DNA of 64,000 bases from assembly GCF_032854445.1 (NCBI RefSeq), contig NC_088302.1, forward strand, positions 41,854,191 to 41,918,190. Reading direction: 5' to 3'. The translations under genes were made by a program, and so were the position numbers. Every line of letters starts with the position of its first letter. Positions within the stretch are counted from its first letter, which is position 1. The notes beneath the pieces were generated by a model. The model saw only the letters and a program-made list of their open reading frames with translations, was not told where the DNA came from and did not search any database. This DNA is from Liolophura sinensis. Taxonomy: Eukaryota; Mollusca; Polyplacophora; Chitonida; Chitonidae. This document shows positions 1 through 64,000 of the stretch, one piece after another.

Positions 1-349
1 CACCACACAGAGAGTTAATTACGGTAGTTTCGTAGGTGAGGAAAGTCAATCAAGAGGATGACATTAGAGATTCTACCATAAAATTCATATACATTGCCAT
101 AATTTGGAAGGGAGATCTGGAAATTTGCGCCATGTTTGTTGATAGCCGGCGATGGACTGAGAGTGTTACGATGAATGTCAGAATTTTAAAATAGCACACT
201 GAGTGCATCTAGATCTGATGGACTAGAGGATTATTGCAGATGATAATATACATGTCAATGTGCATTAGAAACAGGAAGAGATCAGCACTAGTAACTTTAG
301 TCCACATCATTGTCTTGGTCCAGGCAAATGAACATTTTAGATGTAGCTG

Positions 350-612
350 AGGAATCTCCATGGCCAAGGTGGTTAGCGAGCCAGTGTGGCACACTGACCC
401 AGGAGCCTCTCGCCAATGCAGTTGCTGTGAGTTCAAATCCAGCTCATGCTATCTTCCTCTCCTGCGGTACATGAGAAGGTCTGTCAGCAACCTGCAGATG
501 GCTGTGAGTTTCGACAGGCTCTGCCCAGTTTCCTCTCACCATAATGCTGGCCGCCGTCGTATAAGTAAAATGTTCTTGTGTACGGCGTAAAACACCAATT
601 GGCTAATCAAAT
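350..612 (+). repeat. tRNA-derived SINE (family A), near full length
   Basis: The copy runs from a tRNA-like head (ccaaggtggttagcgagcc, then a B-box-like gttcaaatcc) through a conserved body (ataatgctggccgccgtcgt) to a tail ending in caaataaac. The same consensus recurs at many sites in this window, most completely at 18564-18834 on the other strand. Short open frames across it are not genes. Confidence 0.8.
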
Positions 613-2008
613 AAACACTGATAAATGTAGCCGATTCCTGAGGGTTATAAGGGCGTTTTAGACTTTTCACCAGGAACCTTATGAAGGCTAAGGTTTTACG
701 TTATCTAATCTTATCAAGGCAGATGAGTTCGGCGGCCGTAAGAACACACCTGTTACAAGTAGTTTAAAATGACACAGATCAAATAAACCTGGTTCGAGTT
801 GCTGAGTTGTTGTTGTTGTTGTAATGTCACGGTGGGACTCTGCGCGTTCAGCCAGGCCTTCCTTGGAATAGCACTTCTTAGAACAAAAATTTTACCCACT
901 TCTGCCGGGAAAATCCATAATCAAACGTAACATAAACGAATTAGCAACTGTTATACAGCCTACGCGCCTCGAAATAATACAGAAAATTTTGTCTGGTTTC
1001 CCCTTCCTGCTAAAAATAGAGAGCTAATGGTAAAGTAAAAAGCTGGAGTACTTTTGAAAACGGACTATGGCTATATCCATTGTTGACTACAGATTGATAA
1101 GCTGTACGGAGGTACAAACAATGTTAGTGTGAAAAAAAATCCGATCAGATATATATGGATGCATGAAACAACTGATTACATGTAACCCTTGTCTTACAGG
1201 CGTTGTGACGTATTCATGCAACCCACATATCGCTATTGTCTTACGGCTGGCCTTAGCTCTAAGATTGGCTGGCTATATTCCCACCTAAGTTTCCACACCA
1301 ACCCTTTTAAACCTTGTAATTTTGTATTTCAGTAAGCTAAGCTGGGATGAATGAAATAGATCTCATATCTAGTCAGGCCTATTTAGGTCTATTATATATC
1401 CGAAGCCCACAATGGGTGATGCACTTCTGATTATATAGCCTCTATATTGTTCGTACAGGTCTTTCATTTCTAACCTTGATTTCACCACTAGGCCTAGGGC
1501 AGCATAGAGATCAAGACATAATGTCATGCTGGTGGGTACAGTTGGCAGCATACTGTGTCTGCTTTGAACATGTTAAAGTCGTTTATTTCTGGGCCGAACT
1601 TCCTATCTCTCAAGTTGACAACAACAACAGCATGCGCCCAAGTTATTGTCCCAAACGCTGTAAATTTGGTTCTTGTCGGGTAGACCTCTATACAATCTGG
1701 GATCCGTCTGTCTTAAATTCAGATACCATATATATGAAAAATACCTACCTTTCAACCGGCAACAACACCATGCGCCCACCACAGAACATGACAGGGAGCG
1801 CCAATTTGAAGTAGCCGGCGCGCTCCATAGGGTGAAAGGAATAGCACGGCGACTTAACGTCTACACGCTGTTTCAATAGGCTACTTTCTATTATCTTAAA
1901 AGCCTTGCCCATACATTTTCATTTATCATATAAAACTGGAAAACTGACTGTATACTCGTAAACTAATGTACCCGATAAATTTATGGTGAGAAAATACGCA
2001 TACTTCAT
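613..2008. other. No gene recognised
   Basis: I see no exon with credible splice sites or protein similarity here. A stretch near 1330-1365 (agctaagctgggatgaatga) also occurs at about 40281-40315, so it is a dispersed or duplicated repeat. Confidence 0.5.
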
Positions 2009-2060
2009 ATATACAGGTGAAATATTCTGAATACGGCGCAAAACAAATCAAATAAATAAA
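2009..2060 (+). repeat. SINE family A, 3' tail fragment
   Basis: The stretch gtgaaatattctgaatacgg followed by caaaacaaatcaaataaataaat matches only the 3' end of SINE family A, so this is a 5'-truncated insertion. Confidence 0.6.
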
Positions 2061-2269
2061 TTTAACAGCGGTGCTTCGCTAAGGCGGAAATGAAGTCTGA
2101 CTGGGATTGATGTCTTTGATATTTGGCTTCACCCCAATAAACCCTAACAAACTGATGGTGTTTTGGGTGATATCCTGGGCGCCTGCTGTTGTTGAGGGGT
2201 ATTTTTTTTTTTTCTTTTTGAACAGGAATAATTTGATATGGCAAAATAATTTAATCAGGACTATAACTA

Positions 2270-2990
2270 ACTAAATTATGGCTGAGATATGTAGATGACA
2301 CATTTGTAACAGGGAATCATGGTAAACAAAATCTTCCTCTATTCTTACGTGGCTTAGTAAATCGAGCCTATTTAATCTGTGATAAATAACCTAATACCTG
2401 GAAGAAGAACTTAATCACTTAACTAATGTTTTTATATCGCACAGTTATAAAAAGCGTAAAATTAGTCATATTATCAAAAAATCAAAAAGAAGTTAATGAT
2501 ACAAAAAAACACTTGAAAAGAAGCCCACGGGCATCATAAAATTACCATATGTCCCAGGCTTAAGTGAAAAACTAAGACGTAAGGAAGACTTTCGGGTAAT
2601 TTTAATATAGGGAAAGCATTAGGTAGTCAAAGATATTAAACCTCATAACAGTAGAAGAAATAACATGTACTTCATAGAATGCGAGTGTGGGGATGAATAT
2701 ATTGGAGAAACTCGTAGACTTCCTTATCACAGAATCAATGAACATAAGATGGCCGTTCAGACAGGGGAAATTACTAAATCAGCATCAGCTGAACACAGCT
2801 GGGGCTGTAACAAAACCTTTTTGTGGGATAATATTAAATGTTATCTGCAGATCCACACTGGAAGAAGAGAAAAATTAAAGAAGCGTTTTTTTTATTATTA
2901 TTATGAGGAAATACAACCCTATACTTAGCAGAGATTGTGGTATTCACACCAGCAGTGTATGGGATAAGTTTATCATAAAGATGTAACTCC
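2270..2990 (+). pseudogene. Degenerate Penelope-like retroelement (RT end plus GIY-YIG endonuclease)
   Basis: From about 2272 the plus strand reads LWLRYVDDTFVTG, the catalytic YVDD motif C of reverse transcriptase. At about 2521 it reads KPTGIIKLPYVPGLSEKLRR, which is like the connector that follows RT in Penelope-like elements. At 2665-2928 an open stretch begins MYFIECECGDEYIGETRRL with EHKMAVQTG further on, the GIY-YIG endonuclease characteristic of these elements. After a frameshift the frame resumes as NPILSRDCGIHTSSVWDKF to about 2990. Stops and frameshifts separate the blocks and the upstream RT core is missing, so this is a dead 5'-truncated copy. The family assignment rests on motif order. 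A database search would give the clade. Confidence 0.8.
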
Positions 2991-3749
2991 ATTTCAGACA
3001 TATTTCTTACCATATAATGATTTCACGCTTGATAACTACAAGTTGTTAGTAACAATTATAGCTTGGTCTCACTATCACTGCAGATTATAGTCTTTAAAGG
3101 GTGTGTGATATGGTTAAATGTTGTTTTATGGGACATATGCGCTTGTAAACAAACAAAAATTCTGTTTACTGATAAAAATTGACTCCTGTATGTATAAACA
3201 TTCCACTATACGCCATTTATATTTTCTCAATAACCGTTTATGACGTTCTAATTGTATTGCGATATAATAACGTGGTTACGGGTAAACACTACCAAAGATT
3301 GCCTCCTGTATATAAAATCATTCCACTATATGCCATTTATACATTTTTTGAAATAAAGTGGTTAGTCACTTGATAATGATCCCGGCATGTGGATCGAAAG
3401 CCTGTGAAACTTTTGTTACCTTTACGTGGTGATGCCTTGACTTCATTATTATTATGGAACCCACATACAACTGTAAGTCTTAAGTAGTATATAACAAACA
3501 TATTGTCCATCACCGTCATGCTTGGCTTCGTTTTGACATACATGTAGCTAACATACACACTCTAGGAAAACATGCTGTGGGCGTTTTAGTGCGATCCCGC
3601 CTTTCGCAAGGTTAAAGCACTACGATGAGGTAGAGCCAAACAGTAAAGGCTAGCAATAGAATTGTGCTAGGTGCGATCAAGCGAGCTTACAAATAGCAGG
3701 CCTGACTGTTCCAATTCATCGGTTTGAAACAGCGCGGTAGGTTGGAGGT
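2991..3749. other. No gene recognised
   Basis: The stretch is A+T-rich. It contains a short imperfect direct duplication (ttgcctcctgtatataaaatcattccactat at about 3299-3330 resembles 3178-3212). No protein or RNA gene is seen. Confidence 0.45.
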
Positions 3750-4470
3750 CATTTTCCCGAAGCCTTCAAAAGGTCTTTGAGGGTGTTAGTGCAACTAAAA
3801 ATGATGTCAATGCCGGCCTGTTTTAAGAGGCATTTTATCTGGTAGCTGATTTTGCCGATGTGGGGTTATAATAGGTAATGGGTCCTTAGCTGGCAGTTTC
3901 TCTGGGCAAAATGATCTCATGTTGTGAGAAATTATCTTGTTTGTAACGTCCGGATGGTAGTTACTCATCTCAGTAAACACTGTCCTCAGATGGGCTATAT
4001 CCGAGTCTTGGGCTTGTTTTTTTTTTATTTTGGTCGGGTAATTGGACTTATAGTTGATATACTGGTCGGTGTGCGCTGATTTGCGATAAACACTGGTTTG
4101 TAGCTTGCTGTTATCTTTTCTGACAAGGTCATCTAGGAAAGGGGAGGGCGTGGGTGGTGGTTGATGAGTTTTTGTTGAAGTTTCCTGCCGATTGCGCCTT
4201 TGTCTTTTATTTGTCTTTCTAAGGTTTTGTGATTGGTGTTTAGAGCTTGGGTTGAGTCTTTTTCAGTGTGCCGTACGTAAGTGTGGTATCCAACATTTTC
4301 CCCATTAGGCTGTGCATCTCTTACCTGTTAATCACCACCACAACCGCTTTGCCTTTGTCTGCCGGTAAAATCGATAACGATTTCTGTTCTTTCAATTCTT
4401 GGATGGCTTTAAATTCTTTTTTAGTTGTGTTGTGTCTCTGAGGTTTTGATGTTTTACCTTAGCCCCTCTT
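3750..4470 (-). pseudogene. Second degenerate Penelope-like element, internally deleted RT
   Basis: On the minus strand, from high to low coordinates, the reading is KEFKAIQELKEQKSL then ILPADKGKAVVVVINR (4420-4320), the typical start of Penelope RT. Next come IKDKGAIGRKLQQKL and then FLDDLVRKDNSKLQTSVYRK with SAHTDQYINYKSNYP (4140-4030), the end of RT. Then follow ISYQIKCLLKQAGIDIIF and CTNTLKDLL (3880-3790). The block between GRKLQQKL and FLDDLV lacks the central catalytic RT motifs, so there is a large internal deletion as well as frameshifts. The sequence differs from the copy at 2270-2990, so it is probably another family. It is non-functional. Confidence 0.78.
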
Positions 4471-5311
4471 TAAATACCCATTACTGTAGCCAACTGATCA
4501 TTATGCTTGATAAAGGTATTAGTACCTAAACCGAAAACGTCGCTCACTGGATAAATAGAAGTTGTATCCATATATTCGTTTTGTAGCATTGCAAAATGAT
4601 TCTGTGTCAAGTCAGAACTTTAAAACAGTCTTAGTATAGGAACTATATAGCATGGAGTGCAGTCATGTTATTTATTTAGTATATTTAAAGCTTTAAAAAT
4701 GTTTGCAAACCTTTGAAACGAATTTTAATGCTTTAGAAATGATTTTTAAAGCTTCGGAAATAGTGTATGTTTAAAACTGCGAGACGAAGTAATTTCCCAA
4801 ACCGATTTCGTTTCTTTGCCTAGTCATATATTTCATACCAACCTACGAACGTGACGTCCTGGTTACATAATGAAGGTACTCGGATGGAAGTATTTCCGGC
4901 CCACGCAAGAGAAGATCCGAGAAGCCGGCGCAGTCATAGTGTCAGTGCCCGCAGAGCTACCGGTACCTGTATTCATAGAAAGGTGTGAACTTCTACAAGA
5001 TTATTTATATTTTCAGGGGGAAACAATATAATGCAAGTATCTTTTCGCTTCCGCTTCACGCTTTCATGAATTAGATAGGCCCGTATATCAAGGCCTGCAG
5101 GCTACAGTTTATCATGACACCGTTGCACGCCAGTAGGCCTACATTAGGTTATATATATTACAAGTTAAATGTGGCCGGAAGCATGCAAACAAGCTTATTG
5201 TTACTTATTTAATTTTGATTAGCTTTCAACTTTCTGACTGACACAAGCGTGGAGATATGCTAACAAACTTGAGTTGAAAACGTTCGACGAGATCGGAGCA
5301 TTGTTCAGGGC

Positions 5312-5687
5312 TTAAGTCCCGTCCAGACTATCCAACATCACTCAACTTTCGGTTGCGCTCATTGCCATCTCTGTTCGGCGTAGAAGACGTCTCAGCACGA
5401 GACCAGTTTCTCTCTTTTGTCGCCATTTTGCCCAGGCCATTTGCTTTACAACGGTCACGTTATTTCTACACGCCCGCTGTTTGGCTACTTTCACCTGACT
5501 TCACTCAACTTGTTGACAGAAAATACACATGCACATTTCCGATTCAACTGTGTTGGATAGTGTTGAGCGAAGTTGAGGAACCCGTCCAGACTACTCAACA
5601 CGCCTCAACTTGTTCATTCAACTTGAAGTTGACTCTTGTTGAGTCAATAAAAGTTAAGTGATGTTGGATAGTCTGGACGGAGCTTAA
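5312..5687. mobile_element. MITE with TTAA target duplication
   Basis: TTAA at 5312-5315 and again at 5684-5687 flank a 368-base element. About 31 bases at the two ends are inverted copies with three mismatches, sharing a CCGTCCAGACTATCC core near each end. Internal partial copies of the same motif (cccgtccagactactcaac at about 5580) lie inside. There is no transposase frame. TTAA duplication is typical of piggyBac-type elements, but the ends do not begin with the usual CCC, so the superfamily is uncertain. Confidence 0.75.
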
Positions 5688-5723
5688 GGCCTATACCGGA
5701 AGGCTCGTCCGCTTGCTCTGGCG

Positions 5724-6094
5724 TTAGGTTTGACAAAAAATTAGTTCGGTCGTTGATGGCTTCAAACCAACGTCAAAGCGTGCTCCATTTATAAATGTGA
5801 TGCAGATACATGTACTTGTCCTTATCAAGCATGTCGACGCTGTCCGTACAGTGGTGTACAGCGTGACCAAAGCATATGATAGGCCTATAAGCGATCGATG
5901 TTGTACTTGCGACGAAAAGATAAGGAACATGAGGGCCTGCAAACTTCAGGTTGTGGAGACGTATTTGATGACTAATTTTTGTCTCAAACCACGAGACAAA
6001 CTGCTACGTCAACCGCATAGGTCGTTAAATGGAGCGCGCTCTGACGTTGGTTTGGGGACATCCTTTGCTGAACAAAATTTTGGCAAACTTAACA
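5724..6094. mobile_element. MITE-like inverted-repeat element
   Basis: Arms at 5763-5791 and 6026-6054 are inverted copies of 29 bases with two mismatches. Weaker similarity continues outwards to about 5724 (gtttgacaaaaaattag) and 6094 (its counterpart gtttgccaaaattttg on the minus strand). No coding potential is seen. The outer ends and target duplication are not resolved. Confidence 0.55.
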
Positions 6095-7516
6095 TCAGAA
6101 CAATCTCGACTACTGGTAGACCTACTCCATGAGAAGAAACTTACCTACAAATATTTTGGACCGGCTTAAAAACCTAAATGTCTAACAGGATGAGTGTACA
6201 GACAGGACGAGAGATCATAGGGGTGGGCTACATATGACTGTGTGTTTCACCAGTCTGTTTCCTTGATATCTGTCTACGCCGCAGTTTCCCTGTTATAGCC
6301 ACTTATAAATAGGCCTATGTAGCCTACAGCCGGGATAGAGCGCGGCATATACACGAGAACTTTAAAGCTCTCGTTCATGTTGAGATTAATGTGACATAAC
6401 AACGTGACTAAACTCAGATCGGCGCTAGTTGCATTTTCTATATGCAGTTCATATGCTCATCGTAACTGGTACCAACGCCATACCACCAGTGGAGTAGTGC
6501 GCTAAGCCGACCTCAAGACACGACTCAACACAACTGATCTCGTCTGGTCGTTTGCATTTGGTTCTAGCCCAAAGCTAAGCTGGACGGTCCTACTGTAACG
6601 CCTGGCTTCGCTCATGTGGTCTTCCACGCGGACAATTTCACTGAAAAAACTAGCTCCAACCTTCCTTATTTTTGCTATCCACTGATTCTCTGATACGAAC
6701 AAACAGTAAACATGTCAAAGCCGGCATCGGAAAACCATCTTTCAACACTAATCCAGCCGTTTAAACTTTTGAATTGGTCAAACTGAAGAACGTCCGCCAT
6801 GTTTGGATTTTTTTTTTCAACTTTGAGCAGGGTGATAGTTCGCGAAAATTTTATCCGACCCAACCTTCCGTTTACTTTCATTTACTTTCATAGTTCTTTT
6901 GTGTTAAAATGTCGTTTTGTGAATCAGTTGGCCTTTTGATTATTGACCTGGAACGTCCATCTTGGTTGACGGTTGGTATACCAATGTCTGTTTCGACGCA
7001 CAGATTCCTTGTCGCTATATGACTGAAAAAAAATGTCAAGCAGGACGTTAAGCCCCAAACATTCATGCATTTATTCCACATTAGCCACTTTTAATCCTTG
7101 AGCTCTGCATGCTCGAGAGCTTAAGACCTCACTCAACTCATTGAACCGTTTGTGTAGCTGGTTAATTAACACTTATGTCTCTATTTTGTCTTATAGCTTG
7201 GTGTGATGTCGGATCTTATGCTGGGGGTGAACCAAAGATGACACCAGGTCATTACCATGAGATTATTACAGGACATGGTGCGTGTTGATGTTTACAATCA
7301 GCTGAAAGTTGTATATATAATATACAGGTGGTGACAATTGACTGAACTTTTCACATCTTTTAGGATGAACCTGTAAGATACATATACGTGAATATAACTT
7401 GAAATAATGGTGCTAGACTTTTGTGGAGATCATACCTCCACACAGTTTCTGGTCCCCCGACATGTGTTTCATGTGTCCCTGACGACATTTAACTCGCTGC
7501 AGGATGAGAGGTACAT
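6095..7516. other. No gene recognised; SINE family B tail near 7021-7075
   Basis: No exon can be supported. At 7021-7075 the stretch gactgaaaaaaaatgtcaag then gacgttaagccccaaacatt resembles the 3' end of SINE family B (full copy at 47702-48076). A segment near 6940-6990 (cctggaacgtccatcttggt) is similar to one at about 24512-24552, suggesting a dispersed repeat. If the TIR protein downstream has more exons they would lie here, but I cannot identify them. Confidence 0.45.
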
Positions 7517-7519
7517 GTG

Positions 7520-7978
7520 ATGGTTGACGAACTAGGTACGCTTGGCTCCCACGGGGTACGAGACAGCCCATTCGAGTTTAACTATTTCCTTTGCAACGAG
7601 GATTCCGATAGAGAAACTGCAGTTCAAATTTTGCGATTTCTCGAAAAAGACTGTGGATATAAAGTGTGTTATGAAATGCGAGATGGCCACCCAGCTAAGA
7701 CGGAATGCGAAAACCTGGAATATGGCATCACTAATAGCAAATTTATTCTCGTGTTGCTGTCTGTTGAATCGGTTCGATGTGGTTGGTTTAATTTTAAGAT
7801 AAAGGCCACAATAGCCCACTGCCTGGAAACCCGTTTTAGGCCATGCGCAGTTGTTCCGATATTAATTGGCATCAGGCATACGGAAGCCCCACCCTTACTG
7901 CGCTCCTGCACGCCCCTAGTGTATGACGAAAGCCCTACAGCATCATTCTGGACTAAACTTCGAAAACTTGCGGCTTAA
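7520..7978 (+). CDS. TIR-domain protein, MyD88-like TIR (single frame or terminal exon)
   Basis: The frame encodes 152 residues that are almost entirely one Toll/interleukin-1 receptor (TIR) domain. Box 1 appears as FNYFLCNEDSD (about residues 20-30), the BB-loop region as CYEMRDGHPAKTECENL, and box 3 as FWTKLRKLAA at the very end. The spacing and wording resemble MyD88 TIRs, where RD.LPG becomes RDGHPA here. In that family TIR domains self-associate to relay Toll and IL-1 receptor signals in the cytosol. No signal peptide, membrane helix or death domain is present, so this is either a TIR-only adaptor or the last exon of a larger gene. An in-frame TGA lies at 7505-7507 just upstream, and a possible acceptor AG at 7509-7510 would keep the frame open. 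I chose ATG 7520; GTG at 7517 is unlikely. A polyadenylation signal follows at 8221. Confidence 0.72.
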   Translation: MVDELGTLGSHGVRDSPFEFNYFLCNEDSDRETAVQILRFLEKDCGYKVCYEMRDGHPAKTECENLEYGITNSKFILVLLSVESVRCGWFNFKIKATIAHCLETRFRPCAVVPILIGIRHTEAPPLLRSCTPLVYDESPTASFWTKLRKLAA

Positions 7979-8220
7979 AACTGTTCAAGAGTCGGAGAAA
8001 CTTCGGAGATAAACTGCTGGAAGATTCTGCTCTAACATACATATTGGCTCAAAGATATGCACTTGCTCCAGATATCTTCGTGGCTCCAGAAAGTCATTGG
8101 TAGTTATTACGGGTTGGTAATCTTGCAGTGACGTACCAAAGGATGGACTGTTTCCGTCTATGAAAGAAGCGTGCTGGTGTCTGTAGTTAGAGGTGGCTTG
8201 TTTTCTGTTTTGTGTACAGA

Positions 8221-8226
8221 AATAAA
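8221..8226 (+). promoter_or_regulatory. Candidate poly(A) signal of the TIR gene
   Basis: AATAAA lies 243 bases after the TIR stop codon on the same strand. It is the first canonical hexamer downstream. The assignment is by position only. Confidence 0.4.
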
Positions 8227-10563
8227 AACTTCAGTATATACCTGTCATTTGGAAGTACAAGAGACAATGGTAGACGGTACGCACAACCAGATTTGATTGT
8301 GTATTGTAAATTACCAAAAATTTACCACGTTGCTCATTTTGCCTGATTCTGAGAGTTCTGTTTATATTAGAAAGGTTGCTTTGAGGTATCAATAGAAGGT
8401 ATGATGAAATCCTACTGGAAAAATTTCAGCACCAGAATTATCCGAAAACTTTGTGTAATATGTTACCGGGGCGAACACACATATTTCACATTGTATGCTT
8501 GATCTCATTCTACATTCCTTTTTATATCCAAGTACAAATTGCGTAAAGGTAAGTATGTAAGAATTATTGAAGCTAAAGGAAAAGATGTTCTAAATGCAAC
8601 ATATTGGCTAGCTGATGATGTCAGAGAAAGATTCCTGTTAGAAGATTCTCTCGCGTATATATAGAGTGACCGTTCCTGTTATGTCGTCACTGAGTCTGCG
8701 CTCTGCATGAACCTATGATCGCCTTCCTGTTTATGCATTGGTTGGTATCTTGAAATCTTCGTTAATCCCCAATCAAATAAATAAAAGATACCAAACCTTT
8801 GGAAGCTTAATCCCTTTTAATCCACGATGTTCTTGATTTTTATTGTCGAATTGCTCAAACTGCGGAGCTCGATGTCTGGACATTCAGAAAGCCTTGACGA
8901 ATCCAGCCACCCCGCTATATATACAGCTCATTTGGTCTCGTGCCTCAATACGTCTAGTTTTCCTTTTTCCATTCGACCTGCATCACATCCAGACACCATT
9001 ACATTCTGTAGTATCCTGCTCAGTTCGTATCATGCTCCAGAACTAGATACAGATTAATACAGATCGTATTAAATCACTTTAATTTTTCGTTTTTCATTCT
9101 GTCCACATCGCATTCGATGAGTTCGTATGACAAATCGTACTGAGTCAGTATCCCCAGATAACGCTCTTAAAGTATAAAACTGTCTTTTGTCTGAGAGATG
9201 CTATAGAATGTCTTCTGTTATTGTAGCAGGTTATTCTGTTAAGTACAACATGGAGTCTGTTAAATCACCATTAAGATTTATACACTAACAGTATATCATG
9301 CTGAGTTTGACACTATTATGTTTTTCAATCTAGCATCACTCAGATAACAGCCTTTGCTCTTAAAATTAACAAATTATTTGATTAAGTGCGGATGAAATGT
9401 ATTGACAGTGGATAAGATGAAAATATATTCCTATTTTTTTTTTCACCTTTTAAGAAATTTGTGCTTAATGTTTAAAAATCCACGCAGGCATGTTAGGTAT
9501 ATAGACATGTCAGTTGGTGACAGCTAATTAAGGCAGTCATTCGCAGCCTAAATAACACGTTCTATACGATTGTTGGTTGGTTGCGACCCTTCCACAGTTT
9601 TGTCGAAAATTTCCGGTAATCTTAAGTAACTTTGCAATAATGCGATTTCTCATTCAAATGAAACTTGTATCCATTCACGAAGATAGCGATGTCAACAACG
9701 TGATTTTCTGTGCTTTTCCATGTTTATCTGCCCTTGCCCTTAGAGCATAATGCAATTTTTTGGGGATAAGCAAATTTGTCAGGCATCATTGTAACATAAG
9801 ATTGTGCTGTTTCAAAGTTGTTTATTCTCATGGTATTTCTTTTTTATTCTGTATGGAGTTGACTATTTTCTGTTTAATGTGGCCGGCAAGAACTTTGGTT
9901 GTTTTTAAACTTAGATCTCGTAGATTGGCACAAATTTATGTGTGTTTTATTATGTCTATGAGGTTACCTGTCCACGTTAATCTGAATTTTATCAGATATG
10001 ATATGATATTATTTTTCCAGCCATTTCTCTGCTGTTTTGCGAGTCAAGATTTTGAAATTTGACTGTAAGGTCACCTATAGCAGAAGGGTTCATTGTCCAG
10101 TTACCGTTTTATTTTTTTTTATTTTTTAATTAGTTGTCTGCCCTTGGCAACATTTTGCATTTTGGGATTTGTAGCACTTTCAGGATGAATGGGTGTTTCC
10201 AGCCTATATCTTTGCAACACATGATAGAGAAACTTGCTGAATGTTTGGGTGTTAATCATGAGTGTATCTCTTTGTAGGCTGCTTATTCATTGAGGCATGT
10301 TATAGTTTCCGTTCCAAACATTTATAATACCTTGCAACATGCATAACAGACATATACACCAATACTACATATTCTTTTCATCTTTGTTAACTGTCAACAG
10401 CTGGAAAATTGAATGTGCCATTGACTTATCGCCAAGAAATAAAACGTAAAAGGCCGAACTGTAGCGCTTTATCAGCACATTACATCGTTACATGCACCAA
10501 ATATTTGATTCTAATAAGTTATAGTGAATGTGTTTTGCATCATAACAAAGTGTGTTCGTTAGC
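8227..10563. other. Intergenic, no gene recognised
   Basis: The stretch is A+T-rich and holds no exon I can support. At 9200-9310 there is one copy of a dispersed repeat (tctgttattgtagcaggtta, then ttctgttaagtacaac) that recurs at about 20530-20720 and 28290-28450. From about 10490 the sequence is the 3' flank shared by the SLC22 duplicates. Confidence 0.5.
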
Positions 10564-10663
10564 TTTATTAAATTCCTGGCACATGTGAACCTTTCTGTTT
10601 TACTTTCATTTTCAAATGTTGAATGGAACCCAACAGGGCATCGGAAGCATCAGAGAGACTCGT

Positions 10664-10669
10664 TTTATT
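10664..10669 (-). promoter_or_regulatory. Poly(A) signal of SLC22 copy 1
   Basis: AATAAA on the minus strand lies 145 bases beyond the stop codon. The equivalent hexamer is conserved at 24789-24794 behind copy 2, in matching flanking sequence, which supports its use. Confidence 0.6.
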
Positions 10670-10813
10670 CACCATACACATAAAGCCTACATTGGTGTGA
10701 ACAGACATGCATATAAACCATATGCAAATATGTCAACTCATTTAGGTATAATTTTAATCGAGCTTATCTAAAAACATGGACTGATCGTACATCATTGATT
10801 ACAAAGGATCTGT

Positions 10814-13608
10814 CTATTCAAATTGTTTTACTTTACTATATTCAGAAACTATTTCATAGTCTGATGACTTGGACTTTGGTCTGTACCACATGTCTATGTC
10901 TTCTGTTGTCTGGGGCAAGGTCTTGTTTTTGGTTTCCGGTAAGAAGACGAATATCAGGCTGCAAATCAGCGATGTTATGCTGTACAGTACACCCGGTAGC
11001 CATGGCGCCATGCGGATCTGAAAATATAATAATATTGAAAAGAACAAGTTTATTTTTATAAATTTAATAAACGTATGATCCGAATTATACGTTATATACA
11101 ATTTTAACAGTGACCATAGAAGCCACATCAAATTACGGCAAATTTATGGACAGGAACCCATGGCCTTTTGTGCATACCGGACAAAACTGCCTTCGTCGAT
11201 ATACTTTGGAAGACGACGCTTACAAGGTAGAAAGGCATGGTTTTATCACCAGATTGAAACATCTTCATTCATCAGTAATCGTATGGGTCCTTGAAAAGCC
11301 TGGAAATCAGCGAGTTCCGTGGTTGGGCAAGAAAAGCCTTGCGATTTAGAAACAGCTTGTCACAGGTACTTCTGATCTGATGTAGAGACACACTACAGAA
11401 CCAGTAGTGAGATGAGAGTAGACTGTATATACCTGTAGTACGTGCTCACTTTGTTACCCAGCAATTTTAATATTGCCTGAAATGATGTTTTGTTTTGTTT
11501 TTTGTGCTTTTTTTTGACAGTTCATCTGATAGCTTCATTCCTCACTGCTTTAATGTGGAAATGTGAGTTTGGGCTTGAGAAAGCCTGAAAATTTTCAGTC
11601 ATTATGTAATTTTCTATATGACAGCATTGGCTTATTAGTAAGCTTGGATTTTTTATGAGATTTGGCAAGACTGAATTCATCAGTAAACTGGACAAAGCGG
11701 TACTCACCAGCAGATTAGAGTAAGGGGCCACCATTCCGCCGACCCGTGCAGCGAAGCCGATTATACCTAGACTCAGGCTCCTGTTGCGACACAAATAATC
11801 AAATGCGATGGTTGAGATGTCTTGGAGGTATATAATGTATTGCGGGGAAAAAAGACCACATATGGCAAACTATATGCACACGGTACAACTGTATGAACTG
11901 TGACTAAAAAAGATTTCCATTTTCTAAAGTGCTACCATGCTTAAAACATGTCGAATGCGAAACCACCAAACCTCATGGATATTTGCCGTGCATGACATCG
12001 ATCACAGTGTTTAAGTATTGTGGTTTGCGAAAGATAAGAGATAATAAGTTTTACAACGTCAGCACAGATAGAACAGTGGCCTGATCATTTGTTAGGGGTG
12101 TATTTCTCTATACTGAACGGGGTCATAGTGCCGAGAGAGGGATTTTGTAAACGTACGATTAACTGATTGTACCGCAAAATCTTCGCTGGGCAGCAAACGC
12201 ATTTCTTCTCTGCAGAAAGCCATATTAAATGAAAAGTGATGACATCGGTACCATCCGAGGTTAATCGTGCATTTCTCTGGCTTCTCACTGTCGGATTCAT
12301 CTTCGCTACTGTTCGTCACCCAATCACAAACTATCATGTTAAGCTCCACTTGGCTTCGGTTCAAACTTACGACCTTGTCTCTTGTCAGTGCTTCCACCTT
12401 CACAACGTAGAATTAAGAGCTACTTGGTACAACTAAGCATGACGACATTATGAAGTTTGACAAATATCAGCTTAGAGCCCTTCAACATTAAATTGTCGCT
12501 TGCCTTTTCTTTTAATCAGCTTTACTGAAATATTATAACCCAAGTATACCTTTCTTCCGGAACCAGTTAAGTTCTACGCGCAGGTAAATGTACTTTCTCT
12601 TGGACCTAGACGTTTATTCCGAAACAAATTTTTACCATAATGTAAATGTACATCTCCAGTGTAGTTATTCAAAAGTGTAGTAAGTGTTAAGCCATGTCTC
12701 TAGCTCTGAATGACAGTCAAGATTGGAAAAGGTGAGGTATCCCCACTCACCTGAGATTTGTGGGAAACAGTTCAGGTGCGTAGGTGAACAGACTCCCGAA
12801 CGCTATGGAATTACCAAACTTGCCGACAATAGCGAGGGCTGTAATGGCGTTACTCACAGCAGAACCTACAATGTATGTATACATACTTAATGTCGAGGTT
12901 AGGGCTAACGTAACGGGATGCAATTAGGGACAAATAGGTTGTCCGTTAGATGGCGAGGAGTGAAATTGCCGTGCGCGCCTTTTGTGCATATAGAGGGCTG
13001 GGAGATAGGGACCGTCAATTTATACGACTATACCTAGATGTCGCGCCACACCATGCAGCAGAGCAAAGATGTCGTTTTTCACCCGCACTGAGATGCCGAG
13101 ACGTCTAGTTAATCATCTGCCTAGTCCAACTGGCAAAGAAGGCGGTGATGAACACATGCCCACAACCTTGGTTGTGAATGGACATCTATGACGGTTACGT
13201 CCATCTTGTGTATTCTCCCTTCCAGCTCACAGCACAAGGGAAGCGTGCCCTGCTTAATGTTCAGGGGTTGGACAAGGATAAAACGGTTAGCCCAAACGAT
13301 CAACTCCGCTGAAGTGACGAACCTTTAACCCTCACCTGATTGGTGGCATCTGAACATGAAGAAATGGACGAGCTAGAGGCGGGTACTCTGCCCAACAAAG
13401 AGAGGTGTTACGTCATAGAGAAGCCTGTTGGAATTCACGATGCTTGGAGGAGGACACCGTGAGTGGACAGTAGATGACGATGATTTATTTATTTATTTGA
13501 TTGGTGTTTTACGCCATACTGAAGTATTTAACAAAGGGTGCAAATAAGCCTTGTGGTTGAACGGCTCATCGACTGGGCCCCACCGAAGAGCGAGAATTAA
13601 ACATACAG

Positions 13609-13660
<52 letters not shown>

Positions 13661-16600
13661 TCCGCCATCAACTAACGAACGTTGCCCGGTGTTACGTTTG
13701 GGTGTTGCATAAACCAGGATTTTGCTGATGGACTACTAAGAATGTAAATGTTTATTATATTCGATGGCAACACACCACTCTGAGTCACTTTAGGCCAGTG
13801 ACGTCAAGGGGGCGTTTAAGTTGCTAATATTTAAGCATTTCCATGAACAGTTAGAATAAACTCCAACTGAGGTAAACTTGCGGGAGACCGTATTTCACCA
13901 GTTACACGTGGCCATTTGCCAATATGATTCTGTCGTCGCTTTTCTGCTTTTACTCTCTAGTATGTTCTCTTCTATATTTTAAGCAGTAACCCACCTGAAG
14001 TGACCTGCAAGATGACAGCAGTCAACAGACTCGCCGCTGTGATAATGTTAAAGACAATGGCTGTGTACTTCCGACCAATCCTGAGTAAAAGAGAATTCTT
14101 TAAAGCCTCTGTATGACAATGTTAGGATCTTGAATAACCATGGTGATGATCTGACCTATTGTCTAGAGGATGACACTAGCGAACACAAGGACTGGATGTT
14201 TGAAAAAAATAAGATGAACAGAAATTAAAACGAAAAAAAAATACCTAAATTAAAACGTAACGTGTAAATTTCAAAAATGTAAAATCGCCTAAATTTGTTA
14301 CAAAGATAACCCGAATATGTGAAATGCTTGTTAGCCAAAATCGTAAAACACGCTACTATCATCCTTGATCGGTTATCAACAGCTAACTTTGCCATATCAC
14401 TCTTTAACCTTCTAATCAAGGTATGGAGAACGTCTAGGTGTCTGAGTCATGCGCGCTGTCCCTTTGCGGGTTACAAACTACAAACGACATACAAACCCAT
14501 GCAAACGACATTGCAAGATAATCTATTACACTTCGCCTCTTGGTTTTATATTTTTGGGTGGCTCGGTAATCCTGTCAGGTTTGCCTTTTTACGTAGCTGG
14601 TTAAGTGTGTTACACTTTCGGGTAACAAGCATTCATATTTTTTAATGTATTGAAACATTCAGGCGATTCTCTAATAATTTCTTGTGTTGATCCCCCGCGA
14701 GAACAAGGTTTCGAATGCCACACTAGAACACAGGATCACTGTTCACGAAGGAGGTTTTTGCTACCCGCTTCTCCGCGGTTGGAATGGGGTGGAAGAAGAA
14801 CGATATTGAAATAAAGCGTCCCCTGTGATTGCTGTTTTTGCATTAACACATTCGGATTCTCTCACACAAGAACAATGCATTCAGGATGCACACTAACGGG
14901 GATGTGAATATGCTCTTTGGCAATTGAAACCTCATCCTCATGTGGGACCAGCGCGAGAACAGCGAATCGAATACACCCCTGACTTGACGATGGAGAAGTA
15001 GGTTATGACGCCACCAGGGATCTCCACCACGGCGTTCAGGAAGAGGTTCAGATAGGGGTTTCCGGCCAGAGATGAGGAGGTGAGAAACATGCCCAGGTAC
15101 ACCCAGTTGTTACTAAACCTACGTAAGAAAAGAGAGGGTGTGAAACTAGCATGGTTTCCAAACAATGACCCTATGTATACGATGCGGAAAATAATTTATA
15201 GGCCAGTCGTTTATATACTCGATTATTGCTTACGCCATGCTTAAGAGTTGTTCAGATATATGCTTATCGTTTTGGGCGGGGAAAACAGTGACAGAAATAG
15301 GTGGACCAAAGCTTAGAAATAGGCACTAAATACCAAGTATATGAAAATGAGTTCTTCAAACGTTTCAAGGTATGTCAAGTAACATACAAGGCATGGTGTC
15401 AAAAGTGACATCGATAAATGAATGATGGAATCTTTAATTCATTTATCGAATCGCTAATTCATTTGTCGAATCGCTAATTTATCTATCGCTTCCGTAATTC
15501 ATTTATACATACATTTATGCATATCGCTAAATGACTGATTGATATCACGCAATAAATGAATTAGTAGGGATTTCTTGATGTCCCTAATCGTGCTAATTCA
15601 TTTTTTTATATGGATAAATGAATTATCGATGTTGATAACTGAATTCGCGATATCGATAAACAGTGTTTGGTTTCAGTGGAAATGACTGCTCCCTCTGACC
15701 CCCCCCCCCAAAAAAAAAATGTCTGCATTTACAATATCCCAAGCAGATCTGACCAATGTAACAGGGTCTGCCATCGAGGAATCAAAGCAGCGGAATCAGG
15801 GCCGTGTCAGGGAGATTGGTGATTTCATTCAGCTAGGAAACAGTGCTTACGACGGAGACACGGCCGCACTTCTAGTATAATATCTGTAAAAATGGAAATT
15901 TCATTTGTTTCCGGTTATTTTTTCCGAGATGTCAGAAAGTACCAGTGATTATCAGGCCACTAAAAAGACTGTTTTATCGATACCTATAAATAGTTATATT
16001 TATCGATAAAGATAATTCATTTATAGATATCAGTCTTTTATTTTTTTGATATCGATAAGTCATTTATAGCTATCAATCATTTATTTATCCGTATCAATGA
16101 TTCATTATAGATATCATTCACTTATTTATCGATATCAATAATTCATTTATTGGTATCAATAATGAATTTATCGATATAGATAAATACGACAACATTTATC
16201 CATATTAGTAATTGATTTAGCGATATTGAGAAAAGGATTATTGATATCAATAACTGAATTATCCATGTCGATAAATCACGATTAAATGTTAACTTGGCCC
16301 ATCTTAAGCTGCAGTAGGAGCCAGTGTGAGTGTCATGTTGTATCGTGTTGACCCACTGCAAGCTACATATATATGGCAATGTACCGCTGTGTGCACCAGG
16401 TTCACAAGCTCAACGTTAGACTCGCCAAATAAAATATGTTTTACCTCAGATTTGTCAAATAAACTTCAAGCATATATGGTATGTTAAAAACTTACCATGC
16501 GAATGTCATTACGGATGTGAAAAGCCTTAGTTTGGGATGCTTCATCAGATCCCATGCGGAAACTGTGGAGATTTGCCTCTTCTGGCTCGGCTCTCGTGTG

Positions 16601-19600
16601 TCCAGCTTTGCCGCATATCTGGTACCTTGTGTGTCTGGGCATGTTCGACTCGGTCCTAGTGTGCCTCGCTCTTTTGTATCGCAAGTATCTCGAGTATCCG
16701 CATTACTCGGACCTCGTGTATGTATCGTTTCCGTACTGTCTTGGACCACATCTCGCGTGTTCATTGGTTCCTGAAGTTCTTGCTCAGTCATCAACTGCTT
16801 CTCCTCATGTTTCGTTGCTAAGGCTTTGTCACAAGAGTCCAAGCAAGCCTGTACAACAGGATGATCCATTCTACCGTTAATTTCAGCAGCCTTGGATACT
16901 ATTGTTTTGATGGCCTGAAATTTGCCGTTTGCCAAAAGCCAGCGGACAGATTCATCCAAAACTCTGAATATGAACAGAAAAGTGGAATTTAGTCTAAATC
17001 CACTAAATCAGCTTTATTTCGAGTCAAAGTGCCGTTCCTTTGTAGGTTTGCAGTTTAAAACTTAAGAACGCAATTTTGCCATGTGTCTATTTGATGCTCC
17101 CTGCTTATATAAACCTGAATGGATGATATGATCATATTGTTCAATATAAACTCAGACAGCTATTTCATACTTCTGTTTAGCTGGGCCACATGGAAAATTC
17201 TGACTTGAATTGTAACTTTCTGACACTACGTTTATAATGTATTTCCTTACCACCGAGTGGATTTTTTTCGAAACTAGATTAAACAGTGTTTTACATTTCT
17301 TCGTGTGAATGAGGTATAGACCTTTCCAAACTGTCAATCAAAAACACACAATTGCCCAATTATAAGCAGTACTGTTGCAAGCAGCTCAACGGTATGTCCC
17401 ATATATTGGTTGCAAATGATCAACCTTTCTTTGACGTCATTACATCACAATTGCTTTCACCGAAATGAAATCAAAAGTGGCGTTATCACGAGAAGGGATG
17501 ATGGGACATCGGATGTGTTGGGTCCATCAATTAGTAGCCTAGTCCTAAGGTTATAGCATATGTATACCAAAACTGTGCTTCATAAATCTTGCAAATCTGT
17601 GTTTGTCTTGATGTCCTTGAGGTGAGGACTGATCCCGTACACAGTCAAGTCACAAGTTAAGTGTGACTACCATGGCAACATTTGTCATGGTAATTAGAAT
17701 CAACTTTTTATTAAAACTTTTGGTTTTACTGAACGAGCAAATTCCATCTAATCAAGGACTGGTAGATACACTAGGCTATATGATCCAGTAAGCAACACTT
17801 TTCCCTTAACATCTGAGCTTGCACATCACGGTGCAGCCGAGTGGGTCATATTTTTAGAAATCTTATTGCTGCTTTAAAGGAACACACTAAAGTGTATGCA
17901 AGTTAAATTCCCTTAATTCATTCGTGTGAAGTTTTGAAGGAAAGTCTTCTGTATCGCGAGGCCCTTTTCCCGCTTTATTCCACGCATGGCCCTTTACATA
18001 CGTACATCATGTTGGGTATGACTATAAGACACGGCAGCGTCAGGATGATTTGACTGTAACGCCAGGATAGATCGCGGCACAGGTAGCTCAACCCAGAGAA
18101 AACCATTAGGTCCAGCGCCCAGTTAATGCTGCCCCATATCGACAGGTGAGAACGATTGGATACTGGCACCACCTCTAAAACGATCACTGTCACAACCGTG
18201 ATGTAACCCTGAAGAAGTTCGAAATGGGATAATAGGACTGGTTGAAAATAACGTTTAACAAATGAACTGCGTACATTACCGTCTAAATATTTAGGTTTAT
18301 ATTGTGCTTGTGTAACACAATGGCTCAGGATAGCTTACAGATGCGATAGCTGTGAGTTCAAGTTCCGGCCATGCCGGTTTCCTCTCCGGTCCTACGTGGA
18401 AATGTCTGCAAACAACCTGCGGATGTTGGTGGGTTTCGTAGTTTTCTGCCAAGTTTTCTCACATCATAATGCTGGCTGCCGTCATATGTAGAAGTGGAAC
18501 ATTCTTGAGTACGGCATTAAAAGCCAAATAAATCAACAGATGATGGAAAAGACTAATATTTATTTTTTTAATTTATTTATTTGATTGGTGTTTTATGCCG
18601 TACTCAAGAATATTTCACTTATACGACGGCGGCCTGCATTATGGTGGGAGGAAACCGGGAACAGCCCTGGGGAAACCCACGACCATCCGCAGGTTGCTGG
18701 CACACCTTACAACGTACAGCCGGAGAGGAAGCCAGCATGAGCTGGACTTGAACTCACAGCGGCCGAATTGGTGAGAGACTTCTGGGTCATTGCGCTGCGC
18801 TAGCGCGCTAACCGACTGAGCCACGGAGGCCCCCGAAAAAAGACTAATAAACCAAAGATAGTGGTAGAAGGTATTGCATTCCTGACAGTGTTACACTAAA
18901 AGACCACAGTGTGTAGAACACGCTGATGATAATCAATTACGATTTCCGTATGAACGAAAACATCAGGCTCATAGGACATTTACTGCGAAGTATGTGTAAA
19001 TAATGAAATGTTAAACATTTGTCATACCGCTTCGAAGATGCCGACAGCTAGTCGCATTAAAATCAGGGCCAGTGGTGACTGGACGAAGGCTATCACAACA
19101 CTAAACCCAATTGCCGCCCACAGGTTCAGAAGACACACCCACTTCCGGCCCCGTCGGTCTGCTAAGAACATAAACAGGATACCCCCGATGGCTTGACCAA
19201 ACGTAAAGGTCGTTTGACTCATCTCGGCTAGATACTGCCTGGAGCAGATCATGTCCCACTGAGGAAGACACATATAAGGACTGGCTGGATGATGCCATAC
19301 ACATGTATAACGCCTGGCCGAAAGACATAGCACTGGGAAGAACATGAAGCTAGGCCTGATAAAGACATGACGCTGAATAGACATAAAGCCACGCTGGATA
19401 GACATGAAGACAAACTGGAAAAGTCTGATCAGAAGACATGAAATTGGCTCGATAAGACAAGAAGGCATATTGGACAAAGTGTTTTCCAGAGTCACGCCTC
19501 ATTTACGACAAGAGAAGCACTTTCACTTTAGACAATTTTAACTGTACTTAATGTTAATTATTCTATAACAATTGCCAGGGTCTATGTAACAATGCTGTTT

Positions 19601-21164
19601 GCCATACCGTACTCCTCTCAACCTGTAACAAAGCTGTTCTCCCAGGGCAAATATACACATTTAACCCTGTAAAAATACTGTTCTCCCTGGGCGTATGTAC
19701 ATCTCTCACCTCTGCAACAAAGCTGTTTCCTCGGGCCATACTGTGCAACGGTAACTTTGTAAAAATGCTGTTTTCCCTGGACATATGTACACTTCTCACC
19801 TCTGAAACAATGCTCTCTTGCTGGGCCATACTGTGCACCTCTCACCTCCGCAACAATACTATTTTCCCTAAACATATGCACATCTCTTATCTCCGAAACT
19901 ATGCTGTCTTCCTGACCCGTACTAGGCACCTCTCACCTCTGAACAAAGCTGTTTTCGTTGGGCAAACTGTTCACCTCTCACCTCTGTAACAATGCTGTTT
20001 TCCCGGGGCATACTGTAGACAAAGCCAGCGTCACAAGGAGCTGACTGATTGGTCACAGGATCCACCACATCACACTGTTGTTGTTGTTCGCTCCAGTTGA
20101 AGGACCCACTCTGCCATGTTGTCCGGTTACGGAACTCCAAAGAGCAGATGAAGTTAGGCGGAGGGGCTGGAACCATAGTTAACGAAAAGTAGGCCTACAT
20201 GCCACGAAGTTACCACCTTTATTGGCATATTTTCTGTTAGATATCTAAAATAACTTTACCTAATATAATTACCCGAGTTAAAAATCTGCGGAAACAGTGT
20301 TAACTGAGGCTTAAATTTGACCCAATCGATCCAAATAATTTTGTACGGCAAATTCTTATACGACTTACACCATAATCATCTGGTTTTACGATGTATTGGA
20401 CACTTGGTGAGAACAGACTGTGATTCAGAGTAAACACATTTCCTAAGATTTTCCAAAACGATTTGCACTGACATAATCATGCATAATGACATTTAATATC
20501 ATGTTATTTACACAAAACCAGTTACACTCAGACCAGAAATTCTGTTGTCTGTAGAATGTATTGTGCTGTTGTAACAGATTATTCTGTTAAATATAACACA
20601 CATATTCTAATAATTCAACACAAAGATTCTATTTGACTAACAGGATATTATATTGAACATTACACTGCAACACGCATATTACTGTACAATATTACATTCT
20701 CTACATTCTGCCATCACTCCAGCAACAAACTTTCTGTTAAAACTGAGCGGTTTTTTTAGTGTATATACGTTGATAGATAAACGTTCAACTAAGAAACAAC
20801 ATTAGATCTCTTACAACATAGTAATAGTTATTATGAATGAATTCTTTCAATATCCCGGTGGCTCCTAGGGCTTGACTTTAACGGTTGGGATTCTCTTCGC
20901 TGTTGGCAATGGCCAATATAGCCCCAACAACACAAATTACATATTCTAACTTCACCCTTTGCTTGATGTCTCTGCCACGATCCCTTTGAAAAGTTTGAAC
21001 TCGTACATTAAAAACCTACCCAAGATTATTATGGCCAGAAGCTGGCAAGCTGCAGGTAGACCCAGCATCATCTGCCAGGCGATTTGGCGAAGCTGCCACT
21101 TCCCCCATGGACGTAACGCCATCAGGAGGGAATCCACGTTAATACCGATGTCTTGGGAGTCCAT
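10814..21164 (-). CDS. SLC22A-like: SLC22 family transporter, organic cation transporter-like, copy 1
   Basis: Ten exons, 5' to 3': 21164-21020, 20166-19982, 19258-19028, 18208-18006, 16963-16496, 15118-14984, 14080-13995, 12865-12751, 11780-11708, 11017-10814. They join with matching phases into 614 codons plus TAG. SLC22 proteins are plasma-membrane facilitators of the major facilitator superfamily that move organic cations, carnitine or anions. The start MDSQD with LLMALRPWGKWQ and the first helix match the family. Exon 2 is the extracellular loop and ends ENSIVTE, joined to WDMICSRQYL of exon 3 (family IVTEWDLVC). MFS motif A is FLADRRGRK. DESVRWLLANGK follows helix 6 and LPETKNKTLPQ follows helix 12. 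The loop between helices 6 and 7 (exon 5) is about twice the usual length, with TRG/DTR-rich imperfect repeats. The donor of exon 6 is GTCAGG, weaker than GTAAAG in copy 2. Substrate cannot be read from sequence. Confidence 0.93.
13481..13535 (-). repeat. SINE family A, 3' fragment
   Basis: The stretch tttatttatttgattggtgt then tttacgccatactgaagtat is the tail of the family A consensus on the minus strand, inside an intron of SLC22 copy 1. The rest of the element is missing. Confidence 0.65.
13611..13658. repeat. (AT)24 microsatellite
   Basis: An uninterrupted AT dinucleotide run of 48 bases in the intron between exons 7 and 8 of SLC22 copy 1. Confidence 0.95.
15415..16290. repeat. A+T-rich palindromic tandem repeats built on ATCGATA / ATTCATTTAT
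   Basis: Two blocks (about 15415-15660 and 15955-16290) consist of imperfect short units such as aattcatttatcgatatc and gataaatgaattatcgat. Units in both orientations alternate, so the region is full of hairpin-forming palindromes. A C9-A9-type homopolymer and non-repetitive DNA separate the blocks. It lies in the intron between exons 5 and 6 of SLC22 copy 1. The corresponding intron of copy 2 carries a different minisatellite. Confidence 0.75.
18318..18541 (+). repeat. SINE family A copy
   Basis: The element runs from aatggctcaggatagcttac with a gttcaagttcc B box through ataatgctggctgccgtcat to the aaataaatc tail. It sits in an SLC22 copy 1 intron, tail to tail with the next SINE. Confidence 0.75.
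18564..18834 (-). repeat. SINE family A, full length
   Basis: This is the best copy in the window. Read on the minus strand it starts with ggcctccgtggctcagtcgg (tRNA head, A box tggctcagtcgg), continues with a B box gttcaagtcc, the conserved body ataatgcaggccgccgtcgt, and ends in caaataaataaat. The head shows it is tRNA-derived and RNA polymerase III-driven. No internal frame is meaningful. Confidence 0.88.
19259..19981 (-). repeat. Intron 2 of SLC22 copy 1: ladders of donor-like and acceptor-like units
   Basis: Adjacent to exon 2 (about 19575-19981), roughly eight units of about 45 bases each repeat the last ~30 bases of exon 2 (gaaaacagcattgttacaga) followed by a donor-like GTGAGAGGTG. The unit next to the real donor is 45 bases and stays in frame; the next one meets an in-frame TAG. 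Adjacent to exon 3 (about 19259-19470), units such as tatgtctttatcagg and tatgtctatccagcg resemble the true acceptor gtgtcttcctcag. Copy 2 has the same arrangement on a larger scale. Confidence 0.8.
20530..20720. repeat. Dispersed repeat with TTCTGTTAA motifs
   Basis: The segment contains agaatgtattgtgctgttgt, attattctgttaaatataac and gactaacaggatattatat. Similar segments occur at about 9200-9310 and 28290-28450. No terminal repeats or coding frame are obvious, so the element class is unknown. Confidence 0.55.
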
Positions 21165-22607
21165 AATCAGACCAGTGTTCAGTGATTTAACACACTATGG
21201 ATTGACTGCACAGGCCCAAGGTTCTTATATGTTATATAAGAGAATGCCATAACATGTCACGAAAATGCCATAGGCCTATTGAGGGCATAGGCAATATGCG
21301 TTACAGTTCACGGACATGTGTGGAAATCGTGTGTTTGAATGAGCGAAGGTCTTCATTCTAACGGTCATAATTTATGATCGTGGCCATGAATATTAAGTGA
21401 CCGAAACCAATAATTGATGGTTGCTACTGTACATGTATAAAGTATATTATAATGTGTATACCTGTGAAGACGTGAGTTTTTTCTAGTATAAAATATAGCA
21501 CTATACATGTATATTGAAACAGTTCTAAAGTGTACACTTTTTGAGGAGTGACTTAAACAGATAACTAAAATGACCTAGTCCCCATGCATTTACCTCACTA
21601 ACTTATCTACTCTTAAAATAAAATATATCAACTTTGGTGTGAAAATGCAGATTTAAAATCGCCAGCCACAATATATCCACACTTTCATCAGTTAAAGTCA
21701 GAACATAAAGTCAGCCACTAAAGCTGAATTGATTAATAAAGCAGTATTCCAGAAATCTTCTAAAAATATTTTAAAAATTGTACACCGCTTATCAACAAAG
21801 TGAATAGAAAACAGTCCTCAGTACCTAGCCGTCAAGTGGTGACGTCATTTTGACATGTTATAGCTATACAGAGTGACATCACAAAACCTAGGAGATCTCC
21901 CGTACCATCAGTATTAAACAATGTGACTATAAGCAAATATAAACAAAAACATGTGATACCCACCAAAGAGTATCAGCTCTGTTCCTTGTTCAAAGGGCCG
22001 ATGTTTCTTTTAGTTTGGCGCTTGGTCAGGCCTGATGTTTGAGAACGCAAGGGTCGTGTTTTAGCGGCCCTGCTCGTCCTCGTCCTGCATGGGTGTAAGC
22101 ATTTGGCCCAGCTGACTGTACCGACTTCAGGGAACTTACCGAACATATGTGACAAACAAATGTGACAATATTTTCTTCATTCAATGACTCGGTTTTCTTG
22201 CCAGCTCACCCCGATAAGTGACTGCAGTATGCTGCTCAACACGCATGCATTGTGACACAGGCAGTCGTTTGTAGTTCCCTGCTCATAAATGTGTGGTTCA
22301 CAATGCATCAGTTGATCACTTAAACTAACCGCAAAATCCAATTTATTGCAACGATATTGGTCTATCCACAATTAGAAACCACACTGAAAATGGACAGCTA
22401 ATAGGTTTTTTGACGTGACGTGTCACGTGACGCTTTCGTGTCTCCTGTGTTCGCTTTTGTGACGGGGTACAATTTCAAATTTACTAAAATCAAATTTTAG
22501 TTTGATTCAATTAGTTCACTCTGATTAGTTTAATGGCAGATTTCCGGTATATCCCCCCTGACTTGTAAATGTTTTCTTAGCGTAAGTTAGGGGGCTAAAT
22601 TAAAAAG
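21165..22607. other. 5' flank of SLC22 copy 1; no other gene seen
   Basis: This should include the promoter of copy 1, but no convincing TATA box or initiator can be singled out. The segment at 21617-21700 is an inverted copy of about 23057-23155 (shared motif atcaactttggt and a gccagccac block). Confidence 0.45.
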
Positions 22608-22621
22608 TATCTCGCCTATTA

Positions 22622-22984
22622 GATTGACAGAGGCATTACTTATGGATAACAATTCCTGGATTTATTGTGTTGGTGACGTTTCGATGTAGGTTCTTACATC
22701 GTTATCAAACCATATGAACAAACAGAGATACAAGACAACATATATACAGTAACAGAGTGAGTGGTGTCAACAACAGTCAACAATGTAGCATAGATAGTAA
22801 CTTCAGGGTAATGGCTTCAGGGTTTAATGGCTTCAGGGTTTAAGGCGGTCACTGTCTAATCTGATGAGGTCATTGTAGGCGCTCGGTAGGTGCCACCAAC
22901 ACAATAAATCCAGGAATTGTTATCCATAAGTAATGCCTCTGTCAATCTATACCATCCCAATTCCTAAATGCCTCTGAAAGAAGC
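22622..22984. mobile_element. Fold-back element, Penelope-terminal-repeat-like, with hammerhead-like motif and 14-base target duplication
   Basis: The direct repeat TATCTCGCCTATTA at 22608-22621 and 22985-22998 flanks the element. Arms 22622-22675 and 22894-22947 are perfect inverted copies of 54 bases. Next to the left arm, on the minus strand (22710-22673), a stem CGATGTA/TACATCG sits between TTGATAA and GAAACGTC. This is close to the hammerhead core CTGATGA-stem II-GAAAC known from terminal repeats of Penelope-like retroelements. Two core positions differ, so cleavage activity is doubtful. There is no protein frame. Confidence 0.72.
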
Positions 22985-22998
22985 TATCTCGCCTATTA

Positions 22999-24788
22999 CA
23001 CAGATTATTATTCCAAGAAATTTAACGATTAAAAATAACCTTTAAATTGTTAACTGCTAAAAGTGTGGATGATTGGTGGCTGGCGAATTCACATTTACAA
23101 GGTATGTAACTGCATTCAGGTAAGTTTTTTCGGACCAAAGTTGATACATTTTATGTTTACAGTGGATAAAAGTGGATCTTTTTATTTCTCTGTTTTCTGT
23201 GAATGAGAGTGCTGGACCTGGTAGGCTGCGTTAAAGTTTATATTGCCATAGAACAGATGGCGCTCAGTAATAACCCCCTCAAAACTGCACTCTCGATCAA
23301 AAACGTCAATTTTTGGTTCATATAAGGTACTTTTTTTAAAATTTAGTGTATGAAGATTGATGTTATAACTAAAAAAAATATTTCTGCGTGCTGTCAAAGT
23401 TTCGTTTTTGTAAAGGTTTTTTTTTTCATATGTAAAACATAAACCCCATGATCAATTTTGTCATATTGTGGCAAGTTCGAAATCCGTATTTCTGCCGAAG
23501 TCTGTAAGGCATCCCCTATGGAGTCGCTGTAAGGCATCCTCTATGGAGTCGCTGTGGGGAACACACTGTGAAAGTTCGATTCTTATTGGTTCAATTCTTC
23601 TGCGTCATGAATCAGAATCAATAATTGTTAAGGTATGCTAATACGTTGTAAGTGGCAACTATACTGAAATCACACGTGGATTCTGCTTGTGAGCACATGT
23701 GGCCGCCTATCAGTAACTGTGTGTAACATAACGGAATCATATGGCTAACATTTCCATCTGTTATGTATTTATTTATTTGGTTGGTGTTTACTGACGTGAC
23801 CAAGAATAGTTCAGAAAGTTACATTAATGGCGCAGAGATATTCCCAACCCTACAGTGTCTAAAACAGAAAAGGTATTTCGGTGTGACTGCAACTAGAGTA
23901 CCATTTTTCGGTTCTATGACATGTACATAACACAGATATAGACTTCCTTCACTGCATTTTTGCATGTTTCATAAATCGCAGGGTTGTCATGTAACAGGAA
24001 AAGATGAGTAAAACATAACTGAAAACAGATGTGGCCTTGTGAAGGTGTCATGAGGTGTCAATCTCAGTGTCGCTTCTTGAGGTGCACAGTTTCTTGCGCT
24101 GGGACCGACTCCCCACCTTATCATACCAGGTCCTTTGTGCACTTTATACTAAATGGCCTTAGAACATGCTTGTATACCAGAGCTATTCATACTGCACATG
24201 TAAGTCTACATATCGTCCAATTATCGTTTCTGAATTGCCATAAACTGGAGTGCGTTTCAACGCTAAAAAGCGTGTTAGGCATTTCACTGAGTAGGCCACC
24301 AATCTGTGTGAAACAACCTTCAGTACAGGATTTGGATATACTGCTTTATTATTTACTCGTCTGTTACATTATTGCGTCTCCTATCATTGGAAACTGTTGT
24401 TTGCTTCTCTTTGTAGGAATTTGTTTTAGTTTTGTACTTAACATAATTTCTTAGTTCTTTGGTGGTTTGTATTGAACGTTGTGTAGGGAATTGGCTTTGT
24501 AATTATTTACCTGGAATGTCAATTTTCTTTGGCGGATGGTATACGAATGTCAACAAATTGATCGTTAAGAGATGTAATAATAGTGCATCACCTGCACATT
24601 GCCTAAGTACGTGTATCAAATATATATTTGACTCTAATAAGCCAAAATGAATTTATTTCACACCATAACAAATCGTGTTCAATTGCTTCATTCCCTGAAA
24701 GCGGGAAAAGCTTTGTTTCACCAGTAGTTCCAAATGTTAATGGAGTCTAATAGCATCGGAAGTGAGTCGATTCGTGAGAGAGAGTCGA
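22999..24788. other. Intergenic between the SLC22 copies, no gene recognised
   Basis: It holds the inverted partner of 21617-21700 (about 23057-23155), a weak minus-strand SINE A tail at 23764-23830, a near-duplicate of 27 bases at 23507-23560 (ctgtaaggcatcc with atggagtcgct), and from about 24610 the 3' flank conserved with copy 1. A 141-residue open frame at 24029-24454 has no recognisable feature and is probably chance. Confidence 0.5.
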
Positions 24789-24794
24789 TTTATT
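24789..24794 (-). promoter_or_regulatory. Poly(A) signal of SLC22 copy 2
   Basis: AATAAA on the minus strand lies about 130 bases past the stop codon, in the same context as the signal of copy 1. Confidence 0.6.
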
Positions 24795-24921
24795 CACCCT
24801 ATATTGGTGTAAACAGACATGCACGCCGTATACAAATATGATGACTCACTATTTCCTGTCATATCGGTATAATTTAATCAAGCGAATTTAAAAACATCGA
24901 TTGACCTTACATTATAGATTG

Positions 24922-27900
24922 TCAAAGATATGCCTGTTGGAATTGTTTTGCTTTGCTGTGTTCATAAACTGTATCATAGTCTAATAACTTGGATTTTGGT
25001 CTGTACCACTTGTCTACATCCTCTTTTATTTGGGGCAATGTCTTGTCTTTGGTTTCCGGTAAGAAGACGAATATTAAGCTGCAGACCAGCGATGTCACAC
25101 TGTACAGTACACCCGGTAACCATGGCGCCACGCGGATCTGAAAATATAATAAGATTCAAAAGAACAGGTATGTTTGCATTAACTTAATATTGATTTATTT
25201 ATTTGATTGGTGTTTTACACTGTACTCAAGAATATTTCACTTATACGACGGCGGCCAGCATTATGGTGGGTGGAAACCGAGCAGAGCCTGGGGGAAACCC
25301 ACGACCATCCGCAGGTTCATTAATTTAATACGTAATATATATTTTTAACATCGACTATATAGAACCCACATCAAGTTACGGCACATTTATGGAAAGGACC
25401 CCATGGATTTCCGTGGAGATCTTTAGTTTGAAGTTAGAAGTTACAAATTGAATTTTTAAATGTAGGTCTCTATCATTAAATTTAATACATGTCTCTTAGC
25501 ATCGACTGATATCCAGATTGATATATTAAGATTGGACACGATGGCATGGTCTTAACAGTAGACTTGACAAGACTTCATCCATCGCACACTGGTAAACACG
25601 GCACTTAGCCTACATTAGACAAGGCGGCATGGACTTATATGGCCTTAGCCGTGTTAAAGTAAACTTGACAAAGCGGCACTTAGTAGTAGACAGCAAGGCA
25701 TGGACTTATTAGTCGTGTCAGTAAACTAAACGAAGTAGTGCTTACCAGTAGCGATAGGACAGCACTGACGTATCATGCAGTAGACTTCACAAAGTGCCAC
25801 TTTAATACCAGCAGATTTATTTATTTCATTGGTGTTTTACGCCATACTCAAGAATATTTCACTTATACGACGGCGGCCAGAATTATGGTAAGAGGAAAAT
25901 GGGCAGAGCCCTGGGGAAACATAAGACCATCCCCAGGTTGATGGCAGACCCTCCCACGTAAATACCAATAGATATGATACTGTGCTCTGATCATGCTTTA
26001 GACTTGACAAAGCAGCACTTACCAGTAGATTGGAATAGGGAGCCATCATTCCACCGACCCGTGCAGCGGAGCTGGCTATGCCTATACCTAGGCTCCTGTT
26101 AACATACAAATCAGTGAGCAACAATTTAAATTAATTTGCAAACTCCTTACAGCTCATACATCGCTCTCTGCGTTCGCTTAACATCACTGCCACAACAAGC
26201 AACTGTTTGTCTGAATTCTTGAACAACGCCGAAGTCACTGGGGTCACGGTGATGACGTAAAAAGTGATGTCAGAAAACAAAAACAATCTATCTCAACCTT
26301 TGTTTCTAATATTATGTTTTGCATTCTATTTATATAATATATGTACAACATAATCAAAACCTGAAACAATTTTATTGATAAATGGTGATTAAATAGTTTC
26401 GCACGAGGACACAAGTGGTGAGGCTAAGCCTAAACAAGCCTACGTACAACTCAAAGGCTCCAAATGTCAAGATTGTCAAGTGATGGCAGAGATGTAAAGC
26501 GATCGTGGACTTGCGCTGTAAGGAGTATGATCAACTCAAATGAACAAATGCGACCCAGGAATACACCTTTACTCCGAAACCATTTTAGATTTACATTTGT
26601 TCATTAAGACCCTGTCGTCCTCCAATTAGGTTTTTCATTAAAGTTTATTATGAGTTTTAAGGTCTAGATTAAATTTTTACTGATAATATATCAGACTGAG
26701 ACTTGTACCAATATTGAAATCTGGCAACAGTTAATAACCTTATGATTAATGCGTAACTGAAATAACAGCGGACATATTTTGAATGCACATTCATAAAATG
26801 TTTGTGACACAAAGCCTGTCGTCGTGAGGCAGGCCGAGTCCTGAAGTATCATGCCGAAAACACCAGCCATGACACACCATCCAGTCAGATTATACTGACA
26901 CAAGTCCAGACAGACCCGTTCCTTGCTCCGACCGCTAACAATGCGCATCAAGCAATTTGACAGCGGCAAGTAACATTTTTTCTTTGTTATGACCTGACCC
27001 GAGTTAATTTGATCCCAGGTGTATTGACTTCGAGGCGGACGCTCTAACCAATCAGAGGGTAACATTAGCAAAGGTAAGGGTTGCTCATGCACTCACCTGA
27101 GGTTTGTTGGGAATAGTTCAGGTGTATAGGTAAACAGACTCCCGAACGCTATGGAATTACCAAACTTGCCGACAATCGCCAGGGCTGTAATGGCGTTACT
27201 CACAGCAGAACCTACAATGTATGTATTCATGCACACATTCGAGGATAGGAATATTTATTTGTTGTGAATATATTCTTGAGTACGACGTAAAACACCAGTG
27301 AAATAAATACATTAATTTATTTATTTATTTGATAGGAATTTTACGCCGTACTCAAGAATATATCACTTATACGGCAGCGGCCAGCATTACAGCGGGAAGA
27401 AACCCAGGAACCCAGGAAGATCCCACGGCCATCCTCAGGTTGATGGCAAGCCTTCAAACATACGATCGAAGAGGAAAACAGCATAGACGAACCTAAAGCG
27501 ATCGCAGAGGACAGGATTAAGGTAAACAAGGAAATTAATGAGAAATGAATTGTCAGTTTCACGGCAAAAGTGTGGAGTGATGAGTGAATTTGTTGTTTTT
27601 GTACAACCTGTTTTTATATGCTGGGCTACCGTCGTGTAAGTGAAATATTCTTTTCAAATAAATAAATTTATATGCTGGATTGGGACTGCCTGAAATTGGC
27701 AAAATTGAGTTTGGGATTGTGACAATAGTTGGAGGTCATGACTTCAGAATCTCGTCGCTGCTTTGGTATTGGCCTACTTTCTGTGCAGTAGTCTTTTATA
27801 TTACTGTTTCTAACACGACAACGTAGATGTGCTTTTCTTTAGTCCTTAAAGAGGTAACTCACCTGAAGTGACCTGCAAGATGACACCAGCCAACAGACTC

Positions 27901-30900
27901 GCCGCTGTGATCAAATTAAAGATAATGGCAGTGTACTTTCGACCAATCCTGAGCAAAAGAGAATTTTTAAGCATCTGTATGATACAAATTGAGATAATAG
28001 GAAACCAGATAACGTCATATGATGAGAGTATGAGTTTTTACAGGATTACGTTCAGACCGGTCCTGGACATAACACAGGTAGCATTTTATACTTTAATACA
28101 TATTTGAATTGAATAAGACGTTCACGACAAAACTGAAAATTAGGGACACGTTGTGCCCTGCAGCTCAAAGTATTGTTCACTTCTCTCTCTACATATATCT
28201 AGATTATTTGCTGATAAGTCAAACCCGTTACAAATCCTATATATTTATTTGTTTGATTAAGGGTTGTAGGGGCCTACATGTACCTTCAGAAAAAAATTAT
28301 TCTGTTAAGTTTTTAACAGAAAATCTGTTGTCTAAGTAATGCTAGAAGGTATTCTGTTCTTGGAGCTGATTTTTCTGTTAACTATAATAATACACAGTCT
28401 ATTGATTCAACATAAATACTGCATTAGATTAACAGGATATTATGACGGATACACAGTATTATGTTGTAATGAAAGGACACATTTTATCATCACTAAGGCA
28501 AAACTGGAATGCCTTTGGCAGTTATCTGGCTTTTCCCGACTATAACACCCTATATGGTGGAAGGCATGTGGGTTCGAAGCTAGGAACGTGCCCTAGCCAT
28601 CAAAGGACAAGCATGTTAAATTACTAGGCCACATGTCACCCCCATGGAACCCAGATACACAGTCTTTACTTGACGATAGAGAAGTAGGTTATGACGCCAC
28701 CAGGGATCTCCACCACGGCGTTCAGGAATAGGTTCAGATAGGGGTTTCCTGCCAGAGACGAAGAGGTGAGAAACATGCCCAGGTACACCCAGTTGTTAGT
28801 GACCCTGAATGAACAGAGGGTGAAGGATTAACATGGATTATGGCGGTAGCTATTGACCGAAGTATTCAACTTAGATCATCAATCGGTAAATCAATACCCA
28901 AAGTCAATTTTCCAAAAACTGTTTCATTAATAAAATTAGCATCACAAAAGTAGGTCATTACACAGCTCCTTAAAAGAGATGGTTGTAAGTTCCTCGCTTG
29001 GCGTTCAGCATTAAGAGGATAGCGCAACGATTGGTTGAACCGTATCAGTATAATGCCTTGGGCGCGGTGGCTTACTTGCACATTACATGCACTCTAAGGA
29101 TTCTTTCGTCATATGACTGCAAAAACTGTAAGTACGACGTTAAACCCTAATCACTCACTCGCTCATTTATTTATATGTGATTGTTGTCTTCTGCTAAACT
29201 CAAGAACTTTTCGCTGATACATTGTCCACAACCTTTATGTGGTGTTGAGCGGGGTCCCCGAGAGATAGTGCAACCGATAATTACACCGTACGTATTATAC
29301 ATAATCATGGATTACCAGTTACTTCGTGTAATAAGACCGATGTTCTTGGACATCAGGTATGTTGTCCAAATGTTTTTGAATGTATACCACTCGCACCGGC
29401 GGTGCCAGTTAGTAAACCAAGTTCATATAAGGTTTGCTCGTGGAGTGAACATAGATAACTGGATATATCCAGCGAAAGGCTGTATTTTGCGATGTCGAGA
29501 AGCTTGTATGCTGTATCAGCGAAGGCCAATATGCTGTATCAGCCATAGCCTGAATGCTGTATCAGACAAGGCCAATATGCTACATCAGCAAAGGCCAATA
29601 TGCTGTATCAGCCAAGGCCTGAATGCTGTATCAACCAAGGCCAATATGCTGTATCAGCCAAGGCCTGAATGCTGTATCAACCAAGGCCAATATGCTGTAT
29701 CAGCGAAGGCCAATATGCTGTATCAGTGAAAGCTTGAATGCTGTATCTGCGAATGGCTCGCAAATGTGATGGCCTGAATGCTGTATCATCCAAGGCCTAA
29801 ATGCTGTATCAGCGAAGGCCAATATGCTGTATCAGCGAAGGCCAATATGCTGTTTCTGCGAATGGCTCGGAGATGTGAAGACCTGGATGCTGTATCAGCA
29901 AAGGCCAATATGCTGTATTAGCCAAAGCCTGAATGATGTATCAACCAAGGCCAATATGCTGTATCAGCCAAGGCCTGAATGCTGTATCAGCCAAGGCCAA
30001 TATGCCGCACGGTCTATGCGTCAGCAGAATTATAACATCGATACATGTGATATACTCTACTTATCATGTTTGTCCCGTAACATCCTATGCATAGTGTTGA
30101 ACTATTTTCTATATTCTGGCAAACTTCCCCCCAGAATTGCCAAAATAAACTCTAAGTATACCAGTTATGTTAAGAACTAACCATGCGAATGTCATGACCG
30201 ATGTGAAAAGCCTGAGTTTTGGGTGCTTCATCAGATCACATGGGGAATCTGTAGAAACTGGTTGAAGCGTATCAGTCTCTTCCATATAGCCGGCATCTCG
30301 TGTGTCCAGGTGACTTGAACCTCGTGTGTCCGGACTCTCTATCTGACACGGACCTCGTGTCGCCAGTGCTTCAGCGTGGACCGGGCCATGTATTTCAGGT
30401 CTTTCCGTCTGCCTCACACCTCGTATACGTAACGTTTCCTTATGATCCTGGCCAGGTGTTTCCGGGTCACGTGTATTCATTTGTATATCAAGTTTTCCCC
30501 CATTCACCAGCTTCTCCTCAGATTCCGTTGCTAAGGCTTTGTCACAAGAGTCCAAGTATGCCTGTACAACTGGATGGTCTCTTCTACCGTTAATTTTAGC
30601 AGCCTTGGATACTATCGTTTTCATGGCCTGAAATTTGCCGTTTGCCAGAAGCCAGCGGATAGATTCATCCAATAAACTGAATATGAAAAGAAAAGAAAAG
30701 TGGAATTTAGTGTATACCATGGTTCATAATACCTCAACACGATAAGAACACAAAAACGTCATTCCATACTCGACTTCGTCACTTTTAAGAATGATAACTT
30801 CGAAAATTCGGACTTGTGTGGTAACTTTCTGACACTAAACTAAGTTCGTTTGTGACAACTTTTGCATAGTAGGCCTATAGCTAGCCACAAATTTTTGGAT

Positions 30901-33900
30901 CGTACGGTTAGGCTTTACATTTTCCGCTTTTGTTGGTGCGCGTAATCATTGATCCAATGAATATATATTGTTATGGGTTCAGATCGTCTAGGCTGTCACA
31001 GGTACATGTACATGTAAGTTGATTGTGGCTACCATGAGAACTTGTATTAAATACAACAGACTGCATAGATAGTGGGTAGTGAAAAGAAGAGAACCTACGA
31101 CGTTGTGATAGTTAGCAGATGCTGGGTCACTCGTTACCGGCCTCTCTTGTCAGTTTGCTCCTATTAATGTTTTATTTTTACTGTTCACATTCTCAAGCAG
31201 AATTAGGGAAAAAAGCAGTGATATTAATTTTGCTTCATTAGACGCTACCGCTCTGGAATAGAACGCTCTGGACTGATCTAGAACGACTGAACATGTTGAC
31301 TGTGACTATGATGATAACAGATCCTAAGGACATGTGGGCAAGACGACTGTGACCAGATGCACCATGACCACATATTCTAAAGACAGGAGGCCAAGTTGAC
31401 TGTGACTACATATAGCATGACGACACATCCCAAGGACAGGAGACCAAGTTGACTGTGACTACAGGTACCATGACCACATATCTCAAAGGCGGGAGACCAA
31501 GTTGACGGTGACTACATGAACCATGACGACATATCCAAAAGACAGTAGGTCAAGTTGACTGTGGCTACAAGTTCCATGACGACATATCTTAAAGACAGAA
31601 GGCTAAGTTGACTGTGACTACATATAGCATGACGACACATCCCGAAAACAGGAGACCAAGTTGACTGTGACTACATGAACCATGACGACATATCCTAGAG
31701 ACAGTAGGTCAAGTTGACTGTGTTTACTGTACCATGACGACATATCTTAAAGACAGAAGGCTAAGTTGACTGTGACTACATGTACCATGACGACATATCC
31801 CGAAAACAGGAGGCCAAGTTGACTGTAATCACAGGTACCATGACGACATATCCTAAAGACAGGCGACCAAGTTGACTGTGACTACATGCACCATGACGAC
31901 ATATTTTAAAGGCAGGAGATTAAATTGATTGTGACCAGCCATGCCGATGTGTGTTAAAGCCGCATGGCAAGATAGAAGTGTTACGTGTTACCATGGTAGA
32001 TACAATGGCCAAGTTTTTGATGTGATTTTTGTTGTTTTCAGCGAACATTTGTCGACTATTCCGCTGTGGTTGCTGTTTTAGTTTTACTCTCTCTGTTGTA
32101 GTCTTTTATGTTATTGAACGAGCGAAATCCATCTGATGCAGCATTTTCAATATAAGTTATACTTCATTTACAAATCCTGTGGAGTCAAACGGGTTATATT
32201 TTTGGAAAGAAAGACGATAACCTGCATGAAATCATCGACTTTTATCAAAACAGAGAGACCGGCCCCGATAGCACAGTTGGTGGAGGGTCCGCTTTGGGGC
32301 ATGGTTCCTGGGTTGGGTTACACCTAACACCTGAAAAGAGGAAGTTGTGACTTCCTCACTTGGCGTCCAACATTAAGGGGACAGTGCAACGACTGGTTGC
32401 AACAAGGAGGCACATTACATGCGCTCTAATCAATCCTTCGTAGTCATATGACTGAAAAATTGTTTAAGCACATTGTTTAAAAGTCTAAGCACTCACTCAC
32501 ACAAAACAAAGTCATTTCCAAAATGGATTCTTGTGAGGCTTGTATGGAAAGCTTTTCATATAGAAATGCTTCTCGAATTCCCTTTTACCCCATGCTGCTT
32601 TACCTACGTACATCATGTTGGGTATGACCACAAGACACGGCAGCGTCAGGACGATTTGACTGTAACGCCAAGATAGGTCACGACAGAGGTAGCTCAACCC
32701 AGAGAAAACCGTTAGGGAAAGCGCCCAGATGAGATTACCCCACAAGGACAGGTACGATCGATTGGATACTGGCACCAGCTCTAAAGTGATAACTGTCACA
32801 ACCATGATGTAACCCTGTAAAAGTACAAGGACCGGTTTTTAGGTTTAGCTTTTGATATAAAATCGTATGAAAGAAAAATTACTAAATTTTAGGATCTCGA
32901 AAAACGTGGATTTTTGGGGGAGTGGGTGTGTGGGGTTTCTTTTGTGGGGGTGGGGGTGGATAGGATGAAGAATCAGTGATAATCAATAATGATATGTTAC
33001 TTACTGAGCGGAAGAGACAGCTCAGTGGGGGTAAGTACTGGTGTGTAGGACAAACATTCGAAGTAAAACTTATATTATAGTACTTTATTTTTGGCAGACT
33101 TTTTTCAGTATTTAGAAGTTAAAGCAGTTAAACAGGGCTGTTTGGCCAAGTGTCAGTATATAATGTGACTGGGCGGGGTGTCGTGTCTGGTGTTTTTGGC
33201 ATGATACGTCAGTGACGGCAGCACTTTGGCGGCATGAACTCGCCATACATAGATAGTTCAGCAGAACTTACCGACTGGAAGATGCCAACAACTAGGCGCA
33301 TTAAAATCATGGCCAATGGCGACTGGAGGAACGCAATCACAACGCTACACACAATTGCCGCCCACAGGTTCAGAAGACACACCCACTTCCGGCCCCATCG
33401 GTCCGCCAGGAACATAAACAGGGTACCCCCGATGCCTTGACCAATGGTAAAGGTCGTCTGACTCATCTCAGCTAGGTATTGTCTAGAGCAGACCAGGTCC
33501 CACTGAGAAAGACATATAGAAAGATTGGCTGGACAGTCATAACACCTGGCTGAAAGACATGAAATCCGGCTGGACAAAGACATAAAACCGGACAGGTTAA
33601 TGACAAAGTCAAACTGGATAGACAGGTAACAAGGCTACAAAAATCGACACGAATCTAGGCTTGGATGAAGGACGTAGGCAAAAAGCGATGTTCTATAAAG
33701 ACATAAAACCAGAGAGCCTAAAGACATGATGCCCGAAAGAATAGACAAAAAAGAAACAGGTTGGGCAAGGACATAAATACGTATTGGTTTTGAAGTCAGA
33801 CTGCTTAATGGAATAAAGACATTAAGCCATGTTGGACAGACATTAACTCTAGCTGGATAAAGACAAGGAGCCATATGCATAAGCACAAGCAGGATAAAGA

Positions 33901-36900
33901 CAGCAAGCCAAGTTGAACGTTGACATAAAACCGCAGTAGATGAAGACATAAAGTCAGGATGGATAAAGACCAATTGTCATGCTGGATAAAGACGAAATGT
34001 CATGCTGGATAAAAACAGCAAATCAGGTTGGACGCCGACAACACGCCGGGGGGGGGGGGATGAAGACATAAAGTCATGCTGGGTGAAGACAGGATGTCAT
34101 GTTGGATAAAGACAAGATGAATAAAGACAAAATGTCATGATGGGCAAATGCCATGCTGGATAAAGACATCAAGCCAGATTGGACACCGACATCTAACCGG
34201 AGTGGATGAAGACAATGTCAAGATAGATTACAACACAGACCGAAGACGGTATAAAGCAAGGTGGGAAAAAGACAAAGCACCCAACTGTATAAATATCAGG
34301 CCTAGGTGGACAATTTATGTACAAATCTGGCTTGTAAGGTAGAGACATAGAGCATGGCTGAACAAAGACACAGCACCAGGTTTGATAAAGACATTTGTGG
34401 ACATAAGGACATAAAGTCAGAATGGACAAACATATAAAACCAGGGTGCATAAAGATACAGTTAGGCTAGATAGAGGAAATACCAAACTGAATAATAGAAT
34501 AATAGTTCAGCACAATGACAATAGAAGCAACATGTCTGAAATTACCATTCTAAAGGTTTAACTGAAGGAGGAAAAAATCCAACCGCCAAATCCAAATGAA
34601 CGAGATCTATCAAGGTGTAAAACAGTTTGTTTTGACTTTTCAATTTCATCGCAAACATTGAGGTTTCAGCAATAATACTAAGAGATAAACCTCTTTGGTA
34701 TTCTCCTGGTTTCCTCCCATCATATTGCTGGCCGTATGAGTGAAATATTCTTGAGTAATGGCTTAAAACAACAATCAAACAAATAAATAAATCTTACTTT
34801 TGTAACTATTTACGTTACGATTTTCGGCTACCAGGGCAAACTATTCATAAAAATCTAATAGTATACGTCTTACTTCTGTAACAATACTGGGTATACCGTG
34901 GGAATCATCTCACCTCTGTAACAATACTGGGTATACCGTGGGCATCATCTCACCTCTGTAACAATACTGGGTATACCGTGGGCATCATTTCACCTCTGTA
35001 ACAATACTGGGTATACCGTGGGCATCATCTCACCTCTGTAACAATACCAGGTATCCTATAGACATCATTACACCTCTCATCTCTGTAATAATGGCAAGTT
35101 TCCTGTACACATATCAATACGCACCTGGCCTCCATTCCAATGTGAAATTCTTCTCTTGCCTCTTACCTCTGAAACAATGGTAAATTCCCCGGCATAGTGT
35201 ACTGTAGGCAAGCATCACCATACATCTGCAGTCTGTCATCATCGTGATATACAGTAAGCACACGCCTTTACCTTTTTAAATAATGGTAAGTTCTAGGATA
35301 TACTTTGGACACATCTGTGCACATCGTGAGCTTCATGTGATGCCACATACGACATCTTACATATTTTACTACACCGGCGATACTGAGCGAAGGTTGTATA
35401 CTGGTTATTCTCTTGTTTATTATTTAAAGGAACACTAGCATGAGGTACATGTCAGACAAAAGACCATTATATACTGTTTGGGAAAATTGTTTCATTTATA
35501 TTTTTTTAGAATATTTTTTTCCCTAGAAAATGCATTTAAAACTTCGGATTCTACCGTGGCCTTTCTGACCAAATTGGGGTCAGTGATGTCACTTCAGCTT
35601 TTTTCCACTTAACACTCATAGATTGTTATATTTCATCATGCAAAATGCATCTTCATTTAGAACTATGAATGCATTCAACAAAAGAACCTTGATGCGAACT
35701 TTTTCAAGCCAAAAAGATTGCTGTTACGTCACTGACACCCAGTTGGTCCCATTAGACCACCATAGAATCCTATGTTTTAAATGCATTTTAGTCTGCTAGA
35801 AAAATTCTAAACAAATAAATCAAACCATTTTCCTGGCCAATGTTTAATGGTCTTTCACCTGATAAATACTTTATTTTAGTATTTTCTTTGCCATTAACGG
35901 CTATTGACCTATATCATAATTGTATTTTCTACAACAATGCTGTTCCCCGGAGCATACACGTACTATATAACTCTCTCTGTAACAATGCTGTTTCCTGGGG
36001 GCTACATGTACTATATAACTCTTTCTGTAACAATGCTGTTCCCCGGGGCACACTATACCTCTGTGTAACAATGCTGTTCCCAGGGGCATACAGGTACTAT
36101 ATAACTCTCTCTGTAACGATGCTGTTTCCTGGGGCATACAAGTACTATATAACTCTCTCTGTAACAATGCTGTTTCCCGAGGCATACAAGTACTATATAA
36201 CTCTCTCTGTAACAATGCTGTTCCCCGGGGCACAGTATACCTCTGTGTAATGATGCTGTTTTCCCGGGGCATATTTTACACCTCTCACATCTGTAAGAAT
36301 TAATTCTGTGTTCCCTGGGCTTATTGAACCACTTACCTCTGTTACAATGCTGTTTACGGCGGGGCTTTGGCTTTCTTACCTCTGTACCATTGTTGATTTC
36401 CCAGGGTTAGGCCTACTGCACCTCTCACCTCTAAAACAATGCTGTTTTCCAGGGGCTTACTGCACCTCTCACCTCTGTAACAATGCTGTTTTCCCGGGGC
36501 ATACTGTAGACAAAGCCAGCGTCACAAGGAGCTGACTGATTGGTCACAGGATCCACCACCTCACACTGTTGTTGTTGTTCGCTCCAGTTGAAGGACCCAC
36601 TCTGCGATGCTGTCTGGTTATGGAACTCCGATGAGCAGATGAAGTTAGGCGGAGGGGCTGGAATCATAGTTAACGATGAGTACCTGCCATTTAAATTACC
36701 ATTTTATAGGTGTATTTACAGTCAGGTATCGAAAAAGACTTTACCCACCACTGTACGTGCAATAAAAGCTTCATACACACAAGGTTTGTGGAGCTGCAGT
36801 GCAATGTTTAAACTGGCCTACCCTCATTTATAATGTCACCAAATGCAGAAATTATTAAAAAGTAATCTTCTCAAAGCTCGGTCGCCAAGATATGGCTGAG

Positions 36901-39255
36901 ATATTGCCGATGTGGTGTTAAGCCATAATCATTCATTCACTCTCAAAGCTCAATCCATTTGATTTACCAGGCGGCATTCTGATGATCTTTTGCCAATAAA
37001 CAATTCCTATTGTGAAAGAAATTTATCCACCTCTGTTAGATTTGAAGGCCACAACAAATAGTTTTAAGGTTACATCGTATACTGCAGACTTATATGTGTA
37101 CAAGGCTGAGCAATATCTCGTCTCTTCTCGTCATTGGGACAAAGGGAATAATTCCAGTCCTGAAATTGTCAATTATCCGTTTCTGCATAGTAATATATCA
37201 ATGGGTCCTGTATATGGCGTACACATGCATGTATATCGTCTAGTGACATTTGTGAGATATTGTGTACAATGCGATGATTTCAAACTAAGCCACAGGTTAC
37301 TGATTCCAAAAAATAGTTTGTCAAGGATTCTCAACCAAAGGTCTTCATTCTACAGTGAGTATAATCTAGGCGTCAAAACATTCGTGTACTATAACCATAA
37401 GCCTTGTGATTCCTGAGTCCTTTCGCCGTGCCGGTATGCTAACCACCTCAGCCACAGAGGCCCCCCAAACGATTCATCTAATGATTTTTACATCAACATG
37501 GAGGTTTTATGAATTGTTCACTATTTGTGAACTGGAGGATTTAGGTTTGGATAAATCGTGAGATTTTCGATTTGGAACGCCGCAGGCTTGTCTGGTATAC
37601 GAATGTGCTTTGACTCGCTCTTAAACTAGTATTAATATGGTGGATGGCATAACCAACTTTTTCTTAATGAACTGAAGACATGGGTCCAGCACTGAAAGGT
37701 CTACCTTTTGCCGCTTTGACCACTTTTATACACAGCACTGGAGTTATTTTTACCTTACATTGTTTAATTTTTTTCAATTGTCAACACTGGTCGTACATAA
37801 AATCTGGCGACAGACTAAAGCTGGTAAATATTCCAGTTACAGATGTACGGGAATCCTATTCCGTGTACTACTTCATCAAAAAAGAAATGTTTAACATATC
37901 GCTGTTATTTTACAATGTGGAATGAAATTTTAATTATGTATATATTCAAACTTTAGCCGCAGTACTTCAGGGTGTCTTTCTTGAGTGTAAACAAAGACGT
38001 GTGCTGGCTTGTACTGTGTGCACAACACAGCCTGTGTTGCAGGCTTGCAATATAGGATCACTGGTGGAGCGGTCGTGTCCAAACTGGTGTCATTTTAGGT
38101 GTTTGGACAAGCAGGGCGTTACTTCTGCTTAAACGGAACCTGCACAAGAAAGAGAAACCCCTTCACTCAGAATTGCATTAAAATTACATCTAAAGAGGGT
38201 ATCTTTTCAATCAGAGAAGTTAAATCCATAAATAATATCTGGTACTTTGAGAAATGATTGAGATGTCTTGGGAGGTTTGAATTGTATTTTGCTTCCAAAA
38301 CACTCGCATCAAGGCTTGCTTCTTGGCCAGAAGCATCTAAGGAAACGGCGTCGTACATACAGTTCCCAATTCCTCGAAAGAGAAACAATTTTTTTATGAA
38401 ACAAAATCAATACAAGTAAGAATTTATACGATAGCTAGATTGGTAGAGAAATAGAAATCCCTATAAAAATTACGGAAATACCGAAAAGGTTTCAAAAACA
38501 TAGAGCTGCCATCAACTAGTGCATGCAACGTGGTCAGTCACGGGGCTTTTCTGGACTACAAGTTAATAAGGTGGACCCCCCCCCCCCACCATCCGTGACG
38601 GAAGGGATAGCAAATCTTAAAAAAACAAAAGGCAGATTTTATTCAAATGTATCAATATAGTTGGTGTTTTTTCTGTGTTGAAGTGACTTTTTAATTATGG
38701 TTCAGTTCTGCAAACACATTTGGCGCTAAGAAACAAACGTATAATCAGATTTAAATCAGTGTTGACATTTTTCAGGGCACATGTATTTCTATGCTAGGAC
38801 ATGCTATTTTGAAATATACACAAGCGACTTTCGAGGTTTAAAAATAAATATTACAGTTGATATTCCAATGTGTAAATCCGTAAATCCATTTATTAAATGT
38901 ATTACCTTGTAAATCAAGTTAAAAAATAATCCACAACCGACAAAATACAAAATGTGATATTAAAACTGGGACGGTGGGGGGGGGGGGGGTATAAACGCAC
39001 GACTTTATCGAAGATTGGTTCTTGTATCATGATAGAGTCGTGTGGTTTGACTTAATGTTACATTGTCAGTTCCCATAACATTGTCATTTATAAGGAAAAA
39101 CTGAACCCACCTAACACTATTATGGCCAGAAGCTGACAGGCAGCAGGTATACCCAGCAGCATCTGCCAGTTGATTTGATAGACCTGCCACTTCCCCCAGG
39201 GACGTAACGCCATCAGGAGAGAATCCACGCTAATACTGGCGTCCTGAGAGTCCAT
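24922..39255 (-). CDS. SLC22A-like: SLC22 family transporter, organic cation transporter-like, copy 2
   Basis: Ten exons, 5' to 3': 39255-39111, 36657-36473, 33502-33272, 32814-32612, 30676-30182, 28804-28670, 27948-27863, 27211-27097, 26095-26023, 25137-24922. They give 627 codons plus TGA with all phases matching. Exons 1-4 and 6-9 have exactly the same lengths as in copy 1, so the two arose by tandem duplication. Landmarks are LRPWGKWQ (exon 1), IVTE/WDLVCSRQYLAEM (exons 2/3), FLADRWGRKW (MFS motif A), DESIRWLLANGK (exon 5), EIPGGVITYFSIVK (exon 6), ELFPTNLR (exon 8), ARVGGMMAPYSNLL (exon 9) and FLPETKDKTLPQ (exon 10). Exon 5 is 27 bases longer than in copy 1; its cytoplasmic loop is rich in TRG, DTRG and TRD repeats. 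Exon 10 ends four residues further than copy 1. Introns have gained SINEs and minisatellites since duplication. An earlier in-frame ATG lies two codons upstream (MTMDSQD), so the start could be 39261. Confidence 0.93.
25190..25318 (-). repeat. SINE family A, 5'-truncated, in last intron of SLC22 copy 2
   Basis: The segment tttatttatttgattggtgt to acgaccatccgcaggtt is the 3' half of the family on the minus strand. The surrounding intron matches copy 1, where the SINE is absent, so the insertion came after the duplication. Confidence 0.8.
25815..25965 (-). repeat. SINE family A, 5'-truncated
   Basis: The segment reads tttatttatttcattggtgt, tatacgacggcggccagaat and accatccccaggttgatgg, the family A 3' half on the minus strand, inside the same intron as the previous copy. 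Confidence 0.75.
27258..27500. repeat. Two SINE family A fragments, tail to tail
   Basis: A plus-strand tail (atattcttgagtacgacgta then aaacaccagtgaaataaat) at 27258-27308 abuts a longer minus-strand copy at 27312-27500 (tttgataggaattttacgcc, cactatacggcagcggccagc-like body). Another plus-strand tail lies at 27615-27668. All are in the intron between exons 7 and 8 of SLC22 copy 2. Confidence 0.7.
28290..28450. repeat. Dispersed repeat with TTCTGTTAA motifs
   Basis: The segment (attattctgttaagttttta, then gattaacaggatattatga) is similar to 20530-20720 and 9200-9310. It is intronic in SLC22 copy 2. Confidence 0.5.
28970..29165 (+). repeat. SINE family B, 5'-truncated
   Basis: The element reads gtaagttcctcgcttggcgt, ttcgtcatatgactgcaaaa and gacgttaaaccctaatcact, matching the body and tail of the family B copy at 47702-48076 in the opposite orientation. 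It lies in the intron between exons 5 and 6 of SLC22 copy 2. Confidence 0.7.
29505..30010. repeat. Minisatellite, ~23/46-base unit
   Basis: Units alternate between ccaaggcctgaatgctgtat and caaccaaggccaatatgctg, about 20 copies with point changes, in the intron between exons 5 and 6 of SLC22 copy 2. The open frames across it (CCISQGLNAVS-type repeats) follow from the repeat and are not evidence of a protein. Confidence 0.85.
31270..31930. repeat. Minisatellite, ~57-61-base unit
   Basis: About eleven units contain aagttgactgtgactacatg, accatgacgacatatcc and aaagacaggagacc. They lie in the intron between exons 4 and 5 of SLC22 copy 2. There is no coding sense. Confidence 0.85.
32262..32480 (+). 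repeat. SINE family B copy with tRNA-like head
   Basis: The head reads gatagcacagttggtggagg (A-box region) and the element continues with cttcctcacttggcgtccaa and tcatatgactgaaaaattgt to a cactcactcac tail. It matches the full copy at 47702-48076 and is intronic in SLC22 copy 2. Confidence 0.75.
33503..34460 (-). repeat. Acceptor-side ladder in intron 2 of SLC22 copy 2
   Basis: About thirty imperfect units of 25-35 bases read on the minus strand as tatgtctttatccagcatga and variants. Each has a pyrimidine run ending in CAG, like the true exon 3 acceptor (atgtctttctcag at 33515-33503). The corresponding, shorter array is next to exon 3 of copy 1, so the array predates the duplication. Confidence 0.75.
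34690..34790 (+). repeat. SINE family A, 3' fragment
   Basis: The fragment reads ggtttcctcccatcatattg, gtgaaatattcttgagtaat and caaacaaataaataaat, and lies between the two ladders of intron 2 in SLC22 copy 2. Confidence 0.7.
34885..35070 (-). repeat. 40-base minisatellite containing donor-like sites
   Basis: Five nearly identical units contain acaatactgggtataccgtg and gcatcatctcacctctgta. On the minus strand each has TACAGAG followed by GTGAGATGATG, the same exon-end plus donor pattern as the ladder nearer exon 2. Confidence 0.85.
35458..35856. mobile_element. MITE-like inverted-repeat element inside intron 2 of SLC22 copy 2
   Basis: Arms at about 35458-35546 and 35770-35856 are imperfect inverted copies. 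Both contain aagaccatta, tttagaat and aatgcattttaaa-like blocks. There is no coding frame. Related sequence may occur at about 47385-47560 (acctctaaggtggcct-like block). The outer ends are not resolved. Confidence 0.55.
35931..36472 (-). repeat. Donor-side ladder in intron 2 of SLC22 copy 2
   Basis: About twelve units of 36-50 bases repeat the end of exon 2 (cccgggaaaacagcattgtt on the minus strand, then ACAGAG). Most of those near exon 2 continue with a donor-like GTGAGAGGTG or GTAAG; those further away continue with agagttatatagtac instead. The unit next to exon 2 is 44 bases, so using its donor would shift the frame. Confidence 0.82.
36880..36950 (+). repeat. SINE 3'-end fragment
   Basis: The fragment gctcggtcgccaagatatgg then gtggtgttaagccataatca with attcattcactc resembles the end of a tRNA-derived SINE of the family B style. 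Confidence 0.45.
36951..39110. other. Intron 1 of SLC22 copy 2; nothing coding recognised
   Basis: A 134-residue frame at 37012-37416 and an 81-residue frame at 37680-37925 have no recognisable features and no splice context, so I treat them as chance. A minus-strand SINE A head (ggcctctgtggctgaggtgg) lies at 37413-37470. C-rich and G-rich runs occur at 38577-38587 and 38979-38990. Confidence 0.5.
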
Positions 39256-39539
39256 GGTCATATACCAGTCAGCACTAAAACGTTCCAACACTACAGGATT
39301 ACAGCTACACAGACCCACGGTTAGAGTATGTTGAAAATGAGAATGTGATATGATAATTAATACTGAAACCCGGCATACACATACATGTGACTGACCTTTC
39401 CACCGACAAATCTAGGAATCGTGGGTTTGAATAAGCGAATGTAACAAGAACAGCGAGGACAGCATCATTGCCAACGGTCATGTTAAAGCACCCGTTGTGG
39501 TCATGAATATTCTGAGCAGAATACCTGTGACCCAGATCT

Positions 39540-39982
39540 ATAGGAATACGTTTCCTCCCTCCATAATGCTGGCCGCCATCGTTAAAATACAAGAAGTTAA
39601 ATATTCTTGAGTACGGTGTAAAACACCAGGCAAATTAATAAGTGTGAAAATATGGAGAACGATAACTGATAGCTGCTTGTAAAAAGAAAATATTTAGTGG
39701 ACCTACCGTACTAGACGCGCTCTCGTAGATTCGGAATCTACCGAGGCTGTCCTTCGGGCACAGTGCATACAGATTTAAATAAGGCAGAGCTGTTATCATT
39801 CTGAACCAGCTAAACACTGGCACGTGGTCTATACCAAGCCCATGCTACCAGACTCGGTCGTGACCATCGCTCTTAGAAATAGCCATCAGATTCCTTTATT
39901 GCGGGCTTAAGAGGTTGTACCACCAAATTCTTGAGAGATTCTTGAGTACAGCGTACATGACCAATCAAATAATAAATAAATG
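39540..39982 (+). repeat. Two SINE family A 3' fragments upstream of SLC22 copy 2
   Basis: The segments at 39540-39630 (ataatgctggccgccatcgt, attcttgagtacggtgtaaa) and 39930-39982 (ttcttgagtacagcgtacat, caaataataaataaatg) match the family A tail. They lie in the 5' flank of copy 2. Confidence 0.6.
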
Positions 39983-40337
39983 TAGAGTAGGCACTTCACC
40001 AGATGCGGTGTGGACCACTGTCTTACGTGAAATGTTCTTCATGACTTGCGATCTGCGATATGTGCTTTTATGCCACAGAGAGTGTTAGCTGCGCAATTCA
40101 CCACATGCGACCTTGACCATCGACATAAGTGAAATAGTCTCTTAAACTGGCGAAATATATAAAAAAAAATATCAATCTCTAAGAAATGTTAACAGGCGGG
40201 AATTTGGTGTCTAACGTAGCTCTGAGATCGATTGGCCATGTTACCATCTTAGCGTCCACATCAATATAAATGCATTTCTGAAAGCTAAGCTGGGACGAAT
40301 GAAACGGATCTCAAATCTGTGTTTAACGTTGCTTCAT

Positions 40338-40460
40338 TGTGTGTATCATATATTTAATTCTAATGAAGTGAATGTGTTTTACATCATAATAAATCATATT
40401 CGTTTAATTCAAGCCTTAATTCCATACGCGACATTTTCTGCTTTCCAAATGTAATGGAAA
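40338..40460 (-). other. Third copy of the SLC22 3' flank
   Basis: The stretch atttaattctaatgaagtga, atgtgttttacatcataata and tttccaaatgtaatgga aligns with the sequence behind copy 1 (about 10495-10640) and copy 2 (about 24610-24750). In those copies the SLC22 stop codon lies about 180-190 bases further on. Here that point falls inside the N gap. It is therefore the downstream end of a third duplicate unit. Confidence 0.7.
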
Positions 40461-40554
40461 ATATGAAATGGAAATCATATATAAATGGAACACTACAGCA
40501 TACAGTGAGTAAAACTGGAACAGGTATAGGGCTATGTGAAGCTATAACTTATTC

Positions 40555-40754
40555 NNNNNNNNNNNNNNNNNNNNNNNNNNNNNNNNNNNNNNNNNNNNNN
40601 NNNNNNNNNNNNNNNNNNNNNNNNNNNNNNNNNNNNNNNNNNNNNNNNNNNNNNNNNNNNNNNNNNNNNNNNNNNNNNNNNNNNNNNNNNNNNNNNNNNN
40701 NNNNNNNNNNNNNNNNNNNNNNNNNNNNNNNNNNNNNNNNNNNNNNNNNNNNNN
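40555..40754. other. Assembly gap, 200 N
   Basis: Exactly 200 unknown bases, a round number that suggests a placeholder rather than a measured distance. Any open frame spanning it is an artefact. Confidence 0.99.
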
Positions 40755-41466
40755 ATGGTGTCAGTAGAATTTGGTCAGTAGGCCTACTTAAAAGACAACC
40801 AACAGTATAACCAAATTTATTTCAGTGGTGAAGTACGTACAGACCTAAACAGGTGTAGGCATTTCTTATTATACGTGCTGGGTAACTATATAGCGCAAAG
40901 TACGATCCACCTTGTTATTACAGCTGAAGATCATGCATTGTGCTCTCCTGGATGAGACCTTGGGGAATAAGGCCAGGCATATGCGACTATCTCCTTGAAA
41001 ATGGCTTTAAAGTATTTCAAAGTTTACTTGTAATCAGAAGGAAAACAGCTGATTTAACACTACTTCTATATGGCCAAATGGTGAACTAGAAACGGGTGAT
41101 GTCACAGCTGAACAGATGCCTTCTCGGGTGGCAGAAATATCTCACCCTGGACTGGTTAATATTGAGAGCATTTTTGCCTTCATAGGAGTTTTTGCTTACT
41201 TCAGACTGCGATATCTCGGTTATCCTCAATCGCGAAAACAAAAAAGTGACATATTTTGAACTTTAAATGTGACTCTTTATCGATAAATATGTATACATAT
41301 GGTCTAATGTCTTTTAGCTAATATGTAGTTGGTGGTTTACAAAAGGTACTTTGGTGTTATCCGTCCATAAAACAAACTGCTGTTGTATTCAAGTGAAAAA
41401 TTAAGTACAAAGTTAAACAATAATCAAATAAAAAATAAACTTCTAGGTTTCCCTTCATTCCATTAA

Positions 41467-41830
41467 GTGAGTGAGTGAGTGCTTGAGGTTTAACGTCATA
41501 CTTAACAATTTTTAGTCATATGACGACGAAGGAGTCATTAGGGTGCATGTATGTGTAATTTATCTCCTTGTTGCAGGAGGGATTTTCTCCCCTCTTTTAT
41601 CTAATGCTGCTTCACTGAGACGACTTACCAAAGGCAAATTAGCCGTCCCGCCCGAGCCATTATATTGATACAGTTCAACCAGTCGTTGCACTATCCTTTT
41701 CATGCTGAACTCCAAGCAAGGAAGTTAACTTCTCTTTTAAATTGTTAGGTGTGACTTGACCCAGGATTGATCCTGGATCTACCGCTCCTGAAGCGGATGC
41801 TTCCATTATGTCCATGGGCCTTGCGATGGC
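41467..41830 (-). repeat. SINE family B, near full length
   Basis: On the plus strand the sequence starts gtgagtgagtgagtgcttga, continues with cgtcatacttaacaattttt and tcatatgacgacgaaggagt, and ends near gatcctggatctaccgctcc. It is the same as 47702-48076 but the tRNA-like head is damaged. Confidence 0.82.
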
Positions 41831-42529
41831 GAGTAGTCAGTGGCACTCTCTTCAAGTGAAAAAATTAATTGAGTTTTGTCTTTTAAGGATATTTTAAGTG
41901 AATTTCTGCCTCTTTTTTGTATTTCATGCCAGTATGGTTGCAAATACGTGGCAGTTATGTGGACCCATGTTCACACAGTAGGATTTGTTGTATTTTGATT
42001 TGATTAGTTCAATCTGACAAGTTTGTAAGCCAAATGCTTATAATGAACACAGCTTTTAGAGACTGAGAACCAAGTTTTTTAAGAATTGTTTCCAGTAAAC
42101 ATGTCCATTTATGGTTTTGTGTCTCCAAGTTGACTTTGAAGCATGTACATGACTTGAAAATAATAATAAAAATAGAGAAAGAAAGAAAAGTAAATGTTAA
42201 ACAGCCACTGATAGGAGTAGCAGATAGGACTCCTTTCCCTGTTACATTATTGGAAAGGATTGATGTTCCTCGTTTACATGACTGGGTTTGACTCACACTG
42301 CTGTGTTACATCACTTTTTACTTTTCTGGATAGGACTCTCATTCCCCTGTTACATGACTGGATAGGAATCCCTTTACATTACTCTTAATTACTCATTTCA
42401 GTGAAACATTTCTGTTAAGGATTCCCTTTCCCATTATATTACTGAATTGAACTCGCATTCCTCTTTTAGATTACTGGAGACATGCCCTATCACTGGATAG
42501 GACTCTCAGTGCCCTCTTCCATCACTAGA

Positions 42530-42665
42530 TGGGACTCAAAGTCTCATTCCCATGTTACTGTACCAGTTGGGACTCTCATTCCCATGTTACTGTACCGGTT
42601 GGGACTCTCATTCCCATGTTACTGTACCGGTTGGGACTCTCATTCCCCTGTTACTGTACTGGTTA
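42530..42665. repeat. 32-base minisatellite
   Basis: Four tandem units of gggactctcattcccatgtt followed by actgtaccggtt, with more diverged copies upstream. Confidence 0.85.
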
Positions 42666-42863
42666 GTATTCTCGTTAAATTATTCTTAAATTACTGGATA
42701 GGTCTAGCTTGCATTTACATTATGGCCACTTGCTTTCAGTTTCATGCTTTTTAACACTCTCATGACAAGATCCTGTGCTTCTGTAAATCACAGCACCTGA
42801 CTGTCATCTATTTCCCTGTGAAGTGCAATGATTGAATTGGGATTTTGTTTTTTTCTGTTTCAG

Positions 42864-42923
42864 ATAGTTCAGTACAATGTGAAAATGTACCAGACATCTT
42901 ACTGAAGGATGACCTACAAAAGG
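42864..42923 (+). other. Possible upstream PRDM9 exon
   Basis: A good acceptor (tttttctgtttcag) and donor (aaaagg/gtatgt) enclose 60 bases with one open frame, reading SSVQCENVPDILLKDD. That frame ends in phase 1, whereas the KRAB exon at 43450 starts in phase 0. The exon is therefore either separated from it by an unseen small exon or not part of the gene. Confidence 0.3.
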
Positions 42924-43449
42924 GTATGTTGTATACATATTAAGAGGCTCTATTGGGAAGCATGAAATTTTTTAACTTTGGACCATAGGGTTTCTGATTT
43001 GTGAAATTACAAACAATATAATGTATATCATATATATGTAATTGTGAAAGGAAGTGTAGTCAATAGCTGTTCACCATTAATGTTAGAATTTTGTTAAGAA
43101 ATATGGATTTAAATGGAAATGGTCAGGACACTTTTAATAAAAAAGTAGTTAAAGTATTTACTGGGCTTGTTGGTGGTAAAAAGCAAAGGAGACTGGCCCT
43201 TGAGCAATGTAGTTTTGAGTTTTTGAATTCAGCTCTCGCTGGTTAATTCTTCTGCGGCTTTGACTGGTTTGTCTGATTTTTTTCAACCATAAATCTCACT
43301 TCATTTGTATTAGAGAAATCCTTGTATTCCTAGGTAATGTGCAAAAATAAAAATGAAATGAGAAGGCAGTTTTTCAAGGAGTTACAATCTGTTCTATTGC
43401 TCTCTGCCTGTAAGATCAACCCCAGTATTTATGGCTTGTTTGATTTCAG

Positions 43450-46400
43450 CCTCGCCACGTACGTTCTTCATCAGCAGAAGACTCTGACGCCAACCCTGAT
43501 GATGAGGACTTGGCAGCTTTCTTCTCCATCACAAACCTGCGGCGCTTCTCTGCACTGGAGAGAAAGAGACTCAGAAACCTGAAACTGAATTATGAAACGT
43601 TAACGTCTATGGGTAAACTTATCAGTTTTCCCTCTTTGGTTAAATAAGTGTTTAACTCTTCATTGACTATGTAAATATCTGCACATGCTGGTAAAAAGAT
43701 GATTTAGCTCTTCCTATTCTCTGCCAAGAGTACAGCCGCACTCCAGTCGAATATCCTGCGCCCATAATGGCTCCGCGGTTGGCGATGGTAACATCTTGGC
43801 CGGAGGATCTGAACATCATTTTGCAACATTCTGCAGCGTATGATTTTACAATATCGACACGTGTATGTTCTTGGGACGAGTCAGCATGAAAATAGCAGTG
43901 TAACTGTTTAGATGTCTGCAGATTATTTACTGATGATGTCACAGCATCATCCAGCAGTGTTCCAATCTATACAAGCATGTAATTTTAAAATTAACATTGT
44001 ATTATATATGCTTGGTGTGTGCGTGCACAATATTCCCCAGTAGTAGGCTACAAACACCCGTGCTGTAGACCCGGTGTGTACATGCACAATAGTCCCCAGT
44101 ATTAGACTACAAGCAGTGGTGCTACAGACTGGGTGTGTTTGTGCACAGTAGTCACAAGTAGTAGACTACAAACGCCTGTGCTATAGACTCGGTGTGTGCG
44201 TGCACAATAGTCCCTAGTAGTAGACTACAAGCAGAGGTGCTACATACTTGGTGTGCGTGCACAGTAGTCACAAGTAGTAGACTACAAACGCCTGTGCTAT
44301 AGACTCGGTGTATGCGTGCACAATAGTCCCTAGTAGTAGACTACAAACACTGGTGCTACAGACTCGGTGTGTGCGTGCACAATAGTCCCCCGTAGTAGAC
44401 TACAAACACCGATGTTATAGACTCGGTGTGTGCATGCACAATAGTCCCCAGTAGTAGGCTACAAACACTGGTGCTATAGACTCGGTGTGTGTGTGCACAA
44501 TAGTCCCCAGTAGTAAGCTACAAACACCTGTGCTATAGACTTGGTGTGTGTGTGCACAGTAGTCACAAGTAGTAGACTACAATCACCTGTGCCTTAGAAT
44601 TTTGCGGGAAATTGTTGAGCGCAGAAAAATATTTCTCGTTAATACATGAAGACACGGCAGATTTGCTGTAAATAAGTTTGTAACAAACACAGCATGAACG
44701 CTGACAAATCTTGATCAGGATTGCAGGATGATAACCTCATGATGGTACCTTCTTGGGTTCACCATGGGTGTAAGATCGTGCCAGGATGACAGTAGGGAGT
44801 GCATCAGGTTCGTGTAAGATGGCTGAACCATCCACATATGGACATGGGATATTCGGCTAGGATCTGTCTGTACTGTCCTCTGGTGTACATGTAGTTTTGA
44901 GCTATCAACATCCAGTTTTATTTTGTTTTTCAGGTCTTTTGGTTGAAAGGCCTGATTTTATGAAATCAAAGAGAAAACGCTTTTGTCAAGAAGGTGAAGA
45001 TGTTAGGTGGAAGGGGGATAACTCTGATGCCAATGATCCAGAATGGACTCCCAGTATGGAGTTGTATGAAGTTCCAGTGAGGACCAGAAAAGGTAGATGA
45101 ACGTCTGTTATAGTTATTACGAATGCAGCTTAAAAATGAATATGATGAAGACAGTGAGATGAAATTTTAGTTTTGAGCACAGTGTTGATTTATTATTTAC
45201 AGGCAGATGTTCCATTTATTCTTGAAATGATTAGATGTTAATATTTACTTCACCGATGTTTCATAAAAATTCTGTATCACAACATATAATTAAGGGACCA
45301 CGCAGGTTAACATGAAACTTGTAACTGCAGTTTAACATGGCAACGGGCATCAAATTTGCAAGAGTATATTCTTTGAGTCTTTCGTTCCTGACTATGAGTA
45401 GAAGATCAAAGCCACTTAATCTCTGTGCTAGCTTAAAGTACTAGTCCCATTGGATGTGATACCTCTCAGTCTCGGGTTCAAAACCAGGGTATTCTTTTTC
45501 ATTTGGTTTCCTTTTTTGTATAGCTGTCATTACTATTACCAATGTAATTGGTGCAAAGCATACAGAGCCGTTTTTGCTCTCGTTCACATTATTATGTTTA
45601 TTTATTTAATTTTGACTGATTGACTTGAAATTTTTCAGCAAAATTCCCCAATACCTGAAATTGTTCAATGGGTAATTACGCTTTTTCTAGGTTACTATGT
45701 CTTCTCAAGGACCAGTGAACACATTATTCTGAAACTTGATATGCGGGTACATGCAGACTCATCTGAGATATATTAAGTTTGCAAAAAATATCCACCTCCT
45801 TAAAAATTGTGAAAGCTTGCCATTGGCCACGGTTGTAACATCACAACCAGTTTTGAAGATTCAATTTTTGGTTTTACATATTCTGGTGTATTTTGGGTTG
45901 GTTATTCCAGATTTTGGTCTATCTTTGTAACTTTTTGAGATATAGTCAAAAGCTAAATTTAGTTACAAAAATTTAGTGGACTATGGCAAGAAATCTGAAA
46001 CTTACACCAAAAAGTAGCCCTAGACATGCATTCTTTGAGCTAGGAAGCATTCAAATGACACCAGTGTTCTTTCAGACAGAGATGTTCAACACTGTGCCTG
46101 TAACATTGATTTAGAAGATAACTGGACTGATATATACGCTCATTTAACTGGCTGGTTTCTGCTGCACTGTCCATGATTTTCCAAAATGGCTATTCACTTA
46201 GATATAGCCCTTCAGTCTTCTTTCTCATTGTGTACAATGATAATTACGACAACAAAGTGGACCCATGCCAAACTGCTTTGCAGTTCCAGTTTTCAACTTA
46301 TTTTTGTTCATTGTTTTTTCTCTTAGTAGACCTAAAGCTTGCCAGGAAACCATTGAGAAAGAACAAGGTGGGAGTTACAATTTTTTCCTCTCACAAAAAG

Positions 46401-49400
46401 CTGCAGTATTTTGTAGTGTACATATTACAGGCCTATTCATGCAGTTTAGCTTTGGGTTGCATATGAAGCAGACCTTGTAAGAATATTTGCATGTTCCGAA
46501 TGAGGATGGGCATGTTTGAAAGCATATTTTTAGCTCAAAACTATTTGCTTAACTGATGAACCTACCACGAGGTGTTTGAAATCAGGAAGTCATACATGTA
46601 AAACCAGTTTTTCCATGAGAAGTACAAAGTGAAGTGGTCTGAGCCAAGGGGAGATAATATGCTTTTCTAAACATGCAGATTTTGACTGAGTCTCTTGAAA
46701 CAGAGAATTGAGATACTGTAATTCTTTGACCTTTTCGCATGTTTGCAAGGTGTTTATTCAAGTAAATTCTGAAGGCATTATCCTGTGTAGACTGATAAAA
46801 TCATACTTTTTGTGAAGCCCTGAAAATGGCATATCCAACCAAAGTAGTTTTGTTTCCAAACTCAAATTAAAATGTGCATAAATTACACAGAAAGTTGATC
46901 TTTCATATGCTAAATGATTGAGGAATTAAATTAAACAAATTTAAATCAGTTGCAGTGAATTATTATTTTGTGTTATCTAATGCCTTGCATTAGAGTATTA
47001 CAATACTTTTATCGGTGGGCATGCTTACACAGTATGTTTTCCTTGTTACATACTCTGCTTCTTTTTTTTTGTCAGACAAAGGTATCAAAGCTGAGTAGCC
47101 GTGATGAGGTCACCCTCTCTGCAGACTTTAATATACCTCAAGAAGTGCCCAGCCCACCTTTGACTCGACCAAGCAACAAGCTCAGGAGGTTTATTCCAAC
47201 GGACGAGCAGGAATTATGTATGTTTCATAAATCAACTATTAAGTAATTCAGTAAAACTTGCTTACACAAGTTTGTGGAATAATAAGTTTATAGGAAAGTC
47301 AATTTGCTTTTAATTGATAATTGTTAATTGTTGTGATAACTTTATTGTTGTAATAAAAATTGTATTTTGTGACAGCTATTAAAGGGAAAGAGTGCTCAAA
47401 ATCGAAGGGTTCATCACTAGATGGACCAAACAATGCATAAAAATACTTTCATTTATTTTTTTTTAGATTTTTTTGATGAGAGTTAAAGGTATTCAGACGT
47501 TTCAGTTCTAAGGTGGCCTTTATGGACCTTACTACTAGTGTTGAGGAATTCTGAGGCCACAGGAAGTTTTTCCAACTTTAAACAGGACATTGAATGTTGG
47601 AATAGCTCTGTTTGTCATTGAGTAAAAGATTACTGAAATAGTTTTCTCAAAAATTTCTTCACACTGATGAACATAAGGGAATAAAATGTTCATGTGAAAA
47701 ATGAGTGAGTGAGTGAGTGAGTGCTTGGGGTTTAACGTCGTACTTAACAATTTTTCAGTCATATGACGACGAAGGAATCCTTAGGGTGCATGCACGTGTA
47801 ATGTGCCTCCTTGTTGCAGGACGGATTTCCACCGCTCTTTTATCTAGTGCTGCTTCACTGAGACGACTTACCGAAGGCAAGTAAGCCGCCCCGCCCGAGC
47901 CATTATACTGATACGGGTCAACCAGTCGTTGCACTATCCCCTTCATGCTGAACGCCAAGCGAGGAAGTTACAACTTCCTCTTTTAAAGTCTTAGGTGTGA
48001 CTCGATCAAGGATTGATCCTGGATCTACCGGTCCCGAAGCGGACGCTCTACCAACTGTGCTATCCAGGCCGGTCTGTGAAAAATGAAGACAAATAAGTAA
48101 TTTTTTGGGTGAACCTTCTTGTGAATTACAAACTTCCTTGTGCTGTGTAACTTGGTATAGTCTAAGTGTTAATTATCTGTGTGGATTTGTGTTACTTGTG
48201 CCTCTAAAGTAGTCATATCTTTATCTGTGTGGATTTGTGTCACTTGTGCCCTTAAAGTAGTCATATCTGTATCTGTGTAGATTTGTGTTACTTGTCCCTC
48301 TAAAGTAGTCATATCTGTATCTGTGTGGATCTGTGTTTTGTGTGCCTCTAAAGTAGTCATATCTGTATCTGTGTGGATTTGTGTTACTTGTGCCTCTAAA
48401 GTAGTCATATCTGTATCTGTGTAGGTTTGTGTTACTTGTGCCTCTAAAGTAGTCATATCTGTATCTGTGTGGATTTGTGTCGCTTGTGCCTCTAAAGTAG
48501 TCATATCTGTATCTGTGTGGATTTGTGTTACTTGTGCCTCTAAAGTAGTCATATCTGTATCTGTGTAAATCTGTGTTGTATCTGTGTGTTGTGGTATCTC
48601 TCTGTCCTTCTCTTCCCTCAGACTGCGAGGACTGTGGCCTGGATTACCTAGACGAGTGCCCGTTCCATGGCCCTCTTACCATTGTGAAGAACACAAAGGT
48701 AACACAATGGACCTGAACCTCCATGCACAAAGAATTTGTAGCTACCACTGATTGTAATCGTACAATTGAGTTTATATTTGATTGCAGAAAGGATATTTAA
48801 GGGGAATTGTGACTTTTTGAAGTTATCATATGCTAAATTTGACTTATGCCTAGCTTGATCTGTGTAAATGGTTTTACAAATAACTTTTTATTGCTTTGAT
48901 TCTCAATAGAGTTCTATGTCAGCAGCTAACAACAACACCATGAGAAAAAATTCTTGTAACAACTTTTTGATCCTGATGTTTTTATGATTTGATTTTCAAG
49001 ACTGTATGACCTTGTAAATATGTCTTGAGCTTCTGGGATAGTCCACATTTGTCACAGATTAGATGATTTTTAAGTTTTATTTTATACCCCCCTCCAACTC
49101 TCACATTGAAAAAAACATTTGTTCTGGCCATAAAACAACAACTTAAATTGGTTTGGCCTAACATGTGTGATTGGTTCACCACAGGCTACCGCTGGAGGCC
49201 GTGAACATGCCTGGCATACCCTGCCTGCCTGTTTGTCTGTTTGGCCGTCCAAGATCCCTGGTGCTGGCCTGGGTGTATGGACGAATGAGCTGATCCACAA
49301 GAGAACAAGATTTGGACCGTATGAGGGAGACCTGATCACAGATTGGGACAGAGCTGAAGCCTCAGGGTATTGCTGGAAGGTGAACAGTTAGTTTTCCATG

Positions 49401-52400
49401 CAGATTAGTGTATTTTGTTACCTCTTGTAAATCTCGAACCTTTTCAACCACTAAAGCACTTTTGTCAGTGGAATTTATACATACAGTTATTTATATGATG
49501 CAAAAGTGAGTTGTTTTTGGCATTAAAGAGGCAAGCGTCATAAAACCATGCAAATTATTTCTCTACACTCAATAGTTCTCTCAGAATGTTTCAAAATATT
49601 GGTTGCAGAGGATTTTGCATTAGAAATTAGCTGCTTATCTGTGTGGATTCGTTCATGTGATGAACAACATATCCATATCTTTACTTTTCTGAAAAAAAAA
49701 ACAGTTAGAGAAATGTAATTTTAGCTTTCAGCACAACTAATATCTGTCCTAAAACTAAGATTTACTGTAATTCTCCAACGTTTTCACTTGTTTGCAAGCT
49801 GTTTTTTTCAAGCATATTCTGAAGGCATTATTCTGTGGTGACTGATAAAATAATACTTCTTGCGAAGATCTGAAAGTGGCAAGTCCAACCAATGTAGTTT
49901 TGTCCCCAAAATCAAATTAAAAATGTGCATTAAGTGCACTGGAAGTGTTTCATATGTGAAATTCAGGAGTTAGAGTATTACAGTATATTGAAGTTTAATG
50001 AGAGGAATTATTTTCCCCATTTTCAGATTGGCCGAGGAGATCTGTTTGTTGATGCTAAGAATCAGGAAACCTCAAACTGGCTGCGCTACGTCAATTGCTG
50101 TCGGAGTGTGACAGAGCAGAACTTGATAGCGTACCAGTACAGGGGCCAGATCTATTACCGAACCATCGTGGATGTGCCCCCAGATACAGAGCTCCTTGTG
50201 TGGTATGGGAACGATTATGGACGAGAACTGGGAGTCAAGCAAGGTACCAATCAGAGGACCCTAATTCCTCAACCTTTTCGGGCATGAAAGAGCAACTTTC
50301 AGTGCAATTTACGCATATTTTTGATTTGATTTTTGAGACAAAACTTCATTGGTTGGACTGCCCAGTTTCAGCGCTTTACAAAAAGTACAACTTTATCACT
50401 CAACATGGAAAAATTCTTTCAGAATATGATTGAATAAACACCTTGCAAACATGCGAAAAGGTTGAAGAATTACAGTAATGTCTGTGTGCAATGTCATTAT
50501 TTCCTAGCCTTTACACATAATATTTGTGAAGTTCATGCAATGAAATGATTCTAATTTGGCCATCAGAATGTTAAATATGTCTCTCCAGGGAGAGAGAGGT
50601 GTCTCTAGGTGTCACTAGGTGTCTTTCCTGTAACACGCCAGTTTCAAGGCCAACAGTATACAGACATGGGGCCAGTTGCACAAAGTCAGAATTTAAAGGA
50701 GAAAAAAACTTAAAAACATGACACTATAGGCTGAAAAGAGCACATTTTTTTCTATCTGGTGGTGCCTGCTGCATCATTTTGCAATTTTTCCTCGCCATAC
50801 ACGTAAAGCCTGAAAACGGCAAAGCTGGCATAAATCGCTGAGTCCATCGCGTCCTCCATCTTTAACACCCTGTAATTTATGCTGAGGGTGTGTTGCCTCT
50901 CAGGCAATGAGAGTCGTTAAAACTGTCGGCTTGCTCGTGTAAACCTGGAACCGTTGTCCAATATTCTGGTTTCCCAATCGTCAAGCGGAAAACAAACTGT
51001 ACTTTTCACTACCTTCTGGGAAGAAGAGTTCCACCAGAAATGTATGAACTGCACTTCGGCGGTTCCGACAGCAATTCTTCTAACACAGAAGACTTCAGGG
51101 CTAGTTCTTAGGCTAAATGGAGTCGCCCACAGCAGATTTTGGCGCTGGCTTTGTTTATAATTTATCAGCTTGAGGTACATATTAGAATTTTTTTATGGCA
51201 TGCACCTGCGAGGAATTGCATACTCTTTTCAATGGTATTTGATTGATATTTAAATTTTCTTCTCCTTTAAAGTTCTCAGTTTTCGGTACTGGAAGTTGAA
51301 ATTTTGATAAGGTGTATAAAAACTTTAATTTCTAAAGCCAAACACTAAGCTTTAAGATCACTTTTTAAATTTTGACTTAAGTCAGAAAGGACTGAATAGG
51401 GTGCAGCACTAGGCGCTTCACAGTTCCACAATATCGCATGCATCTTCTCAAATCAGAAATGGAAATGGAGGTTCATGTGGAAATGTACTAATATGTTTTT
51501 GTTTATGTTTTTCTTAGAGCAAATGTACAACAGTTTCTTTTATCCCCATAAAAGGAAGAGTACGTCTCCTGACCCTGTATATCATGATGCGCTTTGGGAA
51601 TCAGACAGTGAAAAGAGAACATGGAGAAAATGTCCTGAGGTGTGGAAAGATGCTTTCATAAGCGCAAAGTCTGCGAGAAAAATGAAAGATGAGAGAAACC
51701 TTCGAGTCAAAGAACAAGGCTCTTTTTCACCTGTTACACAAGGGGGAGGTGACCCTGAGCAGGGTGATACTGCCAAAGATCACAGACTTTTCTCCAGGTC
51801 TAACAGTAACGTGTTAAAAGGATCTAACTGCAGCCCAGCATCAGTGGATCAGATAACAGCTGCAGACAATGTTACTATGAATTCACAGCCCAAAGTGAGT
51901 TGTTCAAAGAGGACTAGGGATCTGGATACGTCTCAGTCTCTTGTACAAAGAGTTGAGAATTCTCCTTGTCCAGTAAGTGAACAGGGTTTCAAGCCAGAAT
52001 CATGTAAAGAGTATCAGAGCTTTCAGGGGAAACATTCATACCTCTTGAGGGTAAAATCCAAGGTGCCATCTTTGTCTCCAGAGCATTTAGTAAAGACACA
52101 TGGTGAAAAGCCAGAATCATGTGAAGAGAGTAAAAACTCTCATAGGTTGTGTCGGACTGCAGAACAATTGAAAAGGACTCGAGGAGCAAAACCAGAGTCA
52201 TGTAAAGAGGACCGAAGTGGTCATTCAAAGCAAGGGAAACAAAGCTGTCAATTTCACTTTCACCCCACACAATTTTATTCAGATAAGGCTTGCTCTGTGC
52301 AGAAAGACTCATGTAATCAGTTGGCAAAAGAACATTGCAAATTGTCTGTCTCCACAGAAAGCAAGCTAAGGACTAGCTCACGGAAGAAAAACCCCTGTGC

Positions 52401-54117
52401 TCAGTTATCCAGAAACCCTGACGAATTGTCTGTGTTCACAGAAAACAAGGTCAGATCCTACTCAGAGAAGAAATACTCCTGTGCTCAGTTGCCGAAAGAG
52501 CCCTTCGATTCGCCAATGTCCGCAGAAGACAATCTCAGAACTCGATCAGGGAAGATATACTCCTGTGCTCAGTTGAAAAGGAAGCCCCATCAAAACTTCA
52601 TGCAAACTTGCTCAAGAAAGAAAGATTCCTGTGTCCAGTTGACAGAAAAGCCCAGTGTGTCATCTCTGTCCTCAGAAAGTGCCATCAAAACTTGCCTGAA
52701 GAACAAAGCCTCTGAAGGACATGAACATAAGAATGCTTTGTCTGAAAGCTTATGCTGGAGGCAGAGAAATGAATGTGTTCCCTGTATTGTGTTATTGGAA
52801 TGTCTAAAGATGAAGCCGATCTCAATATCAGCCAAACCTGAAATGGATTGTCCATTAGACAGTTGCTCCAGTCAAAAATCAGCAGAGAAGAGGGCTGGAA
52901 ATGTTCAAAGATCAGATGGTGATGTAACCAGTAAGATGTGTTTGTGCGAGGACAAGAAGGTACATCCCAAAACACTTGAGGGCATACATTCCTTGACAGA
53001 CAGAGAAGTGCAGGGGAAATCCCCATGCAATGAAGACAGGCTGGAAGAAGCAATGCAGAGTATCAGGAATTCTAGACAGTTTACGAAAATGAAAAATCCC
53101 AACTGCAAAGGAAACAAAGTGTGTCAAGAAGAGAAAACCTCCATTCAGAAATCTCTTCAGGCATCAGACAATGAGTTTAGTGATGAAATTCCTGCAGCTA
53201 TTCAGGATGAACCAAAAAGTAGCCACATAACTTCCGTAAAGATCATTGTTGAATCAAGCACGGATGATAATGGTGAGGCACAAACAGAAAGAGAGAAGAT
53301 AGAGGAAGAACTGCAAGCTGTTAATGAAGTTTTGCCTTTGGACGATAAGGACATGGTAAGTCTAAGTGATGATACAGCTAATCATGTTTATACTGCCAAC
53401 AGTAGAGGTCTAGACTGCCAAAGAGGAACATGCTCTGATATCAATGGGATCAGTTCTGATAATATAAGAGATTTCAGTCACAGAAATGGAGAAGATAGTG
53501 GTCAGTTAGGCCAACCATTCCGGTCAGAGGATATATGGGTTTTCTACTCTTCTCTAAATCTGGACTGTGGGTTTGAAATCAACAGTGGAGATTGCAACCG
53601 GGAAATGTGTGATATATTGACAAAGAAGCAGTGCCAAGAGAAAAGACAGAAATGCTATCAAATTAGAACTGGTTGTGATTTTTATGAAAGTGAATTGTAT
53701 ACAAGCTTTGATGAGGATTTTAGTGAACTGCAGATGGGTTGTGATTCTAGATCTGAGTGCACTGAATCACAGGGAAATTGTCATTTCACAGATAGAGTTA
53801 CAGATCATCCTGTTGACAGCAAAAATGAAAATTATGCTGATGAGCAAATGGAAGACTCATGTCTCGACAGATATAAATGCTATCAAGACCACTCTACTAG
53901 AATAAGTAATGAGTGTAGCTCTGATTGTCAAATGGAAAACTGGTGTCTCTGCGATCTTAGATGTTGTTGGGAAAAGTTCGGGCCATGTGTTTCTAGTGAC
54001 CACAAGAGCCAGAATGACCTTGCTCAAGGTCACCACCCACTGTGGCAGATATACTCTGAACTAAATACTGACATTCGCGCCAACATTAGCAATCTTCAAA
54101 AACAGCTAATTTATTGA
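43450..54117 (+). CDS. PRDM9: PRDM9 (Meisetz) orthologue: KRAB-SSXRD-SET methyltransferase with eroded zinc-finger array; 5' end missing
   Basis: Eight exons join in frame to 1197 codons plus TGA: 43450-43612, 44934-45092, 46327-46367, 47076-47217, 48622-48698, 49185-49379, 50027-50243, 51518-54117. PRDM9 is the nuclear germline methyltransferase that marks H3K4 and H3K36 and, through its zinc fingers, places recombination hotspots in many vertebrates. The KRAB-like part reads DLAAFFSITNLRRFSALERK ending in GLLVERPDFM, close to PRDM9's own KRAB. The SSXRD-like DPEWTPSMELYEVP is in exon 2. YCEDCGLDYLDECPFHGP is the pre-SET zinc knuckle. The SET core shows IPGAGLGVWTN, FGPYEGD, NWLRYVNC, QIYYRT and LLVWYGNDYGRELG, so the family's catalytic tyrosines are kept. 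The last exon (866 residues) lacks intact C2H2 fingers. Its middle is a degenerate 28-residue repeat array and its end is acidic and cysteine-rich. No initiator Met is found in the first exon listed, so more 5' exons exist. Confidence 0.92.
44010..44600. repeat. Minisatellite, ~59-60-base unit, in PRDM9 intron
   Basis: About ten units contain tcggtgtgtgcgtgcacaat, agtccccagtagtagactac and aaacacctgtgctatagac. It lies between the KRAB-like and SSXRD-like exons. Confidence 0.88.
46708..46890. repeat. Dispersed repeat / MITE arm, copy 1
   Basis: The sequence (actgtaattctttgaccttt, tcgcatgtttgcaaggtgtt, ttctgaaggcattatcctgt) is closely repeated at 49760-49935 and its end sequence forms the inverted arms of 50258-50478. 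It is intronic in PRDM9. Confidence 0.65.
47702..48076 (-). repeat. SINE family B, full length, in PRDM9 intron
   Basis: On the minus strand it starts with the tRNA-like head ggcctggatagcacagttgg and tagagcgtccgcttcggg (A box), then a B-box-like ggatcaatcc. It runs through cgcttggcgttcagcatgaa and ends at the (GTGA)n tail, seen on the plus strand as gtgagtgagtgagtgagtgc. It is tRNA-derived and non-coding. The 67- and 75-residue frames over it are shadows. Confidence 0.87.
48173..48560. repeat. 48-base minisatellite in PRDM9 intron
   Basis: Eight units contain gtcatatctgtatctgtgtg, gatttgtgttacttgtgcct and ctaaagta. Because 48 is a multiple of three the minus strand is open for 127 residues as a 16-residue repeat (MTTLEAQVTQIHTDTD), but it lies antisense inside an intron with no other support. 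Confidence 0.9.
49185..50243 (+). other. PRDM9: PRDM9 SET (PR) domain exons
   Basis: Two exons (49185-49379 and 50027-50243, residues about 195-331 of the reconstructed protein) carry the whole SET domain. The S-adenosylmethionine/lysine-channel motifs are IPGAGLGVWTN, RYVNC, NLIAYQYRGQIYYRT and ELLVWYGNDYGRELG. The tyrosines of FGPYEG, IYYRT and VWYG correspond to those shown to matter in mammalian PRDM9. No stop or frameshift is present, so activity is plausible. Confidence 0.88.
49760..49935. repeat. Dispersed repeat / MITE arm, copy 2
   Basis: The sequence ttactgtaattctccaacgt, ttctgaaggcattattctgt and gcaagtccaaccaatgtagt matches 46708-46890 over its whole length. It lies in the intron between the two SET exons. 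Confidence 0.65.
50258..50478. mobile_element. MITE of the same family, with inverted ends
   Basis: The left end ctaattcctcaaccttttcg (about 50260) and the right end, read on the minus strand as actgtaattcttcaaccttt then tcgcatgtttgcaaggtg, are inverted relatives. The element is about 220 bases and overlaps the intron start just after SET exon 2. Confidence 0.5.
50692..51274. mobile_element. Possible MITE in last PRDM9 intron
   Basis: The start tttaaaggagaaaaaaactt and the reverse complement of the end (tttaaaggagaagaaaattt) match, with aaaagag blocks inside both arms. The G+C-richer centre reads as an 87-residue minus frame that I do not recognise. Confidence 0.45.
51984..52715 (+). other. 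PRDM9: Vestigial C2H2 zinc-finger array of PRDM9
   Basis: Residues about 487-730 contain finger-like linkers: GFKPESCKE, HLVKTHGEKPESCEES and QLKRTRGAKPESCKED, which align with HLRTHTGEKPYKCEEC. Then come units beginning DSCNQLAKE, NPCAQLSRN, YSCAQLPKE and YSCAQLKRK whose cysteine codons lie at 52312, 52396, 52480 and 52564, exactly 84 bases apart, and a further unit DSCVQLTEK at 52630. In each, the first finger cysteine remains, the second is leucine, and the two histidines are replaced (for example KLRTSSRKK for HLRTHTGEK). The frame stays open. It cannot bind zinc in the normal way. Confidence 0.7.
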
Positions 54118-55264
54118 CAAATATTTTGTAACCCTCGCAATATTTACCTCATATGTAAATTTGGATATTTATAGTTACAGCTGGGGTTAAGATGGACTGC
54201 CATGATCATATGTTACAGCATATCTTCTATTCTGTGTAGTAAAAAGCCAAGTGGATTTGATCATGCTGATATTAAGTTTTAGAGTAATGGTAAGATCTCA
54301 GAGTGTCTGTCATATCTTTATTAATTTTGGCTTGCTTTGTGTGTCACCTGTCCAAATGCTGAGTGAATTTACCACTGATGAGCATTCATCTGTCAGGTGT
54401 ACAGGTAATTAACTCCTCAGCATGTGCCTTTTGCACCACCTGTGACTTTTTCCACCAAACCCCACTATCAACTTGGCCCCAAAACCCTGGCCTAATCTTC
54501 ATGTTTAACATGCTCTATCCTCTAGATGTTTTTGAAGAATTGTAGGGATAAAATGAAGGCTTTAATATTGAGATATAGTTCTTCATTTGCATAGTTCCTA
54601 CTGAACATGTTTTTTTCTTTTCGGTTTCATGTACGTTATCAAATTTTACATATTTCATCAGTGAGATAGTAAAATCTTAGTGTGTTATAAAAAAAAAATT
54701 GTGGACATACTTTCCTTCTTAAGTTGCCTTTTTATGTAAGAAATTGATAAGAAATGCACTGAAATTAGAATTGTGTGAAGGCTCCCTTGTTCCAGTGCCA
54801 AATGTACTTTGATGTGAATGGATTATTATCTTTTTCAAAAGTTTTATGGTTATTCTAATAACAAGTATAGGGTAAGGTTGGAAGGTAAGAAACTCAAAAT
54901 ATTGCATTGGGGGAGGGAGACTTGGTTAGAGACATTGTTAGTTGTACTGATACACATGTATAGACCGTGTGAGTGAATGTGGTTGGTGCTTGTGGCTGGT
55001 GTACAAAGCACATTATGCCAAACTTAACCACCCCTACTCATGTCTGGGTTAATGGAATAACCCAGAATCCTGGATGGGGATTTATAATGTAAGTTTTTTG
55101 CAGGCGGAATTGCTATTTTAAATGTTTGTTGTGCTATGTAGCACCTGACAAGTCAAGGAATACTTTCCTGTTCCATAACACTGATATATGTTTCCTGTAA
55201 TACTTGTCAGTTGTTTTGACATCAAAAAATGCTTCGTGTTCATGCAGAAGATCTTGGATATTTG
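54118..55264. other. 3' flank of PRDM9, no gene recognised
   Basis: This is A+T-rich sequence, probably 3' UTR at its start. No canonical AATAAA close behind the stop stands out; the clearest one further down is at about 56765-56770. No zinc-finger exon is present here on either strand. Confidence 0.5.
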
Positions 55265-55890
55265 GAGGCTCAGTATAACAGAAAACTGGCTCAGTATGAC
55301 AGACAGTGTTCTCAGTATGACAGAACACTGGCTCAGTATGACAGAACAATGGCTCAGTATGACAGACAGTGTTCTCAGTATGACAGAACACTGGCTCAGT
55401 ATGACAGAACACTGGCTCAGTATGACAGGACACTGGCTCAGTATGACAGGACGCTGTTCTCAATGTGACAACGTTCTCAGTATGACAGACAGTGTTCTCT
55501 GTGTGACATACAGTGTTTTCAGTATGAGAGACAGTGTTCTCAGTATGACAGAACACTGGCTCAGTATGACAGAACGCTGGCTCAGTATGACAGGACACTG
55601 GCTCAGTATGACAGGACGCTGTTCTCAATGTGACAATGTTCTCAGTATGACAGACAGTATTCTCTGTGTGAGAGTGCTCTCAGTGTGACACAGTGTTTTC
55701 AGTATGAGAGACAGTGTTCTCAGTATGACAGAACACTGGCTCAGTATGACAGAACACTGGCTCAGTATGACAGGACACTGGCTCAGTATGACAGGACGCT
55801 GTTCTCAATGTGACAATGTTCTCAGTATGACAGACAGTGTTCTCTGTGTGAGAGTGTTCTCAGTGTGACATACAGTGTTTTCAGTATGAC
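55265..55890. repeat. 21-base minisatellite with higher-order repeats
   Basis: Units of the type cagtatgacagaacactggc, with variants cagtatgacagacagtgttc and caatgtgacaacgttct, fill the region. A composite block of about 190 bases is repeated two to three times (compare 55494-55640, 55690-55830). The minus strand reads CHTEP/CHTENTV repeats over 164 residues as a by-product. Confidence 0.9.
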
Positions 55891-57029
55891 AGTGTTCTCA
55901 GCAAAGTGAGCAGAAGTTGTTACACATTATCATATATTGTCAAAAGAAGTAACCTTCTATAATGAAGCATATGCATAATCTTTTTGAGAATGTGCTAGTT
56001 TATCTGCATTGTCAAACATTGATGCATGTGTAAGCCTGACTTTATTTCCAAATGTTTGGTTATTCTGAATTGAATTGTGGTTCCAGGCTACACAGGATTA
56101 AGTTACAAAGTCCTTTTTCCACAAACCTGCTGGTTATGTTCTGTTATAACATACTGTATATCTTCTGAAGTACTTCTGGAATTAATGCTTGTTAAAGTCG
56201 ACAAGACAACCTGCAGTTACACAAGGAGATATTTTGGGATCAGTGCTAGCCCAGAGCCAACTCTGACTTTTATACTAGCAAGAAAAGGTGGCCTGAACTA
56301 AGCCGTCTCTGATATACCAAATATTGAAGGCCTAAATTAGAATGGATCAATTTAGTCCACTGTTCTAGTCTGTGTAAAGGCAAAATGGCAATTGCCGACA
56401 CATATACGTGCTTAGTGACTGGTGGAAGTGCATTGCCCTGGACCCCCATCTTGTAGGTGAAGCAAAATGTAAAATTGTTGAATGCAGAAATCATTTCAAA
56501 CTCTAATTTCTTCAAAGTCTAATTTCTCCCATGATAAATTTCCCCATTTTGAACCTCCTTTTTTTCCTGCGTGGAGAATGTAATGGAATGGATTTCTAGT
56601 CTTACGTTTGACTTACACATGTAGCGGATCAGTGGCCGAGTGTATTGTACATGTATGAATTAACGAAAAGTTCAACAGTTATGTTTTTCTTCTTTCTTTT
56701 TTTAAAAATTTTTTACACATGTCTATATTTCTGTGATCACTCTGCATTTTGGTTTTGTTCTGCAGAATAAATTGCAGTTTTAGTTGAATTATTGACATAT
56801 GTCTTCTTGATTTGGATTTTGTTAGACAATTGCTGGCCTCATGCCTTGAATATTTATGCGCTTAGAGTAAAGCCTACTTCAAACCCAGAGGGCACATTAG
56901 CAGTTAGATCCATCAATCTGGGATCCGTTCCATTTGCTTCCCAGTTGCCACTGCATGAGGTAGTGGCGCCACTGCTATTGGCAGAATTGGTGGCATGTAT
57001 TGTAGCGCCATAACTCGTGATCTCTCGGA
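55891..57029. other. No gene recognised
   Basis: Non-repetitive A+T-rich sequence without credible exons. A possible AATAAA lies at about 56765-56770. Confidence 0.45.
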
Positions 57030-57595
57030 ACCACCTACCAATAGATCATTAATTACATCCGAAGGTGACCTTCCAGTATTCCCTACATGTACCAATAGAT
57101 CATTAATTACATCCAAATGTGACCTCCCAGTACCACCTCCAATAGATTTTTAATTACATCCAATTGTGACCTTTCACTACCATGTGCCAATAGATCGTTC
57201 AATACATCCAAATGTGACATCCCAGTACCACTTACCAATAGATTTTTAATTACACCCAAATGTGACCTCCCAGTACCACTTACCAATAAATGATTTATTA
57301 CATCCAAATGTGACCTTATTACCACCTCCCAACAGATCATTAATTATATCCAAAGGTGACCTCCTAGTACCACTTACCAACAGATCATCAATTGCATCCA
57401 AATGTGGCCTCTCACTACCATGTACCAATAGATCTTTCAATACATCCAAATGTGACCTCCCAGTACCACCTATCAAAAGATCATTGATTACCTCCAAATG
57501 TGACCTCCCAGTATCACCTACCAATAGATCATTAATTACATCCAAATATGACCTCCAAGTACCACTTATGTGTACCAATACATAATTACTTGCAT
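57030..57595. repeat. Minisatellite, ~48-51-base unit
   Basis: About eleven units contain accaatagatcattaattac, atccaaatgtgacctcccag and taccactt. Frames on both strands stay open because most units are multiples of three, giving a GTGRSHLDVINDLLV repeat on the minus strand. There is no splice or start context. Confidence 0.88.
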
Positions 57596-57604
57596 GCAAT
57601 TAAA

Positions 57605-57846
57605 TTTTATTTGTTAATTTATTTAATTGGTGATTAATGACCTACATAAGTAGTTTACTTATTCGACGGCGTCCAGCATTATGGTTGGAGGAAAGCGGAC
57701 AGAGCCCTGGGGAAGCCCATAACCATACACAGGTTGCTGACAGATCTCCTATAAATGACCGGTGGGAAACCCAACATGAGGTGGACTTAAACTCGCAGCG
57801 ATCACAGTGTTGAGAGGCAGATGGGCCATTGCTCTGCACTATCACA
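57605..57846 (-). repeat. SINE family A, near full length, diverged
   Basis: The plus-strand reading tttatttaattggtgattaa, tcgacggcgtccagcattat, accatacacaggttgctgac and the tRNA-like head near 57800-57846 match the family on the minus strand. Confidence 0.75.
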
Positions 57847-57989
57847 GATCATTCCTAACACCTATAAGGATAGTAGCCTACATGCCAGTGCACATCGGTC
57901 AGCAGGATCTCCTACACCTGTAAGTCAATCATTTAGCTGAATGTTAAACCGCACGGTCTCCTCCACCCTCAACAGATAGAGAGGACAAA

Positions 57990-58145
57990 CAGATGTGAAT
58001 AGAAAGGTCTTGCAGCAACCTGTGGATGGTCATGGGTTTCCCATGGGACTTTGGCCGGTGTCCTCCCACCATAATGCTGTCTACCATCATTTAGGTGAAA
58101 TATTCTTCAGTACAGTGTTAAACTCCAATCAAATATATAAATAAA
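57990..58145 (+). repeat. SINE family A, 3' half
   Basis: The segment reads cagcaacctgtggatggtca, ataatgctgtctaccatcat, gtgaaatattcttcagtaca and aatataaataaatg. It lies head to head with the preceding copy. Confidence 0.75.
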
Positions 58146-59407
58146 TGTTGAGGAGAATAGGTGAATCAAAAATCTGCAAAAGGGCCTCACAACAGGCAAG
58201 CCATACATGGAGAGTTGAGTGAGGATTGCGTGTTAAATAGTTCCTAAATAGCTGCCTAACCAAGAAATAAATTTAATCGTCATATTGCCATCTTTGCAAA
58301 ACTAGATAATTAAGCTTTTAGCTATATAGGCCCTTACTAGCCTAACCATTGAAAGTGTCCTAAAATATCGCATAAGATCTACATATATCTACATGACATT
58401 TTTGTTATGTCTGCATGTAATGCCACCTGGCATTGGCTGCTCCAGCCACATTCCACCCCCATCTTCAAACATTCTGTGTTCTAGCCTGAGGGGGTTGTCA
58501 CATATGCCAACTGGTACGAATTTGTGTTTGATGTGTTTTATCTTTATTTCATTTTTTTTTACACCATACGCAAGAGTATTTCACTAGTATGATGGCGGTA
58601 TGGTTAATGGGTGAAGGAACCAGGAGGTTTGGATGACTTTTATAATTATCAAGTAGGAGTGATGTGAACATTACCGACTAATCCATGTTAGTATTTCTAA
58701 CTATATTTTTCGTTTTGTTCACTGACCACTTTGCTAAATATGGCATACAGCGAGAAAAATCTCTTTTCCTGTCCCTGGAATAAAAGGAAATGGATAATTA
58801 AAGAAAAGAGGACGAGAGAAAACACGACTATATGACCGGATGGAGTGGATGAATGCATTCCGCACTTATCAGCAGGAGTATTCTCCCCTGTAGAACTCTT
58901 TCGGAGTTAGCGGATCATAACGAACGCTAAAGAGAGGAATGCGCGGGCAGAAACCCCAAAATTGTTTTTTGTTGAGAAATGGCCTGTAAAATCGCATACC
59001 ACAACTCTTCTTCAAGCCATAAGGTAAGATCATAACCAGGACAAAAGTTAAAAGATTTCTTATCATCTGTGTACAAAGGCTAAGTTTCATATCTGACCAG
59101 CTGATTCAACGACCCGACACTGACCGCAAACCATTGACGTTGTTGTTGATCTCACGGGAACATACATATAAATCAAACAATTCTGATTTGTTACTTGTCA
59201 AAGTCAAAGTTGATAGAATGACATCAGTTCATTGAAGAACCAACCTTTTCGTTACAGCTGCCGTGTTTGCCGCTGTTCATTACTCATGCTGGTATTACCA
59301 ATTCGATTTAGATGACAGTTTGTTCATTAGTTGCTAAGTGCGAATTAAGCCTTCTCAGCGTTAAGTTTTAGTTGGGTTATTTAGTTGTTTTCCTTGGGAC
59401 TGGGAAT
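58146..59407. other. No gene recognised; SINE A tail at about 58530-58620
   Basis: A minus-strand SINE tail (tttatttcattttttttttac, gagtatttcactagtatgat) is the only repeat I can name. The rest is unique sequence without a supported exon. Confidence 0.45.
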
Positions 59408-59475
59408 ATGGGTACATCACAATCGGGCGACATCCTAAAATCTGTGTTTCTCCCAGGCTCAAAGAGAATCAGCAG
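59408..59475 (+). other. Candidate first coding exon, possibly N-myristoylated
   Basis: ATG at 59408 opens MGTSQSGDILKSVFLPGSK and continues with RIS to a donor AG/GTTAGT at 59475. A start of MG with Ser at position 6 fits the N-myristoylation pattern. I do not recognise the protein and cannot find the next exon, so this may be a chance open frame. Confidence 0.25.
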
Positions 59476-62121
59476 GTTAGTTGATTACGAAGACCAATTG
59501 GTTGACATCGATTTACACTAGAGAAGTTTTAATGCACGTGTCGAGTGGTAAATGTCAATCCAACACATTTGGGTGTGTTTTTCCCATAACTTTTGCTGCT
59601 GTATTGCTCAATCTGAGAGTTACCCGACTGCAAGCAAAGTGACTGTAGTCCACATGGACTCAATGTGATATTCTAAGATTCTGATATTCATTGTAACACA
59701 GAGTTATGATGAATGAAAACAAGGCACGAATTTCAAACTCCCTCGTCGTTTGCGCTGGAGGTCATCATGTCCTCTTCCTCTGGTCATTTTTTATGGGTTT
59801 ATTGGTGAGAATGGCCGGAGGCCCATTATGGAGAGGTGAAAAAATGTGAAGAAGTTGCCATAAGTAGGTTCACCCAAGTATATATTATAAATTAGTGTTA
59901 CTGCAAAATAGACAGTGTGGTATGGTCAAATAGTAGCTTCTTTTTGTAATGTTTTCTTCATTGTTTCGTTGAGATTTATATTATGATAAGGCACTGAATA
60001 ACACCTTTATTTATGTTTGGAGTTGTGCTTTCATTTATGATTCGCTTAGTTTCATGTCATGAAATATCAAATGGGCTTGCACTATTTTGAGAATCGTGAC
60101 TGTAAATGTCGCATACCATTGTCTGATTGTCTGTGATAGAGTATGTTGCAATAAAATTTACACTTACGTTCATGTATGTAACAACTCCAAATAATATTTA
60201 GCCCTACCTTACGGCAGTCGAGCACTTTGTTTGTCACCAAAAATGGTGAAAATAAAGATTGTAGAAGCAGTCAGACGGCAGGTGTGCCATATGACCTTGA
60301 CCCCATTGCTACAGATAAGGGGCCTGCACGCTTAAGTGCACTTAAAATTAGATGATACACTTGTAAAAGTAAAACAGAGTGTACTGACTATGCATGACTA
60401 TTTGTGTGTACACAAATTCCTAAAATCAGTAGCGCACATTCGAGATTTAAAGCAAACAGTCCTGTCAAAGTGGAAAGTAGATCTCCAAGATGTGTAAGTT
60501 TTCACTTACTGAAAAGTTGCAGCTAAGGGTCTTGTACCACTACCTGCAGTTGTGGAGAATGACTACTGTGATATTTGTGTTTGTGACATTCTCTAATGAT
60601 TACCATGAAGAAGATGTAGCAAGGGCAAAAAAAAATGGTCATTTGGATTACTATACAGTTCTGCTACTGTACTGCATGAAATCATCTTAATATCGCTCCC
60701 AATGTATGGTTTTAATTCTACACCGATCGTCAGTTATTTGTGCAATATTAAAGTGTCGTTGAGGGTCCAGTGTCCAACGTGTACATGTATCGGGGATTCT
60801 GAGGAGGGAAGCTAATGTAACGAAATACAATGATCTTGAGAACAATTAGTGTTCAGAAACACTTTAGATTTAAAGTATATACTGCCAGTAAATAAAGTAC
60901 AAATAATAAACTTTTGTCTTCTAACGTAGACCTACATTTGAATGCAGCGTAACGGGCGTATCATGTTTTGATCCCAAAATGGCAGGTAAAAAAAATTACC
61001 AGTCACATTAGGCAAGTTACCCAAGAATGAAATAATACTGTAACCCCTGCCATCAAAACAAAATGAAAGGGTAAAGTTGTTAGTGAGTGAGTTATTGGAA
61101 TAAGCCTGGTAGGCCTACAGGTTGAGGTGTAATAAATAAATGTAGGTCAGTGAGCATCATTCAGATTCAATCCTCTTGATGAGGAAGATCTGAAATAATT
61201 AATTTATTGTAGAATGTTATGACATTCTGGTCAATGAACAGGTACATGCATATGCTTGTAGCCCTATATGTGACTACAAGAAGCTCTGGACAGGTAGGTC
61301 TCTGTAGGCTTATACATATATGCACATGTATGTCTTGCTAGTTTCTCAACCCCTTTCACTCAACCAACTTCACACTTTCCAGTTGTATTGCTGGGGACCC
61401 TAAATAGTGAAGTGCTGAGTATTTTCAAAAAATGAGTACTGCGCTAGGCTTACCCAGTACTCCCTCTCTTGGAAAAGTAGGAAGTACCCCACTACCTCTA
61501 AATATTATCTGTAGCACTGATTGACCCTTTGCGTTAGTTCCCAATAGCTGATCCTCCTAATTGTGTGAATGCCAACAAACTTGTTATACAAAGGTTTTCA
61601 TGGTTCATTGAAGAAGTTATCTGTTTAGTCGTGGAATGAGCTGTTTGTGTTTGCTATATGTGATGAACATTGGATATAATCCTGAAAAGATGAGATACAA
61701 CTGTACAATGTAAGAATTAAAACATGTATTACAGTATGTTACCTTGATCTGTTGCCACGGCAGTGGTACAAATAATGAAGATTGTCATGCCCACACTAAC
61801 CGAACAAGCAGAATTGGTAATGACTTTCAGGAAAATGTCTGCAGTCGGACAGTATATAATAATATGACATTCTGGTGCAATGCATTCTCTTTAAAGTCAG
61901 GTCATAATGAAGTGGGGCCGTGTCCTCCATTACAGACAGAATAACTGATAGGCCCTTTGTGGGTGGAGAAGACCAGTGCATTGTACTAGAAGACAATTGG
62001 TCATTAGTCACAAGAAAACGTATGAATAGAAGAAGAGCAATAGACCTATTTCACAGCCATTGGGCACTGTTATGTTATTTTGCAGTTGAATCTATTGTAG
62101 TTTCCATCTTAATTAACTAAC
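59476..62121. other. No gene recognised
   Basis: I found no exon or repeat family I could support. A 66-residue plus frame at 61920-62120 lacks splice support and similarity. Confidence 0.4.
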
Positions 62122-62190
62122 CTCAGCAATGATACAAATGAATTCACTGTCAGCTTCATCGGTAACAAGCACCTCGTCATCGACAGCCAT
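62122..62190 (-). other. Candidate first coding exon, minus strand
   Basis: On the minus strand ATG at 62190, in a good context (caaaATGGC), reads MAVDDEVLVTDEADSEFICI then IAE and stops at a donor GAG/GTTAGT. The 23 acidic codons end in phase 0. No partner exon is identified in the window. Confidence 0.25.
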
Positions 62191-64000
62191 TTTGAAGTGT
62201 CATCTGACCTACTGTTTGTTTTGAAATGTAACTGTTCTGCCATTTAAATCCTCCAGAAAATTATTGTATATCCACTGCTGTCAATAGGGAGAACTTCAGT
62301 CTACATAATCCAACCACGGAAGACATATATGTTTTTAGTGCAGGTAGGTTTAGGTGTCACCAGAGATTAGTTTCATTGAGTTGGCGTTCGGTGAGTTTGT
62401 AGTCATGGACTGAGGTCTTTCCTTGAATGTCAGAATTTTGAAATAGCAAGCATGGTTGCTATTCTCAAGAGCCATGCTTCTTTTTGATGATGCATAAAGG
62501 GGAGATAACCCATTAAAAACATCTTCCCAGGCCAGCATTTGTGATCTTGTTTTTCATCCATCTGGTGTAAGAAATATGCCCAAAATGTAACATGATAGCA
62601 GTGTATTTTAGGTGGCTTGAAATGTGCTTTTTTTAAATATGTAGTTTCTGTGTTATGGTGACTTATGTGTAGCTGACTCCTGTCAAATTTACTATTTATA
62701 TATGGTCAGTATTTGGTCTTTATCATTGACTTTGTCGAAGATCTCTTACTATTCCCTCGGTTTTCAGTGACTAAACCTGTACAGGTATAAGTTTTCATTA
62801 CATACAGTGTATTTAACTACAGCTAGTGTCATTGATGACTCGATTCATGTGCGGCCTCTTGTGCAGTCTTCAGACTCATTGAAGACCGCTTGTCTCTCAC
62901 CAGTATCACCAATGTGTGAATATCTGCATGTCACATGTGGGAAAGTTCTTCATTGACTTAACATTAGTTCCTGGGTTAACCTGGTTATTCTGGTTTCCTC
63001 CAGCCGTAAACAAACAAATAAATAAATGTATATGTCAGGTTACAAATGAATTTGAAATTTGAAAGACCATCAGCAGCTGAGGAATGATTTGGAAATTCTT
63101 TTATATTTTGTCTAAATGAGAACATAACCATACTCCTCCAATGAGAGTACCTGTATGTTATGTTCTTAAATGCTGGTGTCAAAATACTGCCCAACAACTT
63201 AAATTCGGGGTAAGGCATTGTACAACAAATTTCAGCTAAAACAACAGAAAGGGACATCAAATTTAATGATTAAAATTTCGTCTTAAGTTTTATGATCATT
63301 TTGCTATCCCCTGTCCTGCACTACATTTATGTAATTCCATATTACATGTGTATTACCTGTACCGGTATCTAATTTTCAAAGTATTACTGACGACATATAT
63401 TATTCACCTTTAAAGCTTTATTTACTGTACATGTATCCATATGCATGAGCTGCTGAAAAAATTTGTCAGCTCTTGAGTAGAATAACAGGGTGCGCACAGC
63501 CCTTGAAACTCCTTGAAAGTGCTTGAAAAATACAATTTCATTTTCAAGTACTAGAAAGTCCTTAAAAAAGACAAATACCCCTGGAAACTCCTTGAAAATC
63601 TTAGTTTGTCCTGAATTTAAATATTGTCTGCTGACCACCGAGCCTGTATATCGTGAGTGCGTAATTCTGCCATAATCAGGGCTTCCGCTGGCAGTCGCCA
63701 TAGTTGCAAATTTAGAGCAGTTGTTTGAAATGGCAATAAAATTTGAAAAAATGCGAATGTTTTTGGCGACAAATTTATTTACACAAGAAAACGTTATACA
63801 AAATCTACCATGAGAGTTTTCTCGGGTTTGTAGCAGATTTTTACAATTTTCCTAATGGAAATAATCTACTTACTTTCATTTTGAACGGCCTCATCTTGGC
63901 GAAACAACATAGCTGTATGGCGATTACTTGACAGAAATCCACAAAGGGGTTCAGCATTGTTGCAAGTTGACTTACATTAAATAATGCTTAAAATCATTTT
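62191..64000. other. No gene recognised
   Basis: A SINE A tail remnant (ggtttcctccagccgtaaac, aaataaataaatg) lies at about 62990-63030. At 63490-63610 there is a short array of imperfect repeats (cttgaaactccttgaaagtg). Nothing coding is supported. Confidence 0.4.

Follow-up and report, generated by a model that had tools for sequence, protein, structure and literature searches.

A second, divergent PRDM9-type gene without a recognisable zinc-finger array beside an array-bearing PRDM9 in the chiton Liolophura sinensis

The genome of the chiton Liolophura sinensis carries a second, divergent PRDM9-type gene on contig C8, in addition to an array-bearing PRDM9-type gene on contig C2 of the same genome (hereafter the C2 gene). 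In mammals, PRDM9 sets the chromosomal sites of recombination. Judged from its sequence, the C8 gene is most likely a methyltransferase paralogue in which DNA-sequence targeting has been lost. The sequence-only reading of this DNA had described a last exon that stays open and lacks a recognisable DNA-reading array, and the exon at 51518-54117 bears out both points. The stretch analysed (the window) comprises 64 kb, positions 41854191-41918190 of the 58.4-Mb contig C8 in an assembly of 609.46 Mb and 632 contigs, and coordinates within it are counted from its first letter. The species was renamed from Liolophura japonica to L. sinensis by a correction (PMC12441733).

Exon structure and PRDM9 affinity of the window gene

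Comparison with solved structures upheld the proposal that the gene is of PRDM9 type. The best PDB structure for the zinc knuckle and SET domain together is PRDM9 (4c1q; 2.2e-43, 151 bits), and in a ranking that covers the PRDM proteins with solved structures, PRDM9 entries (151.1, 146, and 145.5 bits) are followed by PRDM11 at 89.8 bits. The SET domain is identical at 75 of 160 positions (47%) to each of two mammalian PRDM9 chains. PRDM11 is a SET protein not known to carry a finger array and resembles the window gene in combining a PR/SET domain with a knuckle. An identification of the window gene as PRDM11 was rejected, as its SET domain is nearer to PRDM9 in both identity (47% versus 34%) and score (151 versus 90 bits). 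The three positions equivalent to the PRDM9 catalytic tyrosines, named as Y276, Y341, and Y357 in the part of PMC5519329 used here, are all tyrosine across SET exons 1 and 2 of the window gene, whereas PRDM11 carries phenylalanine at the position of Y341.

The further claim that KRAB, SSXRD, and SET had been kept together stood for the SET domain, which is intact together with the knuckle preceding it, and was weakened for the SSXRD-like segment, whose similarity to the C2 copy was reached by 25 of 2,000 shuffles. All four knuckle ligands (C, C, C, and H) are retained under the ligand numbering that we assumed for this gene. Pfam SSXRD matched neither the window peptide nor the C2 peptide, which was searched in a form containing some wrong letters. 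The KRAB-like exon and the exon after it align with their C2 counterparts with a score of 118, compared with a shuffle maximum of 60 (0/2,000). Pfam KRAB matched neither the window copy nor the C2 copy, and the name "KRAB-like" refers to the place of the exon at 43450-43612 in the gene and to its putative resemblance to the KRAB of (human) PRDM9. The first coding exon was not located, and a candidate at 42864 was discarded after failing to join in frame.

Table 1. Exons and repeat units of the window gene (window coordinates)
Feature	Position	Strand	Remarks
KRAB-like exon	43450..43612	+	AG/GT sites; ends in phase 1 inside a Gly codon
Exon after KRAB (LLVERPDFM...DANDPEWTP)	44934..45092	+	Shares its split Gly codon with the C2 gene
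Possible small exon, uncertain boundaries	46330..46367	+	Evidence limited to an open frame flanked by candidate splice sites
Exon with weak SSXRD-like segment	47076..47217	+	Compatible with the knuckle exon in splice sites and phase
Zinc-knuckle exon (CxxC...C..H)	48622..48698	+	No ligand missing (C, C, C, H)
SET/PR domain exon 1	49185..49379	+	Joined domain: Pfam PRDM2_PR 4.2e-40, SET 3e-10; PDB PRDM9 2.2e-43
SET/PR domain exon 2	50027..50243	+	Pfam PRDM2_PR 9.5e-28
Terminal exon, 865 codons and stop, without recognisable C2H2 finger	51518..54117	+	In-phase junction from SET exon 2
Upstream degenerate units, linker-like GFKPESC, KTHGEKPESC, and RTRGAKPESC, with a 22-residue unit at 52246	51985..52311	+	
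Block of five 28-residue (84-base) repeat units, with the fourth cut to 22 residues	52312..52713	+	

The stop-free frame spans 905 codons (51400-54117), 865 of which fall inside the terminal exon; the figure of 866 codons given by the sequence-only reading corresponds to these 865 and the stop. In 300 first-order Markov simulations no chance open frame exceeded 176 codons, and the splice sites leading from the knuckle to the last exon are present and in phase. The encoded tail contains 113 serines and 49 cysteines among its 865 residues. By one crude index, charge-hydropathy, the tail falls on the disordered side (0.390 versus a line of 0.417) and the SET domain on the folded side (0.447 versus 0.422). 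Near the C terminus of the tail there is a Cys-rich stretch (53914-53988; CSSDCQMENWCLCDLRCCWEKFGPC), which could be an independent metal-binding site. A genome search with the exon as query, in which eight candidates were scored, gave no other copy of the tail at E<=0.001.

Several minisatellites lie in and around the gene, at 44014-44592 (59 bases), 48174-48577 (48 bases), 55269-55892 (21/165-180 bases), and 57030-57565 (48 bases), and some of them hold long chance reading frames. Similar stretches at about 41469-41850 and 47699-48075 form an apparent dispersed repeat (GTTTAACGTC.TACTTAAC...), which we take to be of a type common in mollusc genomes. A search of a plasmid collection, uninformative for this question, returned no match to the window sequence.

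Repeat units of the terminal exon and their possible finger ancestry

The terminal exon contains a tandem repeat with the period of a C2H2 finger array. Cysteine codons recur at exactly 84 bases (52312, 52396, 52480, and 52564), as had been noticed from the letters, and the fifth unit seen at the same time is also present. Its Cys codon at 52630 comes just 66 bases after 52564, which means that the unit before it, the fourth, is shortened. The top self-match of the exon is at a lag of 28 residues (score 155, in 52285-52713), while 2,000 shuffles evaluated over 142 lags did not exceed 64. At the DNA level, 162 of 271 bases in 52290-52560 are identical at lag 84, which is the only lag between 60 and 110 to exceed 36% identity. 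Farther upstream, the three segments that had been aligned with the finger linker were recovered as units with Cys codons at 52003, 52120, and 52201, the middle one after HLVKTHGEKPESC, and a fourth upstream unit of 22 residues was found at 52246.

Whatever their origin, the repeat units are without C2H2 finger ligands. The observation that the ligands are gone was borne out in that none of the nine units carries the C2H2 set: the third position after the cysteine is leucine in all five downstream units and Y, S, D, and H in the four upstream ones, histidine never occurs at C+16, and it occurs once at C+20, in the unit at 52201. The four full units share 46 to 58 of 84 bases in pairwise comparison and, unlike the C2 fingers, are not homogenised. 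Selective constraint on the units, which the sequence-only reading had wished to see measured, turned out to be mild at best, with dN/dS of 0.24 to 0.99 over six between-unit pairs and pooled values of pN 0.34 and pS 0.50 for the same pairs.

Searches for intact fingers were negative in the exon and around it. No Pfam family was reported in the exon at E<=10, a search in which the HMMER filters discard most matches above about 0.1. A finger model of 28 positions, based on 33 of the 43 fingers collected in this genome and run with the filters off, gave no match in the exon at E<=1000, and NCBIfam, a prokaryote-oriented library, gave none in the exon either. A C2H2 regular expression applied to other frames and to downstream DNA returned isolated singles, two in the window and one in the next 20 kb, with neither tandem arrangement nor linker, and these were set aside. 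Alternative 3' exons with intact fingers, which the sequence-only reading had wished to see checked, were not seen either. With no tandem finger frame in the 64-kb window or the 20 kb downstream, on either strand, and a stop in the terminal exon itself, it is most improbable that alternative splicing adds fingers from another exon and so yields a normal PRDM9 protein.

On whether these repeats are eroded fingers, as the sequence-only reading had proposed, the linker and the remainder of the unit give different answers. A linker profile fits best at the unit cysteine (offset 0) in both unit groups. The best single site, KTHGEKPESC, scores 14.5 bits and was equalled by 7 of 5,000 shuffles. The summed linker score was reached in 0 of 5,000 shuffles, a value that overstates significance because this kind of shuffling breaks up the repeats. 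The fair value is 18 of 3,000 column shuffles matching the score of the four full units, in a test that covers four of the five downstream units (the shortened one omitted) and was chosen after the motif had been seen. The linker-like motif, in its correct register, is suggestive of finger ancestry, whereas comparison of the whole finger remained at chance. Profile-to-profile alignment of all five downstream units with the finger (hhalign) gave 66/300, ungapped comparison with the full finger 612/1,000 (558/1,000 with the ligand columns masked), and gapped comparison 9/150 (55/150 when also ligand-masked). The last exon likewise shows no significant similarity to the C2 finger exon (119/300). 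Finger erosion is unproven because the whole-unit comparisons are at chance.

These whole-finger results favour a reading in which the tail repeats were never fingers and the gene instead gained or evolved a terminal exon of other origin that carries a tandem repeat of 28 residues, its linker likeness being partly chance. Against it stand the exact 84-base period, the location in the last exon of a gene of this type, behind a phase-1 intron, the linker in register in both unit groups with its 18/3,000, and the top linker site reached by so few shuffles. We regard an origin unrelated to fingers as unlikely, if by no means negligible, and consider that the window repeats probably descend from fingers. 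A degenerate post-SET finger near CPEVWKDAF, plausible by eye, was also considered and rejected: comparison of the C2 post-SET finger with the first 110 residues of the exon gave 1855/2,000, a result that likewise sits well with repeats that were never fingers. The PDB alignment of the SET domain stops before the CPEVWKDAF segment.

The array-bearing paralogue and the relation of the two copies

The second SET exon, used as a genome query, matched 12 places, the second best being the C2 gene; frames were listed for eight of them, and the C2 gene alone was followed up. It extends from a KRAB-like motif at 15650952 to the end of the finger frame near 15659122 (contig C2) and comprises a KRAB-like exon, an SSXRD-like exon, a knuckle, a SET domain, and a terminal exon with 12 intact, near-identical fingers. 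At helix positions -1, 3, and 6, as we assigned them by finger numbering, pN is 0.42 and pS 0.14, compared with 0.05 and 0.13 at the other 25 codons. This contrast covers all 12 fingers that carry the motif FKCTWC, among them the atypical last finger, and pools non-independent pairs without a formal test. The C2 array looks active, with change apparently concentrated at DNA-contact residues, a PRDM9 hallmark. The part of PMC2779102 used here describes a similar pattern in the PRDM9 arrays of rodents, primates, and Nematostella, and reports concerted evolution of the Lottia and Capitella arrays with one selected codon in Capitella.

Because the C2 gene carries 12 intact fingers, the lineage has kept an array, and the suggestion that it had lost its DNA-reading array is contradicted. 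The corresponding explanation, that sequence-directed PRDM9 was lost in this lineage, holds for the window gene taken alone and is virtually untenable beside a gene in the same genome with an intact array and change at DNA-contact residues. The C2 gene points to array evolution of the PRDM9 type in chitons, and for recombination biology it is arguably the more useful of the two. C11 (region 27909955) encodes a CW zinc finger with a PWWP domain after it, an arrangement that we take to be the ZCWPW1/2 architecture. In the part of PMC8892340 used here, the presence of ZCWPW1/2 in vertebrates is described as coupled to that of PRDM9, and the corresponding part of PMC12111275 reports high expression of Prdm9 and Zcwpw2 in the mature male gonad of the Pacific oyster.

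The two chiton copies are identical at 77 of 161 positions (48%) over the knuckle and SET domain. This is scarcely above their identity to the two mammalian PRDM9 chains (47% for the window copy, 44% and 42% for the C2 copy), so the duplication may be old or the sequences may have changed fast. Both genes share introns in position and phase between the KRAB-like and the next exon, at the start of the knuckle, and between the two SET exons. The last exon is preceded in each gene by a phase-1 intron, but in the C2 gene SET exon 2 extends about 20 codons further, so that these terminal introns agree in phase and differ in exact position. The shared introns indicate that genomic DNA was duplicated and that the window gene is no retrocopy. 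In the best tree the chiton copies group together with a support of 80, and neither alternative placement is rejected (p-AU 0.106 for both, in a test that warned of too few replicates). This tree is weak because it uses short single-exon outgroups and puts PRDM11 with a chiton sequence from C1. The SET1 exon of the C2 gene found three places at E<=1, namely C2, C8, and a weak C1 match with an internal stop, while the KRAB-like exon of the window gene matched itself only. No third PRDM9-type copy was seen in these searches, of which the KRAB-exon query has low sensitivity, since it missed even the known C2 copy.

With a complete copy elsewhere in the genome, the window gene is possibly redundant, and its missing array and the dN/dS of its units, which is not low, would also suit a decaying pseudogene that is open by luck. 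Such decay is highly improbable in view of the 865 open codons, the in-phase splice sites from the knuckle to the last exon, and a SET domain no more distant from mammalian PRDM9 than the one in the fingered copy, though the two copies are only 48% alike.

Possible roles of the two copies and comparison with known systems

We lean slightly towards an account in which, after an old duplication, the fingered C2 copy kept (or took) the sequence-directed marking of recombination sites and the window copy became a finger-less methyltransferase. The array of the window copy would have been lost, probably by substitution within the 84-base array, leaving its rhythm and linkers, and the repeats may now serve as spacer or interaction sequence rather than as zinc fingers. 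The enzyme would then be directed not by DNA sequence but by contacts that its KRAB-like region and Ser/Lys/Cys-rich tail make with other proteins. A more specific division of labour, in which the C2 protein picks the sites and the finger-less copy, as a PRDM9-type methyltransferase that is still competent, is brought in by protein contacts of its KRAB-like region or tail to deposit or extend H3K4/H3K36 marks during meiosis, is a speculative extension to which we give little weight; if true, two PRDM9 genes would in part divide targeting and catalysis between them.

No published description of the window gene was found among the matches listed in open-access literature on PRDM9 in molluscs and chitons and on finger-less paralogues. 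A separate survey of animal Prdm genes is reported by Vervoort et al. Invertebrate PRDM9 genes with arrays are described in the parts of the literature used here for Lottia (23 fingers), Capitella (11 fingers), and Nematostella (PMC2779102), and for the mollusc Mulinia with 10 fingers (PMC10451705). The C2 gene is a chiton example of such a fingered PRDM9 (Meisetz). The window gene resembles PRDM9 (Meisetz) in its knuckle, in its SET domain with the catalytic tyrosines, and perhaps in its KRAB-like exon, and differs from it in lacking a recognisable array and in its weak SSXRD-like segment.

Array-less PRDM9 relatives are already known from vertebrates. The part of PMC5519329 used here lists eight PRDM7 genes from primates and one PRDM9 from a bat (Baker et al.), the majority entirely without an array; these carry substitutions at Y357 or Y276, whereas the window copy keeps all three tyrosines and, unlike them, retains the array rhythm. 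Teleost PRDM9 beta, as described there, is similar in being a PRDM9 duplicate of changed architecture and is otherwise a mirror image of the window gene, having neither KRAB nor SSXRD and showing catalytic substitutions (PMC5519329); the beta-type gene of swordtails has a finger array that evolves slowly (PMC5519329). Among the vertebrates covered in that part of the source, catalytic tyrosine substitutions are described only in PRDM9 genes without KRAB, SSXRD, or the array (PMC5519329). What is distinctive here is that the three catalytic tyrosines are kept without an array, beside an array-bearing PRDM9 in the same animal, and the chiton could thus serve to ask what a PRDM9 methyltransferase does when uncoupled from DNA reading.
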